DNA from: Thermogladius calderae 1633
GTDB taxonomy: Archaea; Thermoproteota; Thermoprotei_A; Sulfolobales; Desulfurococcaceae
Direction of reading: 5' to 3'
Assembly (NCBI RefSeq): GCF_000264495.1
Contig: NC_017954.1
Coordinates: 1,240,001 to 1,304,000, forward strand
DNA length: 64,000 bases
Notes under the pieces: model-generated
Seen by the model: the letters and a program-made list of their open reading frames with translations, nothing else
What the model was told of the DNA's origin: nothing
Databases searched by the model: none
Program-made: the position numbers and the translations under genes
Part shown: in pieces, positions 1 through 64,000 of the stretch
Position numbering within the stretch: the first letter of the stretch is position 1
Layout of the letters: each line of letters opens with the position of its first letter

Positions 1-566
1 TCCTTTGGCTCTGCCCGCCTTTCTCGTGCTTGCCGGGTATGTACTCCTCCATCTCCTCCAAGACCACGAGCCTGTTCCCCTTCAGTAGGCCGAGAGTAGC
101 GGCGTCCCGCTCGACGATTATCAGCCCTATGACGTTGTGTTCGTAGACCATCTCTTCGAGGAACTCCGTGTGGAAGTACTTGTCAGTCCTGTAGAAGAAG
201 AGCCTCACTTCCTCTGGCGGGATCAGCATCACGGATATGAAGTCGCCGGTCTCCACGTCCTCGCCCGCGAAGTAGACTAGACCGTTGTCTGGTATCTTGG
301 TGACCTTGCTGAACCTGTCGATCGCCGAGGCAAGCGCCCTCTGCACAGCGTTCTTAGTCCTCTTCAGCTTGATGTTGTCGGATATCGACAACTCCTGCCT
401 GAGCAGGTTGACAACGTCGCTAACAGGCCTGCCAGGTGGGACGTAGAGCGAGAGCAGTACTGTAGCAGGGGCCTTCCACTTCTTCAGCTCTTTTATGATC
501 TCCCTGAGCCTTTGTTTGTCGACTCTGAGGGCCTCTATCTTCTCCTCGCTGTAGCTAAAAGCCCAT
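1..566 (-). CDS. prf1: Peptide chain release factor aRF1, N-terminal part, apparent +1 frameshift at codon 3-4
   Basis: Archaeal class I release factor, which reads all three stop codons in the ribosomal A site and triggers peptide release. Seen: domain 1 with [11 protein letters not shown] and a NIKL version of the NIKS stop-reading loop, and a GGQ catalytic loop (GGQSQR) at the window edge. The gene runs off position 1. The release factor frame has no ATG or GTG near its expected N-terminus. The only ATG (564-566, minus strand) has AGGTG six bases upstream but reads ATG GGC TTT TAG; the release factor frame resumes +1 from TTT as AGC TAC AGC GAG. Either programmed +1 frameshifting at TTT-TAG-C or an extra base in the sequence. 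An in-frame TTG at 632-634 lies at or above the TATA box and is an unlikely start. Identity is secure; the start is not. Confidence 0.9.
554..566 (-). promoter_or_regulatory. Candidate programmed +1 frameshift site of aRF1
   Basis: On the minus strand the bases are ATG GGC TTT TAG C. With Phe-tRNA on TTT (560-558), the A site holds the stop TAG followed by C. A one-base forward slip puts the same tRNA on a second perfect TTT (559-557) and brings AGC into the A site, which is the frame of the conserved aRF1 protein. This copies the logic of the bacterial prfB site, CUU UGA C, where low release factor allows slippage. Removing one G or one T here would also restore the frame, so a sequence error is the alternative. 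Confidence 0.45.
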
Positions 567-572
567 ACCCAG

Positions 573-577
573 CACCT
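573..577 (-). promoter_or_regulatory. Shine-Dalgarno sequence for the aRF1 ATG
   Basis: AGGTG on the minus strand, complementary to the archaeal 16S 3' end, sits six bases before the ATG at 566. It supports that ATG as the true initiation codon even though the frame closes at TAG three codons later. Confidence 0.5.
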
Positions 578-614
578 GGACCACTGATTTCTTTGACTCC
601 TAATAAACGATACG

Positions 615-626
615 ATTTTAAATAGT
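615..626 (-). promoter_or_regulatory. TATA box for aRF1
   Basis: The minus strand reads CTATTTAAAATC here. Transcription would start about 25 bases on, near 595, giving a leader of about 30 bases to the ATG at 566. An upstream TTG at 634 would then not be in the transcript. Confidence 0.45.
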
Positions 627-729
627 GAGGCCAAGATAGACCTCCGACCACAGGCTCCGGCACAACAGGCTTGCTCCGATGAGGTCGCCGGAGGAGGCCC
701 ATGATCAGGGTCGCTGAAAGTGATCACGT

Positions 730-1665
730 GTGAAAGTGGGTGTGGACGTTAAAAAGTGGGCGGTGTCGGTAGTAGTGGTGTTCGCCACCATACTGGCTTA
801 CAGCGTTGTCACTTCCAGTTATACCGCGGTCTTTAAAACCCCGCTCATAAACCTCGCCCTAGCGTCCGCGATATTGATGTTCGGCTACTTCGTCTCCTCT
901 GTAAGGCTGATGATAATACACTCGAGGTACACGGGCACTAGACTAGGCGTGTCAGAGTACTACAAAGCCAGGCTGATGGGGAACCTCGTAGGGTTTCTCA
1001 CACCGTCCGCGGTCGGAGGCGAGATCGGTAGAGCGGGCTACCTCTCATCAAAGGGCTTCCCATTCACGGACATGGTCGCGGTGTCGTACTACGAAGTCTT
1101 CTTCGACGTCGTCTTCTGCAATATCATGGGCATCGTGTTCTCCGTGAACCAATTCCCCTGGACTCTCCCAGTCCTCGTAGTGGCCTCGTTCACCCTCGCT
1201 ACGTGGGTCGCTATTTCAGCCGTACTCCTCTACGCAGGGGGAAGACAAATCTCCAATAGCCGGACGATCCTTGGCTGGAGGGGGCTTGGGGAGCGGGTTC
1301 TACAGGTGGCCACCAACATAGCTAGGGCTTTCAAGTCCGTCTCCAGGAGAGTGGGGGCAGTAGACCTAGCGTATATCGTGTTGTTGACTACCGCCTCCCA
1401 GGTGTTACAGGCAGCGTCCCTACTCGCTATCACGGGTGTTTACGCTGCTAAAGGGCTGGTCGTCTCGATGAGTGCTTACTTCTACTCACAGAGCCTGAGC
1501 TCTATCCCGACGCCAGGGGGCGCTGTCACCTCGGAGTACGGGCTCAGCTTAGTCCTAGAGCCCGAGGCCGTGGTCTCGTTCAGGCTCGTTTACGCGCTCG
1601 CTAACATAGTCCCCGGGCTTATTATAATGCTTAAGGCCTATACTGGTAAGAGAGGGAGGGTTTGA
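730..1665 (+). CDS. LPG-synthase-TM / UPF0104 family integral membrane protein
   Basis: A 311-residue polytopic membrane protein. The segment [18 protein letters not shown] near residues 87-106 is the family signature of the lysylphosphatidylglycerol synthase transmembrane domain (COG0392, UPF0104). Several hydrophobic helices follow, and a second conserved region [12 protein letters not shown] lies near residue 262. Archaeal members lack the soluble transferase domain; a lipid or isoprenoid-phosphate flippase role is suspected for relatives but not shown. Starts at GTG. The next gene begins immediately after its stop codon, so the two are probably cotranscribed. Confidence 0.75.
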
Positions 1666-1899
1666 TTGGCCGAGATCGGGGAGAAGACCGCCTCCGCCTA
1701 CCTGTCTATCCACCTCGTGCCCTGCGACGCCAAGAGCGAGTGCCCCTTCTACAAGCTCGAGAAGGCAGAGGAGGACCAGTGCGTGGCTGTCTGTACTGTG
1801 ACCGACAGAGTCTTGACCAGGTCTAGCGCTAGGAAGTGCCTCACCCTCTGGAGAGAGTGCCCCTTCTACAAGCTCGGTGTCGAGTCAAGCAGTAGCTAA
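1666..1899 (+). CDS. Small Cys-rich protein with duplicated ECPFYKL motif
   Basis: Not recognised. 77 residues, TTG start directly abutting the stop of the membrane protein before it. It has six cysteines; the heptapeptide ECPFYKL appears twice (about residues 25-31 and 65-71), suggesting two copies of a metal-binding half-motif, for zinc or an Fe-S cluster. The end overlaps the convergent gene by 15 bases. The tight coupling to the membrane protein and the regular cysteine pattern argue for a real gene; function is unknown. Confidence 0.6.
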   Translation: MAEIGEKTASAYLSIHLVPCDAKSECPFYKLEKAEEDQCVAVCTVTDRVLTRSSARKCLTLWRECPFYKLGVESSSS

Positions 1900-2181
1900 A
1901 CCTGTCTCCCCTAACGAGGGTGTGATCGGGATAGTTATCCTACTGGCCACGACAAGCACCTCGACGAGCTCCCTAACGCTGGGTACGTCCACTATGTGCA
2001 GCTCTCTCACGCCGTCGATCTCGAGGTTGACCCCCTTGAAGCCCTCTAACACGACCTCGTAGACCTCTACTTTGACACCGTACTCTCTCCTGGCGATCTC
2101 CACGGCAAAGTCCACTATGCTCTTGATCATCATGGACCATTCGTCGTTACCGTAGATTACGGTCAGGTCCATGCCGCGCAC
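1885..2181 (-). CDS. Hypothetical protein, 98 aa
   Basis: Not recognised. A compact alpha/beta protein by its alternation of hydrophobic strands (VKVEVYEVVLEG, ELHIVDVPS) and helices. Codon use is like the neighbours, with a normal ATG start. It converges on the Cys-rich gene with a 15-base overlap and diverges from the HTH regulator downstream of it. Confidence 0.55.
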   Translation of the reverse strand: MRGMDLTVIYGNDEWSMMIKSIVDFAVEIARREYGVKVEVYEVVLEGFKGVNLEIDGVRELHIVDVPSVRELVEVLVVASRITIPITPSLGETGLATA

Positions 2182-2204
2182 CCTTCCTGTAACTGGGCCG
2201 AAGT

Positions 2205-2216
2205 TTGCTTTTAACC
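2205..2216 (+). promoter_or_regulatory. TATA box for the HTH/coiled-coil regulator
   Basis: GCTTTTAACCGG lies 28-39 bases upstream of the TTG start at 2244, the usual distance for a short-leader archaeal transcript. Confidence 0.35.
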
Positions 2217-2243
2217 GGTGTGAGAAAAAACTTAAAGCGGTGA

Positions 2244-2879
2244 TTGACAGAAATCATCTCTTGTGGAGAAGAGGTGTACGCGTTGTCCGAGTTCGTTATC
2301 GACTTCTCAGACGTGCCCTTGAACCCGTTTGGGACGCGTGACGAGCAGAAGCTGGAGGCCGCACTGATAGTTGGGACGCTTTACAGCCCGGAAGTAGTCG
2401 AGCTGTTGAAAGACCCGGTCGAGAGGACGACGTGGATCGACAGCTTGGCCGTGGCAGCGGCTGCCTATGCTAAGTACAAGGCGGGGAAGCCGGTAAGCAA
2501 GATCGCAGAGGAGGTCGGGAGGAGCGAGCACACGATCAGGGCCCACATACAGGGCAAGACCAAGGCGGGCAAGCTTATCATATCGACCTACGAGAAGCTC
2601 AAAGCCGGGACCCTGAGGGTCGCTGTGCCGTTCGTTTCTGGTGCACCCCAGGTCGAGGCAAAGACAAGCGAGCTCGAGAGAAAAGTCCAAGAGCTGACCA
2701 GGGAGAAAGAGAGCCTTCTCGCGAAGGTCTCGGAGCTCGAGAAAGAGGTCGAGAACCTCAGGAGACAGCTCGAGGCGTGCCGGGAGGAGAGCGGCAAGCT
2801 GAGCCGCGTAGTCGAGGCCGTGAAGAGCCGGTTGCAGGCACTCGAGGAGATCAAGCAGCTGCTCTCCGAGCTAGCGTGA
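2244..2879 (+). CDS. Predicted transcriptional regulator, HTH plus C-terminal coiled coil
   Basis: 211 residues, TTG start. Residues about 60-110 hold a helix-turn-helix (KPVSKIAEEVGRSEHTIRAHI), and residues about 138-211 are a long Glu/Lys/Leu heptad coiled coil, probably a dimer or oligomer stalk. The arrangement matches the crenarchaeal predicted-regulator group COG1318. Targets are unknown. It is a single gene with its own TATA-like element and flanking genes read in unrelated directions. Confidence 0.65.
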   Translation: MTEIISCGEEVYALSEFVIDFSDVPLNPFGTRDEQKLEAALIVGTLYSPEVVELLKDPVERTTWIDSLAVAAAAYAKYKAGKPVSKIAEEVGRSEHTIRAHIQGKTKAGKLIISTYEKLKAGTLRVAVPFVSGAPQVEAKTSELERKVQELTREKESLLAKVSELEKEVENLRRQLEACREESGKLSRVVEAVKSRLQALEEIKQLLSELA

Positions 2880-2944
2880 CAACCCCTTAATACCGTGCTA
2901 TACCCCTTTAAAACATCCCGACCACCACTTTAAGAGAGGGTCTG

Positions 2945-3238
2945 ATGGAAGAGGCAGTGCTACTCGTCCTGGATCTAGGTGGTAGACTACTAAACTTCGT
3001 CGCAGACATGAACACGCCGCGCGAAGTCGTAGAGTCCCTCTCCAAACTAGGCTACGGGGCCTACAAGGCCCTCAACGGCCTCTCGGCCATTGTCGGTCTA
3101 GGCAACGTTCACAAGTTGAGCTTCGAGGTAGAGGGGCTCACAGTGACGGTAACGCAACAGGGCGGCAGAGTTATAGTCGTAGCACACAGGAGTACAAACG
3201 TGAAAACGGCCAAGTCCAGCGCCGTGGCGGAGGCCTAA
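2945..3238 (+). CDS. Hypothetical protein, 97 aa
   Basis: Not recognised. ATG start preceded by GAGAGGG. The first half is helical and hydrophobic (LLVLDLGGRLLNFV) without a clear membrane span; the second half has beta-type repeats (LSFEVEGLTVTVTQQGG). A pyrimidine-rich run with five T (about 3241-3258) follows the stop and may terminate it against the convergent TatD gene. Confidence 0.55.
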   Translation: MEEAVLLVLDLGGRLLNFVADMNTPREVVESLSKLGYGAYKALNGLSAIVGLGNVHKLSFEVEGLTVTVTQQGGRVIVVAHRSTNVKTAKSSAVAEA

Positions 3239-3257
3239 ACCTCCCTACTCCCCCTTT

Positions 3258-3974
3258 TTACCTGAACAGCCTTAGGTAGTTCCTGTAGAACAGGCTTTCC
3301 AGGTAATCCCTGCTAGTCCCCCTAATACTTGCCAAGGCGTCTATTGTCTCGCTGATTAGGCGAGGGTTCAGCTTCAACCCCTTGTACTCGTACGGGGAGT
3401 CGCTCTCTGTTAGAGCCCTCTCTAGGTCGGCTACTTCGAGGACGCGCCTGTGCTTGTCCTGGATTTTGAAAGCCGGGTTTAGTCCAACGTAGTAGCCCTT
3501 CTCCTGGATCTCCTCCAGTAGGTCGAGGGGGCCAGTATACCAGTGGAAGTAGGCCCTCTCGATGTCGTTTCTCAACAGAAGCTCGTAGACCTCTCTCCAG
3601 GCTCTAGGCGTGTGGAGGTTTAGGACTAGGCCGTAGTCTCTAGCTAGTACCAGCAACTGCTTGAAGAAGTCCAGCTGTCTGTCGAACGTCTCTGGTACAA
3701 ACTGCCTGTCCAGTCCCACCTCCCCCAGGCACTTGACCGTGTCCGCGTTCCTCTCAACCAGCTCTACTACACTCCTGTAGTCCTGCCTACCGATCTCCCA
3801 GGGGTGGAGGCCTATACACGGTTGAACCTCGATCTCGTCGCTCAGCTGGAGCGTCCTCAGACTAGACTCGTAGTCGTCGCTGACACATACGAGAACGTAG
3901 CCCTCCTCGACGAGTGTTCTGAGCTCTCCGGTGTCCACCTCGTGGCAGTGGACGTGCATGTCCACGATCTTCAT
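3258..3974 (-). CDS. TatD-family metal-dependent hydrolase
   Basis: TIM-barrel hydrolase of the TatD family (Mg-dependent DNase/exonuclease-like). Metal ligands seen: DMHVHCHE at the N-terminus, GEVGLDRQF (catalytic Glu), LNLHTPRA (His), YFHWYTG (His), and TESDSPY (Asp) near the C-terminus. I take the ATG at 3974 as the start because it gives the normal TatD N-terminus (MKIVDMHVH) and overlaps the preceding stop as ATGA; an upstream in-frame codon would add ten residues inside the previous gene. Substrate cannot be told from sequence. Confidence 0.85.
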   Translation of the reverse strand: MKIVDMHVHCHEVDTGELRTLVEEGYVLVCVSDDYESSLRTLQLSDEIEVQPCIGLHPWEIGRQDYRSVVELVERNADTVKCLGEVGLDRQFVPETFDRQLDFFKQLLVLARDYGLVLNLHTPRAWREVYELLLRNDIERAYFHWYTGPLDLLEEIQEKGYYVGLNPAFKIQDKHRRVLEVADLERALTESDSPYEYKGLKLNPRLISETIDALASIRGTSRDYLESLFYRNYLRLFR

Positions 3975-4582
3975 CTGAGCTCCACCCCCTCGTCTCCCAG
4001 GCACTTAGCCTCGATCTCCCCTTTAACGACCCTGTCAATAACTTCCACGTTGATAAGCCTCCCCTCCACTGCGTTGAAAAGGCAAGTAGATGCCCCGCCG
4101 GCAACAACCGAAAGCATGTCGCGTATTTTGCCGAGGATCGCCTCCTCTACGGACTGGCCCACCGTGATAGCGTTGTCTAGCCTCCCACCCGCTTTCGATC
4201 CCCCTTTGAGGAGGAATATCGGCCTCCCTCTCGCTAGAGCCTTCAGTACACTTGCTAGGTATCCGTCTATACTTGTCTCGGCTAGGTCTGTGTCCGTGGG
4301 AGTGACGATGTAGACTCCTTCCTCTATCTCTATTAGGCGGCCCTCGACGCTAATACAGTCGAGGTGGCCTCCCTCCGGGTGCCACGCAGTGTACAGGCTA
4401 CCGCCCCACGCCCCCACATTGAAACTTGTGCCGTCGCAGATTACCCTCTGTGTAGGGCTGTGCTTGAAAACCACGGGGCCAACACTCTTCGGCTTGACCC
4501 GGTAGACGCCATTTTCGACGGCGACCTCGGCGTTCAGACACTCGAATCCGTCTCCGACCTCGCAGACCGCCGTGTAGCTCAT
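3971..4582 (-). CDS. Hypothetical protein, 203 aa, coupled to TatD-like gene
   Basis: Not recognised. A soluble protein with ATG start. Its stop overlaps the TatD start by four bases (ATGA), so the two are translationally coupled and may share a pathway. The N-terminal two thirds look beta-rich (VYIVTPTDTD); a glycine-rich stretch LLKGGSKAGGR lies near residue 125. Confidence 0.6.
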   Translation of the reverse strand: MSYTAVCEVGDGFECLNAEVAVENGVYRVKPKSVGPVVFKHSPTQRVICDGTSFNVGAWGGSLYTAWHPEGGHLDCISVEGRLIEIEEGVYIVTPTDTDLAETSIDGYLASVLKALARGRPIFLLKGGSKAGGRLDNAITVGQSVEEAILGKIRDMLSVVAGGASTCLFNAVEGRLINVEVIDRVVKGEIEAKCLGDEGVELR

Positions 4583-4612
4583 TTAAAAACCCCCTCGACA
4601 CTCAACAATTCT

Positions 4613-4667
4613 AGATGATGAGTTTGCCGAATATATGATTAGGTGAATTGTCTCCCGAAGACTGACG
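4613..4667 (+). ncRNA. Weak candidate C/D box sRNA
   Basis: ATGATGA at 4615-4621 fits a C box and CTGA at 4662-4665 fits a D box, 51 bases end to end, the size of archaeal C/D guides. An internal ATGATTA (4635-4641) could be C', but no proper D' box is seen. It sits in the 94-base gap before the HAD gene. Chance occurrence is quite possible. Confidence 0.2.
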
Positions 4668-4676
4668 TGACCCTCT

Positions 4677-5372
4677 ATGACACGCTTCAGAATCCTGGTG
4701 TCGGACTACGACCTGACGCTCGTGGACAGCCTTATGGACTTCTACCACGCCTTCGCGGAAACGCTCCGGTCGCGTGTTGGTACAAGCCTCGACTTTGACA
4801 CCTTCTACAGGCACTTCGAGTCGGACAACTTGAACGACCTGATACCGGGGCGAGTTGACAAAAACGATTTCTGGAGGCTTTTCAGGGCTGTATACTCGAG
4901 CCGGTTCACTTTCCCCTACGGTTACACGAGCCAGTTTCTCAGGATGGTGAAAAGCGCGGGCGCTAGAGTGGTGATTGTTACAGGGCGCTATACGCACTCA
5001 TTGAGCATCTGGGAGGATCTGCGGAGGTTCGGGCTCGACGAGTACGTCGACGAGGTGTACACAGCCTACGACATAGACCTCATGAGGGGCTCCGAGGAGT
5101 ACGTGTTCGACAAGACCTGGCTATTGAAGTGGATCACATGCAAGCACGGGGTCCGGCCCTGCGAGGTGGTATACGTCGGCGATTACACCTCTGACCTTGA
5201 GAGCGCGCTTAAAGCCGGCGTCAGGTTTGTAGGCGTGGCCAGAGAAGATGGTAGGAGGAAGATCCTCGAAGAAAACGGGGCTAAGGCTTTCCGCGACCTA
5301 CTAGAGGTCTCGATCTTCCTCTTCTCAGACACTATACTGGGACTGCCCTGTAACGCCCGTCAGGCCCCGTGA
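4677..5372 (+). CDS. HAD-superfamily phosphatase
   Basis: 231 residues. HAD motif I SDYDLTLVDS at residues 8-17 (nucleophile and acid/base Asp), motif II IVTGR near 100-104, conserved Lys at FDKTW, and motif IV YVGDYTSDLE near 164-173. The helical cap after motif I resembles phosphoglycolate phosphatase-like enzymes; the substrate cannot be assigned. The 3' end overlaps the convergent winged-helix-like gene by 41 bases, unusually long but both frames look coding. Confidence 0.8.
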   Translation: MTRFRILVSDYDLTLVDSLMDFYHAFAETLRSRVGTSLDFDTFYRHFESDNLNDLIPGRVDKNDFWRLFRAVYSSRFTFPYGYTSQFLRMVKSAGARVVIVTGRYTHSLSIWEDLRRFGLDEYVDEVYTAYDIDLMRGSEEYVFDKTWLLKWITCKHGVRPCEVVYVGDYTSDLESALKAGVRFVGVAREDGRRKILEENGAKAFRDLLEVSIFLFSDTILGLPCNARQAP

Positions 5373-5625
5373 TCACGAGCCCGTTCTCCACTAAGTTCGA
5401 GAGAGCCCTCCTGATCTTGTCCTCGCTCGCTATCCCGCTTAAGACGAGGTGCACTTCTTTCAGATTCAACGGTTTCTCAAGTAGGAGGGCAAAGATTATG
5501 TCGGTCAACTGCTCCTCGTTAGGGGCCGTCATCAACACAACGTCGTCATCCTCATGGAGGATCTTGAGCCGGACTTTCCGACTGAGTCTCTCTAGTTCGT
5601 CAGGGGTCAGCTCGATGTTTGCCAT
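5332..5625 (-). CDS. Small winged-helix-like protein, 97 aa
   Basis: Not firmly recognised. The C-terminal half (residues about 50-97) reads like a winged helix: LNLKEVHLVLSG, EDKIRRALSNLVENGLVI, GPDGRYRAV, that is, helix, recognition helix, then wing. The N-terminus is charged. A strong Shine-Dalgarno GAGGAGG (5631-5637) lies just upstream of the ATG, and a symmetric TATA element is shared with the divergent radical SAM gene. A small transcription factor is a reasonable guess. Confidence 0.6.
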   Translation of the reverse strand: MANIELTPDELERLSRKVRLKILHEDDDVVLMTAPNEEQLTDIIFALLLEKPLNLKEVHLVLSGIASEDKIRRALSNLVENGLVITGPDGRYRAVPV

Positions 5626-5630
5626 AAGAA

Positions 5631-5637
5631 CCTCCTC
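5631..5637 (-). promoter_or_regulatory. Strong Shine-Dalgarno sequence
   Basis: GAGGAGG on the minus strand, five bases before the ATG at 5625; fixes the start of the winged-helix-like gene. Confidence 0.6.
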
Positions 5638-5645
5638 GGGAAACT

Positions 5646-5655
5646 ATTTATAAAT
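5646..5655. promoter_or_regulatory. Palindromic TATA element between divergent genes
   Basis: ATTTATAAAT is a perfect palindrome centred between the divergent starts at 5625 and 5696. It could serve as TATA box in both directions: about 21 bases from the minus start and 41 from the plus start. Confidence 0.45.
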
Positions 5656-5695
5656 TAATTAGAGGTGGTCTTGGGATAAGCTTTTTGGTGGTTTT

Positions 5696-7015
5696 TTGAG
5701 AACAGCTTTCGTTCTGTACCTGGACAGGTATACTAGGTACAGCGTCTACAGCGTAGCCGCTCTCCTAGACAGGTTGAGAGGTGTCTCCACCCTCCTGGTA
5801 GAGGGCCGCGAGTCGGTATTTAGGGTTATAGACTATGCTTCGTCCAACTACACGAAGTGTGTTGTAGGGCTCAGCTTGTTGACTACGAGGCTCGCGGACG
5901 ATACCTTCAGGTCTATCGCAGCGTCAATCATAGAGCTGGCCAAGAAGCGGAACTGTGTTACCGTGGCAGGCGGCCCCCACGCGTCGGGCGATCCCCTGGG
6001 CGTCTTGTTTAACATGGGGTTCGATATCGCCATAGTGGGTGAGGGAGAGCCCGCAATAGAAGACTTCGTAGACTACCTCGCAGGTGGTAGAGAGCTGGCC
6101 AAAGTGAGGAACGCGGTTTACAGAGACGCGGACGGGAGAATCCTTGCCGGCCCCCGCGCCGAGCCCGTCGAGCTCGACGAATACCCTCCGTTCCCGTACT
6201 GGAGGCACTTGTACACCCCTATAGAGATAACAAGGGGGTGCTTCCACGGCTGCTGGTACTGCCAGGTCAGCTACACCCACGGTTTCAAGGTAAGACATAG
6301 GAGCGTAGGCAACGTAGTTGAGTACGCTAAGATCATGGTAGAGGACGGTGTTAGAGACGTCAGGTTCATCACGCCGGACGCGCTTTCGTACAACTTGACC
6401 AGCATGACGCAGAAGGTCGACGAGGACGCTATCGAGGAGCTCCTCGGCTCGCTGTACACGGCCGTGAGAGCCAGGGGGGCCCGTATATTCTTCGGGAGTT
6501 TCCCGAGCGAAGTGAGACCCGAGCACGTCACCGAGAGAGTAGCCAAGGTATTGAAGAAGTACGTGTCTAACAGGGAGATCGTCGTGGGCGCCCAGTCGGG
6601 CAGCGACAGGGTCTTGGAGAAAATACGTAGGGGGCACAGAGTTGAGGACGTGCTGAACGCTGTGAGCATACTCGTCAAAGAGGGGTTCAAGCCCAGCGTC
6701 GACTTCATATTCGGGCTACCCGTGGAGACGGAGGACGACATGGCCGAGTCCATTAGACTCGCGAGGAGGCTCGTGGAGATGGGGGCGAGGATACACCTAC
6801 ACTACTACCTCCCCTTACCGGGAACACCGCTGTTCCCCCGGATTCCCGTGAAAGTACCGGAGAGGATTAGAGCCGAGATAATGAGGCTCGTCGGGTCCGG
6901 TCAAGCCTACGGTGAGTTCCTGGAGCAAGAGAGGCTTTCTGCCAAGATAGTGGAGCTGGTGAGCAAGGGCTTTATACGCCCTACAACTAGGCGACCAGTG
7001 CTAGAGACCGGCTGA
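5696..7015 (+). CDS. B12-binding/radical SAM protein (MJ1487-like family)
   Basis: 439 residues, TTG start. Residues 1-130 resemble a cobalamin-binding Rossmann domain (AGGPHASGDP at 91-100, GEGEPAIEDF at 115-124). The radical SAM core follows with C182xxxC186xxC189 (GCFHGCWYCQ) binding the SAM-cleaving 4Fe-4S cluster, and later signatures GAQSGSDRVLEKIRRGH and DFIFGLPVETEDD. The arrangement matches the archaeal MJ_1487 family. The reaction is unknown; relatives are methyltransferases or methylthiotransferases. Monocistronic by position. Confidence 0.85.
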   Translation: MRTAFVLYLDRYTRYSVYSVAALLDRLRGVSTLLVEGRESVFRVIDYASSNYTKCVVGLSLLTTRLADDTFRSIAASIIELAKKRNCVTVAGGPHASGDPLGVLFNMGFDIAIVGEGEPAIEDFVDYLAGGRELAKVRNAVYRDADGRILAGPRAEPVELDEYPPFPYWRHLYTPIEITRGCFHGCWYCQVSYTHGFKVRHRSVGNVVEYAKIMVEDGVRDVRFITPDALSYNLTSMTQKVDEDAIEELLGSLYTAVRARGARIFFGSFPSEVRPEHVTERVAKVLKKYVSNREIVVGAQSGSDRVLEKIRRGHRVEDVLNAVSILVKEGFKPSVDFIFGLPVETEDDMAESIRLARRLVEMGARIHLHYYLPLPGTPLFPRIPVKVPERIRAEIMRLVGSGQAYGEFLEQERLSAKIVELVSKGFIRPTTRRPVLETG

Positions 7016-7135
7016 GGTGTCATCGGCTTCAAAACAGCGCCCGGTCTCGTCACAGCTCGGCTCCGCCATAGTCCCTCTACATCGCCTTCATGAATGATCA
7101 CGGCTCACAAAGGTTAATAGGCTTGGGGTGATAAA

Positions 7136-7489
7136 ATGAAAGTGTGGGACGCAATGCCCCGCCTAGAGGATGTCATACGGAGGAACCTGGAGAACTCCTC
7201 TAGGGGTGTCATACTCAACATCATAGTCCAACCCGGGTCGCCGACAGAGGGGTTGGTCATCGAGGGCAACGAGCTGGTGTTCCAGACAGTCGAGCCCGAG
7301 GGTAGAGGGCGGGAGAACGCGGCCCTGGTCAGGTACCTCAGCAAGAACCTTAACATACCCGTCTCGAAAATAGACATCGTGTACGGAACTAGGGAGAGGT
7401 ATAAGCGGGTCCTCTTAATGGATATCAACGAAGAGAGGCTGATTACACTCCTGTCGAGGATCCTCGCTTGGCCGGGCGAGGGGAGGTAG
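7136..7489 (+). CDS. DUF167 (YggU-like) family protein
   Basis: 117 residues. VILNIIVQPGSPTEG and the later VRYLSKNLNIPVSKIDIVYGTRERYKRVLL match the small alpha/beta DUF167 family of unknown function. Its last 14 codons (SRILAWPGEG...) lie inside direct-repeat copy A; a second, orphan copy of that 3' end is at 10730, so the gene originally faced the HAD gene now at 10771. Confidence 0.8.
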   Translation: MKVWDAMPRLEDVIRRNLENSSRGVILNIIVQPGSPTEGLVIEGNELVFQTVEPEGRGRENAALVRYLSKNLNIPVSKIDIVYGTRERYKRVLLMDINEERLITLLSRILAWPGEGR

Positions 7490-7581
7490 GTTTTCACCTC
7501 GTTTCTCGCATGCTACTGTAGTATTTTTCCACTATGGGCAGGATCATTGTCAGATTATCCACTACCCACCGGCTCTAGAGC
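7452..7581. repeat. Imperfect direct repeat, copy A (left end of insertion)
   Basis: About 130 bases nearly matching 10730-10859 (roughly 88% by eye, two single-base indels). The first part is the functional 3' end of the DUF167 gene; the rest is a decayed copy of the last ~25 codons (minus strand) of the HAD phosphatase gene at 10771, with frame lost. It marks the left border of a 3.3 kb insertion. Confidence 0.9.
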
Positions 7582-7600
7582 CGTTAGTGTAGGTTATTAG

Positions 7601-7780
7601 TACTCGACGTACCGGACATATTCTGGACGTGTTCCTCGGGTCTACGTATTCCTCAACATAGACGAGCTAGAGGTATTGTTAGGACCTAGTAGTATCCGGG
7701 CAACCGAGTCCCTATTTAAATTCCTCGAGCCGGAAGCACTATTCCTTGAAACGGGAAGACGAGGGTTCTACGGTTATTAG
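7601..7780 (+). pseudogene. Possible gene remnant
   Basis: An open stretch of 59 codons between TAG at 7598 and TAG at 7778 with no ATG. It reads protein-like, for example VYVFLNIDELEVLLG followed by SLFKFLEPEALFLETG, in the gap between repeat copy A and the next gene. Not recognised; it may be the tail of a truncated gene carried by the insertion, or chance. Nothing else is seen in 7490-7825. Confidence 0.25.
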
Positions 7781-7830
7781 CAGAGGGGGGCGCTAGGATA
7801 AGAGCACTTGGTATAAAGCCTTTCGTAAAT

Positions 7831-7840
7831 TTTATATTTA
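7831..7840 (+). promoter_or_regulatory. TATA box of the insertion-borne membrane protein
   Basis: TTTATATTTA lies 33 bases before the GTG start at 7873 in an AT-rich stretch, a good archaeal TATA element giving a nearly leaderless transcript. Confidence 0.5.
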
Positions 7841-7872
7841 CGTCGGCAAACTCATTATTTTGGTGTAATATT

Positions 7873-8529
7873 GTGAGGCACGATTTAGTCTTGGCTGGGT
7901 TATTCCTCCTGTTTTCAATAGTCCTAGCCTCAGCTGTTATTCTAGCAGAGCTGGGCTATGGCCCGGGCGACTGGCTGAGGTACAGATATAGCATCTCGGC
8001 TGGAGGAGCTAAATGCGTATACGTTATCAAAGTAACTGTTAGAGACGTCCAGGGCACTGTTGTCAAGTATGATGCTGGGATCGAGAAGCTTGAGAGCGGT
8101 GATAGCACGCTGTGTTCTTCTCTTAGTGGTCTACTGGTTCTCGGATTAGCTTTCTCAAGCGCTACGTCTAAAGACGTTTCAAGCCAGGGGCCTGAGGGAG
8201 GAGACTTCTTTATAAGCCCACAGTACTCGGGTGACTACACTACTAGTAGCGGGTACAGGGTCTCCTACAAGAACGGCGTCTTGGTTAAGATAGAGGGTGA
8301 GTCCACAACCGGCGTAGTAGCCACCATCAGCGCGGAATTAATTGATACCAGTATAGGATGGCTTAAGCAGGGGATAGGACAAACCCTGTTCACACAGCAA
8401 CTCCTAATAATTATAGCCATAGTAGCAATAGCCGCAATAGGGATAGCCGTATACTTTATTGCTAGAAGGAGAGCTGTAGAAACCCCGCCTTCCCAACCCC
8501 AGCAGCAGCCCAGCGTTCCAGGCAGTTAG
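7873..8529 (+). CDS. Membrane-anchored extracytoplasmic protein, unknown function
   Basis: Not recognised. 218 residues, GTG start. Residues about 5-27 form a signal peptide or N-terminal anchor, residues about 30-170 a predicted extracytoplasmic, Ser/Gly/Thr-rich domain with two cysteines, residues about 173-193 a C-terminal membrane span, followed by RRR and a Pro/Gln-rich cytoplasmic tail. The layout (signal, outer domain, span, basic stop, tail) resembles archaeal surface-anchored proteins. It lies inside the insertion and uses more A/T-ending codons than neighbours, consistent with transfer. Alone with its own promoter. Confidence 0.6.
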   Translation: MRHDLVLAGLFLLFSIVLASAVILAELGYGPGDWLRYRYSISAGGAKCVYVIKVTVRDVQGTVVKYDAGIEKLESGDSTLCSSLSGLLVLGLAFSSATSKDVSSQGPEGGDFFISPQYSGDYTTSSGYRVSYKNGVLVKIEGESTTGVVATISAELIDTSIGWLKQGIGQTLFTQQLLIIIAIVAIAAIGIAVYFIARRRAVETPPSQPQQQPSVPGS

Positions 8530-8861
8530 AGAGTCGGTCCTAAACCTGTCTTTCAGCTTTCCCCAACCCTTAGACAAAATTGTTTTCCGCACTTAAACAG
8601 ACACCGGATGCATCGTGGCATGCATTATCCAACCTTTCCACCCCTACTCGATATTGAAGAACACGCTAGCCTCGGCGACTGAACACATCTAGCCGAGAAT
8701 ACAACATGTACGAAGCACTTAGCGATACTCGCACTTTAAATCACGTAACCGCGCTTAGCTGGCTGAGTAGCCATCAAAACTCTCAATTAATGCGCGGTTC
8801 AGATGTGTCAAGAAGACTTTTAGGCTATCGCTACGCTTTACCTTACTCGTGGCGCTTGTAT
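8530..8861. other. Gene-poor interval inside the insertion
   Basis: Of lower GC than the flanks. The frame of the following DGC gene stays open back to an ATG at 8706, but the 52 extra residues look unlike a protein domain and I do not include them. No promoter stands out. Confidence 0.4.
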
Positions 8862-9287
8862 ATGGCAAGCCCCAGCTCTACTAAGTACCAATTGCTTCCT
8901 CACTGCGCCACGCATGCCGAAGGGCTAATAATCGTAGCCACCTGCGATGGGGCTTCATCAGTGGGGCAGATAGGTAACGAAGTGGCTAGAATCCTAACCA
9001 AGACCTTCCCAGACAAGGTGAGAATGTGCTGCCTCTCGGCTGTAGCTGCTGGAAGCAAAACACATGTAGACATTTTCAGAAAGGCTAGAGCAGTCATAGC
9101 TATCAATGGCTGCCAATTAATGTGTGCTTCAAAGGTATTGAGGGAAAAAGGCATAGCGCCTACCTACGAAATCGTAGTGGCTAAAGAAGGAGTAGACAAG
9201 CTACCGACACTAGACTTCGACGAAGAAGATGTTCAAAGAATAGCCAATAAAATTTCAACGGAGTTTATCCAGAAGTTCCAGCAATAA
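8862..9287 (+). CDS. DGC-domain (putative zinc-binding) protein
   Basis: The sequence ATCDGASSVGQIGNEVAR and the later AINGCQLMCASKVL match the DGC domain family (PF08859), small redox/metal proteins often near hydrogenases or sulfur metabolism. From the ATG at 8862 the protein is 141 residues, the normal length, with CDG at about residues 27-29 and the CxxxC pair near 85-89. An in-frame ATG at 8706 would add an unlikely 52-residue leader. It sits inside the decayed insertion with low-GC codon use, but the domain itself looks intact. Confidence 0.65.
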   Translation: MASPSSTKYQLLPHCATHAEGLIIVATCDGASSVGQIGNEVARILTKTFPDKVRMCCLSAVAAGSKTHVDIFRKARAVIAINGCQLMCASKVLREKGIAPTYEIVVAKEGVDKLPTLDFDEEDVQRIANKISTEFIQKFQQ

Positions 9288-9373
9288 GAGACTTGGCGAG
9301 AAAGGAATCCATGCCACGAGCATTTCAACTTTTTCGCTTTTTACTTCATTTTCTATAACTCACCCCTACACAT

Positions 9374-9484
9374 ATGTGTGAAGCCGCACCGTTGGTCCCA
9401 ACTTCCGTCTGCGATCCCACGGAGGTACATGTGGGCAGGGCAGAGCCAGGCGCAACTGTGAACAAGCACGAAGCATCAGAGTAA
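9374..9484 (+). pseudogene. Possible transposase (TnpB-like) 3' remnant
   Basis: An open frame reads MCEAAPLVPTSVC, then VGRAEPGATVNKHEASE, stops, and continues APRRIQ...SWMQAQ to about 9523. The style recalls the low-complexity C-terminal tails of archaeal IS605-type TnpB proteins, but I cannot confirm it and no zinc finger or catalytic residues remain. The rest of 9288-9583 shows nothing else. Confidence 0.2.
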
Positions 9485-9583
9485 GCACCTAGGAGGATAC
9501 AAGTGGTGGATTCCTGGATGCAGGCTCAATGAGCTCCTCCGGGGCATTTCTACTCTCCTACTCGGCATCGAGAACGCATACTC

Positions 9584-10733
9584 CTAGCCGGCTACTTGGC
9601 CAAGCCTTGTCCTGAGCCTGCTAAGCTCGTCTACAAAGGCGTCTACGTCTCCTTTGTCGTTGTACAAGTGCGTGGAGACCCTGACTCCAGACACCCCTAG
9701 GGCTCCTCTGTAGGACACCACTACGCCTTTCTCGCGGAGCTCCTCGGCTACCCTGATTTCTCTCCCCTTCTCTAGGCCCGTCTTAACCAGGGTTATGCCG
9801 GGCCAGTGCTTTTTGTCTCTCGTGCAGCCGTAGACGTTATAGCCCTCGCTACTCAGCTTATCAATGAGGTTCTTCTTGACGCTCAAGACGTGGCTTTCGA
9901 CGCTCTCAATGCCAATGCTGTTTATGAATCGGGCTGCCTCGCAGAGCGCTACTATTGAGATGTATGACCTTCCCCGCCCCACTCGAACTTCGAGACGCTC
10001 TTAGAGACCGGCGGCGACCAAACGTCCTTGCCTGGGTCAGGCCAGTAGCCGCTCCAACCGCTACCGGGCTCCTCACTGTTTAAAATGCCGTAGGGGGCTG
10101 GGTTGAGTCCTTCAAGCAACTCTTTGCTGATATGCGTGAAGCCCGAGCCCACGTGGGGGTTTAGCATCCACTTCTCACCGCCAGCGCAGAGGACGTCCAC
10201 GCCTCCTTTGTCGGCGTCGGGCCTTAAAGCACCCACGTGCTAAACCCCATCAACTACTAGAATGGCTCCATGCTCGTGGAGCTCTCTCGAGAGCTCTCTC
10301 TCAGATCTATTCTCCACCCGGTAATCCACTGGACCGAGGACACCACCGCTACCTTGACCGAGTCGTCGGGCTTCTCGAGGTCTCCCGTCTCGTAGATCCC
10401 CATGCTCCCGGCTACCTTGACTCTGCAACCCCTGACTTCGCAGAGGGACTTGACGAGGGACGTAATAGTGGGGGACTCCAGGTCTAGTGCGAGGACGCTG
10501 TCACCCGGCCTCAGGTCGAAGGCTCCCAGCACGTTCTTCAAGCCCTCCGTGGTCTGAACCGTAAAGGTTACTTCATGGAGATCACCACCGACTAGCCTGG
10601 AAACCTCCCTCCTGGCCTTCACCACGTACTCCTCTAGGTCTTCAACGCCCAGCTCGCCGCTGCAAACGGCTTCTAGCAGCTTCTGCAGAGATTCGTACAC
10701 CGGCGAGGGCATTAAGCCTACAGAGGCCGTGTC
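9584..10733 (-). pseudogene. Class V aminotransferase (cysteine desulfurase-like) pseudogene
   Basis: Reading right to left, the protein starts mid-motif as TASVGLMPSPVYES at the repeat border, so the first codons are missing. It continues through TVQTTEGLKNVLGAF, SSVQWITGWRIDLRE, then a two-base gain in a GA run near 10290-10300 shifts frame; ELHEHGAILVVDGV is followed by TAG where CAG (Gln) is expected at 10237-10239; HVGALRPDAD and the PLP-lysine region CAGGEKWML follow; a one-base-type shift near 9975-9985 (FEWGG to SYISIVALCEAAR) leads to the C-terminal domain ending at 9584. The original would be a PLP enzyme of about 385 residues. Four lesions make it inactive. Confidence 0.9.
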
Positions 10734-10859
10734 GAGGATCCTCGCTTGGCCGGGTGAGGGGGGTAGGTTTTCACCTCTTTTCTCGCATGATGCTGTAGTA
10801 TTTTTCCACGATAGGCAAGATCTCTGTCAGATCCTCAACTACCCACCTGGCTCTAGAGC
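10730..10859. repeat. Imperfect direct repeat, copy B (right end of insertion)
   Basis: Partner of 7452-7581. Here the HAD phosphatase end (10771-10859, minus strand) is intact while the DUF167 3' end (SRILAWPGEGG in the plus direction, 10731-10770) is an orphan fragment. The aminotransferase pseudogene is cut at this border. Confidence 0.9.
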
Positions 10860-11445
10860 AGGCCTCACCACAAGGCTTCACGGCTACCGAGTTGCCCACG
10901 ACGTTGAAGATGTCTATGTCCCACACGTCGTCGCCCACGTAGGTCACCTCTCTCAGATCGAACCCCAATTTCCCGGCCAGCTCGGCGATGACCCTGTGCT
11001 TCTCCATCAAGGGGACCCTGACCAAGCCCCCCGGCACCAGCTCGTCGCCCTCGTACCTTAACTCGTTGTAGTAGCAGAGACTTATGCCGAGCCTGCTACA
11101 TACCCTGCCCACGACCTCCCCTATCCCGGAGCTCACGACTGCGACCACGTAGCCCTCCCTCATGAGGCGGCTCACAACACCGGGGGCCTCTTCCCTGACA
11201 CCGATCCACGAGACGGCCCTTTCTACGTCCTGTCTCCTTATCGGTTTCCCGTAGCTGTGGATCATCAGCGCGACGTCTATCTTCATCCACTCCTCGTAGG
11301 TTATTATGCCTCTCCTGTAGTAGTCTGCGAAGAGCCTGTTGTCCCGGCTACCGAAGTACTCGTGTAAGACGGCCCAGCTGCTCTTGGCTGTGGTCAGGAC
11401 GCCGTCGCAGTCGAAGACTATTAGCCCTTTACCCACCCGCGACAA
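10771..11445 (-). CDS. HAD-superfamily phosphatase (SerB-like, HAD-IB)
   Basis: 224 residues. Motif I IVFDCDGVLTT at residues 9-19, motif II VVSSGIGE near 98-105, Lys in LMEKHRVI, motif IV TYVGDDVWDID near 167-177. The cap and spacing resemble phosphoserine phosphatase-like HAD-IB enzymes; substrate not assignable. Its start overlaps the end of the upstream 185-aa gene by 17 bases, so they form an operon. Its last ~25 codons are duplicated in decayed form at 7497-7581. Confidence 0.8.
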   Translation of the reverse strand: MSRVGKGLIVFDCDGVLTTAKSSWAVLHEYFGSRDNRLFADYYRRGIITYEEWMKIDVALMIHSYGKPIRRQDVERAVSWIGVREEAPGVVSRLMREGYVVAVVSSGIGEVVGRVCSRLGISLCYYNELRYEGDELVPGGLVRVPLMEKHRVIAELAGKLGFDLREVTYVGDDVWDIDIFNVVGNSVAVKPCGEACSRARWVVEDLTEILPIVEKYYSIMREKR

Positions 11446-11986
11446 CCTCCCTCAGCCTCTCCACGTCTCTTTTATCCAAGAAAGTCGTTCTGCACTGGAC
11501 GACCCTGATTCTGCCCCCTTCGTACGAGATTCTGACTACGAAGTCCTGGCTTACCCTCAGTAAGACCTCGTTCCCTGCCAGGGACGCCTCATAGTTGGAG
11601 AAAATGGACTTGACCCGCTCGAATAACTCGGCGAGCTCCGACTTCACGGGCTCGCCCACGCTCAGCCTCTGAGCTATGTCTAGTGCCTTGGCCCTCACCT
11701 CGGGGAGGTCTCTGTACTCCTCTGCGACCTCTCTCAGGATATCTACGAGGACTTCCAGCGCGTTACCGCCCTTGAACGCGCTGACGAGTAGCTCGAAATC
11801 CTTGCTGTTAAAGTAGTCTAGTAGCTTCTCGGGGTTCCCGCCGTATACGCTGAAGCCGTACCTCGACTCCGCTTGGGATATGAGCCTCCTCACCTCGTCC
11901 ACGGTGTTGGCCTGGATCTTCCCCTCTCTGATAGCCCTTCCAAGATGGGGGTTCACGATGTTCCTCAAGAAGTCCTTTAACACCAT
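11429..11986 (-). CDS. Hypothetical protein, 185 aa
   Basis: Not recognised. Mostly helical, charged and soluble, with no cysteine cluster; a C-terminal strand-rich part (FVVRISYEGGRIRVVQCRTTF) looks like a small beta domain. ATG start; it overlaps the start of the HAD phosphatase gene by 17 bases and is probably cotranscribed with it. Confidence 0.6.
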   Translation of the reverse strand: MVLKDFLRNIVNPHLGRAIREGKIQANTVDEVRRLISQAESRYGFSVYGGNPEKLLDYFNSKDFELLVSAFKGGNALEVLVDILREVAEEYRDLPEVRAKALDIAQRLSVGEPVKSELAELFERVKSIFSNYEASLAGNEVLLRVSQDFVVRISYEGGRIRVVQCRTTFLDKRDVERLREVVAGG

Positions 11987-12032
11987 CAGTGTTCAACCCA
12001 TGGTTTTTAAAGGGGCTCTTACCTTATATATC

Positions 12033-12042
12033 AGCGACAACA
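12033..12042 (+). promoter_or_regulatory. TATA box for the TRAM gene
   Basis: CTTATATATC lies about 25 bases before the GTG start at 12063, predicting a leaderless transcript. Confidence 0.5.
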
Positions 12043-12062
12043 CGTAGTGGATGGGGTAATTA

Positions 12063-12368
12063 GTGAGTAGACACCAGAAGAAACACTCGTGGGCTCCTTA
12101 CACGAGCGACGTCCAGAAATTCAGCATCTACCCCAGCATCAAGAGGCCGGAGGAAGACAGGGAGCTGAGAGTTGGCTCGATAGCCGTCCTGAACATCGAC
12201 GAGGTAGACGAGAAGGGCAACGGGATCGCCAAGTACAAGAACGTGAGGGTAATCGTGAGGAATGCTAGCCTGGGCTCCAGAGTCAAAGCGCGTATCCTCA
12301 AGCTCGCCCCCGACTACGCGGTCGCAGAGGTTGTGGAAGTACTAGAGGACTCCTACGTGGATTACTGA
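12063..12368 (+). CDS. TRAM-domain protein
   Basis: 101 residues. Residues about 38-98 form a TRAM domain (LRVGSIAVLNIDEVDEKGNGIAKYKNVRVIV split by turns, then ASLGSRVKARILKL), an OB-like RNA-binding fold. Free-standing archaeal TRAM proteins bind RNA and may act as cold-shock-type chaperones in other archaea; here that is inference. The N-terminus is basic (SRHQKKHSW). GTG start with a close TATA box. Its stop shares one base with the next start (TGATG), so the two are coupled. Confidence 0.85.
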   Translation: MSRHQKKHSWAPYTSDVQKFSIYPSIKRPEEDRELRVGSIAVLNIDEVDEKGNGIAKYKNVRVIVRNASLGSRVKARILKLAPDYAVAEVVEVLEDSYVDY

Positions 12369-12706
12369 TGCCCGGAAGAAGCTTGTTCTCCGAGATAGCG
12401 CAGGTGGTCGGGGCCGAGGTCGCGTCGACACTCGAGCTAGGGGAACCCATTGAAGGAGAGGACGCCTGGCTGGTGCTAGACTACCTGTTGGAGAACAAGC
12501 CTGTCGAGGTCGTTGACGAAGAGGAGGTTGTAGAAGGAGGAGAGTGCTACCACGTCGCCCTGGTCGTGGAGGGCTCCTACCTCTTCTACCTGTTGAAGAT
12601 GGGTAGGGTTAGCAGGTGCGTCCTTATAGAGGTCGGTAAAAACAGAGTGGAGAGCTTACTCGACGAGGTTTTTCGTAGGCTGGGCAAGTGCGGTGAGGAG
12701 GGCTAG
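12368..12706 (+). CDS. Hypothetical protein, 112 aa, coupled to TRAM gene
   Basis: Not recognised. Acidic, alpha/beta. It begins at the ATG sharing a base with the TRAM stop. Strands YHVALVVEGSYLFYLLKMG and CVLIEVGKNRVESLLDEVF suggest one compact domain. Cotranscription with the RNA-binding TRAM protein is the only hint of role. Confidence 0.6.
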   Translation: MPGRSLFSEIAQVVGAEVASTLELGEPIEGEDAWLVLDYLLENKPVEVVDEEEVVEGGECYHVALVVEGSYLFYLLKMGRVSRCVLIEVGKNRVESLLDEVFRRLGKCGEEG

Positions 12707-12711
12707 CCGGC

Positions 12712-13200
12712 CTACTTCTTGTAGCCGATCTTCCTCAGGAAGCCGTGCCTCTCTTTTTTGTCCTCGTCCCCCTCAACGCCTAGCGGCGTGTAGCCGTCGA
12801 CTACGCCGACTACTGCCCTGCCCTGGTCAGTCTCGGCTACTATGACTTGGACAGGGTTCCCAGTCGCAACGTAGATGGACACGACTTCTTGCACGCTCTT
12901 CAGCTGGTTTAAGACGTTTATCGGGTACGCGTTCCTTATGAAGAGGACGAATGTGTGGCCCGCTCCGATCGACAAAGCAGCGTCGACAGCAGCCCTGGTC
13001 AGCTCTTCGTCATTGCCCTCGTATCTCACGAGCCTCTTCCCGCTGGCCTCGTTGAAGGCCAGGCCGAACTTGATCCCAGGTACAGATGTGACGAGCACCT
13101 CGTATATGTCCTCGACTGTCTTGATGAAGTGGCTACGCCCTATTATAACGTTGGCTCCCTCGGGTATTTTGACAGGTACCACCTTAAAGGACACGGACAC
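12712..13200 (-). CDS. Adenosine-specific kinase family protein (COG1839)
   Basis: 162 residues. [20 protein letters not shown] and the later [12 protein letters not shown]-type segment ([16 protein letters not shown]) and [14 protein letters not shown] are hallmarks of PF04008, named adenosine-specific kinase from binding data on a relative; the cellular role remains poorly known. ATG start. Converges on the small gene before it with a five-base gap. Confidence 0.85.
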
Positions 13201-13345
13201 CCGAGAACACCATACTAAATATTCGCACGAGTTTTCGTATTAAGGTTTCCTCGGCCAATACAAGGAGCCTTCTTGATGTTGAAGGATTAAATAGGTGATA
13301 CGACCTTAAGAGGAAGCAGAGCCCCACTGTTTAAAAGGGTTTGAT

Positions 13346-13936
13346 ATGAGGGCTGTTTTGAAGATCGTGGATTTAAGTCCTTATACCGAGAACGACGGTG
13401 TCGTCTCGGCCTTACTCTACAAGCAAGAAGAGAAGTGGGACGAGGTGGAAGTCGGCGAGGGGCTTGAAAGCCTTCTTTCAGTGGCGGGAAACACCATATC
13501 CAGCAACCCACCCCAGGTGAACGTCCTCAGATTCGTTGAAGTAGAGGCGCCGGGTATGAAGGTAACAATAGGTGAGGGGTCTGTTGACGGCGTCGAGACT
13601 GTTATATCCCCAGTCCCGGCCTACTTGAGGTCTATCAAATTCGTCAAGGTCGAAGGAGAGAACCCCGTAGTCGTGCACGAGTTCAAGCCGGGTAACCCCA
13701 GTATCGTTTACGACTCGTCTATCTCCTTCGGCAAGAAGTTGGAGTACGACTTAATCCTCGTCGAGACAAGCGAGGGGGTTAGAATAGTCTTCCCCCACGA
13801 GCTCCTTCTCGAAAAGGTGAAGACGGAGACGAAGAAGAGGAGGAAAAGGCGGAAGTCGCGGAGGAGTAGGAAGAGTAAAGCAGAAAAGAAGAAAAAGAGG
13901 AGGAGCGGTAAGAAGAGGAGGAGGGCTCGTAGATGA
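13346..13936 (+). CDS. Hypothetical protein with Lys/Arg-rich C-terminal tail
   Basis: Not recognised. 196 residues. Residues 1-155 form a soluble beta-rich domain; residues about 157-196 are almost all Lys, Arg and Ser (KKRRKRRKSRRSRKSK, then KKKKRRSGKKRRRARR), a disordered nucleic-acid-binding tail. TATA-like TTTAAAA at about 13331. The stop overlaps the start of the nucleoside phosphorylase by four bases (ATGA), so translation is coupled. DNA or RNA binding is inferred from the tail only. Confidence 0.65.
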   Translation: MRAVLKIVDLSPYTENDGVVSALLYKQEEKWDEVEVGEGLESLLSVAGNTISSNPPQVNVLRFVEVEAPGMKVTIGEGSVDGVETVISPVPAYLRSIKFVKVEGENPVVVHEFKPGNPSIVYDSSISFGKKLEYDLILVETSEGVRIVFPHELLLEKVKTETKKRRKRRKSRRSRKSKAEKKKKRRSGKKRRRARR

Positions 13937-14664
13937 GCTTCAGGGAGTTACCCCACATAAAGGCCAGACCAGGAGATATAGCAAAAAACGTCATCGCCGT
14001 GGGCGACCCAGGTAGAGTAGACCTGTTGAGCCAACTCCTCGAGGAGAAGAGAGTCGTCAACGAGCACAGAGGTCTAAAGGTGGTGACGGGAACCTACAAG
14101 GGCGTAAAAGTCTCCATAGCCACGCACGGGATAGGCTGCCCCTCCGCGATGATAGTGTTCGAGGAGCTAGGCATCCTGGGTGCCAGGCGGTTTGTGAGAG
14201 TCGGCACGACAGGGGGCCTGAGGAGGGACATAAGGGTCGGCGACGTTGTGGTAGCCACGGGAGCCGGCTACACGCAGGGGGGATGCGGCCTAGGGCAGTA
14301 CATGCCCGGCATATGCGGTGCCACGAGCCCACACTCGGTCTTAACGGCTAGGATAATGGAGTCGTTGAGCAGAAACGGGGTCAAGTTTTTAGCGGGGCCA
14401 GTCTACAGTAGCGACGCCTTTTACGCTGAAGACCCCTCTTTTGCCGAGAGAATGAGCCACCTAGGATTCGTTGCCGTGGAGATGGAAGCCGCCGGCTTAT
14501 TCGCGCTCGGCTGGATGAGGGGTTGGGAGACAGCCGCCGTGCTAGTGGTCAGCGACGTTCTACCGTCCGAGGAGAAGGTGTTTCTCACAACTGCCGAGCT
14601 CGCCGACAAGTTTACTAGCGTCGCGAGGGCTGTCCTAGACGTATTCTCGGAACTAAGGGACTAG
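13933..14664 (+). CDS. Purine nucleoside / 5'-methylthioadenosine phosphorylase (PNP-UDP family)
   Basis: 243 residues. Phosphate-binding GDPGRV near residue 24, ATHGIGCPSA near 58-67, RVGTTGGL, SSDAFYAED and the purine/ribose-binding VEMEAAGLF near 180 place it in the PNP/uridine phosphorylase family. The SSDAFYAED block resembles the Sulfolobus MTA phosphorylase I/purine nucleoside phosphorylase. It splits purine nucleosides or MTA with phosphate for purine salvage. Coupled to the basic-tailed gene before it, six-base gap to cysS after it. Confidence 0.85.
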   Translation: MSFRELPHIKARPGDIAKNVIAVGDPGRVDLLSQLLEEKRVVNEHRGLKVVTGTYKGVKVSIATHGIGCPSAMIVFEELGILGARRFVRVGTTGGLRRDIRVGDVVVATGAGYTQGGCGLGQYMPGICGATSPHSVLTARIMESLSRNGVKFLAGPVYSSDAFYAEDPSFAERMSHLGFVAVEMEAAGLFALGWMRGWETAAVLVVSDVLPSEEKVFLTTAELADKFTSVARAVLDVFSELRD

Positions 14665-14669
14665 AGGGT

Positions 14670-16088
14670 ATGGAGGTAAAGCTCTATAACACTCTGAGCA
14701 AGGAAGTAGAAGTCCTCAGACCCGTGGAAGAGAGCACCGTGAAGATGTACGTCTGCGGCCCCACTGTATACGACTACACGCACATAGGACACGGTAGGAC
14801 GTACGTTGTGTACGACGCGTTAAAGAAGTACCTATCGATTAGGGGCTACAACGTCATACACGTCATGAACATCACCGACATAGACGACAAGATCATTAGA
14901 CGGGCCCAGAGCGAGGGGAGAGACTGGAGAGAGGTCGCCGACGAGTACACGAAGGACTACCTAGAGGGCCTCTCCAAGCTGAAAGTCACTATAGACCACC
15001 ATCCCAGAGTAACAGACCACATAAAGGAGATCATAGAGTTCATACAGGTTCTAATAGACAAGGGCTACGCATACGTCGCTCAAAGCGGTAGCGTGTACTT
15101 TGAGGTCGACAAGTACCCGGACTACGGGAGGCTCTCGGGGAGAGCTAGCAAGGAGCTTTGGAACCAAGAACCCGAGTTCCTCGGCGAGAAGAAGAAGCCC
15201 TACGACTTCGCGCTATGGAAAGCGAGCAAGCCCGGGGAGCCGTATTGGGAGAGCCCCTGGGGTAAGGGTAGGCCGGGTTGGCACATAGAGTGCAGTGTTA
15301 TGAGCTCTAGGTACCTCGGGGGCCGGTTCGATATACACGGTGGCGGGACAGACCTGATATTCCCACACCACGAGAACGAGAGGGCCCAGAGCGAGGCGTA
15401 CTACGGCGGCAGGTGGGTGGGTATCTGGATGCACACGGGTCTGGTGATGGTGGGCAGCGACAAGATGAGCAAGAGCCTAGGCAACATAGTGCCTTTGAAA
15501 GAGGCTTTTGACAAGTGGGGGCTGGCCCTGAGAGTCTGGTACTTGTCCTCGCACTACAGGAAGCCGCTGGTCTTCTCGGAAGAGGCGCTCGAGCAGTCTA
15601 AGAGGTTCTACGAGAGGTTCGTGAACACGTGGAGCCTGTTGACGAGGCTGGAGAGGGAGGCCGTCGACAGGCACTACGTCAGAGACGAGGACATAGCACA
15701 AGCCAGAAAACTCCTTGAACTACGCAACAGGTTCCACGAGTCTCTGTCAAACGACTTTAACACCCCCGAAATGCTCGCCGCCGTCAACGAGCTTATGAGC
15801 TTCGTAAACAGGGAGCTGGCCTACAGGCCCGTCCACATGCTTGTGTCGATCGCCAGGAAACTGTTCAGGGAGGCTAACGCTGTCCTGTCCCTCGTAGAGG
15901 AGGCCGAGACCTCGACAGAGGAAGAGGTGGACTCGCTGGTTAAGCTGATAGTAGACGTCAGGAGGGAGCTGAGGAGCCTGAAGTTGTACGAGCTCGCCGA
16001 CAGGATCAGGAGCGAGCTCATGAGACAGGGGATAATACTACAGGACAAGGGTTTGGAGACCACCTGGATCAAGAAGAAAACTCTTTGA
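14670..16088 (+). CDS. cysS: Cysteinyl-tRNA synthetase
   Basis: Class I synthetase charging tRNA-Cys. 472 residues, normal length. Zinc-binding Cys29 ([10 protein letters not shown]), HIGH-type [10 protein letters not shown] at 37-46, [10 protein letters not shown] and [15 protein letters not shown] for zinc and adenylate, and KMSKSLGN near residue 265. ATG start. It follows the phosphorylase closely and may belong to the same transcript as the basic-tailed protein. Confidence 0.97.
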
Positions 16089-16151
16089 CCCCTCGCGACG
16101 AGTGCGTAGAGGTGCGTTAGAACCCTCTTTTATATACGACACAATACGCGT

Positions 16152-16200
16152 TGTGCCGGCTCCCCATTGGATGAGTGGAGTTCGAGCCCTACCGCGGGCG
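16152..16200 (+). other. Stem-loop-forming interval after a TATA-like element
   Basis: TTTTATATAC (16129-16138) looks like a TATA box, yet no coding start follows. About 20 bases on, GGCTC (16159-16163) can pair with GAGCC, enclosing CCA/TGG: a nested hairpin near 16159-16188. It contains a TTCGAGCC string that recalls a T-arm, but no cloverleaf forms. Possible small RNA or 5' leader of the dehydrogenase operon; weak. Confidence 0.2.
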
Positions 16201-16201
16201 T

Positions 16202-16215
16202 AATAAACGTTTATT
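16202..16215. promoter_or_regulatory. 14-bp perfect palindrome upstream of dehydrogenase operon
   Basis: AATAAACGTTTATT is a perfect inverted repeat in the 207-base gap between cysS and the proline dehydrogenase-type operon, about 80 bases before the TTG start. A regulator site is plausible. Confidence 0.35.
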
Positions 16216-16295
16216 TACTCTATGGTCACTCCAATATCCTATGTACAGGTATAAGCCTGCTTATCGAGAGCCAATGCTAAGCCGGGGGGCGGTTA

Positions 16296-17750
16296 TTGAA
16301 GGGCTACAGGATAGAGGAACACCCTATCCTGAAATTCAGGCGAGGTAGAGTTGTCAAGTTCCGCTTCAACGGTGTAGAGGTTGAGGGTTACGAGGGCGAG
16401 AGCGTTCTAGCGAGCCTCTACGCTCTGGGCTACAGGGTCTTCTCTTACAGCAAGACCGGTAGACCTCGCGGCGCTTTCTGTATGATAGGCAAGTGCTCGA
16501 GCTGCCTAGCCAGAGTCAACGGTGTCCCGAACACCAGGATCTGCGTCGAGCCCGTGAGGGATGGTCTCGTCGTCGAGACCCAGAGCGGTCTACCCGAGAT
16601 CCCCTCGGAAACACACGGCGACGTCTCCGAGGAGGAGATCGAGGCTGATGCCGTGGTTGTCGGTAGCGGTCCAGCCGGTCTCCAGGCAGCCCTGACGCTC
16701 GCTGGACACGGGCTAGAGGTCGTGCTCGTGGAAGAGCACCCCAAGCTCGGTGGACAGCTAGTCAAGCAGACGCACAGGTTCTTCGGTGACACGGCGTACT
16801 ACGGTGGTGTGAGAGGGTTTAAGATCGGTGAGCTACTAACGGAGAAGGTTCGCGCTAACCCGAATATAAAGGTCTTGACCTCTACAAGGGTCTACGGGTT
16901 CTTCGCTGAGGGCTACCTGGGCGCAACAACGGTTACCGGCGAGCCCAGGCACTACCTGATCAAATCGAGGTACACCATCGTCGCCACCGGCGCCTCGGAA
17001 AGGCTCGCGTTGTTCGAGAACAACGACCTCCCGGGGGTAATGGGCGCGGGAGGGGCCCAGACGCTAATGAACGAGTACGGTATTAGGCCAGGGGACAGAG
17101 CTCTCGTTGTCGGGAGCGGTAACGTGGGGTTGATAGTCGCCTACCAGCTACTCCAGGCGGACGTTGACGTGAAGGCGATACTAGAGCTCAGGGACGAGAT
17201 CGGCGGGTGGTTTGTCCACGCAGCGAAGATCAGGAGACATGGTGTTCCAATCAAAACGGGCCGTACTTTGTTGAGAGTGGAGGGGTACGAGAGAGTGGAG
17301 AAGGCCGTGTCCGTGGCCGTTGACAGGGGCTACAATTTGTTGCCTGGCACCGAGGAGGTGTACGACGTCGACTTAGTCCTGCTGGCCGTCGGGCTCCAGC
17401 CGAGCTATGCTCTGCTTAGCCAGATGGGGGCTGTAGTAAAGCACGTCCCCGAGCTCGGGGGTCTGGTCCCCGTGAGGACCTGGAGCATGGAGACCTCGGT
17501 ACCGGGCGTATACGTGGCCGGCGACCTCTCTGGCGTGGAAGAGGCTACAGCGGCTTTCCTCGAGGGAGAGCTGGCAGCGCAGTCGATCCTGGAGAAGGAG
17601 GGGTTGGGGAACGGGAAGAAGGCGGAGGTGCTACACTACCTGTGGAACGTGTACAGGACGAGCCCCGTTCTCGAGAGGGCAAGGAGAGGTAAGTTGTCGG
17701 TGACACTGAGCGAGGACGAGATGGAGCACTTGAGGAGGGGGGCGAATTGA
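16296..17750 (+). CDS. FAD-dependent oxidoreductase, PdhA/HcnB-like alpha subunit of dye-linked proline dehydrogenase-type complex
   Basis: 484 residues, TTG start. Residues about 20-95 resemble a HcnA-type 2Fe-2S domain (GYEGESVLASL, GKCSSC). Then a pyridine-nucleotide disulfide oxidoreductase fold: FAD site AVVVGSGPAGLQAAL near 122-136, second dinucleotide site ALVVGSGNVGLI near 268-279, and GVYVAGDLSGVEEATAA near 405-421. In Thermococcales L-proline dehydrogenase PDH1 the alpha subunit has this architecture and NADH-dye activity. Gene order alpha-ferredoxin-BFD-beta here is the pdhAFXB order. Opine or sarcosine oxidases are the main alternatives. Confidence 0.8.
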   Translation: MKGYRIEEHPILKFRRGRVVKFRFNGVEVEGYEGESVLASLYALGYRVFSYSKTGRPRGAFCMIGKCSSCLARVNGVPNTRICVEPVRDGLVVETQSGLPEIPSETHGDVSEEEIEADAVVVGSGPAGLQAALTLAGHGLEVVLVEEHPKLGGQLVKQTHRFFGDTAYYGGVRGFKIGELLTEKVRANPNIKVLTSTRVYGFFAEGYLGATTVTGEPRHYLIKSRYTIVATGASERLALFENNDLPGVMGAGGAQTLMNEYGIRPGDRALVVGSGNVGLIVAYQLLQADVDVKAILELRDEIGGWFVHAAKIRRHGVPIKTGRTLLRVEGYERVEKAVSVAVDRGYNLLPGTEEVYDVDLVLLAVGLQPSYALLSQMGAVVKHVPELGGLVPVRTWSMETSVPGVYVAGDLSGVEEATAAFLEGELAAQSILEKEGLGNGKKAEVLHYLWNVYRTSPVLERARRGKLSVTLSEDEMEHLRRGAN

Positions 17751-18235
17751 GCTTCCGGAGAACCGGAGTACTGTCCATCGAAGAGCTGGCTAGACTGGGC
17801 ATCATACCACCCGAGGAGAGGGTTAAGAAAAAACCGGTTGCTATGATAGAGTGCCCGGAAGAAGTCCCCTGCAACATATGCGTATCCGCATGCCCATTCA
17901 ACGCTATCAGAAAGGAGACTCTCTACTCCCGCCCTAGGCTGGAGGAGTCCAAGTGCATAGGGTGCGGGGTCTGCGTCGTCAAGTGCCCCGGTCTAGCGAT
18001 ATTCGTGGTCGACCTCCGCGGCGAAGACGCTCTCCTCACACTCCCCTACGAGATGAACCCGCCGCCGGCAAAAGGGGACAAGTGCCTCTTACTCGATAGG
18101 GAGGGGAAGATCGTGGGCGAGGGCGAGGTCGTCAAAGCGTGGTCCTACGACTCGACGTGGGCCGTCACGGTGCGCGTCCCGCGCGATATGTGGCTCCACG
18201 TGAGGGCTATTAAGGTGGTGAAGAACCGTGCTTGA
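17747..18235 (+). CDS. Ferredoxin-like 4Fe-4S subunit (PdhF-like)
   Basis: 162 residues; TTG start overlaps the previous stop by four bases (TTGA). Two cysteine sets: CPEEVPCNICVSACP near residues 39-53 and CIGCGVCVVKCPG near 68-80, typical of a bacterial-type ferredoxin domain. The C-terminal half is a small beta domain (KGDKCLLLDREGKIVGEGEV). It probably passes electrons between the two FAD subunits or to an outside acceptor. Confidence 0.8.
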   Translation: MSFRRTGVLSIEELARLGIIPPEERVKKKPVAMIECPEEVPCNICVSACPFNAIRKETLYSRPRLEESKCIGCGVCVVKCPGLAIFVVDLRGEDALLTLPYEMNPPPAKGDKCLLLDREGKIVGEGEVVKAWSYDSTWAVTVRVPRDMWLHVRAIKVVKNRA

Positions 18236-18506
18236 CGCGAAGAAGGTAATCGTGTGCAGGTGTGAGGACGTAACGCTCTACGACGTCGAGAAGGCCATAG
18301 ACGAGGGGTTGACAGACCTCGAACTCTTGAAGAGGAAGCTGAGGATCGGTATGGGGCCCTGCCAGGGCTCTGGCTGCCTACTGCTAGTCGCATCCGTCCT
18401 CGCGAGGAAGAAGAGGACCCCCGTATCCGAGGTACCCCTCCCGGTTAGCAGGCCCCCGATAACCCCGGTTCAGTTAAAGTTCTTCGCGGGTGGTAAGAGT
18501 GGCTAA
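18228..18506 (+). CDS. BFD-like 2Fe-2S protein (PdhX-like)
   Basis: 92 residues, GTG start overlapping the ferredoxin gene by eight bases. VIVCRCEDVTLYDVEKAIDEG with CxC, then GMGPCQGSGC, gives the four-cysteine pattern of the BFD/NirB-type [2Fe-2S] domain. Equivalent small proteins are found between alpha and beta in pdhAFXB operons. The end overlaps the next gene by 17 bases. Confidence 0.8.
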   Translation: MLDAKKVIVCRCEDVTLYDVEKAIDEGLTDLELLKRKLRIGMGPCQGSGCLLLVASVLARKKRTPVSEVPLPVSRPPITPVQLKFFAGGKSG

Positions 18507-19629
18507 GCGGCTGATCGTAGTAGGTGCGGGCGTGACAGGGCTCATGACAGCCAAGTTCCTGGTCGACAGGGGCTTCAGCGACATTCTCGTCATAGACAGG
18601 AAGTACCCGGGCTCGGGCGGTAGCTTCAGGTGCGCTACGGGCGTTAGGGCGAGCTTCACTAGTAGAGAGCACATTAAAGTGATGCTCAGGGCAATAGACC
18701 TGTGGCCGAAGCTGTCTAAAGAGCTCGGGATAAAGTACTCGAGAGACGGTTACCTGTGGCTCCTGTCGAGGGACAGGGACGTCGAGTTCTTCAGAGAGGC
18801 GGTGAAGTTCCAGAACAGCCTGGGCGTCCCTACCAGGCTCGTAACACCCGAGGAAGTGAGGGAACTGGCCCCCACGATAAACGCGTCTAGTGTTGTCGCC
18901 GCCGTCTACGACCCCATAGCAGGGAAAGCCAGCTGTTTCGACAGCGTGACGAACACGCTTACACACCTCCTAGCCAGAGGAGTCGAGGTCAAGTGGGGTG
19001 TAGAGGCTAGAAAGATAGCGCGCGAGGGTAGAGGGTTCGTCGTCGAGACGAACATCGGCTCCCTTAGAGCCGACAGCGTCCTGGTAGCGGCCGGGGACGG
19101 GAGTAGGAGGTTGCTCGAGACCTTGGGCGTCGACCTGCCGATAAGGAGCCTCCCCAAGCACGCCCTAGTCACGGAGGCGTTTAGACCCGTCTTCAAGCCC
19201 TTGATCATAGACTGGGCCACCTCATCCTACATCGTCCAGCTGTTCAACGGCAACTTCTACATTGGCGCCGACATACCCGAGGTCTACGACACGGTGGCGA
19301 AGGTGAAGCTCGAGTTCCTCAGGAAGGCTGCGAGAGTGTGGACGTCTTACTTCCCTTGGCTTAGAGAGGTCTACGTGCTGAGGTACTGGACGGGGTACTA
19401 CGACATGACGCCCGACCACCACCCCGTAATAGGCCCCGTGGAGGGCCTCGAAGGGGTCTACGTCGCCGCAGGCTTTAGCGGGCACGGGTTTATGATGGCC
19501 CCTGCTGTTGGCGAGGCCCTAGCGTCGTACATACTCGGGGAGAGGCCGCTCGTCCCCGAGTTCGAGAGACTATCCCCTGGCAGGTTCGCGAGAGGGGAGC
19601 TTATAAAGGAGATAGCCGTATTCGGCTAA
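18490..19629 (+). CDS. FAD-dependent DAO-family dehydrogenase (PdhB-like beta subunit)
   Basis: 379 residues, GTG start. N-terminal Rossmann site LIVVGAGVTGLMTAKFL near residues 8-24; C-terminal DAO signature GPVEGLEGVYVAAGFSGHGFMMAP. In Thermococcales the equivalent beta subunit oxidises L-proline to pyrroline-5-carboxylate with FAD. The window offers no proof of proline as substrate; D-hydroxyproline, sarcosine or opines are possible. Last gene of the four-gene operon; moaA follows after 20 bases. Confidence 0.8.
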   Translation: MVRVAKRLIVVGAGVTGLMTAKFLVDRGFSDILVIDRKYPGSGGSFRCATGVRASFTSREHIKVMLRAIDLWPKLSKELGIKYSRDGYLWLLSRDRDVEFFREAVKFQNSLGVPTRLVTPEEVRELAPTINASSVVAAVYDPIAGKASCFDSVTNTLTHLLARGVEVKWGVEARKIAREGRGFVVETNIGSLRADSVLVAAGDGSRRLLETLGVDLPIRSLPKHALVTEAFRPVFKPLIIDWATSSYIVQLFNGNFYIGADIPEVYDTVAKVKLEFLRKAARVWTSYFPWLREVYVLRYWTGYYDMTPDHHPVIGPVEGLEGVYVAAGFSGHGFMMAPAVGEALASYILGERPLVPEFERLSPGRFARGELIKEIAVFG

Positions 19630-19649
19630 AGTAGACCTAGTGGTTTTCG

Positions 19650-20564
19650 ATGCTCGTAGACAGGTTTGGTAGGCCTCTCACGAGCCTTAGGATCAGCGTC
19701 ACCGAGAAGTGCAACCACAGGTGTGTTTTCTGCCATAGAGAGGGCCTCCTAAACTACGAAAGTGAGAGCGAGCTGGGGGCAGAAGACTGGGGCTTCGTGG
19801 CGAACGTCGCGAGCTACCTCGGCATAAGGGACGCTAAGCTGACCGGCGGGGAGCCGCTAGTCCGTAGAGATATAGTGGAGATCGTTAGGGAGATCACGGG
19901 GAACGGGCTGAGCACCTCAATAACGACAAACGGTAGCCTGCTCGACAAGTACGCCAAAGGGCTCGCCGAGGCCGGCGTTGACCACGTGAACGTGAGCCTG
20001 CACTCCCTCAGGGAAGACGTGTTCAAGGCTATAACAGGCGGGGACCTCAAGCGGGTTCTCCAGGGTATCGAGGCCGCGCTACAGTACGGGATCAGGCTGA
20101 AGCTCGACTTCGTCGTATTGACGTGGAACAAGGACGAGGTCGCGGACCTAGTCGAGTTCGCGTCTAAGAGGGGGCTCGAGGTAAACATGATCGAGCTGAT
20201 CCCGCTCGGAGTCGACGCTGAGCTGTACAAGAGGTTACACGTCGAGTTGAGGGGGGTCGAGGAGTACCTAGAGAAGAGGGCGGTCAAGGTCGAGGTCAAG
20301 GAGTTCCAGAGCAGGCCCGTCTACCACCTCGACAACGGCGTGAAGGTCACACTTATTAAAGGCTTCTGCAACCCCGAGCTGTGTGCTAGGTGTACCAGGA
20401 TTAGGTTCACCCCGGACGGGAAGATCAAGCCGTGCCTTTTCAGGAACGACAACCTCGTCGACGCGAGGCCCTACATCCTATCCAGGGACTTCCACGGGCT
20501 GGTCGAGGCGTTCAAGAGAGCTAATAGCCTGAGAGAACCCTACTTCAAGGTAGTCACGAGGTGA
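19650..20564 (+). CDS. moaA: GTP 3',8-cyclase MoaA
   Basis: 304 residues. N-terminal radical SAM cluster CNHRCVFCH (C21, C25, C28), LTGGEPLVRRDI, and the C-terminal second 4Fe-4S cluster set FCNPELCARC plus a downstream Cys (KPCLF) that binds GTP. First step of molybdopterin (here likely tungstopterin) synthesis. It overlaps moaC by four bases. Its C-terminal GG dipeptide, usual in bacterial MoaA, is absent, as in many archaea. Confidence 0.95.
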   Translation: MLVDRFGRPLTSLRISVTEKCNHRCVFCHREGLLNYESESELGAEDWGFVANVASYLGIRDAKLTGGEPLVRRDIVEIVREITGNGLSTSITTNGSLLDKYAKGLAEAGVDHVNVSLHSLREDVFKAITGGDLKRVLQGIEAALQYGIRLKLDFVVLTWNKDEVADLVEFASKRGLEVNMIELIPLGVDAELYKRLHVELRGVEEYLEKRAVKVEVKEFQSRPVYHLDNGVKVTLIKGFCNPELCARCTRIRFTPDGKIKPCLFRNDNLVDARPYILSRDFHGLVEAFKRANSLREPYFKVVTR

Positions 20565-21019
20565 CCGCCTTGAGTATGGTGGACGTCACCGAGAAGAAGC
20601 CGGTCTACAGGGAGGCTGTTGCCGAGGGCGTCATACGGCTTAAACCCGAGACGCTCAGGTTGATCAAGGAGGGCAAGGTAGAGAAAGGGGATGTGCTCGA
20701 GGTGACCAGGGCGGCTGTTGCTATGGCTGTGAAGAAGACCAGCGAGCTCCTCCCGTTATGCCACCCTATCCCTGTCACCCACGTAGAGACCAGCTTCGAC
20801 TTCCCGTCAGACGACGAGCTCAGGTTGACGGTGAAGGTGAAGACAGTTGCTCAGACGGGCGTCGAGATGGAGGCGCTGACGGGCGTCGCGGTGGGCCTCC
20901 TCAACGTATGGGACATGGTGAAGAAGTACGAGAAAGACGCGGAGGGCCAGTACCCGGACACCAGGATAGAGTACATAAGAGTGGTCAGCAAGGTCAAGAC
21001 CTCGCCCTCTTCACCCTAG
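20561..21019 (+). CDS. moaC: Cyclic pyranopterin monophosphate synthase MoaC
   Basis: 152 residues, coupled to moaA. MVDVTEKKPVYREAVAEG, AVKKTSELLPLCHPIPVTHV and VEMEALTGVAVGLLNVWDM are the family signatures, including the catalytic Lys and His segment. Works directly after MoaA. The end overlaps the convergent moaE by 26 bases. Confidence 0.95.
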   Translation: MTALSMVDVTEKKPVYREAVAEGVIRLKPETLRLIKEGKVEKGDVLEVTRAAVAMAVKKTSELLPLCHPIPVTHVETSFDFPSDDELRLTVKVKTVAQTGVEMEALTGVAVGLLNVWDMVKKYEKDAEGQYPDTRIEYIRVVSKVKTSPSSP

Positions 21020-21461
21020 TCTCGTCGCCGATAACCCAGTACTCGCCGTCCTCCCTCACCTCGAGCTTGAATATCGGGGCCTCTTTCTTCACCCTGTCTA
21101 TTATAACCCTCGTAGCTCTGTTGACCTCGTCCCTCCCTCTCCCTGCCGCGACGATGATGACTGTTGCCTCGCCGGGCCTCACCTCTCCCAGCCTGTGGAG
21201 GATGACCACGGCCTCTAGGCTGTTCTTCTCCGCCTCCTCTCGTGCGATCCTCTCGAGCACCCTCTCAGCGACCTCCTTGTAAGCCGTATAGACCAGCTTC
21301 TCGACCTTGAACCCGCCCACCCTCCCCTTGACGACTCCCATGAATACCTCTACTCCGCCGACTTCCTTGTCCACAGCTGTCTTACTCACCTCTTCCAGGA
21401 TACCCTTGAGCCTGCCAGCAATGTCCCCTTCAACCAGCTCGGCTCTCACGATCAACGTCAA
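20994..21461 (-). CDS. moaE: Molybdopterin synthase catalytic subunit MoaE
   Basis: 155 residues. GGVEVFMGVVKGRV (strand and Gly-rich turn), VEKLVYTAYKEVAE, HRLGEVRPGEATVIIVAAG and the C-terminal basic residues match MoaE, which with thiocarboxylated MoaD inserts the dithiolene sulfurs. ATG start overlapping the moaD stop by four bases. Placed tail to tail with moaC, so all four moa genes lie within 2 kb on both strands. Confidence 0.92.
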   Translation of the reverse strand: MTLIVRAELVEGDIAGRLKGILEEVSKTAVDKEVGGVEVFMGVVKGRVGGFKVEKLVYTAYKEVAERVLERIAREEAEKNSLEAVVILHRLGEVRPGEATVIIVAAGRGRDEVNRATRVIIDRVKKEAPIFKLEVREDGEYWVIGDETRVKRARS

Positions 21462-21691
21462 CCACCCGAGGAAGGCGGCAACAGCACTACCCTGTCCCCG
21501 TTGTAGACCACGCGCGACTCTGGTGCCGGCTCGTCGTTCACGAAGACGACGATGCTAAACCTCCTCCTCACCTCGAGAGGGACAAGGGTCTCCACCAACT
21601 CCCGCACAGTGACCCCCTCTCTGAAAGTGTAGCGTCCCTCCCTGACGTAGTCCCCGAGAACCCCGTACGCCTTGATATATACCTCGAGCAC
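21458..21691 (-). CDS. moaD: Molybdopterin synthase sulfur carrier MoaD
   Basis: 77 residues, GTG start. Ubiquitin-like beta-grasp fold ending in LLPPSSGG with the terminal Gly-Gly that is adenylated and thiocarboxylated. Coupled to moaE by a four-base overlap. Confidence 0.9.
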   Translation of the reverse strand: MLEVYIKAYGVLGDYVREGRYTFREGVTVRELVETLVPLEVRRRFSIVVFVNDEPAPESRVVYNGDRVVLLPPSSGG

Positions 21692-21879
21692 GAATCACGC
21701 ACCTGCGACGAGGTTCAACCCCAAGTTGCCAACCATGTCTTTCAAGCGCTTTAAACCCGAGCAGTGGAACGCCCGCTACAACGACTTGGGCAGGACGCGG
21801 GAGGGCCCCTGTTTTCCCAATGCCCAGGCCCGAGTTGATCGGGTCGGTTTAAACGATCTTACGATAATATACGGTAAGC

Positions 21880-21890
21880 TTTTAATTATA
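21880..21890 (+). promoter_or_regulatory. TATA box for the pilin-like gene
   Basis: TTTTAATTATA, 31-41 bases before the TTG start at 21921, at the end of a 229-base gap after moaD. A short hairpin CCCGA-GTTGA-TCGGG lies upstream near 21829; the gap holds nothing else I can support. Confidence 0.5.
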
Positions 21891-21920
21891 GACTGTTAGT
21901 AATTATTTGACGGTGGAATA

Positions 21921-22400
21921 TTGAGGGCAATCGACCCAGTTATAGCCACAGTTATTATTGTTGCGGTGACAATAGCCGTAGCGATCGCTGTAGCCCTCTG
22001 GATGACGGGCCTGGTCGGGGGCTTTACAGGCACCGAGAACCTCCAGATAGTCAACGCCTACGCTCTGGCGACCACAAAACCCGGGCAGGGCTGGAATATA
22101 ACACTCACAGTAAAGAACGCGGGGACGACCACGGCTACGATAGACCAGGTATTCGTGAACGGGATACCGTATGATGCGATTATCTTAACGTCTACTACTG
22201 GTGCCACAACCACTACAGTCCCCGTAAGCTTGGGCGTGAGCCTGCCACTGACTCTCTCGCCAGGTAATAGCACTACAATACAGATTTTCATACCCTTGGG
22301 TACGAGCTCCGCGCTGAGCTTCTCGTCAGGGCAGCAGGTCGAGATCAAGCTACACACCGCGAGCGGCAAGACCTACCCAGTCCAAGTCGTCCTACCTTAA
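21921..22400 (+). CDS. Archaeal type IV pilin/archaellin-like protein
   Basis: 159 residues, TTG start. RAIDPVIATVIIVAVTIAVAIAV at residues 2-24 is an archaeal pilin N-domain: a short leader then a hydrophobic helix, as in Pilin_N proteins processed by a prepilin peptidase. The rest is a Thr/Ser-rich beta domain (WNITLTVKNAGTTTATID) typical of surface filament subunits. Own promoter; no assembly ATPase or platform gene is nearby, so it relies on genes elsewhere. Confidence 0.75.
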   Translation: MRAIDPVIATVIIVAVTIAVAIAVALWMTGLVGGFTGTENLQIVNAYALATTKPGQGWNITLTVKNAGTTTATIDQVFVNGIPYDAIILTSTTGATTTTVPVSLGVSLPLTLSPGNSTTIQIFIPLGTSSALSFSSGQQVEIKLHTASGKTYPVQVVLP

Positions 22401-22463
22401 CAGTAAATTCTGAACCCCGATACGTTTTTACAGATTTTTAATAACTCCTCGAGACATACTCCT

Positions 22464-23024
22464 ATGGGGTGCTTGTTGACCGACGACCGATGCCTAATGA
22501 TAGCCAGGTTCCAGCCGTTCCACTACGGTCACTTGAACGCGCTAAAGTTCTGCTACGAGAGGTTTGGCGAGGTCGTGGTCGTTGTCGGGATGGCCAGCCA
22601 GAGCCACACGCCGGAGAACCCCTTCACGGCGGGCGAGAGGGTCCTGATGATCAGGGAGAGCCTTAAGTGGAGTGGTCTACCGCTAGACAAGCTAATTACA
22701 GTAACGCTCCCGACACTAGAGGTCAGCAGGGTTGCCGTGCACTACGTCAAGCTCTACAGCCCCCCGTTCAAGCACGTCGTGACGTTGAACCCCGTCATAC
22801 AGAGGATATTCATGGAGGAGGGGTATACGGTGGTGGAGCCCCCCAGACTGGCGAGGGAGAACTACAGGGGTAGTATCATAAGGAGGCTCATAGCCGAGGG
22901 GAGGAGTGAGTGGGAGCAACTGGTTCCGCCACCCGTTGTCGACGTTATTAAGAGCGTTGACGGTGTAGAGAGGATCAAGATGCTCTACAGAGAGAGGCTG
23001 CCCGGCTACTACGCGACCGTGTAA
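22464..23024 (+). CDS. nadM: Nicotinamide-nucleotide adenylyltransferase NadM
   Basis: 186 residues. ARFQPFHYGHL near 14-24 is the HxGH nucleotidyltransferase motif; GMASQSHTPENPFTAGER near 47-64 and the C-terminal YRGSIIRRLIAEG match archaeal NMN adenylyltransferase, which makes NAD+ from NMN and ATP. The usual first Gly of GRFQPFH is Ala here. ATG start. The YkgJ-like gene follows after ten bases. Confidence 0.92.
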   Translation: MGCLLTDDRCLMIARFQPFHYGHLNALKFCYERFGEVVVVVGMASQSHTPENPFTAGERVLMIRESLKWSGLPLDKLITVTLPTLEVSRVAVHYVKLYSPPFKHVVTLNPVIQRIFMEEGYTVVEPPRLARENYRGSIIRRLIAEGRSEWEQLVPPPVVDVIKSVDGVERIKMLYRERLPGYYATV

Positions 23025-23034
23025 GGGGTAGTAC

Positions 23035-23697
23035 ATGAAGTTCGTGTGCACACTCTGCGGCGACTGTTGCCGGGCGAGCCCCGTAAGCCTACTGCCTCAC
23101 GAAGACGTCATTCTCAGGGAATTAGCGGAGACACTCGAGCTACCTTACAAGAGCTACAACGGGTACTACATGTACGACAGGGTATCGGGCTACAACCTGG
23201 CCTTCAGCTACGTGATGGACTTGGTAGACGGGAAGTGCCCTTTCCTCTCGGGGAACCTCTGCAGGATACAGAACATCTACAAGCCATTCATATGCCGTAG
23301 CTTCCCCTACATTCCGAGACAGGTCAAGTACAACATCGACTCCTACAACCGAGTCGTCTACGCCACAGTTGAGTACGGGCTCAGCCTGATGTGCCCTGTC
23401 ATAAAGAAGGACAGGAGCGTACTGGAGAAGTACAGCGAGCTGAACCCTGGGATACTCTCAGAGTACATGCCCTACGAGTACGACGCGGCAAACGAGATGG
23501 AGCGTATACGGAGCCTATTCCTAGCACTGCTCTCCACGCTCTGGAGGCTTGGGGTTGTAGAACTCGAGCCCGGGAGGCCCGGGGCACCCGTCTACAACCT
23601 CTACTTGTTCCTGACGCGGCACTACCCCGACCTACCACACATACTCAAGGTAGACCAGGTTACAAAGAGGCTGGCGGAGTTGAAGGCCTATGAGTGA
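23035..23697 (+). CDS. YkgJ-family Cys-cluster protein
   Basis: 220 residues. CTLCGDCCR at residues 5-13, then CPFL, LCRIQNIYKPFICRSFP: the cysteine pattern of the zinc/iron-chelating YkgJ domain (PF03692), proposed to bind Fe-S or Zn. Function unknown. The last codons overlap birA by eight bases, so nadM, this gene and birA form an operon of cofactor-related genes. Confidence 0.8.
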   Translation: MKFVCTLCGDCCRASPVSLLPHEDVILRELAETLELPYKSYNGYYMYDRVSGYNLAFSYVMDLVDGKCPFLSGNLCRIQNIYKPFICRSFPYIPRQVKYNIDSYNRVVYATVEYGLSLMCPVIKKDRSVLEKYSELNPGILSEYMPYEYDAANEMERIRSLFLALLSTLWRLGVVELEPGRPGAPVYNLYLFLTRHYPDLPHILKVDQVTKRLAELKAYE

Positions 23698-24598
23698 GCA
23701 GCCGGGTATAGCCGAGCTTCTGCTCCTAGACCTGCTAAGCGCGAGGAGGAGCGTCGGATTAAACGAGCTATCGGGGGAGCTGGGACTCGAGGGGGAAGAA
23801 GTCCTGAGGCTTGTCGAGAAGCTATCGAGGAATTACATCATCAGGCTAGAGGGGGGTAAAGTATCGTGGTTCAATGGAGACAACCCTAGGGCTTTCAAAC
23901 CCTGGGGCTGGATGCTGCAGTACAAGGTAGTCACGGGTTCGACTATGACGGCGGCCAGGCACCTCAACCCTTGGAGCATAGTAGTTGCGGAGTACCAGCT
24001 GGCTGGGAGAGGGAGGTTTGGTAAGAGCTGGGTAAGCTCCCTGGGGGGCCTCTGGGTCACCTACAAACTGAGGGTCTCTCCAAGGGCCGCTTCGATATCG
24101 TCCCTGGCTGTCCCCCTGTACGTGATCGAGTCCCTCGAGAAAGTCAGTAATAATACGTTCAACGTGAAGTGGCCGAACGACATAACTTTCAAGGGGAGGA
24201 AGGTGTCCGGTGTACTCCTCGAGGCTGAGTCGATAGGCGAGGACATTGTACTCTACGTGGGGGTAGGGATCAACGTGAACAACGACCCCCCTCTACCCAC
24301 CGCTGAGTCCCTCAAGAACGTCACGGGCGAACTCGTGCCGAGGAATAAAGTCCTGTCTGTCTTAACGAGCCTAATTTCCAGAATCGAGCACTACGCTAGG
24401 AGGCCCGAGACCATAATGCACAAGTACACGAGCAGGCTGGAGACGCTAGGTAGGAGGGTAGAGGCAGAGACCGAGGAGGGCACTGTTGAAGGCGTTGTGG
24501 AGGACGTTGACGAGCAAGGTAGGTTAGTCTTGAAAACATACAGGGGCGAAGTCCGGCTCGAGCCTTACAGAGCGAGGAACGTCAGGTACGTCGACTAG
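23690..24598 (+). CDS. birA: Biotin--protein ligase BirA with N-terminal HTH
   Basis: 302 residues. Residues about 1-60 are a winged-helix-like domain (RSVGLNELSGELGLEGEEVLRLVEKLSR in two pieces), then the ligase core: GSTMTAARH, AEYQLAGRGRFGKSW near 100-115, KWPNDITFKGRKVSGVLLEAE near 161, and a small C-terminal SH3-like domain. It biotinylates a carrier protein and, given the HTH, may repress biotin genes. Overlaps the convergent TldE gene by four bases. Confidence 0.92.
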   Translation: MSEQPGIAELLLLDLLSARRSVGLNELSGELGLEGEEVLRLVEKLSRNYIIRLEGGKVSWFNGDNPRAFKPWGWMLQYKVVTGSTMTAARHLNPWSIVVAEYQLAGRGRFGKSWVSSLGGLWVTYKLRVSPRAASISSLAVPLYVIESLEKVSNNTFNVKWPNDITFKGRKVSGVLLEAESIGEDIVLYVGVGINVNNDPPLPTAESLKNVTGELVPRNKVLSVLTSLISRIEHYARRPETIMHKYTSRLETLGRRVEAETEEGTVEGVVEDVDEQGRLVLKTYRGEVRLEPYRARNVRYVD

Positions 24599-25959
24599 CC
24601 GCCTGACACCTTGGCCTCAGCGATGTACAGGCTGGGGGTTACGTAGTTAGCGTTTACTTCCGCGTCCGACCCTACCTCGACGAGCTTGCCGCCCAGCCAC
24701 TCGTATATGTTCCCCGCTACGACAAACGACTTTACGGGCCTTACTCTCCCACCGTCTACGAGTAGACCGTGTGTGACCGTGAAGTATGCCTGCCCCGAGA
24801 CGAAGTTGCTCATCCAGCTACCTATGGTCGAGTAGACCACGATACCCCTCTTCAACTCCCTGGTGAACTCCTCTAGGCCTCCGCTACCCTTCTCGAGCAC
24901 GACGTTTGTTGGAGTCGGGACCGTAGACGACCCGGGGAGAGCCCTGAAACCGTTACCAGTCGACTCCATGTTAAGCCTTCTAGAGACGTAGTAGTTGGTC
25001 AGAGGAGTCGCGAAGACCCCCCTGTCGAACACTGTCTTGGAGTAGACGCCGACACCCTCGTCGTCGAAACTCCTAGAGCCGTAGTGGAGCGGGAGCGTCG
25101 GGTCGTCACGTATAGTGACCTTCTCGTTGAGCACGGGAGCCCCGATCCTTCCCTTCAACGGGCTCCTGCCCTCGACGATGTTTAGACCTGAGACAGCTGG
25201 TATGAAAGCCGCCATTAAGACCTCGGCCGTGACCCTGGGCGCCAGCACTACTGGGTACACGCCGGATTCTGGTGTGGCGGGGTTCCGGAACATAGTGGTG
25301 TAGTCGACGGCCTCTACCACTCTCTTCACGAGCTCTTCTTCGGCGATCTTTCTGCTCCACAACGAGAAGTCGTACGTCGACTCGGTGCCGCCGAACACCG
25401 ACTTCACGCTCCCGTAGGCCCCGAACAGGCTACACCTTTCGCTCACGTCTACACCGTTCGTGTTGGCCACTCTAATGTTCACCCTAGCCAGCTCCACTAG
25501 CCCCTCCATAACAGTAGTCTTGTCCGCCCCTACTACACGACCCCGCTCTACCGCGCTGTCTACTACCAGCTTAGCCAGCTCGACGGCTTTGTTTGGCTCC
25601 AGGTAGTCAAAGGGTTTAGAGTACGTCTCTGACCTGACCCCTCTATCGATTTTCGGCGGAAAGCCCTGCCAGTAGGGGTCCTCGGGGGAGCTCCTCACCG
25701 CCCTTTCTAGGTCTCTCAAGGCCTCCTCTAGACTCGTACCCAGGTCGCCGACAGATATCCCGGCCACCCTCCTACCGATCGCCGCCCTCAACCCGTACGT
25801 AGTCCTCGCACTGAACAACACTGGCTTGATCTCGCCCGAGACAATGGAGGCCGTGACCCTCTCCGTGCTGATGACCACGACTTCGAGCTCGCTCAGCCCT
25901 CTCCTCGACCCTTCCCTTAGGATCGCCTCAGGGTCAAGCCTAGCCTCCAAGAGCCACAC
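24595..25959 (-). CDS. tldE: TldE/PmbA-like subunit of the TldD/TldE protease
   Basis: 454 residues. Homologous to TldD but without the HExxxH zinc motif, as expected for the TldE (PmbA) partner that builds the heterodimer with TldD. Signatures: GVYSKTVFDRGVFATPL, NGFRALPGSSTVPTPTNVVLE and GSWMSNFVSGQAYF. In bacteria the complex cleaves modified leader peptides; in archaea its substrates are unknown. The start lies 20 bases inside the end of tldD, so the two are coupled. Confidence 0.9.
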   Translation of the reverse strand: MWLLEARLDPEAILREGSRRGLSELEVVVISTERVTASIVSGEIKPVLFSARTTYGLRAAIGRRVAGISVGDLGTSLEEALRDLERAVRSSPEDPYWQGFPPKIDRGVRSETYSKPFDYLEPNKAVELAKLVVDSAVERGRVVGADKTTVMEGLVELARVNIRVANTNGVDVSERCSLFGAYGSVKSVFGGTESTYDFSLWSRKIAEEELVKRVVEAVDYTTMFRNPATPESGVYPVVLAPRVTAEVLMAAFIPAVSGLNIVEGRSPLKGRIGAPVLNEKVTIRDDPTLPLHYGSRSFDDEGVGVYSKTVFDRGVFATPLTNYYVSRRLNMESTGNGFRALPGSSTVPTPTNVVLEKGSGGLEEFTRELKRGIVVYSTIGSWMSNFVSGQAYFTVTHGLLVDGGRVRPVKSFVVAGNIYEWLGGKLVEVGSDAEVNANYVTPSLYIAEAKVSGG

Positions 25960-27349
25960 CCCTAATTCTTACGTGGGGGCCCCCGTCGCCGACCCTGACC
26001 ATCTGACCGCCTTTACCGCAACCGCCAAAAACGCTGGTCTTGACCTCCAGGTCTAAGCCGACGGCGTCCACGTTGAGGAGCGTCTCCAGGATGTTCCCTG
26101 CTATCATGACCCCTCTAACCATCCCCTGTACCTCCCCTCCCTCGATTATGAAGCTAGGGCCGCTCGTGAAGGTGAAGGAGCCGGTCGCGGGGTTTACCTG
26201 GCCCCCGGAGGCGCCGCGGCCCTTCAGGTACACCCCCCTCTTCGTGTCCTGTATGATCTCGTATGGGTCCCAGTCCCCCGGCTCGAGGTATATGTTGGTC
26301 TGCCTCACGAGTACGTTGTCGGCATAGGTCATGGACCTCCCGTTGCCCGTCGGACTCGCGTTGAAGAAGCCCGCTGTCTCTAGGTTGTGGAGGTAGCCCC
26401 TGAAAACCCCCTTCTCTATCAGGTAGACCTTTACCTTGGGAGACCCCTCGTCGTCGTACGGCAGGTACACGCCACCACTAACCCTCCCGTCGTCAACTAT
26501 TGAAACGAGCTCGCTGGCCACGACGCTACCCACTCTATTCTCGAGAACGCTCCCCCCGGACATCACTATGTCCGCCTCTGACGCGTGGCCGAAGGCCTCG
26601 TGGATGAGCAGGCCCACCATCTCGTTGTCCAGCACCACGTCGTACTTGCCGGGCGGGAGGGTCTTCGCTTTAAGGGCCCCTACTACGAGCTCGGCGTTCT
26701 CTCTAAAGAGCCTCTCCCAGTCGAAGTTCTTGACAAACTCCCATCCTGCAACCCTGGACTCCCCGTGAGAGAGCCTCTCCATAGAGCCCTCGGCTTGTGC
26801 TACAAGGACGCCGCCTACGCCCACCATCCTCCTCGTGAAGTCCACGTAGTCCCCTCTCGAGGAGGCGATCACCCTCCTGTCCTTTTCAAAGGCGTACCTC
26901 AAAACAACGCTGGACAGCGCCTTCTCCTCTCTAAGAGTACCGTGGATGGCCTTGAGCAAGTCCACTTTTTCCGACACGTCTACGTCAATTGGGTCGATCG
27001 AGTAGTCGCTCACGACCCTCTCCCTGTGAACGCCGCGGCTCGCCACCCTTGCAGGCCTGGACCTGCCCTCCAGCGCCCTGGCAATCCTGAGCGCCTGCTC
27101 TAGGGTATTTTTAAGAGAAGGCTCGTTGAGGTCGTTCGTAGACGCGTAACCAACAAACCCCTTGTAGAACACCCTGAAGCCTACTCCCCGGCTCTTGGAA
27201 ACAGTCGACTCTCTCACCACGCCGTTGTCCAGTAGGATGATTTCGTAGATGTGCTCCTGGTACCTGATATCGACGTAGTCCGCTCCCATTTCCTCGCCTT
27301 TCCTAATCCAGGACTCGGGGTCAAAGCCCAACGAGACCATCTCAGCCAA
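25940..27349 (-). CDS. tldD: TldD-like metalloprotease subunit
   Basis: 469 residues. HEAFGHASEAD near residue 247-257 gives the HExxxH zinc site; ETAGFFNASPTGNGRSM and the C-terminal GGCGKGGQMVRVG are conserved in TldD. Catalytic half of the TldD/TldE cage protease. TTG at 27349 is the annotated start; the in-frame ATG four codons on is equally possible. TATA-like ATTTAATTTC (about 27366-27375) precedes it, back to back with the helicase gene. Confidence 0.92.
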   Translation of the reverse strand: MAEMVSLGFDPESWIRKGEEMGADYVDIRYQEHIYEIILLDNGVVRESTVSKSRGVGFRVFYKGFVGYASTNDLNEPSLKNTLEQALRIARALEGRSRPARVASRGVHRERVVSDYSIDPIDVDVSEKVDLLKAIHGTLREEKALSSVVLRYAFEKDRRVIASSRGDYVDFTRRMVGVGGVLVAQAEGSMERLSHGESRVAGWEFVKNFDWERLFRENAELVVGALKAKTLPPGKYDVVLDNEMVGLLIHEAFGHASEADIVMSGGSVLENRVGSVVASELVSIVDDGRVSGGVYLPYDDEGSPKVKVYLIEKGVFRGYLHNLETAGFFNASPTGNGRSMTYADNVLVRQTNIYLEPGDWDPYEIIQDTKRGVYLKGRGASGGQVNPATGSFTFTSGPSFIIEGGEVQGMVRGVMIAGNILETLLNVDAVGLDLEVKTSVFGGCGKGGQMVRVGDGGPHVRIRGVALGG

Positions 27350-27426
27350 TAATAAGCACGGAGTGAAATTAAATGGTTTTCTTGTATAGGTTTTAGTTGT
27401 GTAGCAGTTAGTGCGAGTAACAACCC

Positions 27427-29706
27427 ATGATAAGAGACAGGCTACTACTGGAGGTCAACAGTGAGCTGGTACAGCTCTACCCCCGCGCCGGAGCCTCTAT
27501 TATACACGAACACGTGGAGGAGTCCGTCGAGCCCGAACCAGGCCCAAGCGTAGAGGAGTTAAACTTACCGGAGGACCTGAGGCGGACGCTCCTCAAGGCA
27601 GGCATTAGTAGGCTCTACAAGTTCCAGTACGAGGCCTTCGAGAACATATTAAACGGCTTCAACACGGTGATAGTGGCCGGGACAGGGACCGGCAAGACGG
27701 AGGCCTTCCTCATACCCATACTAGTCGACGTCCACCGCAACCCTTCACCCCTGCCGAGAGCTGTAGTGACCTACCCCACGAAGGCGTTGAGCAGAGACCA
27801 GCTGGCGAGGCTCCACAAGTACTTGGTCTTCGGTAAAGTATCGGCGGGCGTCTATGACGGCGATACGCCGGTCGAGGACAGGAGGAGGATGAGGTCTCAG
27901 CCACCGGCTGTACTGATAACGAACCCCGACATGATACACGTGGGGCTAGTCCGCAGCCCCGCGATCAAAATGTTTGTCGACCGTGCTAAGTTCTTCGTTG
28001 TCGACGAACTCCACGTCTACGAGGGTGTGCTCGGCACGCACCTGAAGTACATAGTGGACAGAGTAAAGCTCGCTAGGGAAGGGGGGCTACAGTTTATAGC
28101 ATCTTCAGGCACCCTCAGCAACCCCAAGGAGTTCGCTGAGAGCATCTTCGGAGTCGACGTGGTGGTCGTCAAGGGACCCAGTAGGAGGAGAGGCGGGGCC
28201 GTACACGCCCTAGTGTCAACGGGCTACTTGAGCAGGTGGACTATAACGGCAGCCCTATCGAGTATACTCGCAAAGAAGGGTGTCAAGCACATAGTCTTCG
28301 TAGACAGCCAGCAGATGGCGGAGCTCGTGGCAAGGATCGGTAGGAGTTTCGGGGCAGAGGTCGTAGTCCACAGGGCTGGGCTCCCACCCGAAGAACGTAG
28401 AAGAGTTGAAGAAAAGCTGAAATCCGGCGAAGTGCTCGCCGTCGCGGCCACGCCTACCCTAGAGCTCGGAATAGACATAGGCGACCTCGACGCCGTTGTC
28501 ATGTCATCGCCGCCGCCCAGCTTCACGAAGTACGTCCAGAGGGCTGGTAGAGCCGGTAGGAGGGGGAGACCTGGCTACGTCTTCACGATACTAGCCGACG
28601 ACCCCATAGACTCGTACTACGAGAGGTACCCGACCCAGTTCTTCAGCCAGGATATACCGCAATCGGTCATAGAGCCCTCCAACATAGAGGTCGCAAAGGT
28701 TCACCTACTAGCCCACCTACTCGAGAAGGGGCGCGTACACTTAGACAGCCTCCCACCTGTCTGGAGGAGAGCTGTAGACCTCCTCATAGAACAGGGGCTC
28801 GCGTACACTAGGGGCTACTACGCCTACCCCCGCCGCAGGCTCGCAATAGGTTTCCTCGAGGAGTACAGCAGTATCAGGAGCGGGGGGCCCATCGTCGAGG
28901 TTTACGACGAGGCGACGGGCGAATTGGTGGGGTACAGGGAGTTACCACAGGCGCTCTTAGACCTCTACCCCGGAGCCGTCTATTTCATTCAAACCAAGCC
29001 CTACGTCTCGCTGGGGGTCGATATCGAGAAGAGGGCCGCGTACGTGAAGAGGCTGGATAAGGACGTGGATTACTACACTAAGCCCTTGTACACCGTGGAC
29101 GTGGTCGACTACGAGGTCCTCGACGAGCGTGTCTCCGAGAGAAATATACCCCTTACCTACGCGAACGTCGAGCTCGAGATCGCTGTCGAGGGTTACGTCG
29201 TCAAAAACGCTTTCGACGACAGAAGCGGCGAGAAGTACTGGTTCGACACCCCCCTCCACTACTCCTACCCGACTAAAGCCGTCCTGGTCAAGTACCCAAC
29301 AATCGAGGAGTGGGATAGGCTCGGCCACGCAGAGGCGTTCCACGCAATCGAGCACTCCCTGATCTCCGCCGCGAGAATAGTCTGTGGTGCTGGTTTAACG
29401 GACATGGGAGGAGTGAGTTACCCGAGCGGCGACATCGTGATCTACGACGCTGCGCCGGGTGGTAGTGGGCTCGCTAGGTTGCTTTTCGAGAGGTTCGAGA
29501 AGGCTGAGGAAATAGCCCACGACATTGTCTCCTCCTGCGACTGCGAGGATGGATGCCCTAGGTGTATCTACTCTCCGTTCTGCGGCAACAACAACCAGGT
29601 GCTCTCCAGGAGGAAGGCCGCGTATTACCTTACAGGCCTACTCGCGGGTAAGCTGGTCGAGCACGGTAAACCCCTGGAGGCGAGGTATGGGAAGCCTATC
29701 GCCTGA
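27427..29706 (+). CDS. DEAD/DEAH-box helicase, Hrq1/DUF1998 family
   Basis: 759 residues. Walker A GTGTGKTEAF near 85-94, motif Ia TYPTKALSRDQL, DELH box (VVDELHVYEG) near 193, motif III SSGTLSN, motif V/VI LELGIDIGDLD and YVQRAGRAGRRGRPG. The C-terminal MZB/DUF1998 domain holds CDCEDGCPRCIYSPFCGN near 704-721, a four-cysteine metal site. This is the Hrq1/MrfA-type architecture: 3'-5' DNA translocases linked to crosslink or mitomycin damage repair. ATG start. Stand-alone, divergent from tldD. Confidence 0.9.
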   Translation: MIRDRLLLEVNSELVQLYPRAGASIIHEHVEESVEPEPGPSVEELNLPEDLRRTLLKAGISRLYKFQYEAFENILNGFNTVIVAGTGTGKTEAFLIPILVDVHRNPSPLPRAVVTYPTKALSRDQLARLHKYLVFGKVSAGVYDGDTPVEDRRRMRSQPPAVLITNPDMIHVGLVRSPAIKMFVDRAKFFVVDELHVYEGVLGTHLKYIVDRVKLAREGGLQFIASSGTLSNPKEFAESIFGVDVVVVKGPSRRRGGAVHALVSTGYLSRWTITAALSSILAKKGVKHIVFVDSQQMAELVARIGRSFGAEVVVHRAGLPPEERRRVEEKLKSGEVLAVAATPTLELGIDIGDLDAVVMSSPPPSFTKYVQRAGRAGRRGRPGYVFTILADDPIDSYYERYPTQFFSQDIPQSVIEPSNIEVAKVHLLAHLLEKGRVHLDSLPPVWRRAVDLLIEQGLAYTRGYYAYPRRRLAIGFLEEYSSIRSGGPIVEVYDEATGELVGYRELPQALLDLYPGAVYFIQTKPYVSLGVDIEKRAAYVKRLDKDVDYYTKPLYTVDVVDYEVLDERVSERNIPLTYANVELEIAVEGYVVKNAFDDRSGEKYWFDTPLHYSYPTKAVLVKYPTIEEWDRLGHAEAFHAIEHSLISAARIVCGAGLTDMGGVSYPSGDIVIYDAAPGGSGLARLLFERFEKAEEIAHDIVSSCDCEDGCPRCIYSPFCGNNNQVLSRRKAAYYLTGLLAGKLVEHGKPLEARYGKPIA

Positions 29707-29759
29707 GGTTATCTAAGTTTTAATCCCGGGACCCGCCTATATTGAGCCGGTAGACGGAG

Positions 29760-30059
29760 TTGAGGATAGGCGTATACGAGCACAAGGCTAGAAAGGGGCT
29801 GATTAGAGTCAGCTTAAAGATCGTAGAGGGAGTGATCGAAGAAGCGACCATTACAGGCGACTTCTTTATATACCCCGAGGACGCCTTGTTCGAGCTGGAG
29901 TCTACACTCAGGGGGACTAAGGCGTCTTGGGCGGAGGTCTCGTCTAAGCTAGACGAGTTCTTCAGCCGGGGTGTAGAGCTGGCGGGCTCGACGCCCGAGG
30001 ACTTCAAGACTGCTTTGAAGAAGGCTCTTGTGGAGGCCGGTGTACATGGGGAGGCTTAG
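29760..30059 (+). CDS. lplB: Lipoate--protein ligase accessory subunit LplB (C-terminal domain)
   Basis: 99 residues, TTG start. GLIRVSLKIVEGVIEEATITGDFFIYPEDALFELE (in pieces) matches the LplA C-terminal accessory domain (PF10437), encoded separately as in Thermoplasma, where it is needed for lipoate adenylation. Overlaps lplA by 14 bases. Confidence 0.88.
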   Translation: MRIGVYEHKARKGLIRVSLKIVEGVIEEATITGDFFIYPEDALFELESTLRGTKASWAEVSSKLDEFFSRGVELAGSTPEDFKTALKKALVEAGVHGEA

Positions 30060-30843
30060 GGTCCTCTTCTACGAGACCCCGGACAACCCCTTCTACAGCC
30101 TAGCGTTCGAAGAGGCGATATTCCAGAGCGTTATGCGCGGCGCCGACACGACGCTGAGGTTCTGGAGGCATAGCAACGCTGTCATTATAGGCTACTTCCA
30201 GAAAGCTGACGAAGAAGTCAACATCGAATATGCGAGGAAGATGAACATCAGTATCGCGAGAAGGTTCACGGGTGGGGGAGCAGTCTACCACGACCTCGGG
30301 TGCCTCCTCTGGACAGTAGCCACTAGGGGCCCCGAGAAGGGGTCTGTCTCCTACCTCTACGACCACCTGTTGGAAGGCTTCGTGAACGCTCTGAGAAGGC
30401 TGGGCTTCACTGCTGCACGCGAAAACGTCAACGACGTTGTCGTAACGATTGGAGACAAGTCCTTCAAGGTGTCTGGGGCAGCAGGCAGTTTCAGGGGTGG
30501 TGCCTACCTACTCCACGGTACTCTCCTTTTGAATACCAACTTAGAGGTGTTGTCGAGGGTGCTCAGGGTCTCGAAGGCCAAGCTAGCCGACAAGAAGGTC
30601 AGCGACGTGAAGTATAGGGTTACCAACCTGGCGAACCTGAACCACTCGATAGGCGTCCCAGACGTGGTCAAGGCAGTGGTGGAGTCCTACAGCGAGTTAC
30701 TGGGGTTAGACCCGTATTACGACTTACCGAGCAGGGAGGAGGTCGACCTGGCTAGGAGACTGTACGAGGCCAAGTACTCAAGGGCCGAGTGGAATCTCCT
30801 CAGAATGCCTCACTCATACTTCGAGTCGGCCAGCACCACGTAA
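30046..30843 (+). CDS. lplA: Lipoate--protein ligase, catalytic subunit LplA (bipartite type)
   Basis: About 265 residues from the ATG at 30046, which gives a normal N-terminus (MGRLRVLFYETPDNPFYSLAFEEA); an in-frame codon at 30028 lies deeper in lplB. Signatures: RFWRHSNAVIIGYFQ, ARRFTGGGAVYHDLG (lipoyl-AMP binding) and the Lys segment KSFKVSGAAG. It attaches lipoate to E2 or GcvH domains together with LplB. No lipoyl acceptor protein is encoded in this window. Confidence 0.92.
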   Translation: MGRLRVLFYETPDNPFYSLAFEEAIFQSVMRGADTTLRFWRHSNAVIIGYFQKADEEVNIEYARKMNISIARRFTGGGAVYHDLGCLLWTVATRGPEKGSVSYLYDHLLEGFVNALRRLGFTAARENVNDVVVTIGDKSFKVSGAAGSFRGGAYLLHGTLLLNTNLEVLSRVLRVSKAKLADKKVSDVKYRVTNLANLNHSIGVPDVVKAVVESYSELLGLDPYYDLPSREEVDLARRLYEAKYSRAEWNLLRMPHSYFESASTT

Positions 30844-30924
30844 AGCTGTTTTTATACCTCTCAAACCTTTATACGAGTACTGGATGGGGAAGGAACCGAA
30901 CGCCGAGTTGAATGACGAGTACTG

Positions 30925-31200
30925 TCAAACCGACAACATGTTTTCTACACTCACACTTCCTTTCATGAACTTGAACAGTCTGATCAGCGGGCGCTTACTC
31001 ACTATAAACACGATCTTCTGGTCGCTGTCGGGGTTGTAGAACCCCACCCTCCTCTCGTCGAGGACCGCTGGCTTAGGCTTGTTGTGGCAACAGCAGTCCT
31101 CGCACACCTTAGCCGAGTCGATATCAGGGTAGACCGAGTGGCAGTAGTCGCAGACGTAGTACACGAGCCCGTCGACCTTTACGGAGATCACGCCTCTCAC
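30925..31200 (-). CDS. Small Cys-rich protein, 91 aa
   Basis: Not recognised. An N-terminal zinc-ribbon-like part with YYVCDYCHSVY then VCEDCCCHNKP (two CxxC-type knuckles about 18 residues apart), followed by a strand-rich C-terminus (RRVGFYNP, KIVFIVSKRPLIRLF). ATG start. The gap after lplA (30844-30924) has a 10-base direct repeat ACGAGTACTG at 30873 and 30915 and no gene. Confidence 0.6.
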   Translation of the reverse strand: MRGVISVKVDGLVYYVCDYCHSVYPDIDSAKVCEDCCCHNKPKPAVLDERRVGFYNPDSDQKIVFIVSKRPLIRLFKFMKGSVSVENMLSV

Positions 31201-31243
31201 CCACCCTCAGTTTTGTATCGGAACTAGACCCTTATCACTTTTT

Positions 31244-31945
31244 TCACGGGAGGACGACGTACAGGAGTACAAGGCCCAGAGACGCCGCCGCGAGAAGCGC
31301 GGTGTGCCTAGCCGAGCTCCTCGTTGGTATGACTCCTTTAACACGCCCCCCTACCTTGAGCCAGTTGTACTCCTCGACGAACCCGCCGTACTCCAACATT
31401 ATGGCGACAGCTGGTGCCAACCTCCTATGAGGCTTCTCCCTCTTCAAGACGCCTATGTGAATGGAGTCAACGAGGACTCTTAGTCCGTAGGGTATAGTAC
31501 GCCAGGTAAGCAGAGGGTAGTAGCCCGGGGCCCGTAGTCTAAGCAGTATGTTGGCGGCCTTCACCGGACTGAGGGTCGTAGCGAGAAACAAGATCAGGAG
31601 AGACACTGCTAGAGACCTGACTAGGACAACGACTGCGCCTACGACGTCTACGCCAGGTAAGCCCACGTAGCCGCTTGCGTACGCCGTGAAAGAAAACCAC
31701 GTGGCTGGTATAAGTGAGAGTACGAGAGCGCTGTAGAGCCAGCTCCACCCCGGCCAGACAACGGAGAGAGATAGAGTAGAACCCGTCACGACGAGTGCCG
31801 AGACGACACCCGGCTTGGTGACCATGAGTAGACCGGAGGCCAAGTATAGTAGCTTAGACCACGTGTAAGCGAGCCTGAAGCCCTCCTCCCCCCTCAAGAA
31901 GAGGGCGCGGTAGACGAGGTTGACTAGAGCCGCTATGATGTTCAC
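31244..31945 (-). CDS. ECF transporter T component (EcfT-like)
   Basis: 233 residues, about five membrane spans. The cytoplasmic coupling segment LLRLRAPGYYPLLTWRTIPYGLRVLVDS near residues 140-168 corresponds to the EcfT/CbiQ coupling helices that touch the ATPases. Its ATG overlaps the ATPase stop by four bases. Last gene of the S, A-A, T operon read leftward. Confidence 0.8.
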   Translation of the reverse strand: MNIIAALVNLVYRALFLRGEEGFRLAYTWSKLLYLASGLLMVTKPGVVSALVVTGSTLSLSVVWPGWSWLYSALVLSLIPATWFSFTAYASGYVGLPGVDVVGAVVVLVRSLAVSLLILFLATTLSPVKAANILLRLRAPGYYPLLTWRTIPYGLRVLVDSIHIGVLKREKPHRRLAPAVAIMLEYGGFVEEYNWLKVGGRVKGVIPTRSSARHTALLAAASLGLVLLYVVLP

Positions 31946-33258
31946 AATACAACACCACGGTCGATAACCACTTTCCTCTCGACGGCCCTCACCAGCCTAT
32001 CGTCGTGACTCGCGATAACTACCGTTTTACCCTCCTCGACGAGTCTCTCGACCACTTCCACGACCCTGCCGGCGTTGAAGACGTCCAGGCCTCCAGTCGG
32101 CTCGTCAAGCAGGTATATGTCAAAACCGCCGAGGTAAGCCGATGCGATCGCTAGCCTCCTTCTCTCCCCCGAGCTAAGGTCTGCCAGCTTACTCCCCATA
32201 ACCCCTCTGAGGTTGAACAACTCAGCTACTTCTCTAGCTCTGTCCTCGTCACCGCCCACCATGTACACCAGCTCTTCCCACGGGGTGGGCATCGAGAAGT
32301 ACGCCAACGGGTTCTCCGGTATGTAGATCGGCCTACCTTTAACAGTAACGCTACCTCTACTGGGTCTCAGGAGCCCAGCCACTAGTTTTAAGAGCGTGGT
32401 TTTCCCAGAGCCGTTTCTACCCATTACCACTGTCAGGGTGCCGGAGCCGACCTCTAGGTCGACGCCTCTCAAGACCCAACCGTAGCCGGGGTACCTAAAC
32501 CACACATCTTTAAGCCGGACGGCAAGCCTGCTGCCTCCCCCTCTCCCTACCCGAGGACTCTTCACCTCCCAGGCCCAGCTAAGCGAGTAGCCATCGTACT
32601 CTACGACGCCGTGGTTCATCAGTATAAACCTCGGTCTAAGCTCTGCCCAGAAGAGCGGGTCGTGGTCTACGATTACAAACCCCTTTCCCTCACTAAGTTG
32701 CTGTTGGACGAGACTCTTCATTTTCGACCTCCCGGCCTCGTCGAGGTAGACAAGGGGCTCGTCCATCACGATAACTCTAGCACCCGTGGCAAGCGCCTCA
32801 GCCCACAGCAGTAACTGCGTCTGCCCCGCACTAAGCCCGTACGTTATGAAGTCCTCCATGCCTCCGAGACCGGCCTCGTTTAGAGTCTTCATGTCGCACT
32901 TGTCTCGCACGATAAGCTGAGTGTAGCAGAACTCCGACATCACGGTGTAGCCTATTATCCCGTACCAGGGCTCCTGGGGTATGTAGGCTAGTACTCCCGC
33001 CAGGTCACCCGGCTGGTACTCCTTCACGCTCTTACCGAGTAGGCGTACGTCGCCACGGAGGTAGCCTCCACGTAGGGTGATAGTGTTGGTCAAAGCCCTT
33101 GCCAGAGTCGTCTTGCCTGAACCAGACCTGCCCGTTACGACTACTAACTCCCCCTCGTCTAGCTCGAGGCTCACACCTCTAATTCTAAAGCCTTTAGGGT
33201 AACCAGCCTCGTCTATCTTGGCCTCTAAGAGCAAGAACGTTCCCTTTACTGTGGACAC
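31942..33258 (-). CDS. ECF transporter ATPase, fused A1-A2 (two ABC domains)
   Basis: 438 residues with two complete ABC domains. Domain 1: Walker A TGRSGSGKTTLA near 41-52, signature LSAGQTQLLL, Walker B VIVMDEPLVYLD. Domain 2: Walker A MGRNGSGKTTLLK near 279-291, signature LSSGERRRLAIAS, Walker B IYLLDEPTGGLD. The fusion of both EcfA halves is typical of some archaeal ECF systems. In domain 1 the signature is LSAGQTQ rather than LSGGQ. Start is next to the stop of the S component (one shared base). Confidence 0.9.
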   Translation of the reverse strand: MSTVKGTFLLLEAKIDEAGYPKGFRIRGVSLELDEGELVVVTGRSGSGKTTLARALTNTITLRGGYLRGDVRLLGKSVKEYQPGDLAGVLAYIPQEPWYGIIGYTVMSEFCYTQLIVRDKCDMKTLNEAGLGGMEDFITYGLSAGQTQLLLWAEALATGARVIVMDEPLVYLDEAGRSKMKSLVQQQLSEGKGFVIVDHDPLFWAELRPRFILMNHGVVEYDGYSLSWAWEVKSPRVGRGGGSRLAVRLKDVWFRYPGYGWVLRGVDLEVGSGTLTVVMGRNGSGKTTLLKLVAGLLRPSRGSVTVKGRPIYIPENPLAYFSMPTPWEELVYMVGGDEDRAREVAELFNLRGVMGSKLADLSSGERRRLAIASAYLGGFDIYLLDEPTGGLDVFNAGRVVEVVERLVEEGKTVVIASHDDRLVRAVERKVVIDRGVVL

Positions 33259-33983
33259 TACTTCTGTTTCACGAACCCTGCCCTATATAGCCACACCGCC
33301 ACCGGTAGAGATATTATGACGCCTGACACGGCCTGCCCTATGTTCACGGGGACCTCGTACAACGCGTTAATGGGGGGTCTACCCGTAAGGGGGTTACTGA
33401 CGAAGTACTCGTAGAGGAAGTAGCCGGTAACCATTAACGAGCCCGCGATGAGTAGGGCGAGCGGCTCAAGGGACTTCACTATGTATTTCGTCACACCGTA
33501 TACTACTACAGCCCCGAGCAGAACCGTGACAAGAAGCCAACCGTACCATGGTATGAATGCCTCGATAGACGACAAGCTGAACCAGAGCCACGAAGAGGGC
33601 CCAAACACGACCCTGCCAGCCCAGTAGGACACCCCGTAGTACAGGCCTAAGGCGTAGACCGCACCCACACTAGCAGCCGCGACGGCCTTCTGCCTGGTTC
33701 TCCTGAAGAGCCCTACTAACACCCCTGCTAAATAGCCCTCGGCGAACTTTATGACAAAGGTGGCTGGTGCAAAGATGGCGTATCCTGTGGTCAGATCAGC
33801 TAGAGAAGCACCGACACCGCCTGCTACCGCTGCCACTATCGGGCTACTGGTCAGGGCGGCCAGGTAGATCATGGACTCCCCTAAGTTGAAGTAGCCTCCT
33901 GTGACAGGCTGGTATATCTGGAGAGCCACCGTGGCTACGTATACGAGAACCGTGAAGACTACAGCCTCGAGACCTCTCCTCAC
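33258..33983 (-). CDS. ECF transporter S component (substrate-binding membrane protein)
   Basis: 241 residues, about six membrane spans. YFNLGESMIYLAALTSSPIVAAVAGGVGASLADL in its first third (in pieces) fits the ECF S-component fold of PF07155-like proteins. Vitamin specificity cannot be read from sequence. Its promoter region carries an 18-bp perfect palindrome. First gene of the operon. Confidence 0.8.
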   Translation of the reverse strand: MRRGLEAVVFTVLVYVATVALQIYQPVTGGYFNLGESMIYLAALTSSPIVAAVAGGVGASLADLTTGYAIFAPATFVIKFAEGYLAGVLVGLFRRTRQKAVAAASVGAVYALGLYYGVSYWAGRVVFGPSSWLWFSLSSIEAFIPWYGWLLVTVLLGAVVVYGVTKYIVKSLEPLALLIAGSLMVTGYFLYEYFVSNPLTGRPPINALYEVPVNIGQAVSGVIISLPVAVWLYRAGFVKQK

Positions 33984-34019
33984 TCCTCGTCACCAAAGAT
34001 CGTTATGTCTTCTCACATT

Positions 34020-34037
34020 TTAAAGTTAAAACTTTAA
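34020..34037. promoter_or_regulatory. 18-bp perfect palindrome over the ECF operon promoter
   Basis: TTAAAGTTAAAACTTTAA: eight-base arms around a central AA, 37-54 bases upstream of the S-component ATG on the minus strand, where the TATA box should be. A repressor bound here would block transcription factor B/TBP. A vitamin- or amino-acid-responsive operator is plausible. Confidence 0.5.
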
Positions 34038-34050
34038 GAAGGGCTTTAAG

Positions 34051-35352
34051 TCACTTTTCCACGTAGTACCTCTTCCTACCCCCTTCTTCAACTACCTTGA
34101 TGAAGCCCTTCGATGCCAGCTCTCTCAAGTGCTGGTAGACAGCTTGAGGTGATATGTTTAAACCGAGCTTCTTCCAGACCTCGTACCCTGTAAGGCCGGG
34201 GTGGTTCGTTAACACCTCGAGTATGAGCCTCTTAGTCACCCCGGGGAAAACCTCTGTGAACTTGAGCCTCCTGGCTCTGGCGTAAGCCTCCGGGGACTTA
34301 AGCCCGTGACTTGTGACTAAGACAACACTCTTGTCTAGCGGCTGTTTCAGGAAGCCGGCGAACCCCACCGCGGAAGAGGCCTCGGCGAAGAGGCCCTCGT
34401 TGCGACTCAACCTCTCGGCGGCCTCTATAGCCTGCTTCCTAGTCACGGTGACGACGTCACCGTTCTCCTCGATCAACCTCAGTACGTGCTCGTAGATGAC
34501 CGGCCTGTAGTACCTGAGCCCGGGCAGAGGCTCCTCGCCACACGGGGAGACGTTGTACAACGCAGAAGCGTACAACGGCCTACCACAGGGCTCCACACCC
34601 ACGAGAAGCGGGATCCTCCCTAAAACACCTAGCACTACGAGCTCCTTGAAGCCCTGGTAGAGGGAGAGTAGTGTTAGCCCGCTACCTAGTGGTAGGTAGA
34701 CTGCCTCCACGGAAGAGCCGAGCTTCTCGTAAATCTCGAAGGCGATCGTCTTCAAGCCTTGAACAGACAGGTAGTTGAATGTGCTCGAAGCATTGTATAG
34801 ACCCTCTTTCCTGCTTCTCTCGTCGACGTACTCCAGAAGCTCGTCCAGGCTCTTGGTGTCGACGATCACCCTGGCCCCAAACGACTTCATCAGTATGATC
34901 TTCTCCTCCTCAACCCACTCTGGGACGTATATAGTGGCGGAGAGGCCCGCCCTCGCAGAGTAGGCGGCTATGCTCGCCCCCGTATTCCCGTCACTAGCCA
35001 ACACGACTCTCCGCTGCTTACTAGACAGGGCGTCGCTCACCATCAAGGCAGCCGCACGGTCCCTGAAACTGCCTGTAGGGTTCCTTGTCTCGTCCTTGAA
35101 CCATACCGCCAGGTCTCCTTCTACAGCTCTTCTAGCTGCTAGTAGGGGTGTAGAGCCCTCGCCGAGTGTCACTTTCTCCTTAATACCCGGTAGGAGGCTG
35201 GAGAACCTCCAAACCCCCTCGCCTGCTTGCGTCTCCCACCTTGGCTTGTAGACGGGTCTCACGAGCCCTCCGCAGTACGGGCATACGAGGTACCTCTCGT
35301 GGACATAGGTGCGCCCGCACTTCTCGCACCTGGCGAGTAAACCAGCCGTCAC
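34051..35352 (-). CDS. Threonine synthase-like protein with Lys-to-Arg change and C-terminal winged helix
   Basis: 433 residues: an N-terminal zinc ribbon (CEKCG...CPYCGG, residues 9-28), a fold type II PLP domain (residues about 40-370) with SDGNTGASIAAY and LVTSHGLKSPEAY, and a C-terminal winged helix (about 375-433, LTGYEVWKKLGLNISPQAVYQ). In threonine synthases the PLP lysine lies in NPTGSFKDR; here residue 97 is Arg (AGG), NPTGSFRDR. Without it no internal aldimine forms at this site, so the protein may be a ligand-sensing regulator rather than an enzyme. Its start overlaps the Lrp gene stop by four bases. Confidence 0.8.
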   Translation of the reverse strand: MTAGLLARCEKCGRTYVHERYLVCPYCGGLVRPVYKPRWETQAGEGVWRFSSLLPGIKEKVTLGEGSTPLLAARRAVEGDLAVWFKDETRNPTGSFRDRAAALMVSDALSSKQRRVVLASDGNTGASIAAYSARAGLSATIYVPEWVEEEKIILMKSFGARVIVDTKSLDELLEYVDERSRKEGLYNASSTFNYLSVQGLKTIAFEIYEKLGSSVEAVYLPLGSGLTLLSLYQGFKELVVLGVLGRIPLLVGVEPCGRPLYASALYNVSPCGEEPLPGLRYYRPVIYEHVLRLIEENGDVVTVTRKQAIEAAERLSRNEGLFAEASSAVGFAGFLKQPLDKSVVLVTSHGLKSPEAYARARRLKFTEVFPGVTKRLILEVLTNHPGLTGYEVWKKLGLNISPQAVYQHLRELASKGFIKVVEEGGRKRYYVEK

Positions 35353-35840
35353 AAGGGTAGCCTCTTCTCCTCTTTCGCCACCCTGAAGATAATGCTAGTC
35401 CTGCTCTGCTTTATATAGGGGTGTTTAAGGAGCCACTTGACGAATTCGTCTAGCTCGCTGATGCTCTTGAAAGAGGCTATCACCGCGACGTCGAACTCGC
35501 CCGTTATATCGTAGACTGCCTCGACGTTCTGGTGCCTCGAAATGTCGCTCTCGACGTCTAGTATGTGCTTCCCGTCCACGTTCAGTAGGATGAGGGCTTT
35601 AACGGTGTATCCAAGCTTGCTGTAGTCGACCTCTACAGTAAACCTCTTGATAACCCCCGCCCTCACTAGCCTCGCTACCCTCTCGTGGACCGTCGATACT
35701 GGCTTAGCGAGCTCGTGAGCGATATCTTTCAATCTACGCTTGGAGTCCTCCCGTAAAATTTCCAATATTTTCTTGTCAACCTCGTCGAGTACACCTGGAT
35801 AGCTTTCAAGCCTCCTCCTCATCTTCTGGAACCCATTCAC
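35349..35840 (-). CDS. Lrp/AsnC-family transcriptional regulator
   Basis: 163 residues. N-terminal HTH (VDKKILEILREDSKRRLKDIAHEL... VSTVHERVARLVRAGVI) and C-terminal RAM/AsnC ligand domain (VKALILLNVDGKHILDVE, VEAVYDITGEFDVAVIASF). Such proteins sense amino acids. It is coupled to the threonine-synthase-like gene and diverges from a glutamine synthetase across 66 bases, an arrangement suggesting control of nitrogen or amino acid metabolism. Confidence 0.93.
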   Translation of the reverse strand: MNGFQKMRRRLESYPGVLDEVDKKILEILREDSKRRLKDIAHELAKPVSTVHERVARLVRAGVIKRFTVEVDYSKLGYTVKALILLNVDGKHILDVESDISRHQNVEAVYDITGEFDVAVIASFKSISELDEFVKWLLKHPYIKQSRTSIIFRVAKEEKRLPL

Positions 35841-35906
35841 AAACTAGCATTTAGACTTTTTAAACTTTCCAGTATTATTAATAGGCCCGTTAAACGGTGG
35901 CCGAAA
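35841..35906. promoter_or_regulatory. Divergent promoter region lrp-like / glutamine synthetase
   Basis: AT-rich 66-base gap with TTTTTAAACTTTCC (35855-35868) and TATTATTAATAGG (35872-35884), possible TATA elements for the minus and plus strands. The likely autoregulation site of the Lrp protein. Confidence 0.4.
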
Positions 35907-37205
35907 TTGTTGACACACCTGTTGTTTACCGACTTGGCGGGAAGGCTTAGGAAAGTTACTCTGAGAATAGACGGGGACCCGTTGCTCCTTGAGGGTTTAG
36001 AGACAATAGTCGACGGCTCTAGTTTACTTGGCTTCCTGAGAGTCGAGGAGAGCGACCTACTAGTTAAGCCCGTGTCGAGTAGACCTATTGTGACGGGATA
36101 CGTTGAGGGCAAGCATTTCATATCTGGCCTCTACAAGGACAAGAATACGAGGTATAATAAAGACCCGAGATTCGTAGCAGAGCGACTCGTCGAGTACCTT
36201 AAGGAGGTGGAGCTCGAGGCACGTGTTGGCGTGGAGCTGGAGTTCTATATTGTTGAGTCGGTGGAGTCCAGGCTTACACCCGTATCTCAGAGCCTTAACG
36301 TTAAACCAATAGGAGAGGCGGACTATCCCCAGTCCTCGCTGTGGTTTGTCAAGACTTACGACTCTCCTGGAGAGGACAAAGTAGGCAAGCTATTGGGTAG
36401 AGTCCTGGCGGAGCTCGAGAGAAACGAGCTCTACTTCAGTAAAGTCCACAGGGAGAACGGGCCTAGAGGGCAAGTAGAAGTCTCGACGCCCGCCGGGACA
36501 CCTATCGAAACCGCCGACTTCGTCCAGCACTTCAAGTACATGGCAAGAGTAGTGGGGGGTAGAGAGGGGTTCAGGCCGGTCTTTCTCGCAAAGCCGTTTC
36601 CAGACGACTACGGTAGTGGAATGCACGTCCATGTAAGCCTTTGGCAGGGCGCCTCCAACATATTCGAGGAGGAGGGAAAGTTAAGCGACGAAGCGCTCTA
36701 CTTCATAGGGGGTCTACTAGAGCACGCGAGGAGCCTGGCGGCCTTCACTAACCCAACAGTCAACAGCTACAGGCGGCTCGTGGAAGGCTTCGAAGCACCA
36801 GTCTACGTGTCTTGGGGCCTAGGTAACAGGACTACGGCTATAAGGGTTCCAACCCAGCACCAGGGCAGAGTCGAGTACAGGCCGCCCGACCCCACGTCTA
36901 ACCCTTACCTCTCGATCTCGGCTATCATCATGGCCGGTCTAGACGGTATCAGGAAGAAAATAAGCCCGAGTGAGCCGACGTCGCGTAACCTGTTCGAGGA
37001 GGCAGCGGGCTGGGGTACTGGTGGCAGGGTGCTCCCGAGAAGTTTGGAGGAGGCTTTAGAAGAGCTTGAGGCGGACAACGACTACCTGCAACCGGTCTTC
37101 GACCGCGAACTACTAGAGTCCTACATCGAGTTGAAGAAGAGAGAGGCGAAAGCCTTCAGGTCTTACCCGACACCCGTGGACTACTTGTTCTACCTCGAGT
37201 ATTGA
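35907..37205 (+). CDS. glnA: Glutamine synthetase (GlnA family)
   Basis: 432 residues, TTG start. Catalytic blocks: GVELEFYIVE (metal Glu), GQVEVSTPAGTP, SGMHVHVSLWQG (His), NSYRRLVEGFEAPVYVSWG and GRVEYRPPDPTSNPYLS (Arg/Glu). It makes glutamine from glutamate, ammonia and ATP; a gamma-glutamyl-amine ligase is possible because the family contains such enzymes. Divergent from the Lrp-like regulator. Confidence 0.88.
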   Translation: MLTHLLFTDLAGRLRKVTLRIDGDPLLLEGLETIVDGSSLLGFLRVEESDLLVKPVSSRPIVTGYVEGKHFISGLYKDKNTRYNKDPRFVAERLVEYLKEVELEARVGVELEFYIVESVESRLTPVSQSLNVKPIGEADYPQSSLWFVKTYDSPGEDKVGKLLGRVLAELERNELYFSKVHRENGPRGQVEVSTPAGTPIETADFVQHFKYMARVVGGREGFRPVFLAKPFPDDYGSGMHVHVSLWQGASNIFEEEGKLSDEALYFIGGLLEHARSLAAFTNPTVNSYRRLVEGFEAPVYVSWGLGNRTTAIRVPTQHQGRVEYRPPDPTSNPYLSISAIIMAGLDGIRKKISPSEPTSRNLFEEAAGWGTGGRVLPRSLEEALEELEADNDYLQPVFDRELLESYIELKKREAKAFRSYPTPVDYLFYLEY

Positions 37206-37265
37206 GTTTTAAAGTATCGCCGACTTTATCACACAATAGGCAAACAGTATGGCAGGTGGCCAGCC

Positions 37266-37967
37266 TTGAGCCATCTTCTGCTAACTCCTGTAGACGTGAT
37301 AATAGACAGTAGAGAGGACTCCAAGCACCCCGACTTCAGGAGGGCTCTGAGCGTGCGGGGGATGAGGGTCGCTGTCCAACCCCTTCCAGCGGGTGACTTC
37401 CTACTGCTCGCGCCCCCCGACAAGCAGTGTATCCTGGTTGAGAGGAAGACTGTGGACGACTTGGCCAACAGTATTAGGGACAACAGGATATGGGAGCAGT
37501 CCAAGCTCTTACGCGAGGCGGCAGAGAAAGACGGGCACCAGCCCCTCATAGTAGTCGAGGGCTGGATCGGCGCCCTGGAGAAGTACAGGGGTTGGAAGAT
37601 ACAGAGCGTCCTGAGAGTTTTAGACACACTTATGCTGGACTTCAGGATACCCGTACTCAACACGCCTAATGCTGAAGCCACTATCGAGTGGATTGTGGCG
37701 AAGTCTAAAAGCCTCGGGGAGACCAAGGACAAGAGGGTCTTGAGGATGAGGGTCGAGAAGAAGCCCATGGACTTGAACGAGAGGATCCTCTACGTTGTCG
37801 AGGGTCTAGCCGGTCCGACCATTGCCAGGAGGCTACTCTCCCACTTTAAGACGATCAGGAATCTAGCGAACGCCACCATATCCGACTTGCTGAAAGTCGA
37901 GGGTGTAGGTGAGAAGAGAGCACAGGAGATATACGCGGTCTTGAACACTCCTTGGAGGGAGTCGTAG
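37266..37967 (+). CDS. xpf: XPF/ERCC4-type 3'-flap endonuclease
   Basis: 233 residues, TTG start. Nuclease core with IIDSRED near 12-18, ERKTVDDLA at 59-67 (the ERKxxxD site) and a C-terminal tandem helix-hairpin-helix (VVEGLAGPTIARRLLSHF, LLKVEGVGEKRAQEIY). This is the short crenarchaeal XPF without a helicase domain, acting with PCNA. No clear PCNA-interacting motif is seen at its C-terminus (TPWRES), unlike some relatives. The next gene starts at once after its stop. Confidence 0.92.
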   Translation: MSHLLLTPVDVIIDSREDSKHPDFRRALSVRGMRVAVQPLPAGDFLLLAPPDKQCILVERKTVDDLANSIRDNRIWEQSKLLREAAEKDGHQPLIVVEGWIGALEKYRGWKIQSVLRVLDTLMLDFRIPVLNTPNAEATIEWIVAKSKSLGETKDKRVLRMRVEKKPMDLNERILYVVEGLAGPTIARRLLSHFKTIRNLANATISDLLKVEGVGEKRAQEIYAVLNTPWRES

Positions 37968-38996
37968 TTGGACGCGATTACACTACTCTTCACTCTCCTA
38001 TCCGCGTTGGTGTCCTTTGTCAGCTCCCTCGTTGGCGTGAAGTGGTGGATAGGTAGAGCCCACGCGATCGGTTTCGTGGGTAGAGACATGAACAAGCCAG
38101 GGCACGTAGAGGTGGCCGAGGCCGGCGGCGTTTGGGTCTCGCTAGGCGTGGCACTAGGGCTCCTGACCTTCATAGGACTGGAGACCTACGTCTTGAACGA
38201 CCAAGACCTCTTTAAGGAGTACGTTTCGCTCGCATTACTGCTCTTCATGTCAGGTTACCTCGGTTTCCTCGACGACGTACTGGGCTGGAAGAAAGGGTTG
38301 AGGGCACTCTACAGGGTCTTACTCATGGCCCCTATCTCACTACCGCTCGTCATTCTCAAAGTGGGTATACCGACCATAACACTACCATTGATAGGTACCG
38401 TAGACCTCGGGCTGATCTACTACCTCGTACTGATACCCGTCGGCGTGACTGGGGCTAGCAACGGGTTTAACATGCTGGCAGGCTACAACGGGCTTGAAGC
38501 CACACAGGGGGTCCTGCTAGTCCTGTTCTCGGGACTACTCGGCTTAATTAAAGGGTTCGACGGCTTGTTCACAGCGTCGCTGATAATGGCGGCTGGGATA
38601 GCTGGTTTCCTAGTATTCAACAGGTATCCCGCCAAGGTCTTCCCGGGCAATACCTTCACGTACGCTACCGGCGCGTACTTTGCCGCACTAGCTATCCTGT
38701 TCAAGACCGTGAAATTCTCTCTAGCCCTCTTCACTCTCTACTTCGTCGAGCTAGTGCTGTTCTTGAGGGGGTTGAGAGATGGTGTCTACAAGGAGAACTT
38801 CGGGAAGCCCCTACCTGACGGGACCCTGCTACCCCCCTACGACAAGTCCTATAGCCTCACTCACGCCGCCCTGAAGGCGTTGGTCAAGATTAAGGGGAGA
38901 GCCAGGGAGCCCGACGTTGTCGTGTTTATCGCGCTACTCCAGGCTCTGATCGGGGTTGCAACACTAGCGTTGAGTGCGTTGGGCCTGCTTTCCTAG
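37968..38996 (+). CDS. MraY/GPT-family UDP-sugar:polyprenol-phosphate transferase (GlcNAc-1-P transferase-like)
   Basis: 342 residues, about ten membrane spans, TTG start abutting the XPF stop. FLDDVLGWKKGLR near residue 102 is the Asp-rich metal site, and NGFNMLAGYNGLE near 165-177 the substrate site of the WecA/Alg7 family. It probably makes the first lipid-linked sugar for N-glycosylation completed by the STT3 protein at 54216. Confidence 0.88.
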   Translation: MDAITLLFTLLSALVSFVSSLVGVKWWIGRAHAIGFVGRDMNKPGHVEVAEAGGVWVSLGVALGLLTFIGLETYVLNDQDLFKEYVSLALLLFMSGYLGFLDDVLGWKKGLRALYRVLLMAPISLPLVILKVGIPTITLPLIGTVDLGLIYYLVLIPVGVTGASNGFNMLAGYNGLEATQGVLLVLFSGLLGLIKGFDGLFTASLIMAAGIAGFLVFNRYPAKVFPGNTFTYATGAYFAALAILFKTVKFSLALFTLYFVELVLFLRGLRDGVYKENFGKPLPDGTLLPPYDKSYSLTHAALKALVKIKGRAREPDVVVFIALLQALIGVATLALSALGLLS

Positions 38997-39640
38997 TACT
39001 TTGTTACATAGTCGGGGGTCAGACTCCTGTCCCCAGCGTCTCCTATGCCCGGTACAATGAAGAACCTGTGGTCCAGCAGGGGGTCGACCTCGATGGCGTA
39101 AACGGGGACACCCGGGTGTCTACTCCAGAAGTACTCCAGACCTCTCTTAGAGGCGAGAATAGTCGCCGCGATAATGTCCCGCCCACCCCTCTCCGATACT
39201 AGCTCGACTACTTTGGTCATGGTCTTACCAGAGGCGAGAGTAGGGTCTACTACTATCGTTGTGTAGACCGCGAGATCCGAGGCGATCCTCTCGTAGAATA
39301 TCTCCACCTCGAGTTCGCCGTCTACAACCCTCCTCCTCGCCCCCACGAGGCCTAGACCAGCCCAGGGTAGCGCGTCCCAGATCCCGTGCATCATCGGGAT
39401 CGAGGCACCAAGCACACCTATTATGTAGACGGGTCTCGAAGGGTAGACTCCTTCAGCCTTGGCGAGGCCCGTCTCGACGAAAAGCCGCCCCCACTTCAGC
39501 CTCCTAGAAACCTCGTAGCCGACTATGAAGCCTAGCTTCCTGACGGCGTCTCTATAGGACCTCGGCGTCGTGTTCTTGTCTCTTAGAACGCTCAAGTAGT
39601 ACTTCGCGAGCGGGTTATCTATTAAAACAAGCTCTCCCAA
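38993..39640 (-). CDS. upp: Uracil phosphoribosyltransferase
   Basis: 215 residues, TTG start. The PRPP loop VVDPTLASGKTMTK near 129-142 and the C-terminal GIGDAGDRSLTPDY uracil-binding segment identify Upp, which makes UMP from uracil and PRPP. Overlaps the convergent transferase gene by four bases. Confidence 0.95.
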   Translation of the reverse strand: MGELVLIDNPLAKYYLSVLRDKNTTPRSYRDAVRKLGFIVGYEVSRRLKWGRLFVETGLAKAEGVYPSRPVYIIGVLGASIPMMHGIWDALPWAGLGLVGARRRVVDGELEVEIFYERIASDLAVYTTIVVDPTLASGKTMTKVVELVSERGGRDIIAATILASKRGLEYFWSRHPGVPVYAIEVDPLLDHRFFIVPGIGDAGDRSLTPDYVTKY

Positions 39641-39740
39641 CTAAAAACACCGGGGTTGAAATATTCTCACAGCCGGCTTTTTAACAAACTCGCTTCATCC
39701 AAAAATCGTGTCTACTAGTTACTCCTGCCCGTGGATGTGT

Positions 39741-40481
39741 TTAGTCTCCGCTCACCAGTCTGTCTACGATTTTCTCGAAGAAGCCCCTCAACGGGCAATT
39801 CCTCACGTTCTCTAGAGACCCGATACAGTTGTCGAAGCCTGGATAGAAGGGCACGTAGCCTAGGTAGGTTACCCCAGGCTCCTTAAACACGTCCACTAGA
39901 CCGCCCTCGCCCATGTTCTCCACCAAGAGGATCTCCCTCAGCCCGGACTCCCGGAGGAGAGATATCATCTTCCTGACACTGCTCACCGACAAGGGGCTGG
40001 GAGTCGTTACTACCACTGGCTTAACGACTTCTCCTAGTCCGTAGATTATGTCCATGTGCTCGTCGCTCATCCCCGGAGGCGTGTCAATGAACAGGTACTT
40101 TAGCCCGTCCAAACGGAGTATAGAGATCAGCTCGAAAAGGGCTCTCGACACGCTTTCCCCTCTCAGAGGTAGCGGTGAGTCCCTTGTGAAAGTCGCAGGG
40201 GTAACGTAGCTAAGTTTCCCGACTAAAGCCGGGATTATACCCTTCTCCTCCACGTACCTCACCTCCCTCGGGTCGACACCTAGCACTATGTGTGTAGACG
40301 GGTTTGTGAAGTCCAGGTCTATTAGACCTACTCTTATGCCCCTCTCGGCGGCGTAAAATGCCAGCAATGACGAGAGCGTTGATTTGCCTACACCGCCTTT
40401 ACTGCTGAGTACAACGTAGGTCTTCTTAAGCGACGTCAACTTGTCTTTGACGAGCACCAGCCTGTAGTCCAGACGCACCAC
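39741..40481 (-). CDS. MinD/Mrp-type ATPase next to HypA (HypB-like function likely)
   Basis: 246 residues. Deviant Walker A LSSKGGVGKSTL near 24-35, Asp switch IDLDFTNPSTH, and FIDTPPGMSDEH. Seven bases after hypA. In Thermococcus kodakarensis an Mrp/MinD-type ATPase replaces GTPase HypB and delivers nickel with HypA; position and fold here suggest the same. A general Fe-S carrier role is less likely because no CxxC pair is seen in the usual place. Confidence 0.75.
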   Translation of the reverse strand: MVRLDYRLVLVKDKLTSLKKTYVVLSSKGGVGKSTLSSLLAFYAAERGIRVGLIDLDFTNPSTHIVLGVDPREVRYVEEKGIIPALVGKLSYVTPATFTRDSPLPLRGESVSRALFELISILRLDGLKYLFIDTPPGMSDEHMDIIYGLGEVVKPVVVTTPSPLSVSSVRKMISLLRESGLREILLVENMGEGGLVDVFKEPGVTYLGYVPFYPGFDNCIGSLENVRNCPLRGFFEKIVDRLVSGD

Positions 40482-40488
40482 CCCCAGA

Positions 40489-40878
40489 CTAGCCAGGGAC
40501 CACCTCGGCTACCTCCAGCCCTCTCCCCTTGACTACCTTGAAGTCTCTACTACCGCATTTCGGGCACTTGGTGTAGGCGAAGACGGCCTCGGGCAGGAAG
40601 TGTATAGACTCCTTCACCTCCTCTCCTAGGTCACCCGGGTTGAAGGACCACTCGTAGCCACACCTGTTGCACTTGAATAGTGCCTCCTCGTCTTCCAGTA
40701 CTACGTCTCCTAGACTCACGTTGTACAAACCAGCTAGCTCGCGTATCGAGAACAAGAGTACCTCCTTGTCGATACTCTGCAACACGCCCACTCTCAGCTT
40801 CAAGGTCTTGATCCTAGGACCGTAGACGCTCGCAACGTACCTTAAGAGCGCCTCCGCGAGGCTCCACTCGTGAACCAT
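40489..40878 (-). CDS. hypA: Hydrogenase nickel metallochaperone HypA
   Basis: About 130 residues from the ATG at 40878, chosen because HypA needs its N-terminal Met-(x)-His-Glu-Trp segment for nickel (MVHEWSLAEALL); an in-frame TTG four codons upstream would bury it. Zinc site CNRCGYEW...CPKCGSRD. Prepares the nickel site of [NiFe] hydrogenases, so the organism should carry one elsewhere. Confidence 0.9.
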   Translation of the reverse strand: MVHEWSLAEALLRYVASVYGPRIKTLKLRVGVLQSIDKEVLLFSIRELAGLYNVSLGDVVLEDEEALFKCNRCGYEWSFNPGDLGEEVKESIHFLPEAVFAYTKCPKCGSRDFKVVKGRGLEVAEVVPG

Positions 40879-40905
40879 TCGGTCACCCAATGTGTAGATC
40901 TCCGC

Positions 40906-42108
40906 TCATAGTATATAAGCGAGATACGCTGTAGAGGCAATTCCGATAACGAACGACGTCACAAGCGAGTTGAAGGGGTTTAGTACTGTATACATGAGCC
41001 CTGCCACGTACGAGGCGAACGCTCCTCCCAAGGTCTCGAGTGTTCTCTGGATGCCTGTAGCCCTACCTCTCAACTCTATAGGGAGGACGTGTGTTAGAAT
41101 CGAAGATATAGCTGAACCGACTACCAAGCCGCCGGCGTTCGAGACTACCACGCCCACGTAGACGAGGGCTATCAGCCCCCTGTTGATGTACGGGAGGGCT
41201 AGAAAGAGCTGACCGAGGGCTATCAGAGAACTCGCTGCGACCGTTAGTTTCCTGCTGTGCACGCTTATACGCGCGGAGAGAAAGAGAGAGGTCAGTATTG
41301 AGGAGGCCGTCCCCAGTGTTGTCGCGACCCCCCAGTCTACAGCGCTCATACCAAGTCGGTTAATGGCGTAGATCGCCCCAAATGTGTTGACCACTGCGAG
41401 TGTCAACTGGTTGAAGAAGGCGGTGTAAACGTAGTACTTGATAGCCTTGTTCAACACCGGGCGGTAACCGGCTAACTCGACTATCACACCTGAAAAGTCC
41501 TTGTCCCTCGGGCTGAAGGTCTCTTTCAACGCCTTGATCCTCAGTATGGACACGACTAAAGCTATTACGCCCGATAGTACAAACCCCCACCTGATACCGC
41601 TAACACCGTACATGTCGAATAGGGCACCCCCTACCACCGGCATGAACAGCCACGGTAGGCTGGAGAACGCGTTCAATACCATGAAGCCCTTCATGGTCTT
41701 GTCCCTCGGCATGGAGTCCATTAGTATAGCCGTTAGAGCCGGCTGGTAGAAGTGGCTCGCGTTGTCAACAACCCAGATTACGGTAAGGTACCTCCAGTCC
41801 GGTGCGAGCGCGTAGAAGAACTGTATGGTCGCGACCATGAAAGTGCCTATTATAATAGGCTTTACTCTACCCCAGATATCCGTCAGTAGCCCGCCTATCG
41901 GCAGGAACACCGCGAGAGCCACGAGGCCCAGTGACCTCATAATGGAGATCTCGATGTCGCTAGCACCCAGGCTCTTGGCGTAAACGGAGAAAAACGGCAT
42001 TACTATAGCGCTGCTCAGGGCGAACAAGAACCAGGATATCGCCATTACGCCGACGTTCCCGGACAGTAGGAGCCTCAGCTCTACCAGGTAGCTCTTCACA
42101 CTACTCAA
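40906..42108 (-). CDS. Major facilitator superfamily transporter
   Basis: 400 residues, about twelve membrane spans. MFS loop 2-3 signature GGLLTDIWGRVKPI near residues 78-91; a second half-repeat with SARISVHSRKLTV. Substrate unknown. Upstream and downstream genes on the same strand (class II HMG-CoA reductase, hypA) are close but not overlapping. Confidence 0.85.
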   Translation of the reverse strand: MSSVKSYLVELRLLLSGNVGVMAISWFLFALSSAIVMPFFSVYAKSLGASDIEISIMRSLGLVALAVFLPIGGLLTDIWGRVKPIIIGTFMVATIQFFYALAPDWRYLTVIWVVDNASHFYQPALTAILMDSMPRDKTMKGFMVLNAFSSLPWLFMPVVGGALFDMYGVSGIRWGFVLSGVIALVVSILRIKALKETFSPRDKDFSGVIVELAGYRPVLNKAIKYYVYTAFFNQLTLAVVNTFGAIYAINRLGMSAVDWGVATTLGTASSILTSLFLSARISVHSRKLTVAASSLIALGQLFLALPYINRGLIALVYVGVVVSNAGGLVVGSAISSILTHVLPIELRGRATGIQRTLETLGGAFASYVAGLMYTVLNPFNSLVTSFVIGIASTAYLAYIL

Positions 42109-42134
42109 GAAGCTGGCACCTTCGATTGAGAGGT

Positions 42135-43421
42135 CTAGACCTTCTCTCCTCTTAAATATGCCTCGAGCAGCTGCTTCGCGTACTCGTAGCTGATCTTACC
42201 GTCTCTCACCATTCTGTCGGCAATCTTGTCGACGAGATCCCCTGTAGCACCCGCGGTTATGACCAGGTTCCTGGCGTGCAACCTCATGTGGCCACGCTGA
42301 ATACCCTCAGCGACGAGCGCCCTCAACGCGGCCAGGTTCTGCGCTAACCCTACGGCCGCCATGACCTCGGAGAGCTCCTTCGCCGTCTTAACGCTCAGTA
42401 TCTTGAGGGCTATCTTCGCTATCGGGTGTACTCGGGTAGCGCCGCCGACGGTCCCCACTTGAAGTGGTATCTCAAGGGATCCCACAAGGTAGCCGTCCTC
42501 GTCGATCTCCCACCTACTGAGGGGCTTGTAGACACCCGACCTAGCCGCGTACGCGTGAGCCCCCGCTTCTAGGGCTCTGTGGTCCTGTGCCGTCGCGAGG
42601 GCAACTGCTATGATCCCGTTCATTATACCCTTGTTGTGGGTGACAGCCCTGTAAGGGTCTGCCTCAGCTATTATACTCGCCTCGACTATCCTCTCCGCGA
42701 TCTCTCTCCCGCCCACGTTTTCGGGGCTGGCTCTCGCCCATGCCCGCACGATCCTTCTCGTCGCGTAGTTCGAGAGTATCCTTAGCCTCGCCTCCCCACC
42801 CGTTATCCTCTCGACGAGTGGGGCTATCGACTCGACAACGGTGTTGATCGTGTTGGCACCCATCGCGTCGACGACGTCGACGATGACGTGGACGATTAAA
42901 ATAGGCCCCATCCTCGAGTCCACGACCCTGACCTCGAGGTCCCTGGGGCCGCCGCCCAGGCCGACAATAGTCGGGGTGCTCTTCTTCGCCTCCTCCAGTA
43001 TCTCTTGTTTCGCTTCGAGGATCTTCATAGCCTTGTAGTGGGGTGCCCTACACCCGACTACGTGTATCTGGCCGATCATTTCCTGCGGGCCTGCAAGGCT
43101 TCTGATCCCCTCGCCCTCCCTCAACATCTTTGCGGCGTTACTGGCGGCTGCGACTACACTCGGCTCTTCAATGACCATGGGGACTAGGTAGTCTCTACCG
43201 TTTATCCTGAAGTTAACTGCGACAGCGAACGGGTAGGTCATGCCGCCTACGACGTTCTCTATCATGGACTCAGCTACTTCTCTCGGCAAGTTGCCGAGGT
43301 TGCTTAAAGCCCTTACCTCCTCCTCGGTTAAACCGGCCCAGTCCGCCACGATCTTGAGCCTCGCCTCCATGTCGAGTTTGTAGAACCCCTGTATCCTACT
43401 AGTCCTCTCCACGCTAAACAC
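42135..43421 (-). CDS. mvaA: Hydroxymethylglutaryl-CoA reductase, class II
   Basis: 428 residues. ENVVGGMTYPFAVAV near 54-68 (CoA/HMG binding), DAMGANTINTVVE, VTHNKGIMNGI (catalytic Lys), VGTVGGATRVHP, and RGHMRLHARN with the catalytic His near residue 378. The blocks match the bacterial/Archaeoglobus class II rather than the class I enzyme common in archaea. It makes mevalonate for isoprenoid lipids together with the mevalonate kinase at 50830. Transfer from another lineage is a likely origin. Confidence 0.92.
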   Translation of the reverse strand: MFSVERTSRIQGFYKLDMEARLKIVADWAGLTEEEVRALSNLGNLPREVAESMIENVVGGMTYPFAVAVNFRINGRDYLVPMVIEEPSVVAAASNAAKMLREGEGIRSLAGPQEMIGQIHVVGCRAPHYKAMKILEAKQEILEEAKKSTPTIVGLGGGPRDLEVRVVDSRMGPILIVHVIVDVVDAMGANTINTVVESIAPLVERITGGEARLRILSNYATRRIVRAWARASPENVGGREIAERIVEASIIAEADPYRAVTHNKGIMNGIIAVALATAQDHRALEAGAHAYAARSGVYKPLSRWEIDEDGYLVGSLEIPLQVGTVGGATRVHPIAKIALKILSVKTAKELSEVMAAVGLAQNLAALRALVAEGIQRGHMRLHARNLVITAGATGDLVDKIADRMVRDGKISYEYAKQLLEAYLRGEKV

Positions 43422-43465
43422 CGATAAGACTACTATTTCCCTCGCAAGGTAATAAACGGGTCTAG

Positions 43466-45604
43466 TTAGCCTTCGACCCTAAAGCCCATGCTCCTCAGTT
43501 CCTCGTAAATAGACTCGACTAGCCTAACACCAAAGCCTGGGAGGGATAGTAGCTTGCTCCTAGGCGTCTTCGCAAGGTCTTGAAGGGTCCTAATACCATG
43601 GTTTATCAGGATCCTCGCCCTGACCCTCCCGATCCCCCTGAGTCTTATCAGCTCAAGAGCGTCTTCCTTAACTCCGTACTGGACCCGGACCGATAGCCGG
43701 TTCAATCGCGTAGAGAACGTGACGTTGCCTAGAAGTCTCTCGATCTTGGCGAGGGAGCCGGCGATCCAGGCGACCGTCTCTCTCATGGTGAAGAGGTCGC
43801 CTGGGCCGATCTCGTACTTGCTCGCTATCCTGTCCTCGTCCACCTCGTTTATCCAGTCTCTGAGGACGAGCGCGTGGACGTAGCCCGTTATCAAGTTGTC
43901 TATTTCGACCGAGCTCATTCTGCCCAACCCTACCCTCCGCGCTAGGCCCGAGTGGAGAGCCTCGTCCTCGAAGACCTCCACTACGCTGTCGGGTATGTAG
44001 GGTCTACTCCTGACATAGTCGACAGAGGTTGTAATCAAGTGTAGGACGTCCAGCTCGTCGAAGTCTTCTGGTCTGTACTTGATGCAGTAGTGTACCGTTA
44101 GTGGGTCGAGGTACGTGAACGACGTGAGCTTACCGAGTCTAGTCGCCTTAAGACCGCCATCGAGTTCCTCGACCATTCTCATCTCGACTAGCGCTCTTAT
44201 CGCTTTCTCGACTTGGTTCGAGAAGACTTCTATACCGCCGTACTGCTTGGCCCCTAGCGTCTGGCTGTAGATATCCATCACCTTCTTTAAGTCGCCCGCG
44301 TCTCCCCCGGCTATCAGCGAGAGGGTGTGAATCCTCAGACTCCTCTCGCTCGATACCTTGCTCACGATGTTTTCGGGGCCCGAGTTTATGTACTTCAGGG
44401 CCTCCTTCTCGCTCTTCGCGTCGGCTATGATCGCCTCGCCGATCTCGTCGTATCTAGGTCTACCGGCTCTACCCGCCATCTGCTTGTACTCGAAGACCGG
44501 GATGTTCACCATCTTAGACGATGTAGGGTCGTACCGCTTTATTGAGACAATGACCCTCCTGGCAGGCAGATTGACGCCTGCGGCGAGAGTCGGGGTCGCG
44601 AACACGGCGCTGAGGGCTCTAGCCCTAAAGGCCTCCTCGACGGCCCTCCTCGCCTGAATAGACAAGCCCGCGTGGTGGTAGCCGACTCCTTTCTCCATCA
44701 ATGCGAGTAGTTTTTCTCTCTCCATTCGACTGGGGCTCTCTGACAACCTCTCTACAACGTCGCTTGTAAGCCCCTTGGACTTAGAGGCGCCGATCAACGC
44801 AGCCGTGGTCTCGGCTAGCTCTTCAACCCTCCTCCTGTTGTGGACGAAAACCAGGACCTGGATGCCCTTAGAAAGGGACTGGGAGACCAGGTTGAGTATT
44901 TTATCATCGAACTCGTCTTCAACGTCCTCCGATCCCCCGTCGGCGTAAACTATGCTACCAGACCTCTTGTCGTAGTAGCCCTCCCTCAGCTTGACAGGCC
45001 GCCACGCTACGTCGACTAGCTTCGCGCTGAGCCACTCGGCCAACTCCCTAGGGTTCCCTATCGTCGCCGACAAGCCTATAACCCGCGCGGAGAGCGACCT
45101 GAGCCTCGCTATTATCATCTCGACAACGGGACCCCTCTCCGGGTCGTTGATCATGTGGAGCTCGTCTACCACGACTGTGCTAACCTTCCTGAGCCAGAGC
45201 GGCTTAATCCTAAGAAGGCTGTCGAACCTCTCATACGTCGCGATCACCACGTCTTTGTCTTCGAGGTCTTCCGCGGGGGAGTCGTAGTCTCCTGTCGATA
45301 TACCCACTTTGAAGCCCAGCTCTTCGAGCGCCTTGAACTCGTCGTACTTCTCGTTAGCGAGAGCCCTTAAGGGGAGCAGGTAAACCCCTTTACCCCCTTC
45401 TTGAACCGCCTTGACGATCCCCATCTCTCCTACGAGCGTCTTGCCGCTTGCTGTAGGGGCTGAGACAACGATGTTGAGGCCGGAGAAGAGGCCGCCCTTC
45501 ACGGCCTCCTCCTGTACTGGGTTGAGTACCTCTATACCCCTCTTAATCAACAGGTGGATGTACTCCCTTCTCAGCCCGTAAGACTCGAGCTCTTCAACTC
45601 TCAA
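43466..45604 (-). CDS. hel308: DNA helicase Hel308 (Ski2-like)
   Basis: 712 residues. Walker A SAPTASGKTLVG near 48-59, DELHMIND near 147-154, SATIGNPRE, motif VI YKQMAGRAGRPRYDE, a ratchet domain, and C-terminal HhH (LRLRGIGRVRARILINHG, LLSLPGFGVRLVE). A 3'-5' repair helicase that acts at stalled forks. ATG/TTG start at 45604; divergent from moeA. Confidence 0.95.
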   Translation of the reverse strand: MRVEELESYGLRREYIHLLIKRGIEVLNPVQEEAVKGGLFSGLNIVVSAPTASGKTLVGEMGIVKAVQEGGKGVYLLPLRALANEKYDEFKALEELGFKVGISTGDYDSPAEDLEDKDVVIATYERFDSLLRIKPLWLRKVSTVVVDELHMINDPERGPVVEMIIARLRSLSARVIGLSATIGNPRELAEWLSAKLVDVAWRPVKLREGYYDKRSGSIVYADGGSEDVEDEFDDKILNLVSQSLSKGIQVLVFVHNRRRVEELAETTAALIGASKSKGLTSDVVERLSESPSRMEREKLLALMEKGVGYHHAGLSIQARRAVEEAFRARALSAVFATPTLAAGVNLPARRVIVSIKRYDPTSSKMVNIPVFEYKQMAGRAGRPRYDEIGEAIIADAKSEKEALKYINSGPENIVSKVSSERSLRIHTLSLIAGGDAGDLKKVMDIYSQTLGAKQYGGIEVFSNQVEKAIRALVEMRMVEELDGGLKATRLGKLTSFTYLDPLTVHYCIKYRPEDFDELDVLHLITTSVDYVRSRPYIPDSVVEVFEDEALHSGLARRVGLGRMSSVEIDNLITGYVHALVLRDWINEVDEDRIASKYEIGPGDLFTMRETVAWIAGSLAKIERLLGNVTFSTRLNRLSVRVQYGVKEDALELIRLRGIGRVRARILINHGIRTLQDLAKTPRSKLLSLPGFGVRLVESIYEELRSMGFRVEG

Positions 45605-45725
45605 AACAACACCTTACCCAGACCTCACTACTCCCTTCTGTCTCTTAAAAGACGGAGCCCTTTTACAGGACCAGTTTTATCTCTCACGGTAGATATAATC
45701 GTTACCAAGACTAGGTGACCCGGGT

Positions 45726-47699
45726 TTGTCTAGGAAGCTCTTTCACAGCTTAGTGGGGCTCGAGGAGGCTTTTAGGATAATTAGTTCGTACTACAGGCTC
45801 GAGCCGCTGGGAGTCGAGAAGGTCCCTCTGGGTGAAGCCCTGTTTAGAGTCTTGGCACAAGACGTGTACTCACCAGTAGACTACCCACCATTTGACCGTA
45901 GCGAGGTGGACGGTTACGCTGTACGGTCGCTCGACACTTCGTGGGCCGACGAGCTGAGCCCGGTAAAGCTCAAGATCAAAGGGAGAGTTGAGGTCGGCGA
46001 GATCCCCTCCCTGAGCGTTGAGGAGGGTGAGGCCGTAGAAGTGGCCACGGGCGCTATGGTGCCGAAAGGTGCTGACGCCGTCGTGATGGAGGAGCACGCC
46101 AAGGCTGGCGACAACGAGCTGACGGTCTACAGGAGCGTATACCCGGGGGAGAACATCAGTACGACTGGTAGCGACGTATCAATAGGTGACCTCGTGCTTC
46201 AGAAGGGCGTCGTCCTGACCCCCGAGCGTATAGGTCTGCTAGCTGGCTTGGGTATCCGGGAGGTCGTAGTGTACAAGAAGCCGCGTGTAGCTGTGTTCTC
46301 GACGGGTAGAGAGGTGGTGCCGCCGGGGTCCCCGCTACTGCCCGGGCAGGTCTACGACGTCAACAGCTACCTAGCCGTGTCCTTCCTGAACTCCATCGGC
46401 GCCAGCGCCGTTAACCTAGGTATCTTGCCAGACGACGAGAGGACTATACGCGAGGAGGTCAGCAAGGCGGTGGAGGGGTTCGATCTAGTCCTTACGAGTG
46501 GAGGGACGAGCGCTGGCGTCAGAGACGTCGTGTACAGGGTGTTCGACGAGCTGGGCGAGCCAGGCGTCATCATTCACGGGCTCAGGATTAAACCCGGTAA
46601 ACCGACGGTTGTCGCGGTTGCGCGGGGCAAATTACTCGTAGGACTACCGGGGTTCCCTCTCTCCTGCTACATCGTTCTCCAGAAACTAGTAAAGCCTATT
46701 ATCTACAAGCTAGCGGGCTTGAGCTCGCCTGAACAGGAGGTCGTGAAGGCGGTGCTACCGGTGAAGATCAGGAAGAGAGCCGGTTTCACGATGTTCGTAC
46801 CCGTGGGGCTCGTGTCCTCGGATAAGGGGTTCACCGCATACCCTCTCCAGTCGAGTAGCGGCAGTATAAGCTCCCTCGTGTACAGCGACGGGTTTGTCAC
46901 TATAGGAGAGAACGTCGAGCTAGTGGACGAGAACGAGCTGGTGGAGGTCGAGCTGGTGAAGAGCTATAAGCCCTCCGCTAGGCTCGTTGTAATAGGCAGT
47001 AACGACCCCCTGCTCTATAGGGTTATCAGCGAGCTCGGACTAGCCGATAAAGCCAAGATAATACCAGTTGGTAGTATGGGCGGCTGGCACGCTGTGGCTA
47101 GAGGAGAGGCCGATATCGCTCCAACTCACCTATTAGACGAGGAGACGGGTCTCTACAACACCCCATACCTCGAGAAGACGGGCTTGAAAGGGAAGGCCGT
47201 GATCGTTAAGGGGTACAAGAGGCTCATCGGCCTTGTGTTCCCTAAGGGTAACCCGAAAAACATCAGGGGTATCGAGGACTTTCTCAGGTCTGACGTCAGA
47301 ATAGTTAACAGGAACAGGGGGTCTGGTGTACGGGGCTTCTTGGACATCGAGTTGAAGAAGCTGAGCGCGAGATTGGGCATAGGATTCGAAGACCTAGTCA
47401 AAAAGATCAACGGTTACTTCTACGAAGTTAGAACACACACAGCGGTAGCAGCCGCAGTTAAACACGGGAGAGCTGATGTGGGGATCGCGGTAGGCTGGGC
47501 CGCTATGATGTACGACCTAGACTTCAAACCATTGGGCTGGGAGGAGTTCGACTTCCTAGTCTCCGTCGACAAGCTTGGAGGAGGAGAAGTGGCCAGGTTT
47601 GTAAACGCGTTGAGAGACAGGGAGTTTATAAAGAGGGTCGCGAGCGAGTTCAAGCCCTACTACCAAGTAACTGACGCCACTGGGAGCGTCGTGTACTAG
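45726..47699 (+). CDS. moeA: Molybdopterin molybdenumtransferase MoeA fused to a solute-binding-like domain
   Basis: 657 residues, TTG start. Residues about 1-410 are MoeA: PVDYPPFDRSEVDGYAVRS, VATGAMVPKGADAVVMEE, TSGGTSAGVRDVV, and GLPGFPLSCYI. Residues about 415-657 form a periplasmic-binding-type domain (LVVIGSNDPLLYRVI, GSMGGWHAVARGEADIAPTH, NRNRGSGVRG), related to the LysR/ModE-associated binding domain that may sense molybdate or tungstate. MoeA inserts Mo or W into molybdopterin; it serves the moa genes at 19650-21691. The fusion is widespread in archaea. Confidence 0.93.
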   Translation: MSRKLFHSLVGLEEAFRIISSYYRLEPLGVEKVPLGEALFRVLAQDVYSPVDYPPFDRSEVDGYAVRSLDTSWADELSPVKLKIKGRVEVGEIPSLSVEEGEAVEVATGAMVPKGADAVVMEEHAKAGDNELTVYRSVYPGENISTTGSDVSIGDLVLQKGVVLTPERIGLLAGLGIREVVVYKKPRVAVFSTGREVVPPGSPLLPGQVYDVNSYLAVSFLNSIGASAVNLGILPDDERTIREEVSKAVEGFDLVLTSGGTSAGVRDVVYRVFDELGEPGVIIHGLRIKPGKPTVVAVARGKLLVGLPGFPLSCYIVLQKLVKPIIYKLAGLSSPEQEVVKAVLPVKIRKRAGFTMFVPVGLVSSDKGFTAYPLQSSSGSISSLVYSDGFVTIGENVELVDENELVEVELVKSYKPSARLVVIGSNDPLLYRVISELGLADKAKIIPVGSMGGWHAVARGEADIAPTHLLDEETGLYNTPYLEKTGLKGKAVIVKGYKRLIGLVFPKGNPKNIRGIEDFLRSDVRIVNRNRGSGVRGFLDIELKKLSARLGIGFEDLVKKINGYFYEVRTHTAVAAAVKHGRADVGIAVGWAAMMYDLDFKPLGWEEFDFLVSVDKLGGGEVARFVNALRDREFIKRVASEFKPYYQVTDATGSVVY

Positions 47700-47778
47700 A
47701 AGACAACACCCAGCGATTGCCGTGTAGGCCTAGACACGAGCCGGATACGCCCCTACTGTTAACTCGCTTTGCCGCTCT

Positions 47779-48519
47779 TCACTTGGTGAGCAGGTACTTA
47801 ACCTCCACGTGGAAGCTCCTGAACCTGTCAACGAACTCCTCTAGCACGGCGAGCTCCTTGAAGCATACGATCGGGGTCAGCGAGCCGAGTAGAAGGGGGC
47901 CTAGGGCTATTAGCTCGTCACTCACACTTGTACCAGGTCTGAGCCCGACTCGGCGAGCCCCTATCTTCTGGGTCACGGACTCCTCTACTATCTCTGCGTA
48001 GTTTTCTATACTGTTAATCGCGACCTTGACCTGGGCTAGGAAGAACGAGTTCAGAGCACTGTAGAGCTCGAAGAGTACTACAGCGTAGAAGAACGTATTG
48101 TACGAGATCAGCGAGAGTATACCAGCTAAGATCGCCAGCGGGTACCACTCCATGTAGGTCTTGAAGCCCCGTTCAAACTCCAGCGTAGCCACCTCCAGCG
48201 TCTCAAGCCTAACCCCTGTCCTCTCCCACACGAGCCTGGCAAGTATAGAGCCATACTCGTTGAGGCTCTCGGCCAACCGGCTCGTCGACGAGATCAAGTA
48301 TACTATCATGGCTGTCGTGAAAACGACCCCGAGGAACCCGAACATGAGTGCTATCCTCAAAGAATCTTCTGGGAGCTCTAGCAACTCCATCAGAGCCAAG
48401 AAGAGGACGTAGGCTGGGCTCAGCGAGCTGACGTAGAGTGACACTAATACAGCTCTGTTAGAGGCGCTGATCCCTGCTAGCTCCCTGACAATATTGTCCA
48501 TTCTTTTGGTCAGACTCAT
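47779..48519 (-). CDS. Membrane protein of unknown function, 246 aa
   Basis: Not recognised. About four to five membrane spans: residues about 23-45, 54-78, then after a soluble loop 125-165, and a last one around 205-220. A conserved-looking soluble linker (ARLVWERTGVRLETLEVATLEFERGF in pieces) separates the pairs. Its ATG overlaps the stop of the preceding 146-aa gene by four bases. Confidence 0.6.
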   Translation of the reverse strand: MSLTKRMDNIVRELAGISASNRAVLVSLYVSSLSPAYVLFLALMELLELPEDSLRIALMFGFLGVVFTTAMIVYLISSTSRLAESLNEYGSILARLVWERTGVRLETLEVATLEFERGFKTYMEWYPLAILAGILSLISYNTFFYAVVLFELYSALNSFFLAQVKVAINSIENYAEIVEESVTQKIGARRVGLRPGTSVSDELIALGPLLLGSLTPIVCFKELAVLEEFVDRFRSFHVEVKYLLTK

Positions 48520-48956
48520 AGTGAGCCCTTTTTCAAGAGCTTCTCGACGCGGGACAGAAACCTGCTCGCCTTTACGGCTTCGTGAGAAATCTCTATTACC
48601 TCGCCTTCGTGGATTACGAAGTGCCTTCTCTTCACGTTCTCTGGATTCATTATCTTGAATACCTCCTCGACCATCCAGTGTAGTTGAGTACAGTGCATAC
48701 TGCCGTCGACGGTTAAAACGGAGACCTCTTCGTAGACCCCTCTTCTAAGCATGCCTGCCAGCTTGAAGCCGACCATGTTCACGTGCTCTGCCTCCAGGCA
48801 GACCGTTAATGGGCAGTAACCGCTATCCACAAACCTCTTGTACACGTCAGGGTGCTCTACCTCTACACACCTCCCAACGACCAGGATTTTCCGGCACCCC
48901 CTTAGAAGCCTCGACTTGGCATTTAAGTCGATGAGCCTTGGGGCAGTATATACCAA
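48516..48956 (-). CDS. Hypothetical protein with conserved cysteines, 146 aa
   Basis: Not recognised. Soluble alpha/beta protein with cysteines at RGCRKILVVGRCVEV, GYCPLTVCLEAEH and HCTQLHWM, possibly a metal or Fe-S site. Coupled to the membrane protein by ATGA overlap. A redox partner for a membrane component is conceivable; no function is assigned. Confidence 0.55.
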   Translation of the reverse strand: MVYTAPRLIDLNAKSRLLRGCRKILVVGRCVEVEHPDVYKRFVDSGYCPLTVCLEAEHVNMVGFKLAGMLRRGVYEEVSVLTVDGSMHCTQLHWMVEEVFKIMNPENVKRRHFVIHEGEVIEISHEAVKASRFLSRVEKLLKKGSL

Positions 48957-48998
48957 TTCACAGCACCGTACAAGATGTAATCTGGTTGCTTACGAGTA

Positions 48999-49010
48999 AA
49001 AAATATTATA
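48999..49010 (+). promoter_or_regulatory. TATA box for the 117-aa conserved protein
   Basis: AAAAATATTATA, about 32-43 bases before the ATG at 49042, in an AT-rich gap. Confidence 0.5.
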
Positions 49011-49041
49011 GGGGTTTAACAAAGCAATATTTGGGAAAAAC

Positions 49042-49395
49042 ATGTCTGTAGTGAAGACGGGCCCCGTCCGCCTAAGCGGGTATGCTATCAAGTTGAGGAA
49101 AGTGGTAAACGCCTCAGTTTCTACTGCTCTCAAGAACAGGCCCGAGGTCTCTAAGAAGGACGTCCAGAAAAAGGTCAACGAGGTGTTGACTAACCTGAAC
49201 AGGGTGATCTACCAAGTCCTCGTAGAGAAGTACATGGCGCCGAAGGATGCTATCGTGAACATTGAGCTCGAGTACGAGTTGGTAGACACCGAGTTCAAGA
49301 TCAAGAACTTGAAAGTCGATCTGTACGAGCTGAACACGTCGATCTCGGAGGAAGCCACAGCCGAGCTAAAGAAAATACTCGAAATAGGAGCCTAG
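49042..49395 (+). CDS. Conserved crenarchaeal protein (possibly DUF2258)
   Basis: 117 residues. Helical N-terminal half, basic (GYAIKLRKVVNASVSTALKN, KKDVQKKVNEVLTNLNRVI), then beta (VNIELEYELVDTEFKIKNLKVD). I recall a similar crenarchaeal family under DUF2258, but this is from memory and not certain. Possible nucleic acid binding from the charge. Strong promoter, single gene. Confidence 0.6.
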   Translation: MSVVKTGPVRLSGYAIKLRKVVNASVSTALKNRPEVSKKDVQKKVNEVLTNLNRVIYQVLVEKYMAPKDAIVNIELEYELVDTEFKIKNLKVDLYELNTSISEEATAELKKILEIGA

Positions 49396-49451
49396 TTTTT
49401 ACCCGCTTATAGGCATACATTACTGGTCACGGTCTAGTGGGGGTAGTGGGG

Positions 49452-50279
49452 TTGGCAGACTCTATCACAGTGGGTATTGTCCAAGCAGACCTGAGCGCAA
49501 CACCCCTCGAGAACGCGGAGAAGATCGACAGGTTGGTGAGAAAGGGGTTCAAAAACGCAGACGTGGTATTGACGCCTGAGTACAGTATGGCAAACCCGTT
49601 GAAGGTCAAGGACCCTAATCTATTCTACGACATAGCCGAGAATGTCGGGGAGAGCAGGTTCCTGGACGTTATCGAGAGGGTCGCTCGGGAGACGGGTTCC
49701 GTTGTCGTGACTCACTTCGTAGAGAAAACGGCGACCCGTCCGAGGACGCTTAGCTCGAGTATTATGGTCGGCCCAGACGGCTCACGTAGGAGGCTGTACA
49801 GCAAGATCCACTTGTTCGACGCGTTCGGGTACAGAGAGAGCGACTTCTTCGATGAAGGCGAGGCACTTAGCGAGACGGTCAACTTGAAGAACTTCAAAAT
49901 GAGAGTAGCCATCTGCTATGACCTGAGGTTCCCCGAGTTGTTCAGGCTGTACGCACTAGAAGGGGCAGACATAGTCCTGGTACACGCGGGCTGGGTTAAG
50001 GGCTTCATGAAGGAATCTCAGTTAGATTTCCTCGCTAAAGCTAGGGCGCACGAGAACACCTTCTACCTCGTCTTGTCGAACCAGGTGGGCGAGCTATTCA
50101 CGGGAGGTAGCGGTGTGTACAGTCCCTTAGGCTACAAAATCCGGGACCTAGGCTTCAAGGAGGCCTACGTCGAAGTAACCCTCGACGTAGAGGAGCTTAA
50201 GACAGCGAGAGAGCTCGTGCCAGTCGTAAACCAGGCTATAACGAAATGGAGAGTAGAAAAAGTAAAAAAGAGAAAATGA
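49452..50279 (+). CDS. Carbon-nitrogen hydrolase (nitrilase superfamily)
   Basis: About 275 residues. Catalytic Glu in LTPEYSMANP near 44, Lys in YSKIHLFDAFG near 120, Cys in VAICYDLRFPELFRLYALEGAD near 155 (in pieces): the Glu-Lys-Cys triad of the superfamily, closest in style to the Nit1/omega-amidase-like branch. It hydrolyses an amide or nitrile; substrate unknown. I place the start at TTG 49452 (MADSITVGIVQADL); an in-frame GTG at 49437 is possible. Confidence 0.85.
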   Translation: MADSITVGIVQADLSATPLENAEKIDRLVRKGFKNADVVLTPEYSMANPLKVKDPNLFYDIAENVGESRFLDVIERVARETGSVVVTHFVEKTATRPRTLSSSIMVGPDGSRRRLYSKIHLFDAFGYRESDFFDEGEALSETVNLKNFKMRVAICYDLRFPELFRLYALEGADIVLVHAGWVKGFMKESQLDFLAKARAHENTFYLVLSNQVGELFTGGSGVYSPLGYKIRDLGFKEAYVEVTLDVEELKTARELVPVVNQAITKWRVEKVKKRK

Positions 50280-50289
50280 GGCTTAAAAC

Positions 50290-50733
50290 TCACTTAAGGG
50301 CTTCCAATCTCTTCATTATCTCCTGGTACATCTCCTCGCTCGCGAAAACAGCCTCGACCTCGCTGTCCCTGACCTTGACTACGAGACCCTCAAGCGGGTG
50401 CTTAGGCGGGTCGGGGAGGGTGGGATCGGGCTTCTCCTTACCGATGTAAACCCATCTGACACCGCCTTTCTCGCTACGCTCAATCTTGTACCAGTACCTA
50501 CCGTAGTAGTAGTACTTTGTCTTGACCGTCTCCTTCTCCTTCCTAACAGCGATGTGAACAGGTTTTAGGTAGTAGCCCTTCTGGCGAGCCATGTTGTTGT
50601 ACTCGTAGATCTGCTGGAGGTAGTCCGCTATTACAATGTTCAACTTCTTGAGGAAGTCGAGCGACTCCTTCACCTTCTTCTTCATCCGTCTTACCGGTAC
50701 CTCCATGTTTTCAGCCCATGGGAGTCCTATCAC
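50290..50733 (-). CDS. Conserved crenarchaeal protein, 147 aa
   Basis: Function not recognised. Residues about 17-50 are helical and basic; the middle has VKTKYYYYGRYWYKIE, strikingly rich in Tyr, then GVRWVYIGKEKPDP and PKHPLEGLVV. The aromatic/basic beta sheet looks suited to nucleic acid binding. TATA-like TTTATATAGG (minus, about 50761-50770) sits near 30 bases before the GTG at 50733; an ATG at 50706 is another possible start. Confidence 0.65.
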   Translation of the reverse strand: MIGLPWAENMEVPVRRMKKKVKESLDFLKKLNIVIADYLQQIYEYNNMARQKGYYLKPVHIAVRKEKETVKTKYYYYGRYWYKIERSEKGGVRWVYIGKEKPDPTLPDPPKHPLEGLVVKVRDSEVEAVFASEEMYQEIMKRLEALK

Positions 50734-50829
50734 TTGTTATCAAAAACGTATTTTCATCATCCTATATAAATTTTAGCACAAAAAACTTATTAACTGTTTT
50801 TTTAGCTGGACGTATTGTTTATCAAACAA

Positions 50830-51786
50830 CTAGCCCTGACTGGTCCGGTTATCCGGTGCCCTTCTCACCCCTTCGTCGTCGATTTGGACCACGAGCGGTG
50901 CTAGGCCTAGGGACTTGATTTTCTCAATTACGCTTGGAACCTTACTGGTTTCCACTAGTCCTATAACGATACCTCCCCGGCCGGCCCCACTTATTTTAGC
51001 ACCAAGCGCACCAGCGTCGCGCATAGCCCACACTATGCTCTCCAGGACTCGCGAGGACACGCCTATTGAGGATAGGAGCCCGTGGTTGATATTCATCAAC
51101 TCTCCCAACCTCGCGAAGTCCCCTGTCTCGATGGATTTGATAGCGTCGCGGACGAGCTCCGAGGCCGCGTCGTATATCCTCGACATCACCTTGGAGTACT
51201 TATCGTACCTGTTTAACACATCTGCTACTACGCTACCAGTCGACCTCTTGACACCGGAGTCCGCTATCACGATCAAGACGTCGTCTGGCCACCTCGTTTT
51301 AACCCTGTTGAAGACTCCTCTCTCGTACACCATTACGCCCCCGTAGGTCGACAAAGTGTTGTCCACTCCACTCGGCCTGACGTGGTAGACCTTCTCCGCC
51401 TCGAACGAGACCTCCCACACGACTTTTTTGTCAGGCTCTACACCGGCAAAAGACAGGAGAGCGTGTGTTGTAGACACGGCAACGGCAGCCGAGGAGCCCA
51501 TACCAGAGGAGATCGGTATTTCCGAGTCTATAGTTGCGTGGAAGTCTCTCTTTAAGCCAAACCGCCCAGCTAGCTCCTCGACTACCCTGTAGAGCCCCTT
51601 GTCGTTCACAGTGTTCGAGGACAAGTCTAGTAGTAGCCCTAGTTGCCTGGACTCGACCCTGCCCTGCCCCCTGGATACGCATACCCTCGCGTATAAGGTC
51701 ACTGCTGCGCCTATAGCCGGCATACCCTTGACGACAAAGTGCTCGCCGAGCAAAATCACCTTGCCTGGGGCTAGAGAGCAAACCAT
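50830..51786 (-). CDS. mvk: Mevalonate kinase (GHMP family)
   Basis: About 318 residues from the ATG at 51786 (MVCSLAPGKVILLGEH); a GTG three codons upstream would lie within ten bases of the TATA box. GHMP motifs: PGKVILLGEHFVV, IPISSGMGSSAAVAVS near 90-105, and GAKISGAGRGGIVIGLV near the C-terminus. Phosphorylates mevalonate made by the HMG-CoA reductase at 42135, for archaeal ether lipids. Confidence 0.93.
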   Translation of the reverse strand: MVCSLAPGKVILLGEHFVVKGMPAIGAAVTLYARVCVSRGQGRVESRQLGLLLDLSSNTVNDKGLYRVVEELAGRFGLKRDFHATIDSEIPISSGMGSSAAVAVSTTHALLSFAGVEPDKKVVWEVSFEAEKVYHVRPSGVDNTLSTYGGVMVYERGVFNRVKTRWPDDVLIVIADSGVKRSTGSVVADVLNRYDKYSKVMSRIYDAASELVRDAIKSIETGDFARLGELMNINHGLLSSIGVSSRVLESIVWAMRDAGALGAKISGAGRGGIVIGLVETSKVPSVIEKIKSLGLAPLVVQIDDEGVRRAPDNRTSQG

Positions 51787-51800
51787 CCTAGACACTCAAC

Positions 51801-51829
51801 TATTAAAAGAGGAGTGGCCGTTTTATAGG
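51801..51829. promoter_or_regulatory. Divergent TATA boxes for mvk and mrp
   Basis: TCTTTTAATA on the minus strand (51801-51810) and GTTTTATAGG on the plus strand (51820-51829). Distances of about 20 bases to each ATG (51786 and 51844) predict leaderless transcripts and support both chosen starts. Confidence 0.5.
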
Positions 51830-51843
51830 ATTTGAGGAGTCTT

Positions 51844-52671
51844 ATGAGCGGGACGAGGCAGATCCAGCCAGTATTCGCCCTCCTCAACAAAGCCAGGGAC
51901 AGGGTCGGAAAAATAAAGCACAAGATAATGGTGTTGAGCGGGAAGGGAGGTGTGGGGAAGTCCTTCATCTCTTCAATGCTCGCATTAGCGCTAGCCGAAA
52001 AAGGTTACAAGGTTTCAATACTCGACGCAGATATACACGGCTCGAGTATCCCGACCATACTCGGACTCCACGGTATGCGGCACTTCGCCGACGAAGAAGG
52101 TATTCTCCCCGTCGAGGGCCCGCTCGGAGTCCAGGTTGTCGCGATCAACCTGATGCTGGACTCCCCAGACGCACCAGTCGTGTGGCGCGGCCCTCTGAAG
52201 TCGAGGGCGATAACAGAACTACTCGCCAAAGTCAAGTGGCCGGAAGGAGACTTCCTAGTCATAGACCTGCCGCCCGGGACCGGCGATGAGGCGATAACAG
52301 TCGTCCAGACGATAAGGGACTTAAGCGGGGCGGTGATCGTCACGGCACCAAACATGCTGTCCGAGCTCATAGTCTCGAAGGCCATAAACTTCGTGGTCAA
52401 GAACAACGTCAAGCTACTGGGGATCGTGGAGAACATGAGCTACTTCAAGTGCCCGGGAAGCGACGTAGAGTACAACCTTCTAGGGAGGAGCACTGGAGAA
52501 GAGCTAGCCAAGAAGTACCAGACTAAGCTGCTAGCTAGAATACCCTTGGATCCGCTTATAGGGAGAGCACTTGAGGAGGGCGTACCATACCTGCTAGCCT
52601 ACCCGGAAGGGGAGGCGGCTAAGGCAATTAGATCCCTAGCTGAAGAGATATTAAGGATTGTTCAATCATAA
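51844..52671 (+). CDS. Mrp/NBP35-type P-loop ATPase (Fe-S carrier family) with degenerate CxxC
   Basis: About 275 residues from the ATG at 51844, which has GAGG upstream and a well-spaced TATA box. Deviant Walker A LSGKGGVGKSF at 32-42, DADIHGSSIP, IDLPPGTGDEAI. ApbC/Mrp proteins bind a 4Fe-4S cluster through CPxC near the C-terminus; here this reads MSYFKCPGSD (Cys near residue 203), so the second cysteine is Ser. Cluster assembly or transfer is the family role; this variant may bind it differently or not at all. Confidence 0.85.
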   Translation: MSGTRQIQPVFALLNKARDRVGKIKHKIMVLSGKGGVGKSFISSMLALALAEKGYKVSILDADIHGSSIPTILGLHGMRHFADEEGILPVEGPLGVQVVAINLMLDSPDAPVVWRGPLKSRAITELLAKVKWPEGDFLVIDLPPGTGDEAITVVQTIRDLSGAVIVTAPNMLSELIVSKAINFVVKNNVKLLGIVENMSYFKCPGSDVEYNLLGRSTGEELAKKYQTKLLARIPLDPLIGRALEEGVPYLLAYPEGEAAKAIRSLAEEILRIVQS

Positions 52672-52703
52672 GATATTCGTGGCTTACGGGACCCGGTGGT
52701 AAA

Positions 52704-53378
52704 TTGGAAGACGCGCAAGAGGTAGGCCAGAAAAAGCCCAATTGGATGTTGATCAAGGAGGCATCTCTAGAACTCGTCAAGTCCGGTAAAAACTTTTTCA
52801 CGAGGAGGGATATCATAGGCATCGCTAAGCAAAAAGACCCCTCGAGATCGGATATGAGCCTGGACTTCGAGATAGACCTCGTCACAGTAAATAGCAATAG
52901 CAAGGACAAGTACAAGGACCCGGAGAAGCTCTTCCTCTTCAGGGTAGACAGGGGCACGTACACCCTTTACGACCCGGAGATCCACGGCCCTATTGAGAAG
53001 TACATTGAGCTCGCCAAGTTCAGCCCCGCGAGAAAGCAGGTGATTGCGCAGGTGATCAAAGACCTGGAGGAGAGAGGGTTCGAGGTCTCGGAGAACAAGA
53101 CGTCTAAACCACTACTCCCCGACCTAACCGCGTGGAAAGACGAGAAGAAGATCGGTGTGTGGGTTATAGACCCTAGCGCTGATAGGGCTACACAGCTCAA
53201 GAACCTGTACTTAGCTATCGGCTCCTCCATGGTAGACCAGAGCTACGACGGCTACTTCATCGTAATGCCACAGGACTTAGCCGACAAGCTCAGTGACAGG
53301 GTAAAGGGGGTTCTGGAGTCCTTCAACACGAAGATTATAATCCTGAGAGAGGAGAAGAAGTACACTCTACTTATTTAG
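52704..53378 (+). CDS. Hypothetical protein with N-terminal HTH-like and C-terminal nuclease-like features
   Basis: Not firmly recognised. 224 residues, TTG start. Residues about 12-90 look like a winged helix module (SGKNFFTRRDIIGIAKQKDP, LFLFRVDRGTYTLYDPE). Residues about 105-224 contain LLPDLTAWKDEKKIGVWVID, whose D-x(n)-(D/E)-x-K-like spacing recalls PD-(D/E)xK enzymes, and alternating strands after it. Both readings are inference. It overlaps the convergent ESCRT-like gene by 12 bases. Confidence 0.6.
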   Translation: MEDAQEVGQKKPNWMLIKEASLELVKSGKNFFTRRDIIGIAKQKDPSRSDMSLDFEIDLVTVNSNSKDKYKDPEKLFLFRVDRGTYTLYDPEIHGPIEKYIELAKFSPARKQVIAQVIKDLEERGFEVSENKTSKPLLPDLTAWKDEKKIGVWVIDPSADRATQLKNLYLAIGSSMVDQSYDGYFIVMPQDLADKLSDRVKGVLESFNTKIIILREEKKYTLLI

Positions 53379-53924
53379 ACCTGGGGGCTGAATATTCTCG
53401 CTCTCCAGTTTCGTTTTCAGGAGACTCCTAGCCTCCTCGAGAACCCTTCTAACGTCGGGGGTCTCTGTAGTGTCGTAAGATAAGGGCGGCCCCACGTCGA
53501 TGTCAGCGCTCGCCAACTCCCGTATAGACGAGTCCAACTCCGCGAAGTAAACGGCTAGGTCTGGCATTCTCGACTCCGGTATCTTCTTTATTTCGCTGAC
53601 AATACTCGAGACTTCGTCTGCTATTAGCTTGAAGTCCCTCATCGTGATTGCGAGGTCGATACTCAGAGAGACCTTCTCAAGAACCAACTTCAACACTTCG
53701 AGCCTACTCCTCATCTTATCGAGCTTAGCGATCTCCTCAGCGTACCTCTTAGCGAGGAAAGTCTCGCCTCTCGCCTGAAGGTCTACAGCCATATCCATGA
53801 GCTTGCTTCTCCTGCTACTTATCCTGTCGATTAAGGAGTCGAGACGCTGGATACTAGCCCTTACATTATAAAGCGCTGTCAAAGCCGACTTTAAAGGGTC
53901 AACTTTCTTCCTCCTGAGAACCAA
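53367..53924 (-). CDS. ESCRT-III/Snf7-like CdvB paralogue
   Basis: 185 residues. A helical Snf7-type core: basic N-terminal helix (RRKKVDPLKSALTALYNVRASIQRLDSLI in pieces), GETFLAKRYAEEIAKLDKMRSRLEVLKLVLEKVSLSIDLA (in pieces), and an acidic C-terminal region. Crenarchaeal CdvB proteins form membrane-remodelling filaments in division. No CdvA or CdvC gene is adjacent, so this is probably one of the CdvB1-3-like paralogues. No obvious C-terminal winged helix. TATA at about 53955-53965 on the minus strand. Confidence 0.8.
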   Translation of the reverse strand: MVLRRKKVDPLKSALTALYNVRASIQRLDSLIDRISSRRSKLMDMAVDLQARGETFLAKRYAEEIAKLDKMRSRLEVLKLVLEKVSLSIDLAITMRDFKLIADEVSSIVSEIKKIPESRMPDLAVYFAELDSSIRELASADIDVGPPLSYDTTETPDVRRVLEEARSLLKTKLESENIQPPGLNK

Positions 53925-53960
53925 ATCAGCACACCACTCTAGTAATAGCTTAGGGCTTTA

Positions 53961-53970
53961 TTTATAAAAC
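53961..53970. promoter_or_regulatory. TATA element between CdvB-like gene and the 54-kb noncoding interval
   Basis: TTTATAAAAC on the plus strand; read on the minus strand it is GTTTTATAAA, about 37 bases before the CdvB-like start. It could also drive a plus-strand transcript starting near 53990. Confidence 0.4.
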
Positions 53971-53989
53971 AATAGGGCTGTGTAACCGC

Positions 53990-54207
53990 AAGAGTGTTAG
54001 GGTTGACACGGTAGTAGTCTACGTGGCGACAAATGGGCTTGTAAGCGTTGTGGGAGAGCCGGTTCCATGGTCGCAGAGTTTGAGCACCTGTCTTGCGAAC
54101 ACCTAACCCTCTAAAAGACGAGACGGGTAAACGTGTTTATCGGCTGGTCCCCGGGGCTTGGAACCCTGAACACGATATTGTTCCGTAGCAAAGGAGCCTC
54201 GGGGATT
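53990..54207. ncRNA. Candidate structured noncoding RNA or long 3' UTR
   Basis: A 291-base gap (53925-54215) with no coding frame. CCCCGGGGCT (54149-54158) pairs with AGCCTCGGGG (54195-54204): ten pairs, one G-U, enclosing a second hairpin GAACA (54168-54172) / TGTTC (54179-54183). Further out AGGGTT near 53999-54004 can pair with AACCCT near 54107-54112. A TATA-like element lies 20-30 bases before 53990. Either a small RNA on the plus strand or the terminator/3' UTR of aglB on the minus strand. It does not match RNase P or SRP RNA as I know them. Confidence 0.35.
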
Positions 54208-54215
54208 AGGGGATG

Positions 54216-56672
54216 TTAAGCTTGTGATGGGTAGACTACTTGGTATATCGTTATTACCTCGTACAAGTAGGCTCCGTTGATAATCACCTTGTTCCCGTTC
54301 TTGTCGTAGAAGGGCTCAGCTATGATAGCGTACGGCTTGAAGTAGGGGCTGTTGGCCAGCGGCCTCTGTTCGTAGGTGAGGGTCTTAACAGACAGCACAC
54401 GTATGTAAGTTGTCAAGTTCAGCTGTTCGACTACCCCACTTAACTGAGGGTACTGCGCGGTCAGGGTTGACACCGAGTCGGCTATACCGGTATACCACAT
54501 GAAAGTGACGTTCGCGTTCCACTGTTTGTTCAGGTACAAGATCCCGTCTACGAGCAACCTGTAGAGTAGCGGTGCGTTAGACAAGTCGTCAAACCTCGGA
54601 GAGATGACAATGTTGTTCTGGAAGAGATAAAGGTAGAAAGCGTCGCCCAGGTTCCTGTAGGAGACGTTCACACCCATGGACTGTAGCTGGCCAACTATAG
54701 AATCCCCAATCCTGATCATCCAGATGCTCTTTGGTATGTCGTCAAGGCCCACCATGAGGCCTGGTATCACGGGTGTCACCACGTAGGAATCGTTGCCGGA
54801 GGGCCTGAAGTTGAACACGTCGAAGACCAGGATGTAAGTGTTGTTTACCGGGGTTTGTAGGAGGTCGAGCAACCTCAACACCTCGGAGTCGTTCTGGGCA
54901 GTCAACGTGAGACCCAGTATGCCTATCTGTGTAGTGTTCAGTGTTGAACCGTCGGCCACTGTAGGTCTTTGCCCCAGGACGCTTATTGGGTAACCGTAGT
55001 CCCACCAGGCCACGATAACCGAGTCTGGTGTAGTGTTCCTGATCACCTCTATCGCCTTATACCACGCGTCCGTCCAGTAGGGTAGGGACGTGTAGCCCGC
55101 TTTGATACTAGGCACCACGTTGTTCATTTGGCTGTACGTGTTGTACCCCGCCAAGGCTATGTTCGCGGTCATGAAGAGCGTCAAGAACAACGACGCATAG
55201 AAAACCTCGGGGCTCGTCTTCTTAACGTACATCCTCTTCTTGTCCCTCGCGTAAACAGCCTCGCTGGGGATCAGTCTAGATGCTATGACCCCGGCGAAGA
55301 CCCCCGCAATTGTCAAGCCGGTCGTAGCCGCTGTCACCTCCATGTAAGCGGCGTTCATGTAGGCGTAGACTGCTAGCAGGAAGGCCACAGAGACTAGTAC
55401 TCTGTCTGCCGTACCCTTGTACAGCAGATACAGGGCTCCCATGACAGCCAGTATGAAGGGGGAGACGAAGAAGAGCCAGTCCGAGTACGTGCCCCAGCTC
55501 CTAAGTATAGCCGAGATCCCCATTACAGCGAGAGCTGGCTGGTGCTCCTCGACGCTCTCGAAGATGGGGTTTGAAGCTATCGTCCTTAGACCCAGTATCC
55601 ACGCGAAACGTCCTGGGATGTCGAGCTTACCAATGTACATCAAGGCGGCGCCGAGTGCGACGATCAGCAGGAGGACTAAGAAATAGCCGGCCCGCTTAAG
55701 AAGCGGTCTCTTTAGTCCTAGTAGCTTGTACTCATAGAATTGGAGGGAGAAGAGCAACGGTATAAGGGTGGAAGCCAACAGGAGGCTCCCTAGGCCGGTC
55801 AGTTTAAAGGGTATTATCTGTAGCATCGCCGTTATTGCTGGCGAGCCGAGTACTACGACCATGGTCAGTGCTAGTATGGCGATGTTCAGTAGGACGAACC
55901 TAGGGGTCGCGTCTTTAACTGAGAGAAGAGGGAGTAGCAGGAGGTAGGCTACAAAGCCCCCTAGGACGTAAATGAACCCACCCCACGACCAGCCTAGTAG
56001 CCCTAGTGCTAGCGATGTAAGTACTAACAACACCAGCGTCTTGGTTGACAGGCCTCTTGCGGAGTAGCTCTTGTAAAACAGGACGTACAAGTAGAAGAAC
56101 AGGGTGGCGAACATTATACCTATACCGTACTTTGTCGAGAACCCTATTATGCTCCTACCTGTCGCGGCGGGGACGAACGCGTAGAACGCTGCTGCAAGTA
56201 GCCCGGCCAAGTGACTGCCTCTCGTGAGTTCGTAAGCTGTTAAGTAGACGAACAAGATTGTGAACACAGTGAATATCAGTGGCTGGACAACACACCAGTC
56301 CTTGAACGAGACGCCCGTGAACTTGACTAAGTTGTAGGACAGCGCCTCCCACATCGGTAAAGCCGGGTACTCCGAGTGTGCGAAGTCTCTGCCCCAGGGG
56401 TACCAGAATATGTGGGTAGCAGGGTTTTCGGGTGTCAGCGTATACCACGAGAGTAGCCCATGCTCGTAGATGTACTTGGCTTGCCAGTACACTACAAACG
56501 GGTCGGCCTCGTAGAGCTCTAGCCCGAAGTTGATTCCTGGAAGGGCCCTGATGTAGACGCCTAGGACTATCACTAGTGCGAGGAGACCATAGACTAGTAG
56601 CTTGAACTCCTTCTCGTGTTCAGCCTTAAACCTGTAAACAGTCTTGCCGAGCCTGTAGCTGAGCTCCGACAA
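54216..56672 (-). CDS. aglB: Oligosaccharyltransferase AglB (STT3 family)
   Basis: 818 residues. About 13 membrane spans in residues 20-490 with the first external loop holding ELYEADPFVVYW (catalytic Asp), then a soluble domain with SVIVAWWDYGYPI near 555-567, the WWDYG motif. Transfers lipid-linked glycan to Asn in N-x-S/T sequons at the outer face. The polyprenol-P transferase at 37968 probably supplies the lipid carrier step. Confidence 0.95.
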   Translation of the reverse strand: MSELSYRLGKTVYRFKAEHEKEFKLLVYGLLALVIVLGVYIRALPGINFGLELYEADPFVVYWQAKYIYEHGLLSWYTLTPENPATHIFWYPWGRDFAHSEYPALPMWEALSYNLVKFTGVSFKDWCVVQPLIFTVFTILFVYLTAYELTRGSHLAGLLAAAFYAFVPAATGRSIIGFSTKYGIGIMFATLFFYLYVLFYKSYSARGLSTKTLVLLVLTSLALGLLGWSWGGFIYVLGGFVAYLLLLPLLSVKDATPRFVLLNIAILALTMVVVLGSPAITAMLQIIPFKLTGLGSLLLASTLIPLLFSLQFYEYKLLGLKRPLLKRAGYFLVLLLIVALGAALMYIGKLDIPGRFAWILGLRTIASNPIFESVEEHQPALAVMGISAILRSWGTYSDWLFFVSPFILAVMGALYLLYKGTADRVLVSVAFLLAVYAYMNAAYMEVTAATTGLTIAGVFAGVIASRLIPSEAVYARDKKRMYVKKTSPEVFYASLFLTLFMTANIALAGYNTYSQMNNVVPSIKAGYTSLPYWTDAWYKAIEVIRNTTPDSVIVAWWDYGYPISVLGQRPTVADGSTLNTTQIGILGLTLTAQNDSEVLRLLDLLQTPVNNTYILVFDVFNFRPSGNDSYVVTPVIPGLMVGLDDIPKSIWMIRIGDSIVGQLQSMGVNVSYRNLGDAFYLYLFQNNIVISPRFDDLSNAPLLYRLLVDGILYLNKQWNANVTFMWYTGIADSVSTLTAQYPQLSGVVEQLNLTTYIRVLSVKTLTYEQRPLANSPYFKPYAIIAEPFYDKNGNKVIINGAYLYEVITIYQVVYPSQA

Positions 56673-56731
56673 GCATTACACCTCGCGTTCAGAGAGCCTA
56701 TATAATGGGGTTGAAGTATAAAAAAGGTGTT

Positions 56732-57676
56732 TTACGGTATGAGGAGTGCTAGAATGGCTTTTTGGACGTGCTTCCTGTTCTCCGCTTGGTCCCAGACCAC
56801 GCTCCACTTCCCGTCGATGACTTCGTCGGTGACCTCCTCCCCCCTGTGGGCGGGTAAGCAGTGCATGAAGATGGCGTCCTGCTTTGCCTGCTTCATTAGG
56901 AGGCTCGTGACCTTGTACGGCTCGAGGTCCTTAACCCTCTTCTCCCTCTCTTTCTCCTGCCCCATGCTCACCCACACGTCGGTGTAGACCACGTCCGCGT
57001 CCTTAACCGCCTTCCACGGGTCTCTCTCTATCTCGAAGCTACCGCCGTATCTGGCTGCTGTCTCGTTAAACAACTTCACTACAGAGGGGTGCGGGTCGTA
57101 GCCTTTAGGCGCGGATATAGTGACCTTCCCGCCTAGTATACCGACAGCCAGCATCAGGCTGTGAGCTACGTTGTCTCCCCCGTCGCCCACGAATACTATC
57201 TTGAGCCTCGTAATGTCCCTTCCCTTCTTCTCCACAATTGTGAAGACGTCTGCCAGCCCCTGCGCGGGGTGGTGGAGGTCGCTCAACCCGTTGATCACAG
57301 GCACAGTACTGTACTCTGCCAGTTTTTCCAGTTTGTAGTGCTCGTACACCCTCGCCATTATCCCGTCAACGTACCTGGACAGTGTTCTAGCCGTGTCCTC
57401 TATTGTCTCGCCCCTGGCCAATTGCATCTCGCCGTAGTGTAAGACTATCGCGTCACCTCCCAGCTCTTTAATAGCGGCCTCGAAGCTCACCCTAGTTCTA
57501 GTACTAGGCTTCTCGAATATCATGGCCAAGTGCCTGCCCGGGAGAAGGGGGATTGCCCTCTCGCCCATCTTATAACGTAGCTTGAGGTGGGCGGCCGTCT
57601 CCAGCATTACGGTTAGCTCTTCCTTCGTGAACTCGGCGAGAGTCAGGAAGTCCCTGTTTTTCAGGCCGCTATACAA
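56732..57676 (-). CDS. argF: Ornithine carbamoyltransferase
   Basis: 314 residues, TTG start with GGGGAGGAGGG upstream. Carbamoyl-phosphate site STRTR at 58-62, HPAQGLADVFTI near 133-144, and ornithine-site HCLPAHRGEEVTDEV near 269. Makes citrulline from ornithine and carbamoyl phosphate, or the reverse. A second, unlike carbamoyltransferase is at 58929. Confidence 0.94.
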   Translation of the reverse strand: MYSGLKNRDFLTLAEFTKEELTVMLETAAHLKLRYKMGERAIPLLPGRHLAMIFEKPSTRTRVSFEAAIKELGGDAIVLHYGEMQLARGETIEDTARTLSRYVDGIMARVYEHYKLEKLAEYSTVPVINGLSDLHHPAQGLADVFTIVEKKGRDITRLKIVFVGDGGDNVAHSLMLAVGILGGKVTISAPKGYDPHPSVVKLFNETAARYGGSFEIERDPWKAVKDADVVYTDVWVSMGQEKEREKRVKDLEPYKVTSLLMKQAKQDAIFMHCLPAHRGEEVTDEVIDGKWSVVWDQAENRKHVQKAILALLIP

Positions 57677-57776
57677 ACCCTCCTCCCCAATTCGAGTCTA
57701 GTCCAGGGTAAGAATATAAAAATCGATTAGACAGTACGTGCGATGTTTAAACTCTTATCCGACCTAGTACTCATTG

Positions 57777-58877
57777 ATGGTTTTTATGAGGCCTGTTGTC
57801 AGGTCTGTAACCTACTTTGCTCCGCTGGTAAAGGAACTAAGCGAGTTAGAAATGGTACTTGACAGAGCAGCGACCCTGTTAGAAGAGGCCGGGAAAGCGC
57901 TTGAAAGTAGAGGCTACAGCGTCTTCTCTAAACGGGTGTCGCTCCCGCAGAACGAGCTCGGTCTGCCAAAGGTCCTCGAGCTTGTAGACAAAACAGGTGC
58001 CATCAGCAGGGGGGTTCTAGTCAGCGTGGGGTCGCAACCCATTAGGAAGGCCGACTTAGAGGACGTGGCACATGTCTTGGTAAACGGTATGTACGCTAGC
58101 CTCCTCTTCGACTATGAGAGGCCCATAGACGCGTCTAAGACGGCCTCCACGGTTATTCACAGGGTCAGCGAAGTAGACCCTGTGGCAGGTACGAGACTAG
58201 CCATAGGCTTCCACGAGAGGCCTCTCGAGACCCCCTACTTCCCCGACTCTACGAGCAGTGGAGTAGAGGGGATCGGCCTATCGTTCCTCTACCCCGAGTA
58301 CCTTAGGAGGCTCGCGGAGTCAGGAGCTTCCGTCAGCCGGGCTTTCGACAAGCTGGGCGAGGAGGTCGACAGCGTAGTACACCTAGTTAAGGGTGTAACA
58401 GGGCTAAGGGTCGTAGTGGACTACAGCCTATCACCGTGGAAGGATAACAGTGTTGTCAGGCTGATGGAGGCGATCGGCTACTACGCGAGAAAGCCGGGCT
58501 TCCACTTCGGCGTCATGACGCTGAACGCGGAAATAAGGAGAATAGCAACCTCTAGTGGACTGGCTTCAGGGTTCAACGAAGTCATGCTACCCTACGCCGA
58601 GGACGACTCTCTTGTACGGCTCGGCTCTAGAGGTGCCCTCACAGCTTACGACCTCCTCTCGTACACGTCTGTCTGTGTTGCAGGGCCCGACATGATCGTT
58701 GTCCCCTGGTCGGTCGACGACCTCGAGATGTTCATCCTAGACACATACAGTGTGTCCCTCGTGAAAGCCAGGCCAGCCGCTTTAAGGGTCATCCCCGTCA
58801 CCAGAGAACCCACGGAAACCGTAGACCTAGGGAAGTTCGGTAGAATCCCCGTTATCCCGTACTATCCGCGGAGGTAA
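57777..58877 (+). CDS. DUF711 (UPF0210) family protein
   Basis: About 366 residues. ETPYFPDSTSSGVEGIGLSFLYP (in pieces), VVDYSLSPWKDNSVVRLMEA and SGFNEVMLPYAEDD are DUF711 family blocks. Function unproven; the fold relates to glycyl-radical-like barrels. ATG at 57777 lies about 28 bases after TTTAAACTC, a fitting TATA box; a TTG one codon earlier is also in frame. It sits 51 bases before a carbamoyltransferase gene with its own promoter, hinting at a shared pathway. Confidence 0.82.
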   Translation: MVFMRPVVRSVTYFAPLVKELSELEMVLDRAATLLEEAGKALESRGYSVFSKRVSLPQNELGLPKVLELVDKTGAISRGVLVSVGSQPIRKADLEDVAHVLVNGMYASLLFDYERPIDASKTASTVIHRVSEVDPVAGTRLAIGFHERPLETPYFPDSTSSGVEGIGLSFLYPEYLRRLAESGASVSRAFDKLGEEVDSVVHLVKGVTGLRVVVDYSLSPWKDNSVVRLMEAIGYYARKPGFHFGVMTLNAEIRRIATSSGLASGFNEVMLPYAEDDSLVRLGSRGALTAYDLLSYTSVCVAGPDMIVVPWSVDDLEMFILDTYSVSLVKARPAALRVIPVTREPTETVDLGKFGRIPVIPYYPRR

Positions 58878-58879
58878 AC

Positions 58880-58889
58880 GTTATATATG
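58880..58889 (+). promoter_or_regulatory. TATA box for the orphan carbamoyltransferase
   Basis: GTTATATATG follows the DUF711 stop directly and lies about 40 bases before the ATG at 58929, so this gene can be transcribed separately from DUF711. Confidence 0.55.
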
Positions 58890-58928
58890 TCCAGCTCCAT
58901 TAGATGACTCACCAGAAGGGTGTACGAA

Positions 58929-60005
58929 ATGAGCGAGTCGTGGTTCCTAGGTCTACTGGAAGGGAAACACTGGCTATCCAACGCGGACTACGACATAGAC
59001 ACCATCTTCACCGTCCTGAAGGCGGCTAAAGAGCTCAAAGAGATGTTCCACAAGGGCGTCAGGAAGGTCAACTGGCTGGACGGCAAGACGCTGTACCTGA
59101 TATTCTACAACAAGAGCTTGAGAACTAGGAACAGCTTCCAGACAGGCATGTATCAGTTGGGCGGGCAGGCCATATACATCTCTCCAGACCAGGTGTACAC
59201 GCCGACTCTACCAGAGGACATGGTGCCATACGCCACTGAGGCCATAAGCGACGTGGCCAGAGTCCTGAGCAGGTACGGTAGCGGTATTGCCATCAGGATC
59301 TACGGCGACGCCGCGAAGTGGATCATCGGGAGAGGTCATAGGATCATACAGGAGTTCGCGAAGTGGAGTAAGGTTCCCGTGCTCAACATGGAGGACGACA
59401 TATGGCACCCGTTCCAGTCCCTGGCAGACGCCCTAGCAGCGTTCGAGGCGCTAGGATTCCCCAAGGACCTGAGAGGGAAGAAGGTAGTAGTGAGCTACGC
59501 CTACAGCGGCGGCTTGAAGCCTCTCGCAGTACCACAAGACGTGGCGACCACCTTCGCCATGCTCGGCGCCGACGTCTACGTGGCGCACCCACCAGGCTTC
59601 GAGCTGCTAGACGACGTCATGAACAAGGCCAAGAAGTTCGCCGAGCACTGGGGTAGCGAGTTCAAGATAGTCTACAACATGGACGAGGCCTTCGAGGGTG
59701 CGACAATAGTCTACCCGAAGGCCTGGAGCCCCAAGGGCTTCTTCCCACCCTTCAACAGCAAGGTCGACAAGGAGGGCGCCACGGCATACCAGAACAAGTT
59801 CAAGGACTGGATCGTTACGACCGAGAGGCTGGAGAAGGCCGGTAAACCGTTTTACATGCACTGCGGGCCGGCTGACAGAGGGCAGGAGGTTACAGACGAG
59901 GTTCTCGACAGCTACCCGAAGAGCCTCTACTTCGAGGAAGCCGAGAACAGGCTCCACGTACAGAAGGCTGTAATGGCCATGACCATGGGTAGCAGGAAGT
60001 GGTAA
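58929..60005 (+). CDS. Carbamoyltransferase of unknown acceptor (SLRTR type, knotted-like)
   Basis: About 358 residues from the ATG at 58929; a GTG three codons upstream is possible. Carbamoyl-phosphate loop NKSLRTRNSF, as in N-acetyl/N-succinylornithine and YgeW-like enzymes, instead of STRTR. Also DDIWHPFQSLADALAAFE, YAYSGGLKPLAVPQDV, TIVYPKAWSP and HCGPADRGQEVTDEV, where the usual HCLP is HCGP, changing the amino-acceptor pocket. The nearest in feel is YgeW (UTCase). Substrate unknown. A T-rich terminator follows. Different from the ordinary ornithine enzyme at 56732. Confidence 0.85.
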   Translation: MSESWFLGLLEGKHWLSNADYDIDTIFTVLKAAKELKEMFHKGVRKVNWLDGKTLYLIFYNKSLRTRNSFQTGMYQLGGQAIYISPDQVYTPTLPEDMVPYATEAISDVARVLSRYGSGIAIRIYGDAAKWIIGRGHRIIQEFAKWSKVPVLNMEDDIWHPFQSLADALAAFEALGFPKDLRGKKVVVSYAYSGGLKPLAVPQDVATTFAMLGADVYVAHPPGFELLDDVMNKAKKFAEHWGSEFKIVYNMDEAFEGATIVYPKAWSPKGFFPPFNSKVDKEGATAYQNKFKDWIVTTERLEKAGKPFYMHCGPADRGQEVTDEVLDSYPKSLYFEEAENRLHVQKAVMAMTMGSRKW

Positions 60006-60010
60006 GCCAG

Positions 60011-60040
60011 CTCTCTTTTTTTCTTCTTTCTCCTCTTTAA
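60011..60040 (+). terminator. Pyrimidine/T-rich terminator after carbamoyltransferase
   Basis: CTCTCTTTTTTTCTTCTTTC and continuing pyrimidines directly after the stop, the usual archaeal intrinsic terminator form. Confidence 0.55.
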
Positions 60041-60095
60041 TTCACATTCATAAAATCGCCCATTCCTATGTCCTGGTGTTGGGAGTAGCCTATCA

Positions 60096-61010
60096 ATGTA
60101 CGTCAAAGGTATAAATTATGGCCTAACCCTCTACTACTCGTACCTCCTACCCTTGTTCGAAGTAGAGGAGGTTTCCGGGGGCTTCGTCTTCGTTAAGAGG
60201 CGTGGGACGTGCTCTGGGCTGACATGCAGGTTTGGAAAACAAAGCCTCGAGACGGCCTGTCGTGTACCTCGGGCGTGCCGGCTAGACGAGGTTGAGATGC
60301 TACTGGGCCTTCGGAAACGCCCTCTATTCCACGAGTTGGGTGTAGCAACTAACAGCGTGGGGGTGGTCGACCAGGTTACTCTAATGTACACTCCAGGGGA
60401 CAGGACAGCTGTTGCTTACTCAATTTACCTGTCGCAGAACACGGACTACCACGTAAACACCGTTAAGTGGGTGAGAGACCTGTTAGAGAGGGGGTCAATT
60501 GAATCGAGCTCCTACCAGGTATCGGCCTTCCGGCTCATTAAAGCTGGTGTGGACCGCTCAACGTCGATCGGCGACCCGTACGCAGAGGCTGTCAGCCTGT
60601 TGAACGTTAAGGGACTTGGTGTCAAGTCCGCTAAGGCCTACCTACTACACGCATACGGCCTAACAGAGCACGCGCCGGTCGATAGACACTACAAGAGGTT
60701 ACTAGCTCTCAGCCGAGACTTGAGAGTCCCCGACAAGGCTTGGTGTGCTAAGGTCGGGCTCAAGTGCTCGACTTGCCCGTTCTCCTCGCGGTGCTTGTAC
60801 GGGGTGTTGTTCAATAGACTCGGTGCGTTTAACGGGGTAGTCCAATCCCTTGCTTTCATAGCTGGTAGCTTAGAGAGGGTCGGCAAGGACTACTTTTCAA
60901 GAACCCTTGTGGGGGGTTTCGAGTATCTCAGCGATTTATTAAGGACTGTTATAAGCTCTTACTTACTCGGGAGATTCGAGGATACAACGGGCTCTCAATG
61001 CCGGGGCTAG
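60096..61010 (+). CDS. HhH-GPD DNA glycosylase-like protein with EndoIII-type Fe-S cluster
   Basis: 304 residues. N-terminal ~85 residues are not recognised. HhH motif VKGLGVKSAKAYLLHAYG near 173-190 with Lys at the EndoIII catalytic position, then APVDRHYKRLL with the catalytic Asp, then C217-x6-C224-x2-C227-x5-C233, the endonuclease III 4Fe-4S loop. So a base-excision glycosylase/AP lyase of a divergent subgroup. Its end overlaps the radical SAM gene by 13 bases; the pairing of the two is unusual. Confidence 0.78.
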   Translation: MYVKGINYGLTLYYSYLLPLFEVEEVSGGFVFVKRRGTCSGLTCRFGKQSLETACRVPRACRLDEVEMLLGLRKRPLFHELGVATNSVGVVDQVTLMYTPGDRTAVAYSIYLSQNTDYHVNTVKWVRDLLERGSIESSSYQVSAFRLIKAGVDRSTSIGDPYAEAVSLLNVKGLGVKSAKAYLLHAYGLTEHAPVDRHYKRLLALSRDLRVPDKAWCAKVGLKCSTCPFSSRCLYGVLFNRLGAFNGVVQSLAFIAGSLERVGKDYFSRTLVGGFEYLSDLLRTVISSYLLGRFEDTTGSQCRG

Positions 61011-61777
61011 ACCCGTTTAAACTAGCAGAGGAGATCTACAAGAGAGTCGCGAGATTGACTGGTAACGTTGAGGAGAGGAGGTACTACAGGTTCAGGGGGG
61101 GTAGGTGGTACGGTGGTATCGCCACAGCCGACGTCGTTGGATGTAACCTGAGGTGCAAGTTCTGCTGGAGTTGGAGGTACAGCTACTTCACTGACAAAGG
61201 GAATTTCTACGACCCGTCGAGAGTTTTCAGCATTCTCACCGATATCGCTAGCGGGCGGGGGTACAGATACGTTAGGCTGAGTGGTGGGGAGCCGACCATC
61301 TCTAGGAGGCACTTAGTAGACCTATTGAAACTCTTCGAAGAGACCAAGTTCATCTTCATCTTGGAGACAAACGGTCTCCTCATAGGGAGAGACGAGAGAT
61401 TCGCCAGCGAGCTCTCTAGGTTCCACAACATCGTGGTAAGGGTCTCGTTCAAGGGGGCTACACCCGAGGAGTTCGAAATGCTTACGGGAGCCGACAGGAG
61501 CTACTACGAGTACCAGTTCAGAGCCTTGGAGAACCTGATGAGCTCTGGTCTTAGACCTGGCGAGGACTTCTACCCGGCGATTATGTTGAGCTTTAGTACA
61601 GAAGAGAACTACAGGGTTTTCAAGAAGAGGCTTTCCCAGATACACCCCGCACTAGTCGAGTCCATCGACGAAGAGTACGTCATCCTCTACCCCCACGTCG
61701 TCGAGCTACTTAAGAGGAGCGGTCTCAAGCCCCGCGTCGCGTACAGGCCGGACGGCGTGCCTGACTTTATGATCTAG
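60998..61777 (+). CDS. Radical SAM protein, coupled to the glycosylase-like gene
   Basis: 259 residues. CNLRCKFCW at C49, C53, C56 binds the SAM-cleaving cluster; VRLSGGEPTISRRHL near 89-103 and LETNGLLIG follow. Overall like archaeal pyruvate-formate-lyase-activator-type or uncharacterised radical SAM proteins. Reaction unknown. The start lies inside the 3' end of the glycosylase-like gene, so they are translated together. Confidence 0.83.
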   Translation: MPGLDPFKLAEEIYKRVARLTGNVEERRYYRFRGGRWYGGIATADVVGCNLRCKFCWSWRYSYFTDKGNFYDPSRVFSILTDIASGRGYRYVRLSGGEPTISRRHLVDLLKLFEETKFIFILETNGLLIGRDERFASELSRFHNIVVRVSFKGATPEEFEMLTGADRSYYEYQFRALENLMSSGLRPGEDFYPAIMLSFSTEENYRVFKKRLSQIHPALVESIDEEYVILYPHVVELLKRSGLKPRVAYRPDGVPDFMI

Positions 61778-61862
61778 TAGAACATATATACGCGAATAAA
61801 CAAAGTTGGAGCAGTATTTGATAATTTAAAAACTCCTAGTAGAATCACACTTAATCCAAGCA

Positions 61863-61868
61863 AGGTGG
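61863..61868 (+). promoter_or_regulatory. Shine-Dalgarno deciding the carbamate kinase start
   Basis: AGGTGG (61863-61868 region) precedes the GTG at 61874 by about five bases and overlaps the alternative GTG at 61865, favouring 61874. TATA-like ATAATTTAAA is at 61821-61830. Confidence 0.45.
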
Positions 61869-61873
61869 TTCGA

Positions 61874-62845
61874 GTGCCCAGAGACGACAAATACATGGTG
61901 ATAGCGTTCGGAGGAAACGCGTTCCAGTCCAAGGGAGATAAGGGGACCCCCGAGGACTACTGGAGAAACGCCTACAAGGCCGCAGAGATAGTGGTGTCGC
62001 TAATCGAGGAAGGTTACAAGATAGCGCTGACGCATGGAAACGGCCCCCAGGTGGGCATAATAGCCGAGTGGATGATGGCTGGCTTGAAGATGAAAGAGCT
62101 CCCCCCGATGACGCTCGACATCGCGGGTGCGATGAGCCAGGGCTGGTTGGGCTACCTGCTCCAGCAAGCCCTGTATAACAAGTTGGTTGAGAAGGGCCTT
62201 CTCGGCAGTAAGGTCAAGGGTGTCGTCACAGTAGTGACGCAGACACTTGTCAGCAAAGACGACCCGGACTTCAAGAACCCCAGCAAGTACATCGGGCCCT
62301 GGTACGAGAAGGAGGAGGCCGAGAAGCTGGCTAAGGAGTACGGGTGGTTCATAAAGCCTGACCCCAGGGGCGGTTATAGAAGGGTAGTGCCCTCACCGGA
62401 CCCACAGATACAGGTAGAGATTGAGGCGATCCGGACTCTGCTCGACAACGGGTTCATTGTGATCTCCGACGGCGGTGGCGGAGTACCAGTGTACAAGGAC
62501 GAGAAAGGCCTGCTCCACGGTGTCGAGGGAGTCATAGACAAAGACCTGGGAGCTGAGAGAATGGCGACAGCCCTGGGTGCGAGCGTACTAATGATATTGA
62601 CCGACGTGGAGAAGGTCTACTTGAACTTCGGCACTCCCAACGCTAAGCCGTTGGACGTGTTGACGGTCAGCGAGGCCAAGAAGTACTACGCAGAGGGTCA
62701 CTTCAAGCCCGGGAGTATGGGGCCTAAAGTGCTCGCTGGAATAAGGTTCGTGGAGAACGGGGGTAAACTCGCCATCATCGGCCACCTCTTCAAGGCGAAG
62801 GAGGCACTGGAAGGAAAGTCCGGAACCCGTATCATACCCGGATAA
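61874..62845 (+). CDS. arcC: Carbamate kinase
   Basis: About 323 residues, GTG start chosen by its Shine-Dalgarno. VIAFGGNAFQSKG near 9-21, THGNGPQVGIIAEW near 54-67, PPMTLDIAGAMSQGWLGY, and SDGGGGVPVY identify the carbamate kinase family of the amino acid kinase fold. Makes ATP from carbamoyl phosphate, or the reverse. Near two carbamoyltransferases it fits fermentative ATP formation from citrulline or another carbamoyl compound. Confidence 0.94.
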   Translation: MPRDDKYMVIAFGGNAFQSKGDKGTPEDYWRNAYKAAEIVVSLIEEGYKIALTHGNGPQVGIIAEWMMAGLKMKELPPMTLDIAGAMSQGWLGYLLQQALYNKLVEKGLLGSKVKGVVTVVTQTLVSKDDPDFKNPSKYIGPWYEKEEAEKLAKEYGWFIKPDPRGGYRRVVPSPDPQIQVEIEAIRTLLDNGFIVISDGGGGVPVYKDEKGLLHGVEGVIDKDLGAERMATALGASVLMILTDVEKVYLNFGTPNAKPLDVLTVSEAKKYYAEGHFKPGSMGPKVLAGIRFVENGGKLAIIGHLFKAKEALEGKSGTRIIPG

Positions 62846-62869
62846 CGGAGGTTTTAGACTGGAGACTCT

Positions 62870-62895
62870 CTTTTTTCTTTTTCCTTACTCTCTTT
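62870..62895 (+). terminator. T-rich terminator after arcC
   Basis: CTCTCTTTTTTCTTTTTCCTTACTC-type pyrimidine run 25-50 bases after the arcC stop. Confidence 0.5.
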
Positions 62896-62932
62896 CCATC
62901 TAGACCGCACTGACGTGATCGCGTGGTAGTCT

Positions 62933-63766
62933 ATGAGGGATAGGGTAAAGGGGCTATTAGCACTGCTCGCCACCTCCCTGATTTGGGGCTCTAGTTTCGT
63001 TTTCATAAAGTTGAGTGTGTCGGATATCGACGGTGTAGCCTACACGTTTTATAGGTCTCTAATAGCGCTAGCACTACTAACACCAGCCCTCTTACTGGGG
63101 AGGTCTAAGTTTAACAAGGGTAACTTTAGAAAAGGGTTCGTAGTAGGCTTGTCCTACGTCTCGGGACTCGCGTTACAGGGTGTGGGGACACAGTTCACCA
63201 CCCCCTCGATATCCGCTTTCGTCACAGGTCTAAACACGGTCTTCGTCTACATATACGAGTTCTTGAGGGGCACCGCCAATAAAGTAAAGCTCGTCGCGTC
63301 TCTAGCACTCTCCACGATCGGGCTGTACCTGCTCACGGAGCCGGCCGGCGAGCTGGGCTTAGGGGTGGTACTGGTTCTAATAGGCGCTATCGCCTGGGCC
63401 GCCGAGATAGTGTTAGTGGGCGTGTACAGCGCGGAGCTAACCCAGAGTACTATCTCCTTCTTATATGGTCTTCTACTCCCTGGCCTATTCATCACACCGT
63501 ACGTGGCCCTACACGCAAACACCCTGCCCAGCCTTAACACGGTACTCTACATCTTCTACTTGAGCCTGTTCTGCACCATAATAGCCTCCGTACTCCAAGT
63601 AGTGGGGCAGAAATACGTCCCTGCCTACGCGGCGGCAACCATCTACTTGTTGGAGCCTATATCCGCAGCCGTGTTCTCTGCCTTGCTATACGGGGAGAGG
63701 CTCTCGCCTATACAAGTGGTGGGGGCCTCCCTGATCATACTAGCGATCTACATAGTGTCAAAATAG
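62933..63766 (+). CDS. EamA/DMT-family transporter
   Basis: 277 residues with ten membrane spans in two EamA repeats (ALLATSLIWGSSFVFIKL at the start; VLVLIGAIAWAAEIVLVG and FLYGLLLPGLFI later; SALLYGERLSPIQVVGASLIILA at the end). Exports or imports an amino acid or metabolite; not specified. Between carbamate kinase and an amidohydrolase gene; link to either is speculative. Confidence 0.85.
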   Translation: MRDRVKGLLALLATSLIWGSSFVFIKLSVSDIDGVAYTFYRSLIALALLTPALLLGRSKFNKGNFRKGFVVGLSYVSGLALQGVGTQFTTPSISAFVTGLNTVFVYIYEFLRGTANKVKLVASLALSTIGLYLLTEPAGELGLGVVLVLIGAIAWAAEIVLVGVYSAELTQSTISFLYGLLLPGLFITPYVALHANTLPSLNTVLYIFYLSLFCTIIASVLQVVGQKYVPAYAAATIYLLEPISAAVFSALLYGERLSPIQVVGASLIILAIYIVSK

Positions 63767-63844
63767 TAAGCAGGAGCCCATAAGGTCTTTTAGGAGAATG
63801 GTTTATTTCCCACCACGGTAAATTTGAATACGAGGGTAGAGTGT

Positions 63845-64000
63845 ATGAGGGAAAAGGTCGACATCCTCGTCTCCGACTCGCTAATCGTGACAATGAACAG
63901 TGAGCGCCGCGTCGTCCCGCGAGGATACGTCGCAGTGAGAGACGGAACGATCGTGGACGTGGGAGTCGGCGACGGGAAGGACAAGTACACTAGCGAGGAG
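63845..64000 (+). CDS. Amidohydrolase-superfamily protein, N-terminal fragment
   Basis: The first 52 codons only; the gene runs off the window. MREKVDILVSDSLIVTMN and RGYVAVRDGTIVDVGVG form the N-terminal beta-sandwich typical of the cytosine deaminase/MTA-SAH deaminase branch of amidohydrolases. Active-site His residues lie beyond the edge, so subfamily and substrate cannot be fixed. Confidence 0.7.
   Translation, partial: MREKVDILVSDSLIVTMNSERRVVPRGYVAVRDGTIVDVGVGDGKDKYTSEE

Follow-up and report, generated by a model that had tools for sequence, protein, structure and literature searches.

The question raised by the 5' end of the aRF1 gene of Thermogladius calderae 1633 is how a release factor can be made from a gene whose fourth codon is a stop. 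The gene lies on the minus strand of the 64,000-nucleotide stretch of DNA analysed here (the window), where the initial annotation had noted ATG-GGC-TTT-TAG-C with the aRF1 frame resuming exactly +1; these coordinates were confirmed, and the interval 554–580 spans both the Shine-Dalgarno sequence and the site. From comparison of this locus with its relatives it is very probable that aRF1 is made via a programmed +1 ribosomal frameshift, through which a shortage of aRF1 would step up production of the protein.

The site in the Thermogladius window

Read on the minus strand, the sequence is AGGTG CTGGGT ATG GGC TTT TAG C TAC AGC GAG GAG AAG, in which ATG occupies 566–564, GGC 563–561, TTT 560–558 and TAG 557–555, with C at 554. 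The features are:

615–624, minus strand: TATA-like box TATTTAAAAT, read from the sequence
573–577, minus strand: AGGTG, initiation Shine-Dalgarno, six bases before the ATG
562–570, minus strand: GGGTATGGG, another purine-rich element, which overlaps the ATG (GAGGGATG(A/G)G in relatives), candidate internal Shine-Dalgarno
558–566, minus strand: zero-frame leader ATG-GGC-TTT with slip codon TTT; the pattern RTG-(1–3 codons)-NTT is kept in 113 genomes
555–557, minus strand: in-frame stop TAG, then C at 554
1–556, minus strand: aRF1 frame after the +1 shift (AGC TAC AGC ...), running past the window to the gene end, with a TIGR03676 match and codon periodicity already visible in its first codons

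Both initiation signals described earlier, the AGGTG at a six-base spacing (577–573) and a TATA box upstream of the start (624–615), were found. The aRF1 frame, which resumes at 556, together with its neighbour matches profile TIGR03676 (aRF1_eRF1) with 445 bits, and this is the single aRF1 gene in the 1,356,318-base genome. No stop interrupts the aRF1 frame in the window genome or in the relatives examined. The predicted product of the shift, M-G-F-S-Y-S-E-E-K-..., has 374 residues. Within the window, RTG-NNN-NTT-stop is followed by a +1 open frame of 80 codons or more at a single place. TTT accounts for 104 of the 640 Phe codons of the window, and the Phe codon of the shifted frame is always TTT.

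Two ways of reaching aRF1 without a change of frame were rejected. Readthrough of the UAG would keep the ribosome in the zero frame, where aRF1 is not encoded. An in-frame upstream start, for which the initial annotation had named TTG 634 (GTG 727 is another), is available in the window genome and in one near-identical relative; in the other two of the four genus members compared the aRF1 frame has a stop upstream and offers no start codon ahead of the site. Since these congeners and many other genomes are closed by a stop and lack a start codon, an upstream TTG or GTG offers no general way out. In archaeal promoters the transcript start is expected about 25 bases downstream of the TATA box, a spacing that suggests an aRF1 transcript leader of about 27 bases; TTG 634 lies upstream of the TATA-like box and is therefore probably not transcribed.

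Conservation of the site and evidence for a frame change

The 5' ends of aRF1 genes were surveyed in the families (coded f1–f11) of the order to which the window belongs (Sulfolobales/Desulfurococcales). A strict +1 site was present in 113 of 119 genomes from seven families (f1, f2, f3, f4, f5, f10 and f11). In the window's own family, f1, all 36 genomes carry it, as ATG or GTG, one codon and (T/C)TT-TAG-(C/T). It is likewise found in every member of f11 (30/30; ATG-AGT-CTT-TGA-C/T/G in 28 and CTT-TAG in two), a family which we take to be that of Sulfolobus, its member G114 being presumably Sulfolobus acidocaldarius DSM 639. The 15 genomes of f3 all possess the site, mostly as ATG-TCT/CCT-ATT-TAG, with two TAA, one TGA and a single GTT. 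Family f4 has it in 4/4 genomes, f5 in 4/5, f2 in 23/26 (mostly GTG-NNN-NNN-ATT-TAG) and f10 in 1/3. None of the 50 genomes in f6 (23), f7 (4), f8 (17) and f9 (6) of the same order contains a +1 site, and their genes have ordinary in-frame starts. In two further sampled families of the phylum and in the other genomes examined, aRF1 is likewise an ordinary open frame that starts in frame close to where the N-terminus is expected, the exception being f31, which is described below.

All 113 strict sites have NTT as slip codon (ATT 45, CTT 38, TTT 28, GTT 2). The stop is TAG in 82, TGA in 29 and TAA in two, all three occurring within f3, so that the function of the stop is conserved while its identity varies. 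The base after it is C in 82 cases, T in 29, G in two and never A, as against A 19, G 16, C 11 and T 10 for the long ORFs of the window.

A few genomes depart from this pattern. L209 and L222 (G500 and G499, f2) read ATG-AAG-TAT-TAG-C: the early stop is kept and aRF1 continues at +1, but the slip codon is TAT rather than NTT, at which a shift is harder to explain. L261 (G035, f2) retains ATTTAGC, but its aRF1 frame is opened by an in-frame GTG a few codons ahead of this sequence, a probable natural loss of the frameshift. L316 and L112 (f5) retain ATT-TAG-C, and nearby their zero frame lacks ATG, GTG and TTG; the aligned codon is ATA, either a rare start codon or an assembly error. In a distant family, the aRF1 match of L291 (G548) was reported with one TAA inside the matched stretch. 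In a quickly built tree of 100 aRF1 proteins, based mostly on the conserved core and with long branches, the +1 state takes four parsimony changes, against 30 for shuffled labels; one gain and several losses is the simplest reading, and the counts do not separate gain from loss.

The need for a change of frame follows from two results, namely the lack of start codons in part of the genomes and the fact that substitutions follow the shifted frame. In 94 genomes the aRF1 frame was scanned from the upstream stop to eight codons before the conserved core, and in 32 of these it contained no ATG, GTG or TTG. Substitutions after the site in f1 fall at codon positions 1, 2 and 3 of the shifted frame in numbers of 970, 417 and 1778, compared with 3793, 3858 and 3773, without phase, in the 30 bases before the start; the counts come from pairs of related genomes and hence are not independent, and the contrast is large. 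The codon periodicity of the shifted frame begins directly after the stop. The residues right after the shift are Ser, Asp, Asn and, rarely, Glu, their codons always leaving a zero-frame stop. When the same 40 bases were aligned, as the initial annotation had recommended, the relatives proved to share the site and to lack an uninterrupted start. The +1 frameshift which it had proposed is backed by the 113 genomes, the invariant NTT-stop register, the variable stop, the absent alternative starts and the periodicity, and as judged from sequence is strongly supported.

Signals around the site, proposed mechanism and alternatives

The 3' end of the organism's own 16S rRNA is GGATCACCTCCT. The duplex profile for f1 shows a first minimum of -6.7 kcal/mol at the usual initiation place, and a second of -6.1 kcal/mol whose 3' end lies 7–8 bases before the stop. 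The second minimum reaches -7.8 kcal/mol in f2 and -7.7 in f4 and is weaker in f11 (-4.4), while ordinary ORFs of the window give -0.4 to -0.5 kcal/mol at this place (Mann-Whitney p 4e-13, kinship ignored). An internal Shine-Dalgarno feature is accordingly present in all four families, strong in f1, f2 and f4 and weaker in f11, and is a candidate stimulator of the shift. No conserved downstream RNA structure was found in the three families analysed, the mean z being -0.55 (f1), 0.0 (f11) and -0.15 (f2) versus -0.48 inside the gene. Low downstream z was seen in single genomes, e.g. L020 and L143. The spacing between a crude TATA match and the start has a median of 30 in f2, 36 in f11 and 39, with a wide spread, in f1. 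Leaderless initiation was rejected as a general rule, only f2 and perhaps f11 looking leaderless or nearly so.

These comparisons support the site and its conservation, the requirement for a +1 change and the match to an internal Shine-Dalgarno, and the following scheme may be proposed. Ribosomes would initiate at ATG 566 and, after two further codons, come to a pause, UUU occupying the P site and UAG-C the A site. From here aRF1 could recognise UAG, whereupon the tripeptide would be released, or the P-site tRNA could slip one base forward from its UUU onto the overlapping one, a step that base pairing between 16S rRNA and the Shine-Dalgarno-like element just upstream would assist, and translation would go on in the aRF1 frame. 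Scarcity of aRF1 would lengthen the pause and increase slippage, and aRF1 would in this way control its own synthesis. Across the order, a P-site slip from NUU to the overlapping UUU would compete with aRF1 at the stop. With AUU and GUU the mechanism is less clear, as the tRNA would mismatch the first position of UUU after the slip. The P-site slippage by which the frame would change on the ribosome, its efficiency and the feedback by aRF1 are what we infer beyond the sequence itself.

Autoregulation is suggested because the gene is that of aRF1 and its product reads the stop that it carries, which is the logic of prfB. Archaea use a single release factor for all three stops (PMC3521657), so that with the gene identified as aRF1 the stop at the site is one which its product reads, and the use of any stop at the site fits such a factor. 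The frameshifting might instead be constitutive, with a set ratio that only lowers expression and no feedback by aRF1. Frameshifting at a fixed ratio is common elsewhere and the feedback is reached by inference; nevertheless this seems unlikely, given that a stop which changes its identity yet persists at the start of the stop-reader's own gene, as in prfB, would otherwise be an odd coincidence.

A control that dispenses with frameshifting would be a three-codon upstream reading frame, with aRF1-dependent termination at the early stop followed by re-initiation in the aRF1 frame. Short upstream frames can regulate in this manner, and some genomes offer an in-frame ATG or TTG some ten codons downstream, but in the 32 of 94 genomes mentioned above there is no ATG, GTG or TTG to re-initiate at. 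The register is, moreover, always exactly +1, whereas any register would do, coding periodicity sets in directly after the stop, and the nearly invariant NTT slip codon is one which re-initiation does not need. We consider this explanation improbable. Still less probable is a one-base change in the RNA, by transcriptional slippage or editing, in place of ribosomal slippage: runs of T4 or T5 do occur at some sites, but many others are CTTTGA or ATTTAG with three T only, and transcriptional slippage usually needs long runs; the Shine-Dalgarno-like element at a fixed distance also points to the ribosome. Finally, the initial annotation had cautioned that miscounting one base of a homopolymer would produce the same pattern, which holds for a single genome, but sequencing error or a pseudogene in Thermogladius can be dismissed, since the site recurs in more than 100 other genomes, complete and draft, down to CTT-TGA without a four-T run, and its sole aRF1 gene is intact apart from the site.

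A second site and comparison with known systems

In f31 (L277–L288), likely Caldivirga/Vulcanisaeta, all 12 genomes carry GGAATAA at the aRF1 5' end, some 50 or 71 bases ahead of the RGYATTL core. This site closes a short frame, either (A/G)TG-GAY-GNN-YTG-GAA-TAA or ATG-GAA-TAA, and the aRF1 frame lies at -1 (GGA-ATA). In the aRF1 frame a usual start is missing before the core in L278 and L283, and before the site in L282; the periodicity after the site is 190, 116, 371. A -1 shift at the stop, in which tRNA-Glu could re-pair from GAA to GGA, is likely, and a +2 shift or initiation at a rare start codon is possible. In f22, a neighbour of f31, the starts are ordinary ATG or GTG. Family f31 is probably, though with some reserve, a second case of recoding in aRF1. 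Somewhat more tentatively, we favour the view that archaea evolved frameshift autoregulation of release factors separately from bacteria and on more than one occasion, as +1 in an ancestor within the Sulfolobales/Desulfurococcales order and as -1 (or +2) at GAA-TAA in f31, an omnipotent factor sensing itself via any stop.

If the proposed control is true, the aRF1 N-terminus is likely annotated wrongly in many genomes, and recombinant aRF1 made from such annotations may miss N-terminal residues. Sulfolobus would then be a genetically tractable system in which to study how archaeal ribosomes shift frame, respond to internal Shine-Dalgarno sequences and terminate.

Within the same protein family, the class-I release factor (eRF1/aRF1-like) of Mimivirus and Megavirus also needs a frameshift, in combination with readthrough (PMC3521657). 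That system is viral and involves two recoding events, whereas the aRF1 frame described here has no second stop; its authors stated that such control was absent from the archaeal and eukaryotic homologs (PMC3521657). Frameshifting on archaeal ribosomes is represented by fucA1 of Saccharolobus solfataricus (PMC8211752), which differs in being -1 rather than +1, at an A-rich heptamer (A-AAA-AAT) in the overlap of two long frames, in having an uninterrupted gene in most relatives, and in lacking autoregulatory logic. A 2021 review of archaeal recoding lists, in its available text, one cellular -1 case along with viral and predicted ones and names no release factor (PMC8211752), and the accessible portion of a frame-transition scan of 1106 genomes mentions, among release factors, bacterial RF2 alone (PMC3711429). 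No earlier report of a recoded archaeal release factor, or of +1 programmed frameshifting in an archaeal cellular gene, was found in the literature searched, outside which many subscription papers lie; this agrees with the initial annotation, which knew of no such control for an archaeal release factor.

The closest parallel is bacterial prfB (RF2), with its autoregulatory +1 frameshift at CUU-UGA-C and an internal Shine-Dalgarno (PMC12421855, PMC3711429) six bases before the stop (PMC12421855). The two share an early stop in the gene of a release factor that reads it, exact +1 resumption, CTT-TGA-C (in f11), a preference for C after the stop and, at the aRF1 site, an internal Shine-Dalgarno match about six bases before the stop. 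The aRF1 site has no conserved downstream structure that was detected, and prfB, to our knowledge, has not been described as needing one. By contrast, aRF1 is not homologous to RF2, matching only TIGR03676 and PDB aRF1/eRF1 chains. Its stop comes 3 to 5 codons after the start versus about 25 in prfB, and because the stop is so near the start, the internal Shine-Dalgarno overlaps the start codon. The slip codons include ATT, TTT and GTT besides CTT, and the commonest stop is TAG, which RF2 does not read. If the proposed autoregulation is true, the same control has evolved in two unrelated release-factor families, a clear convergence.
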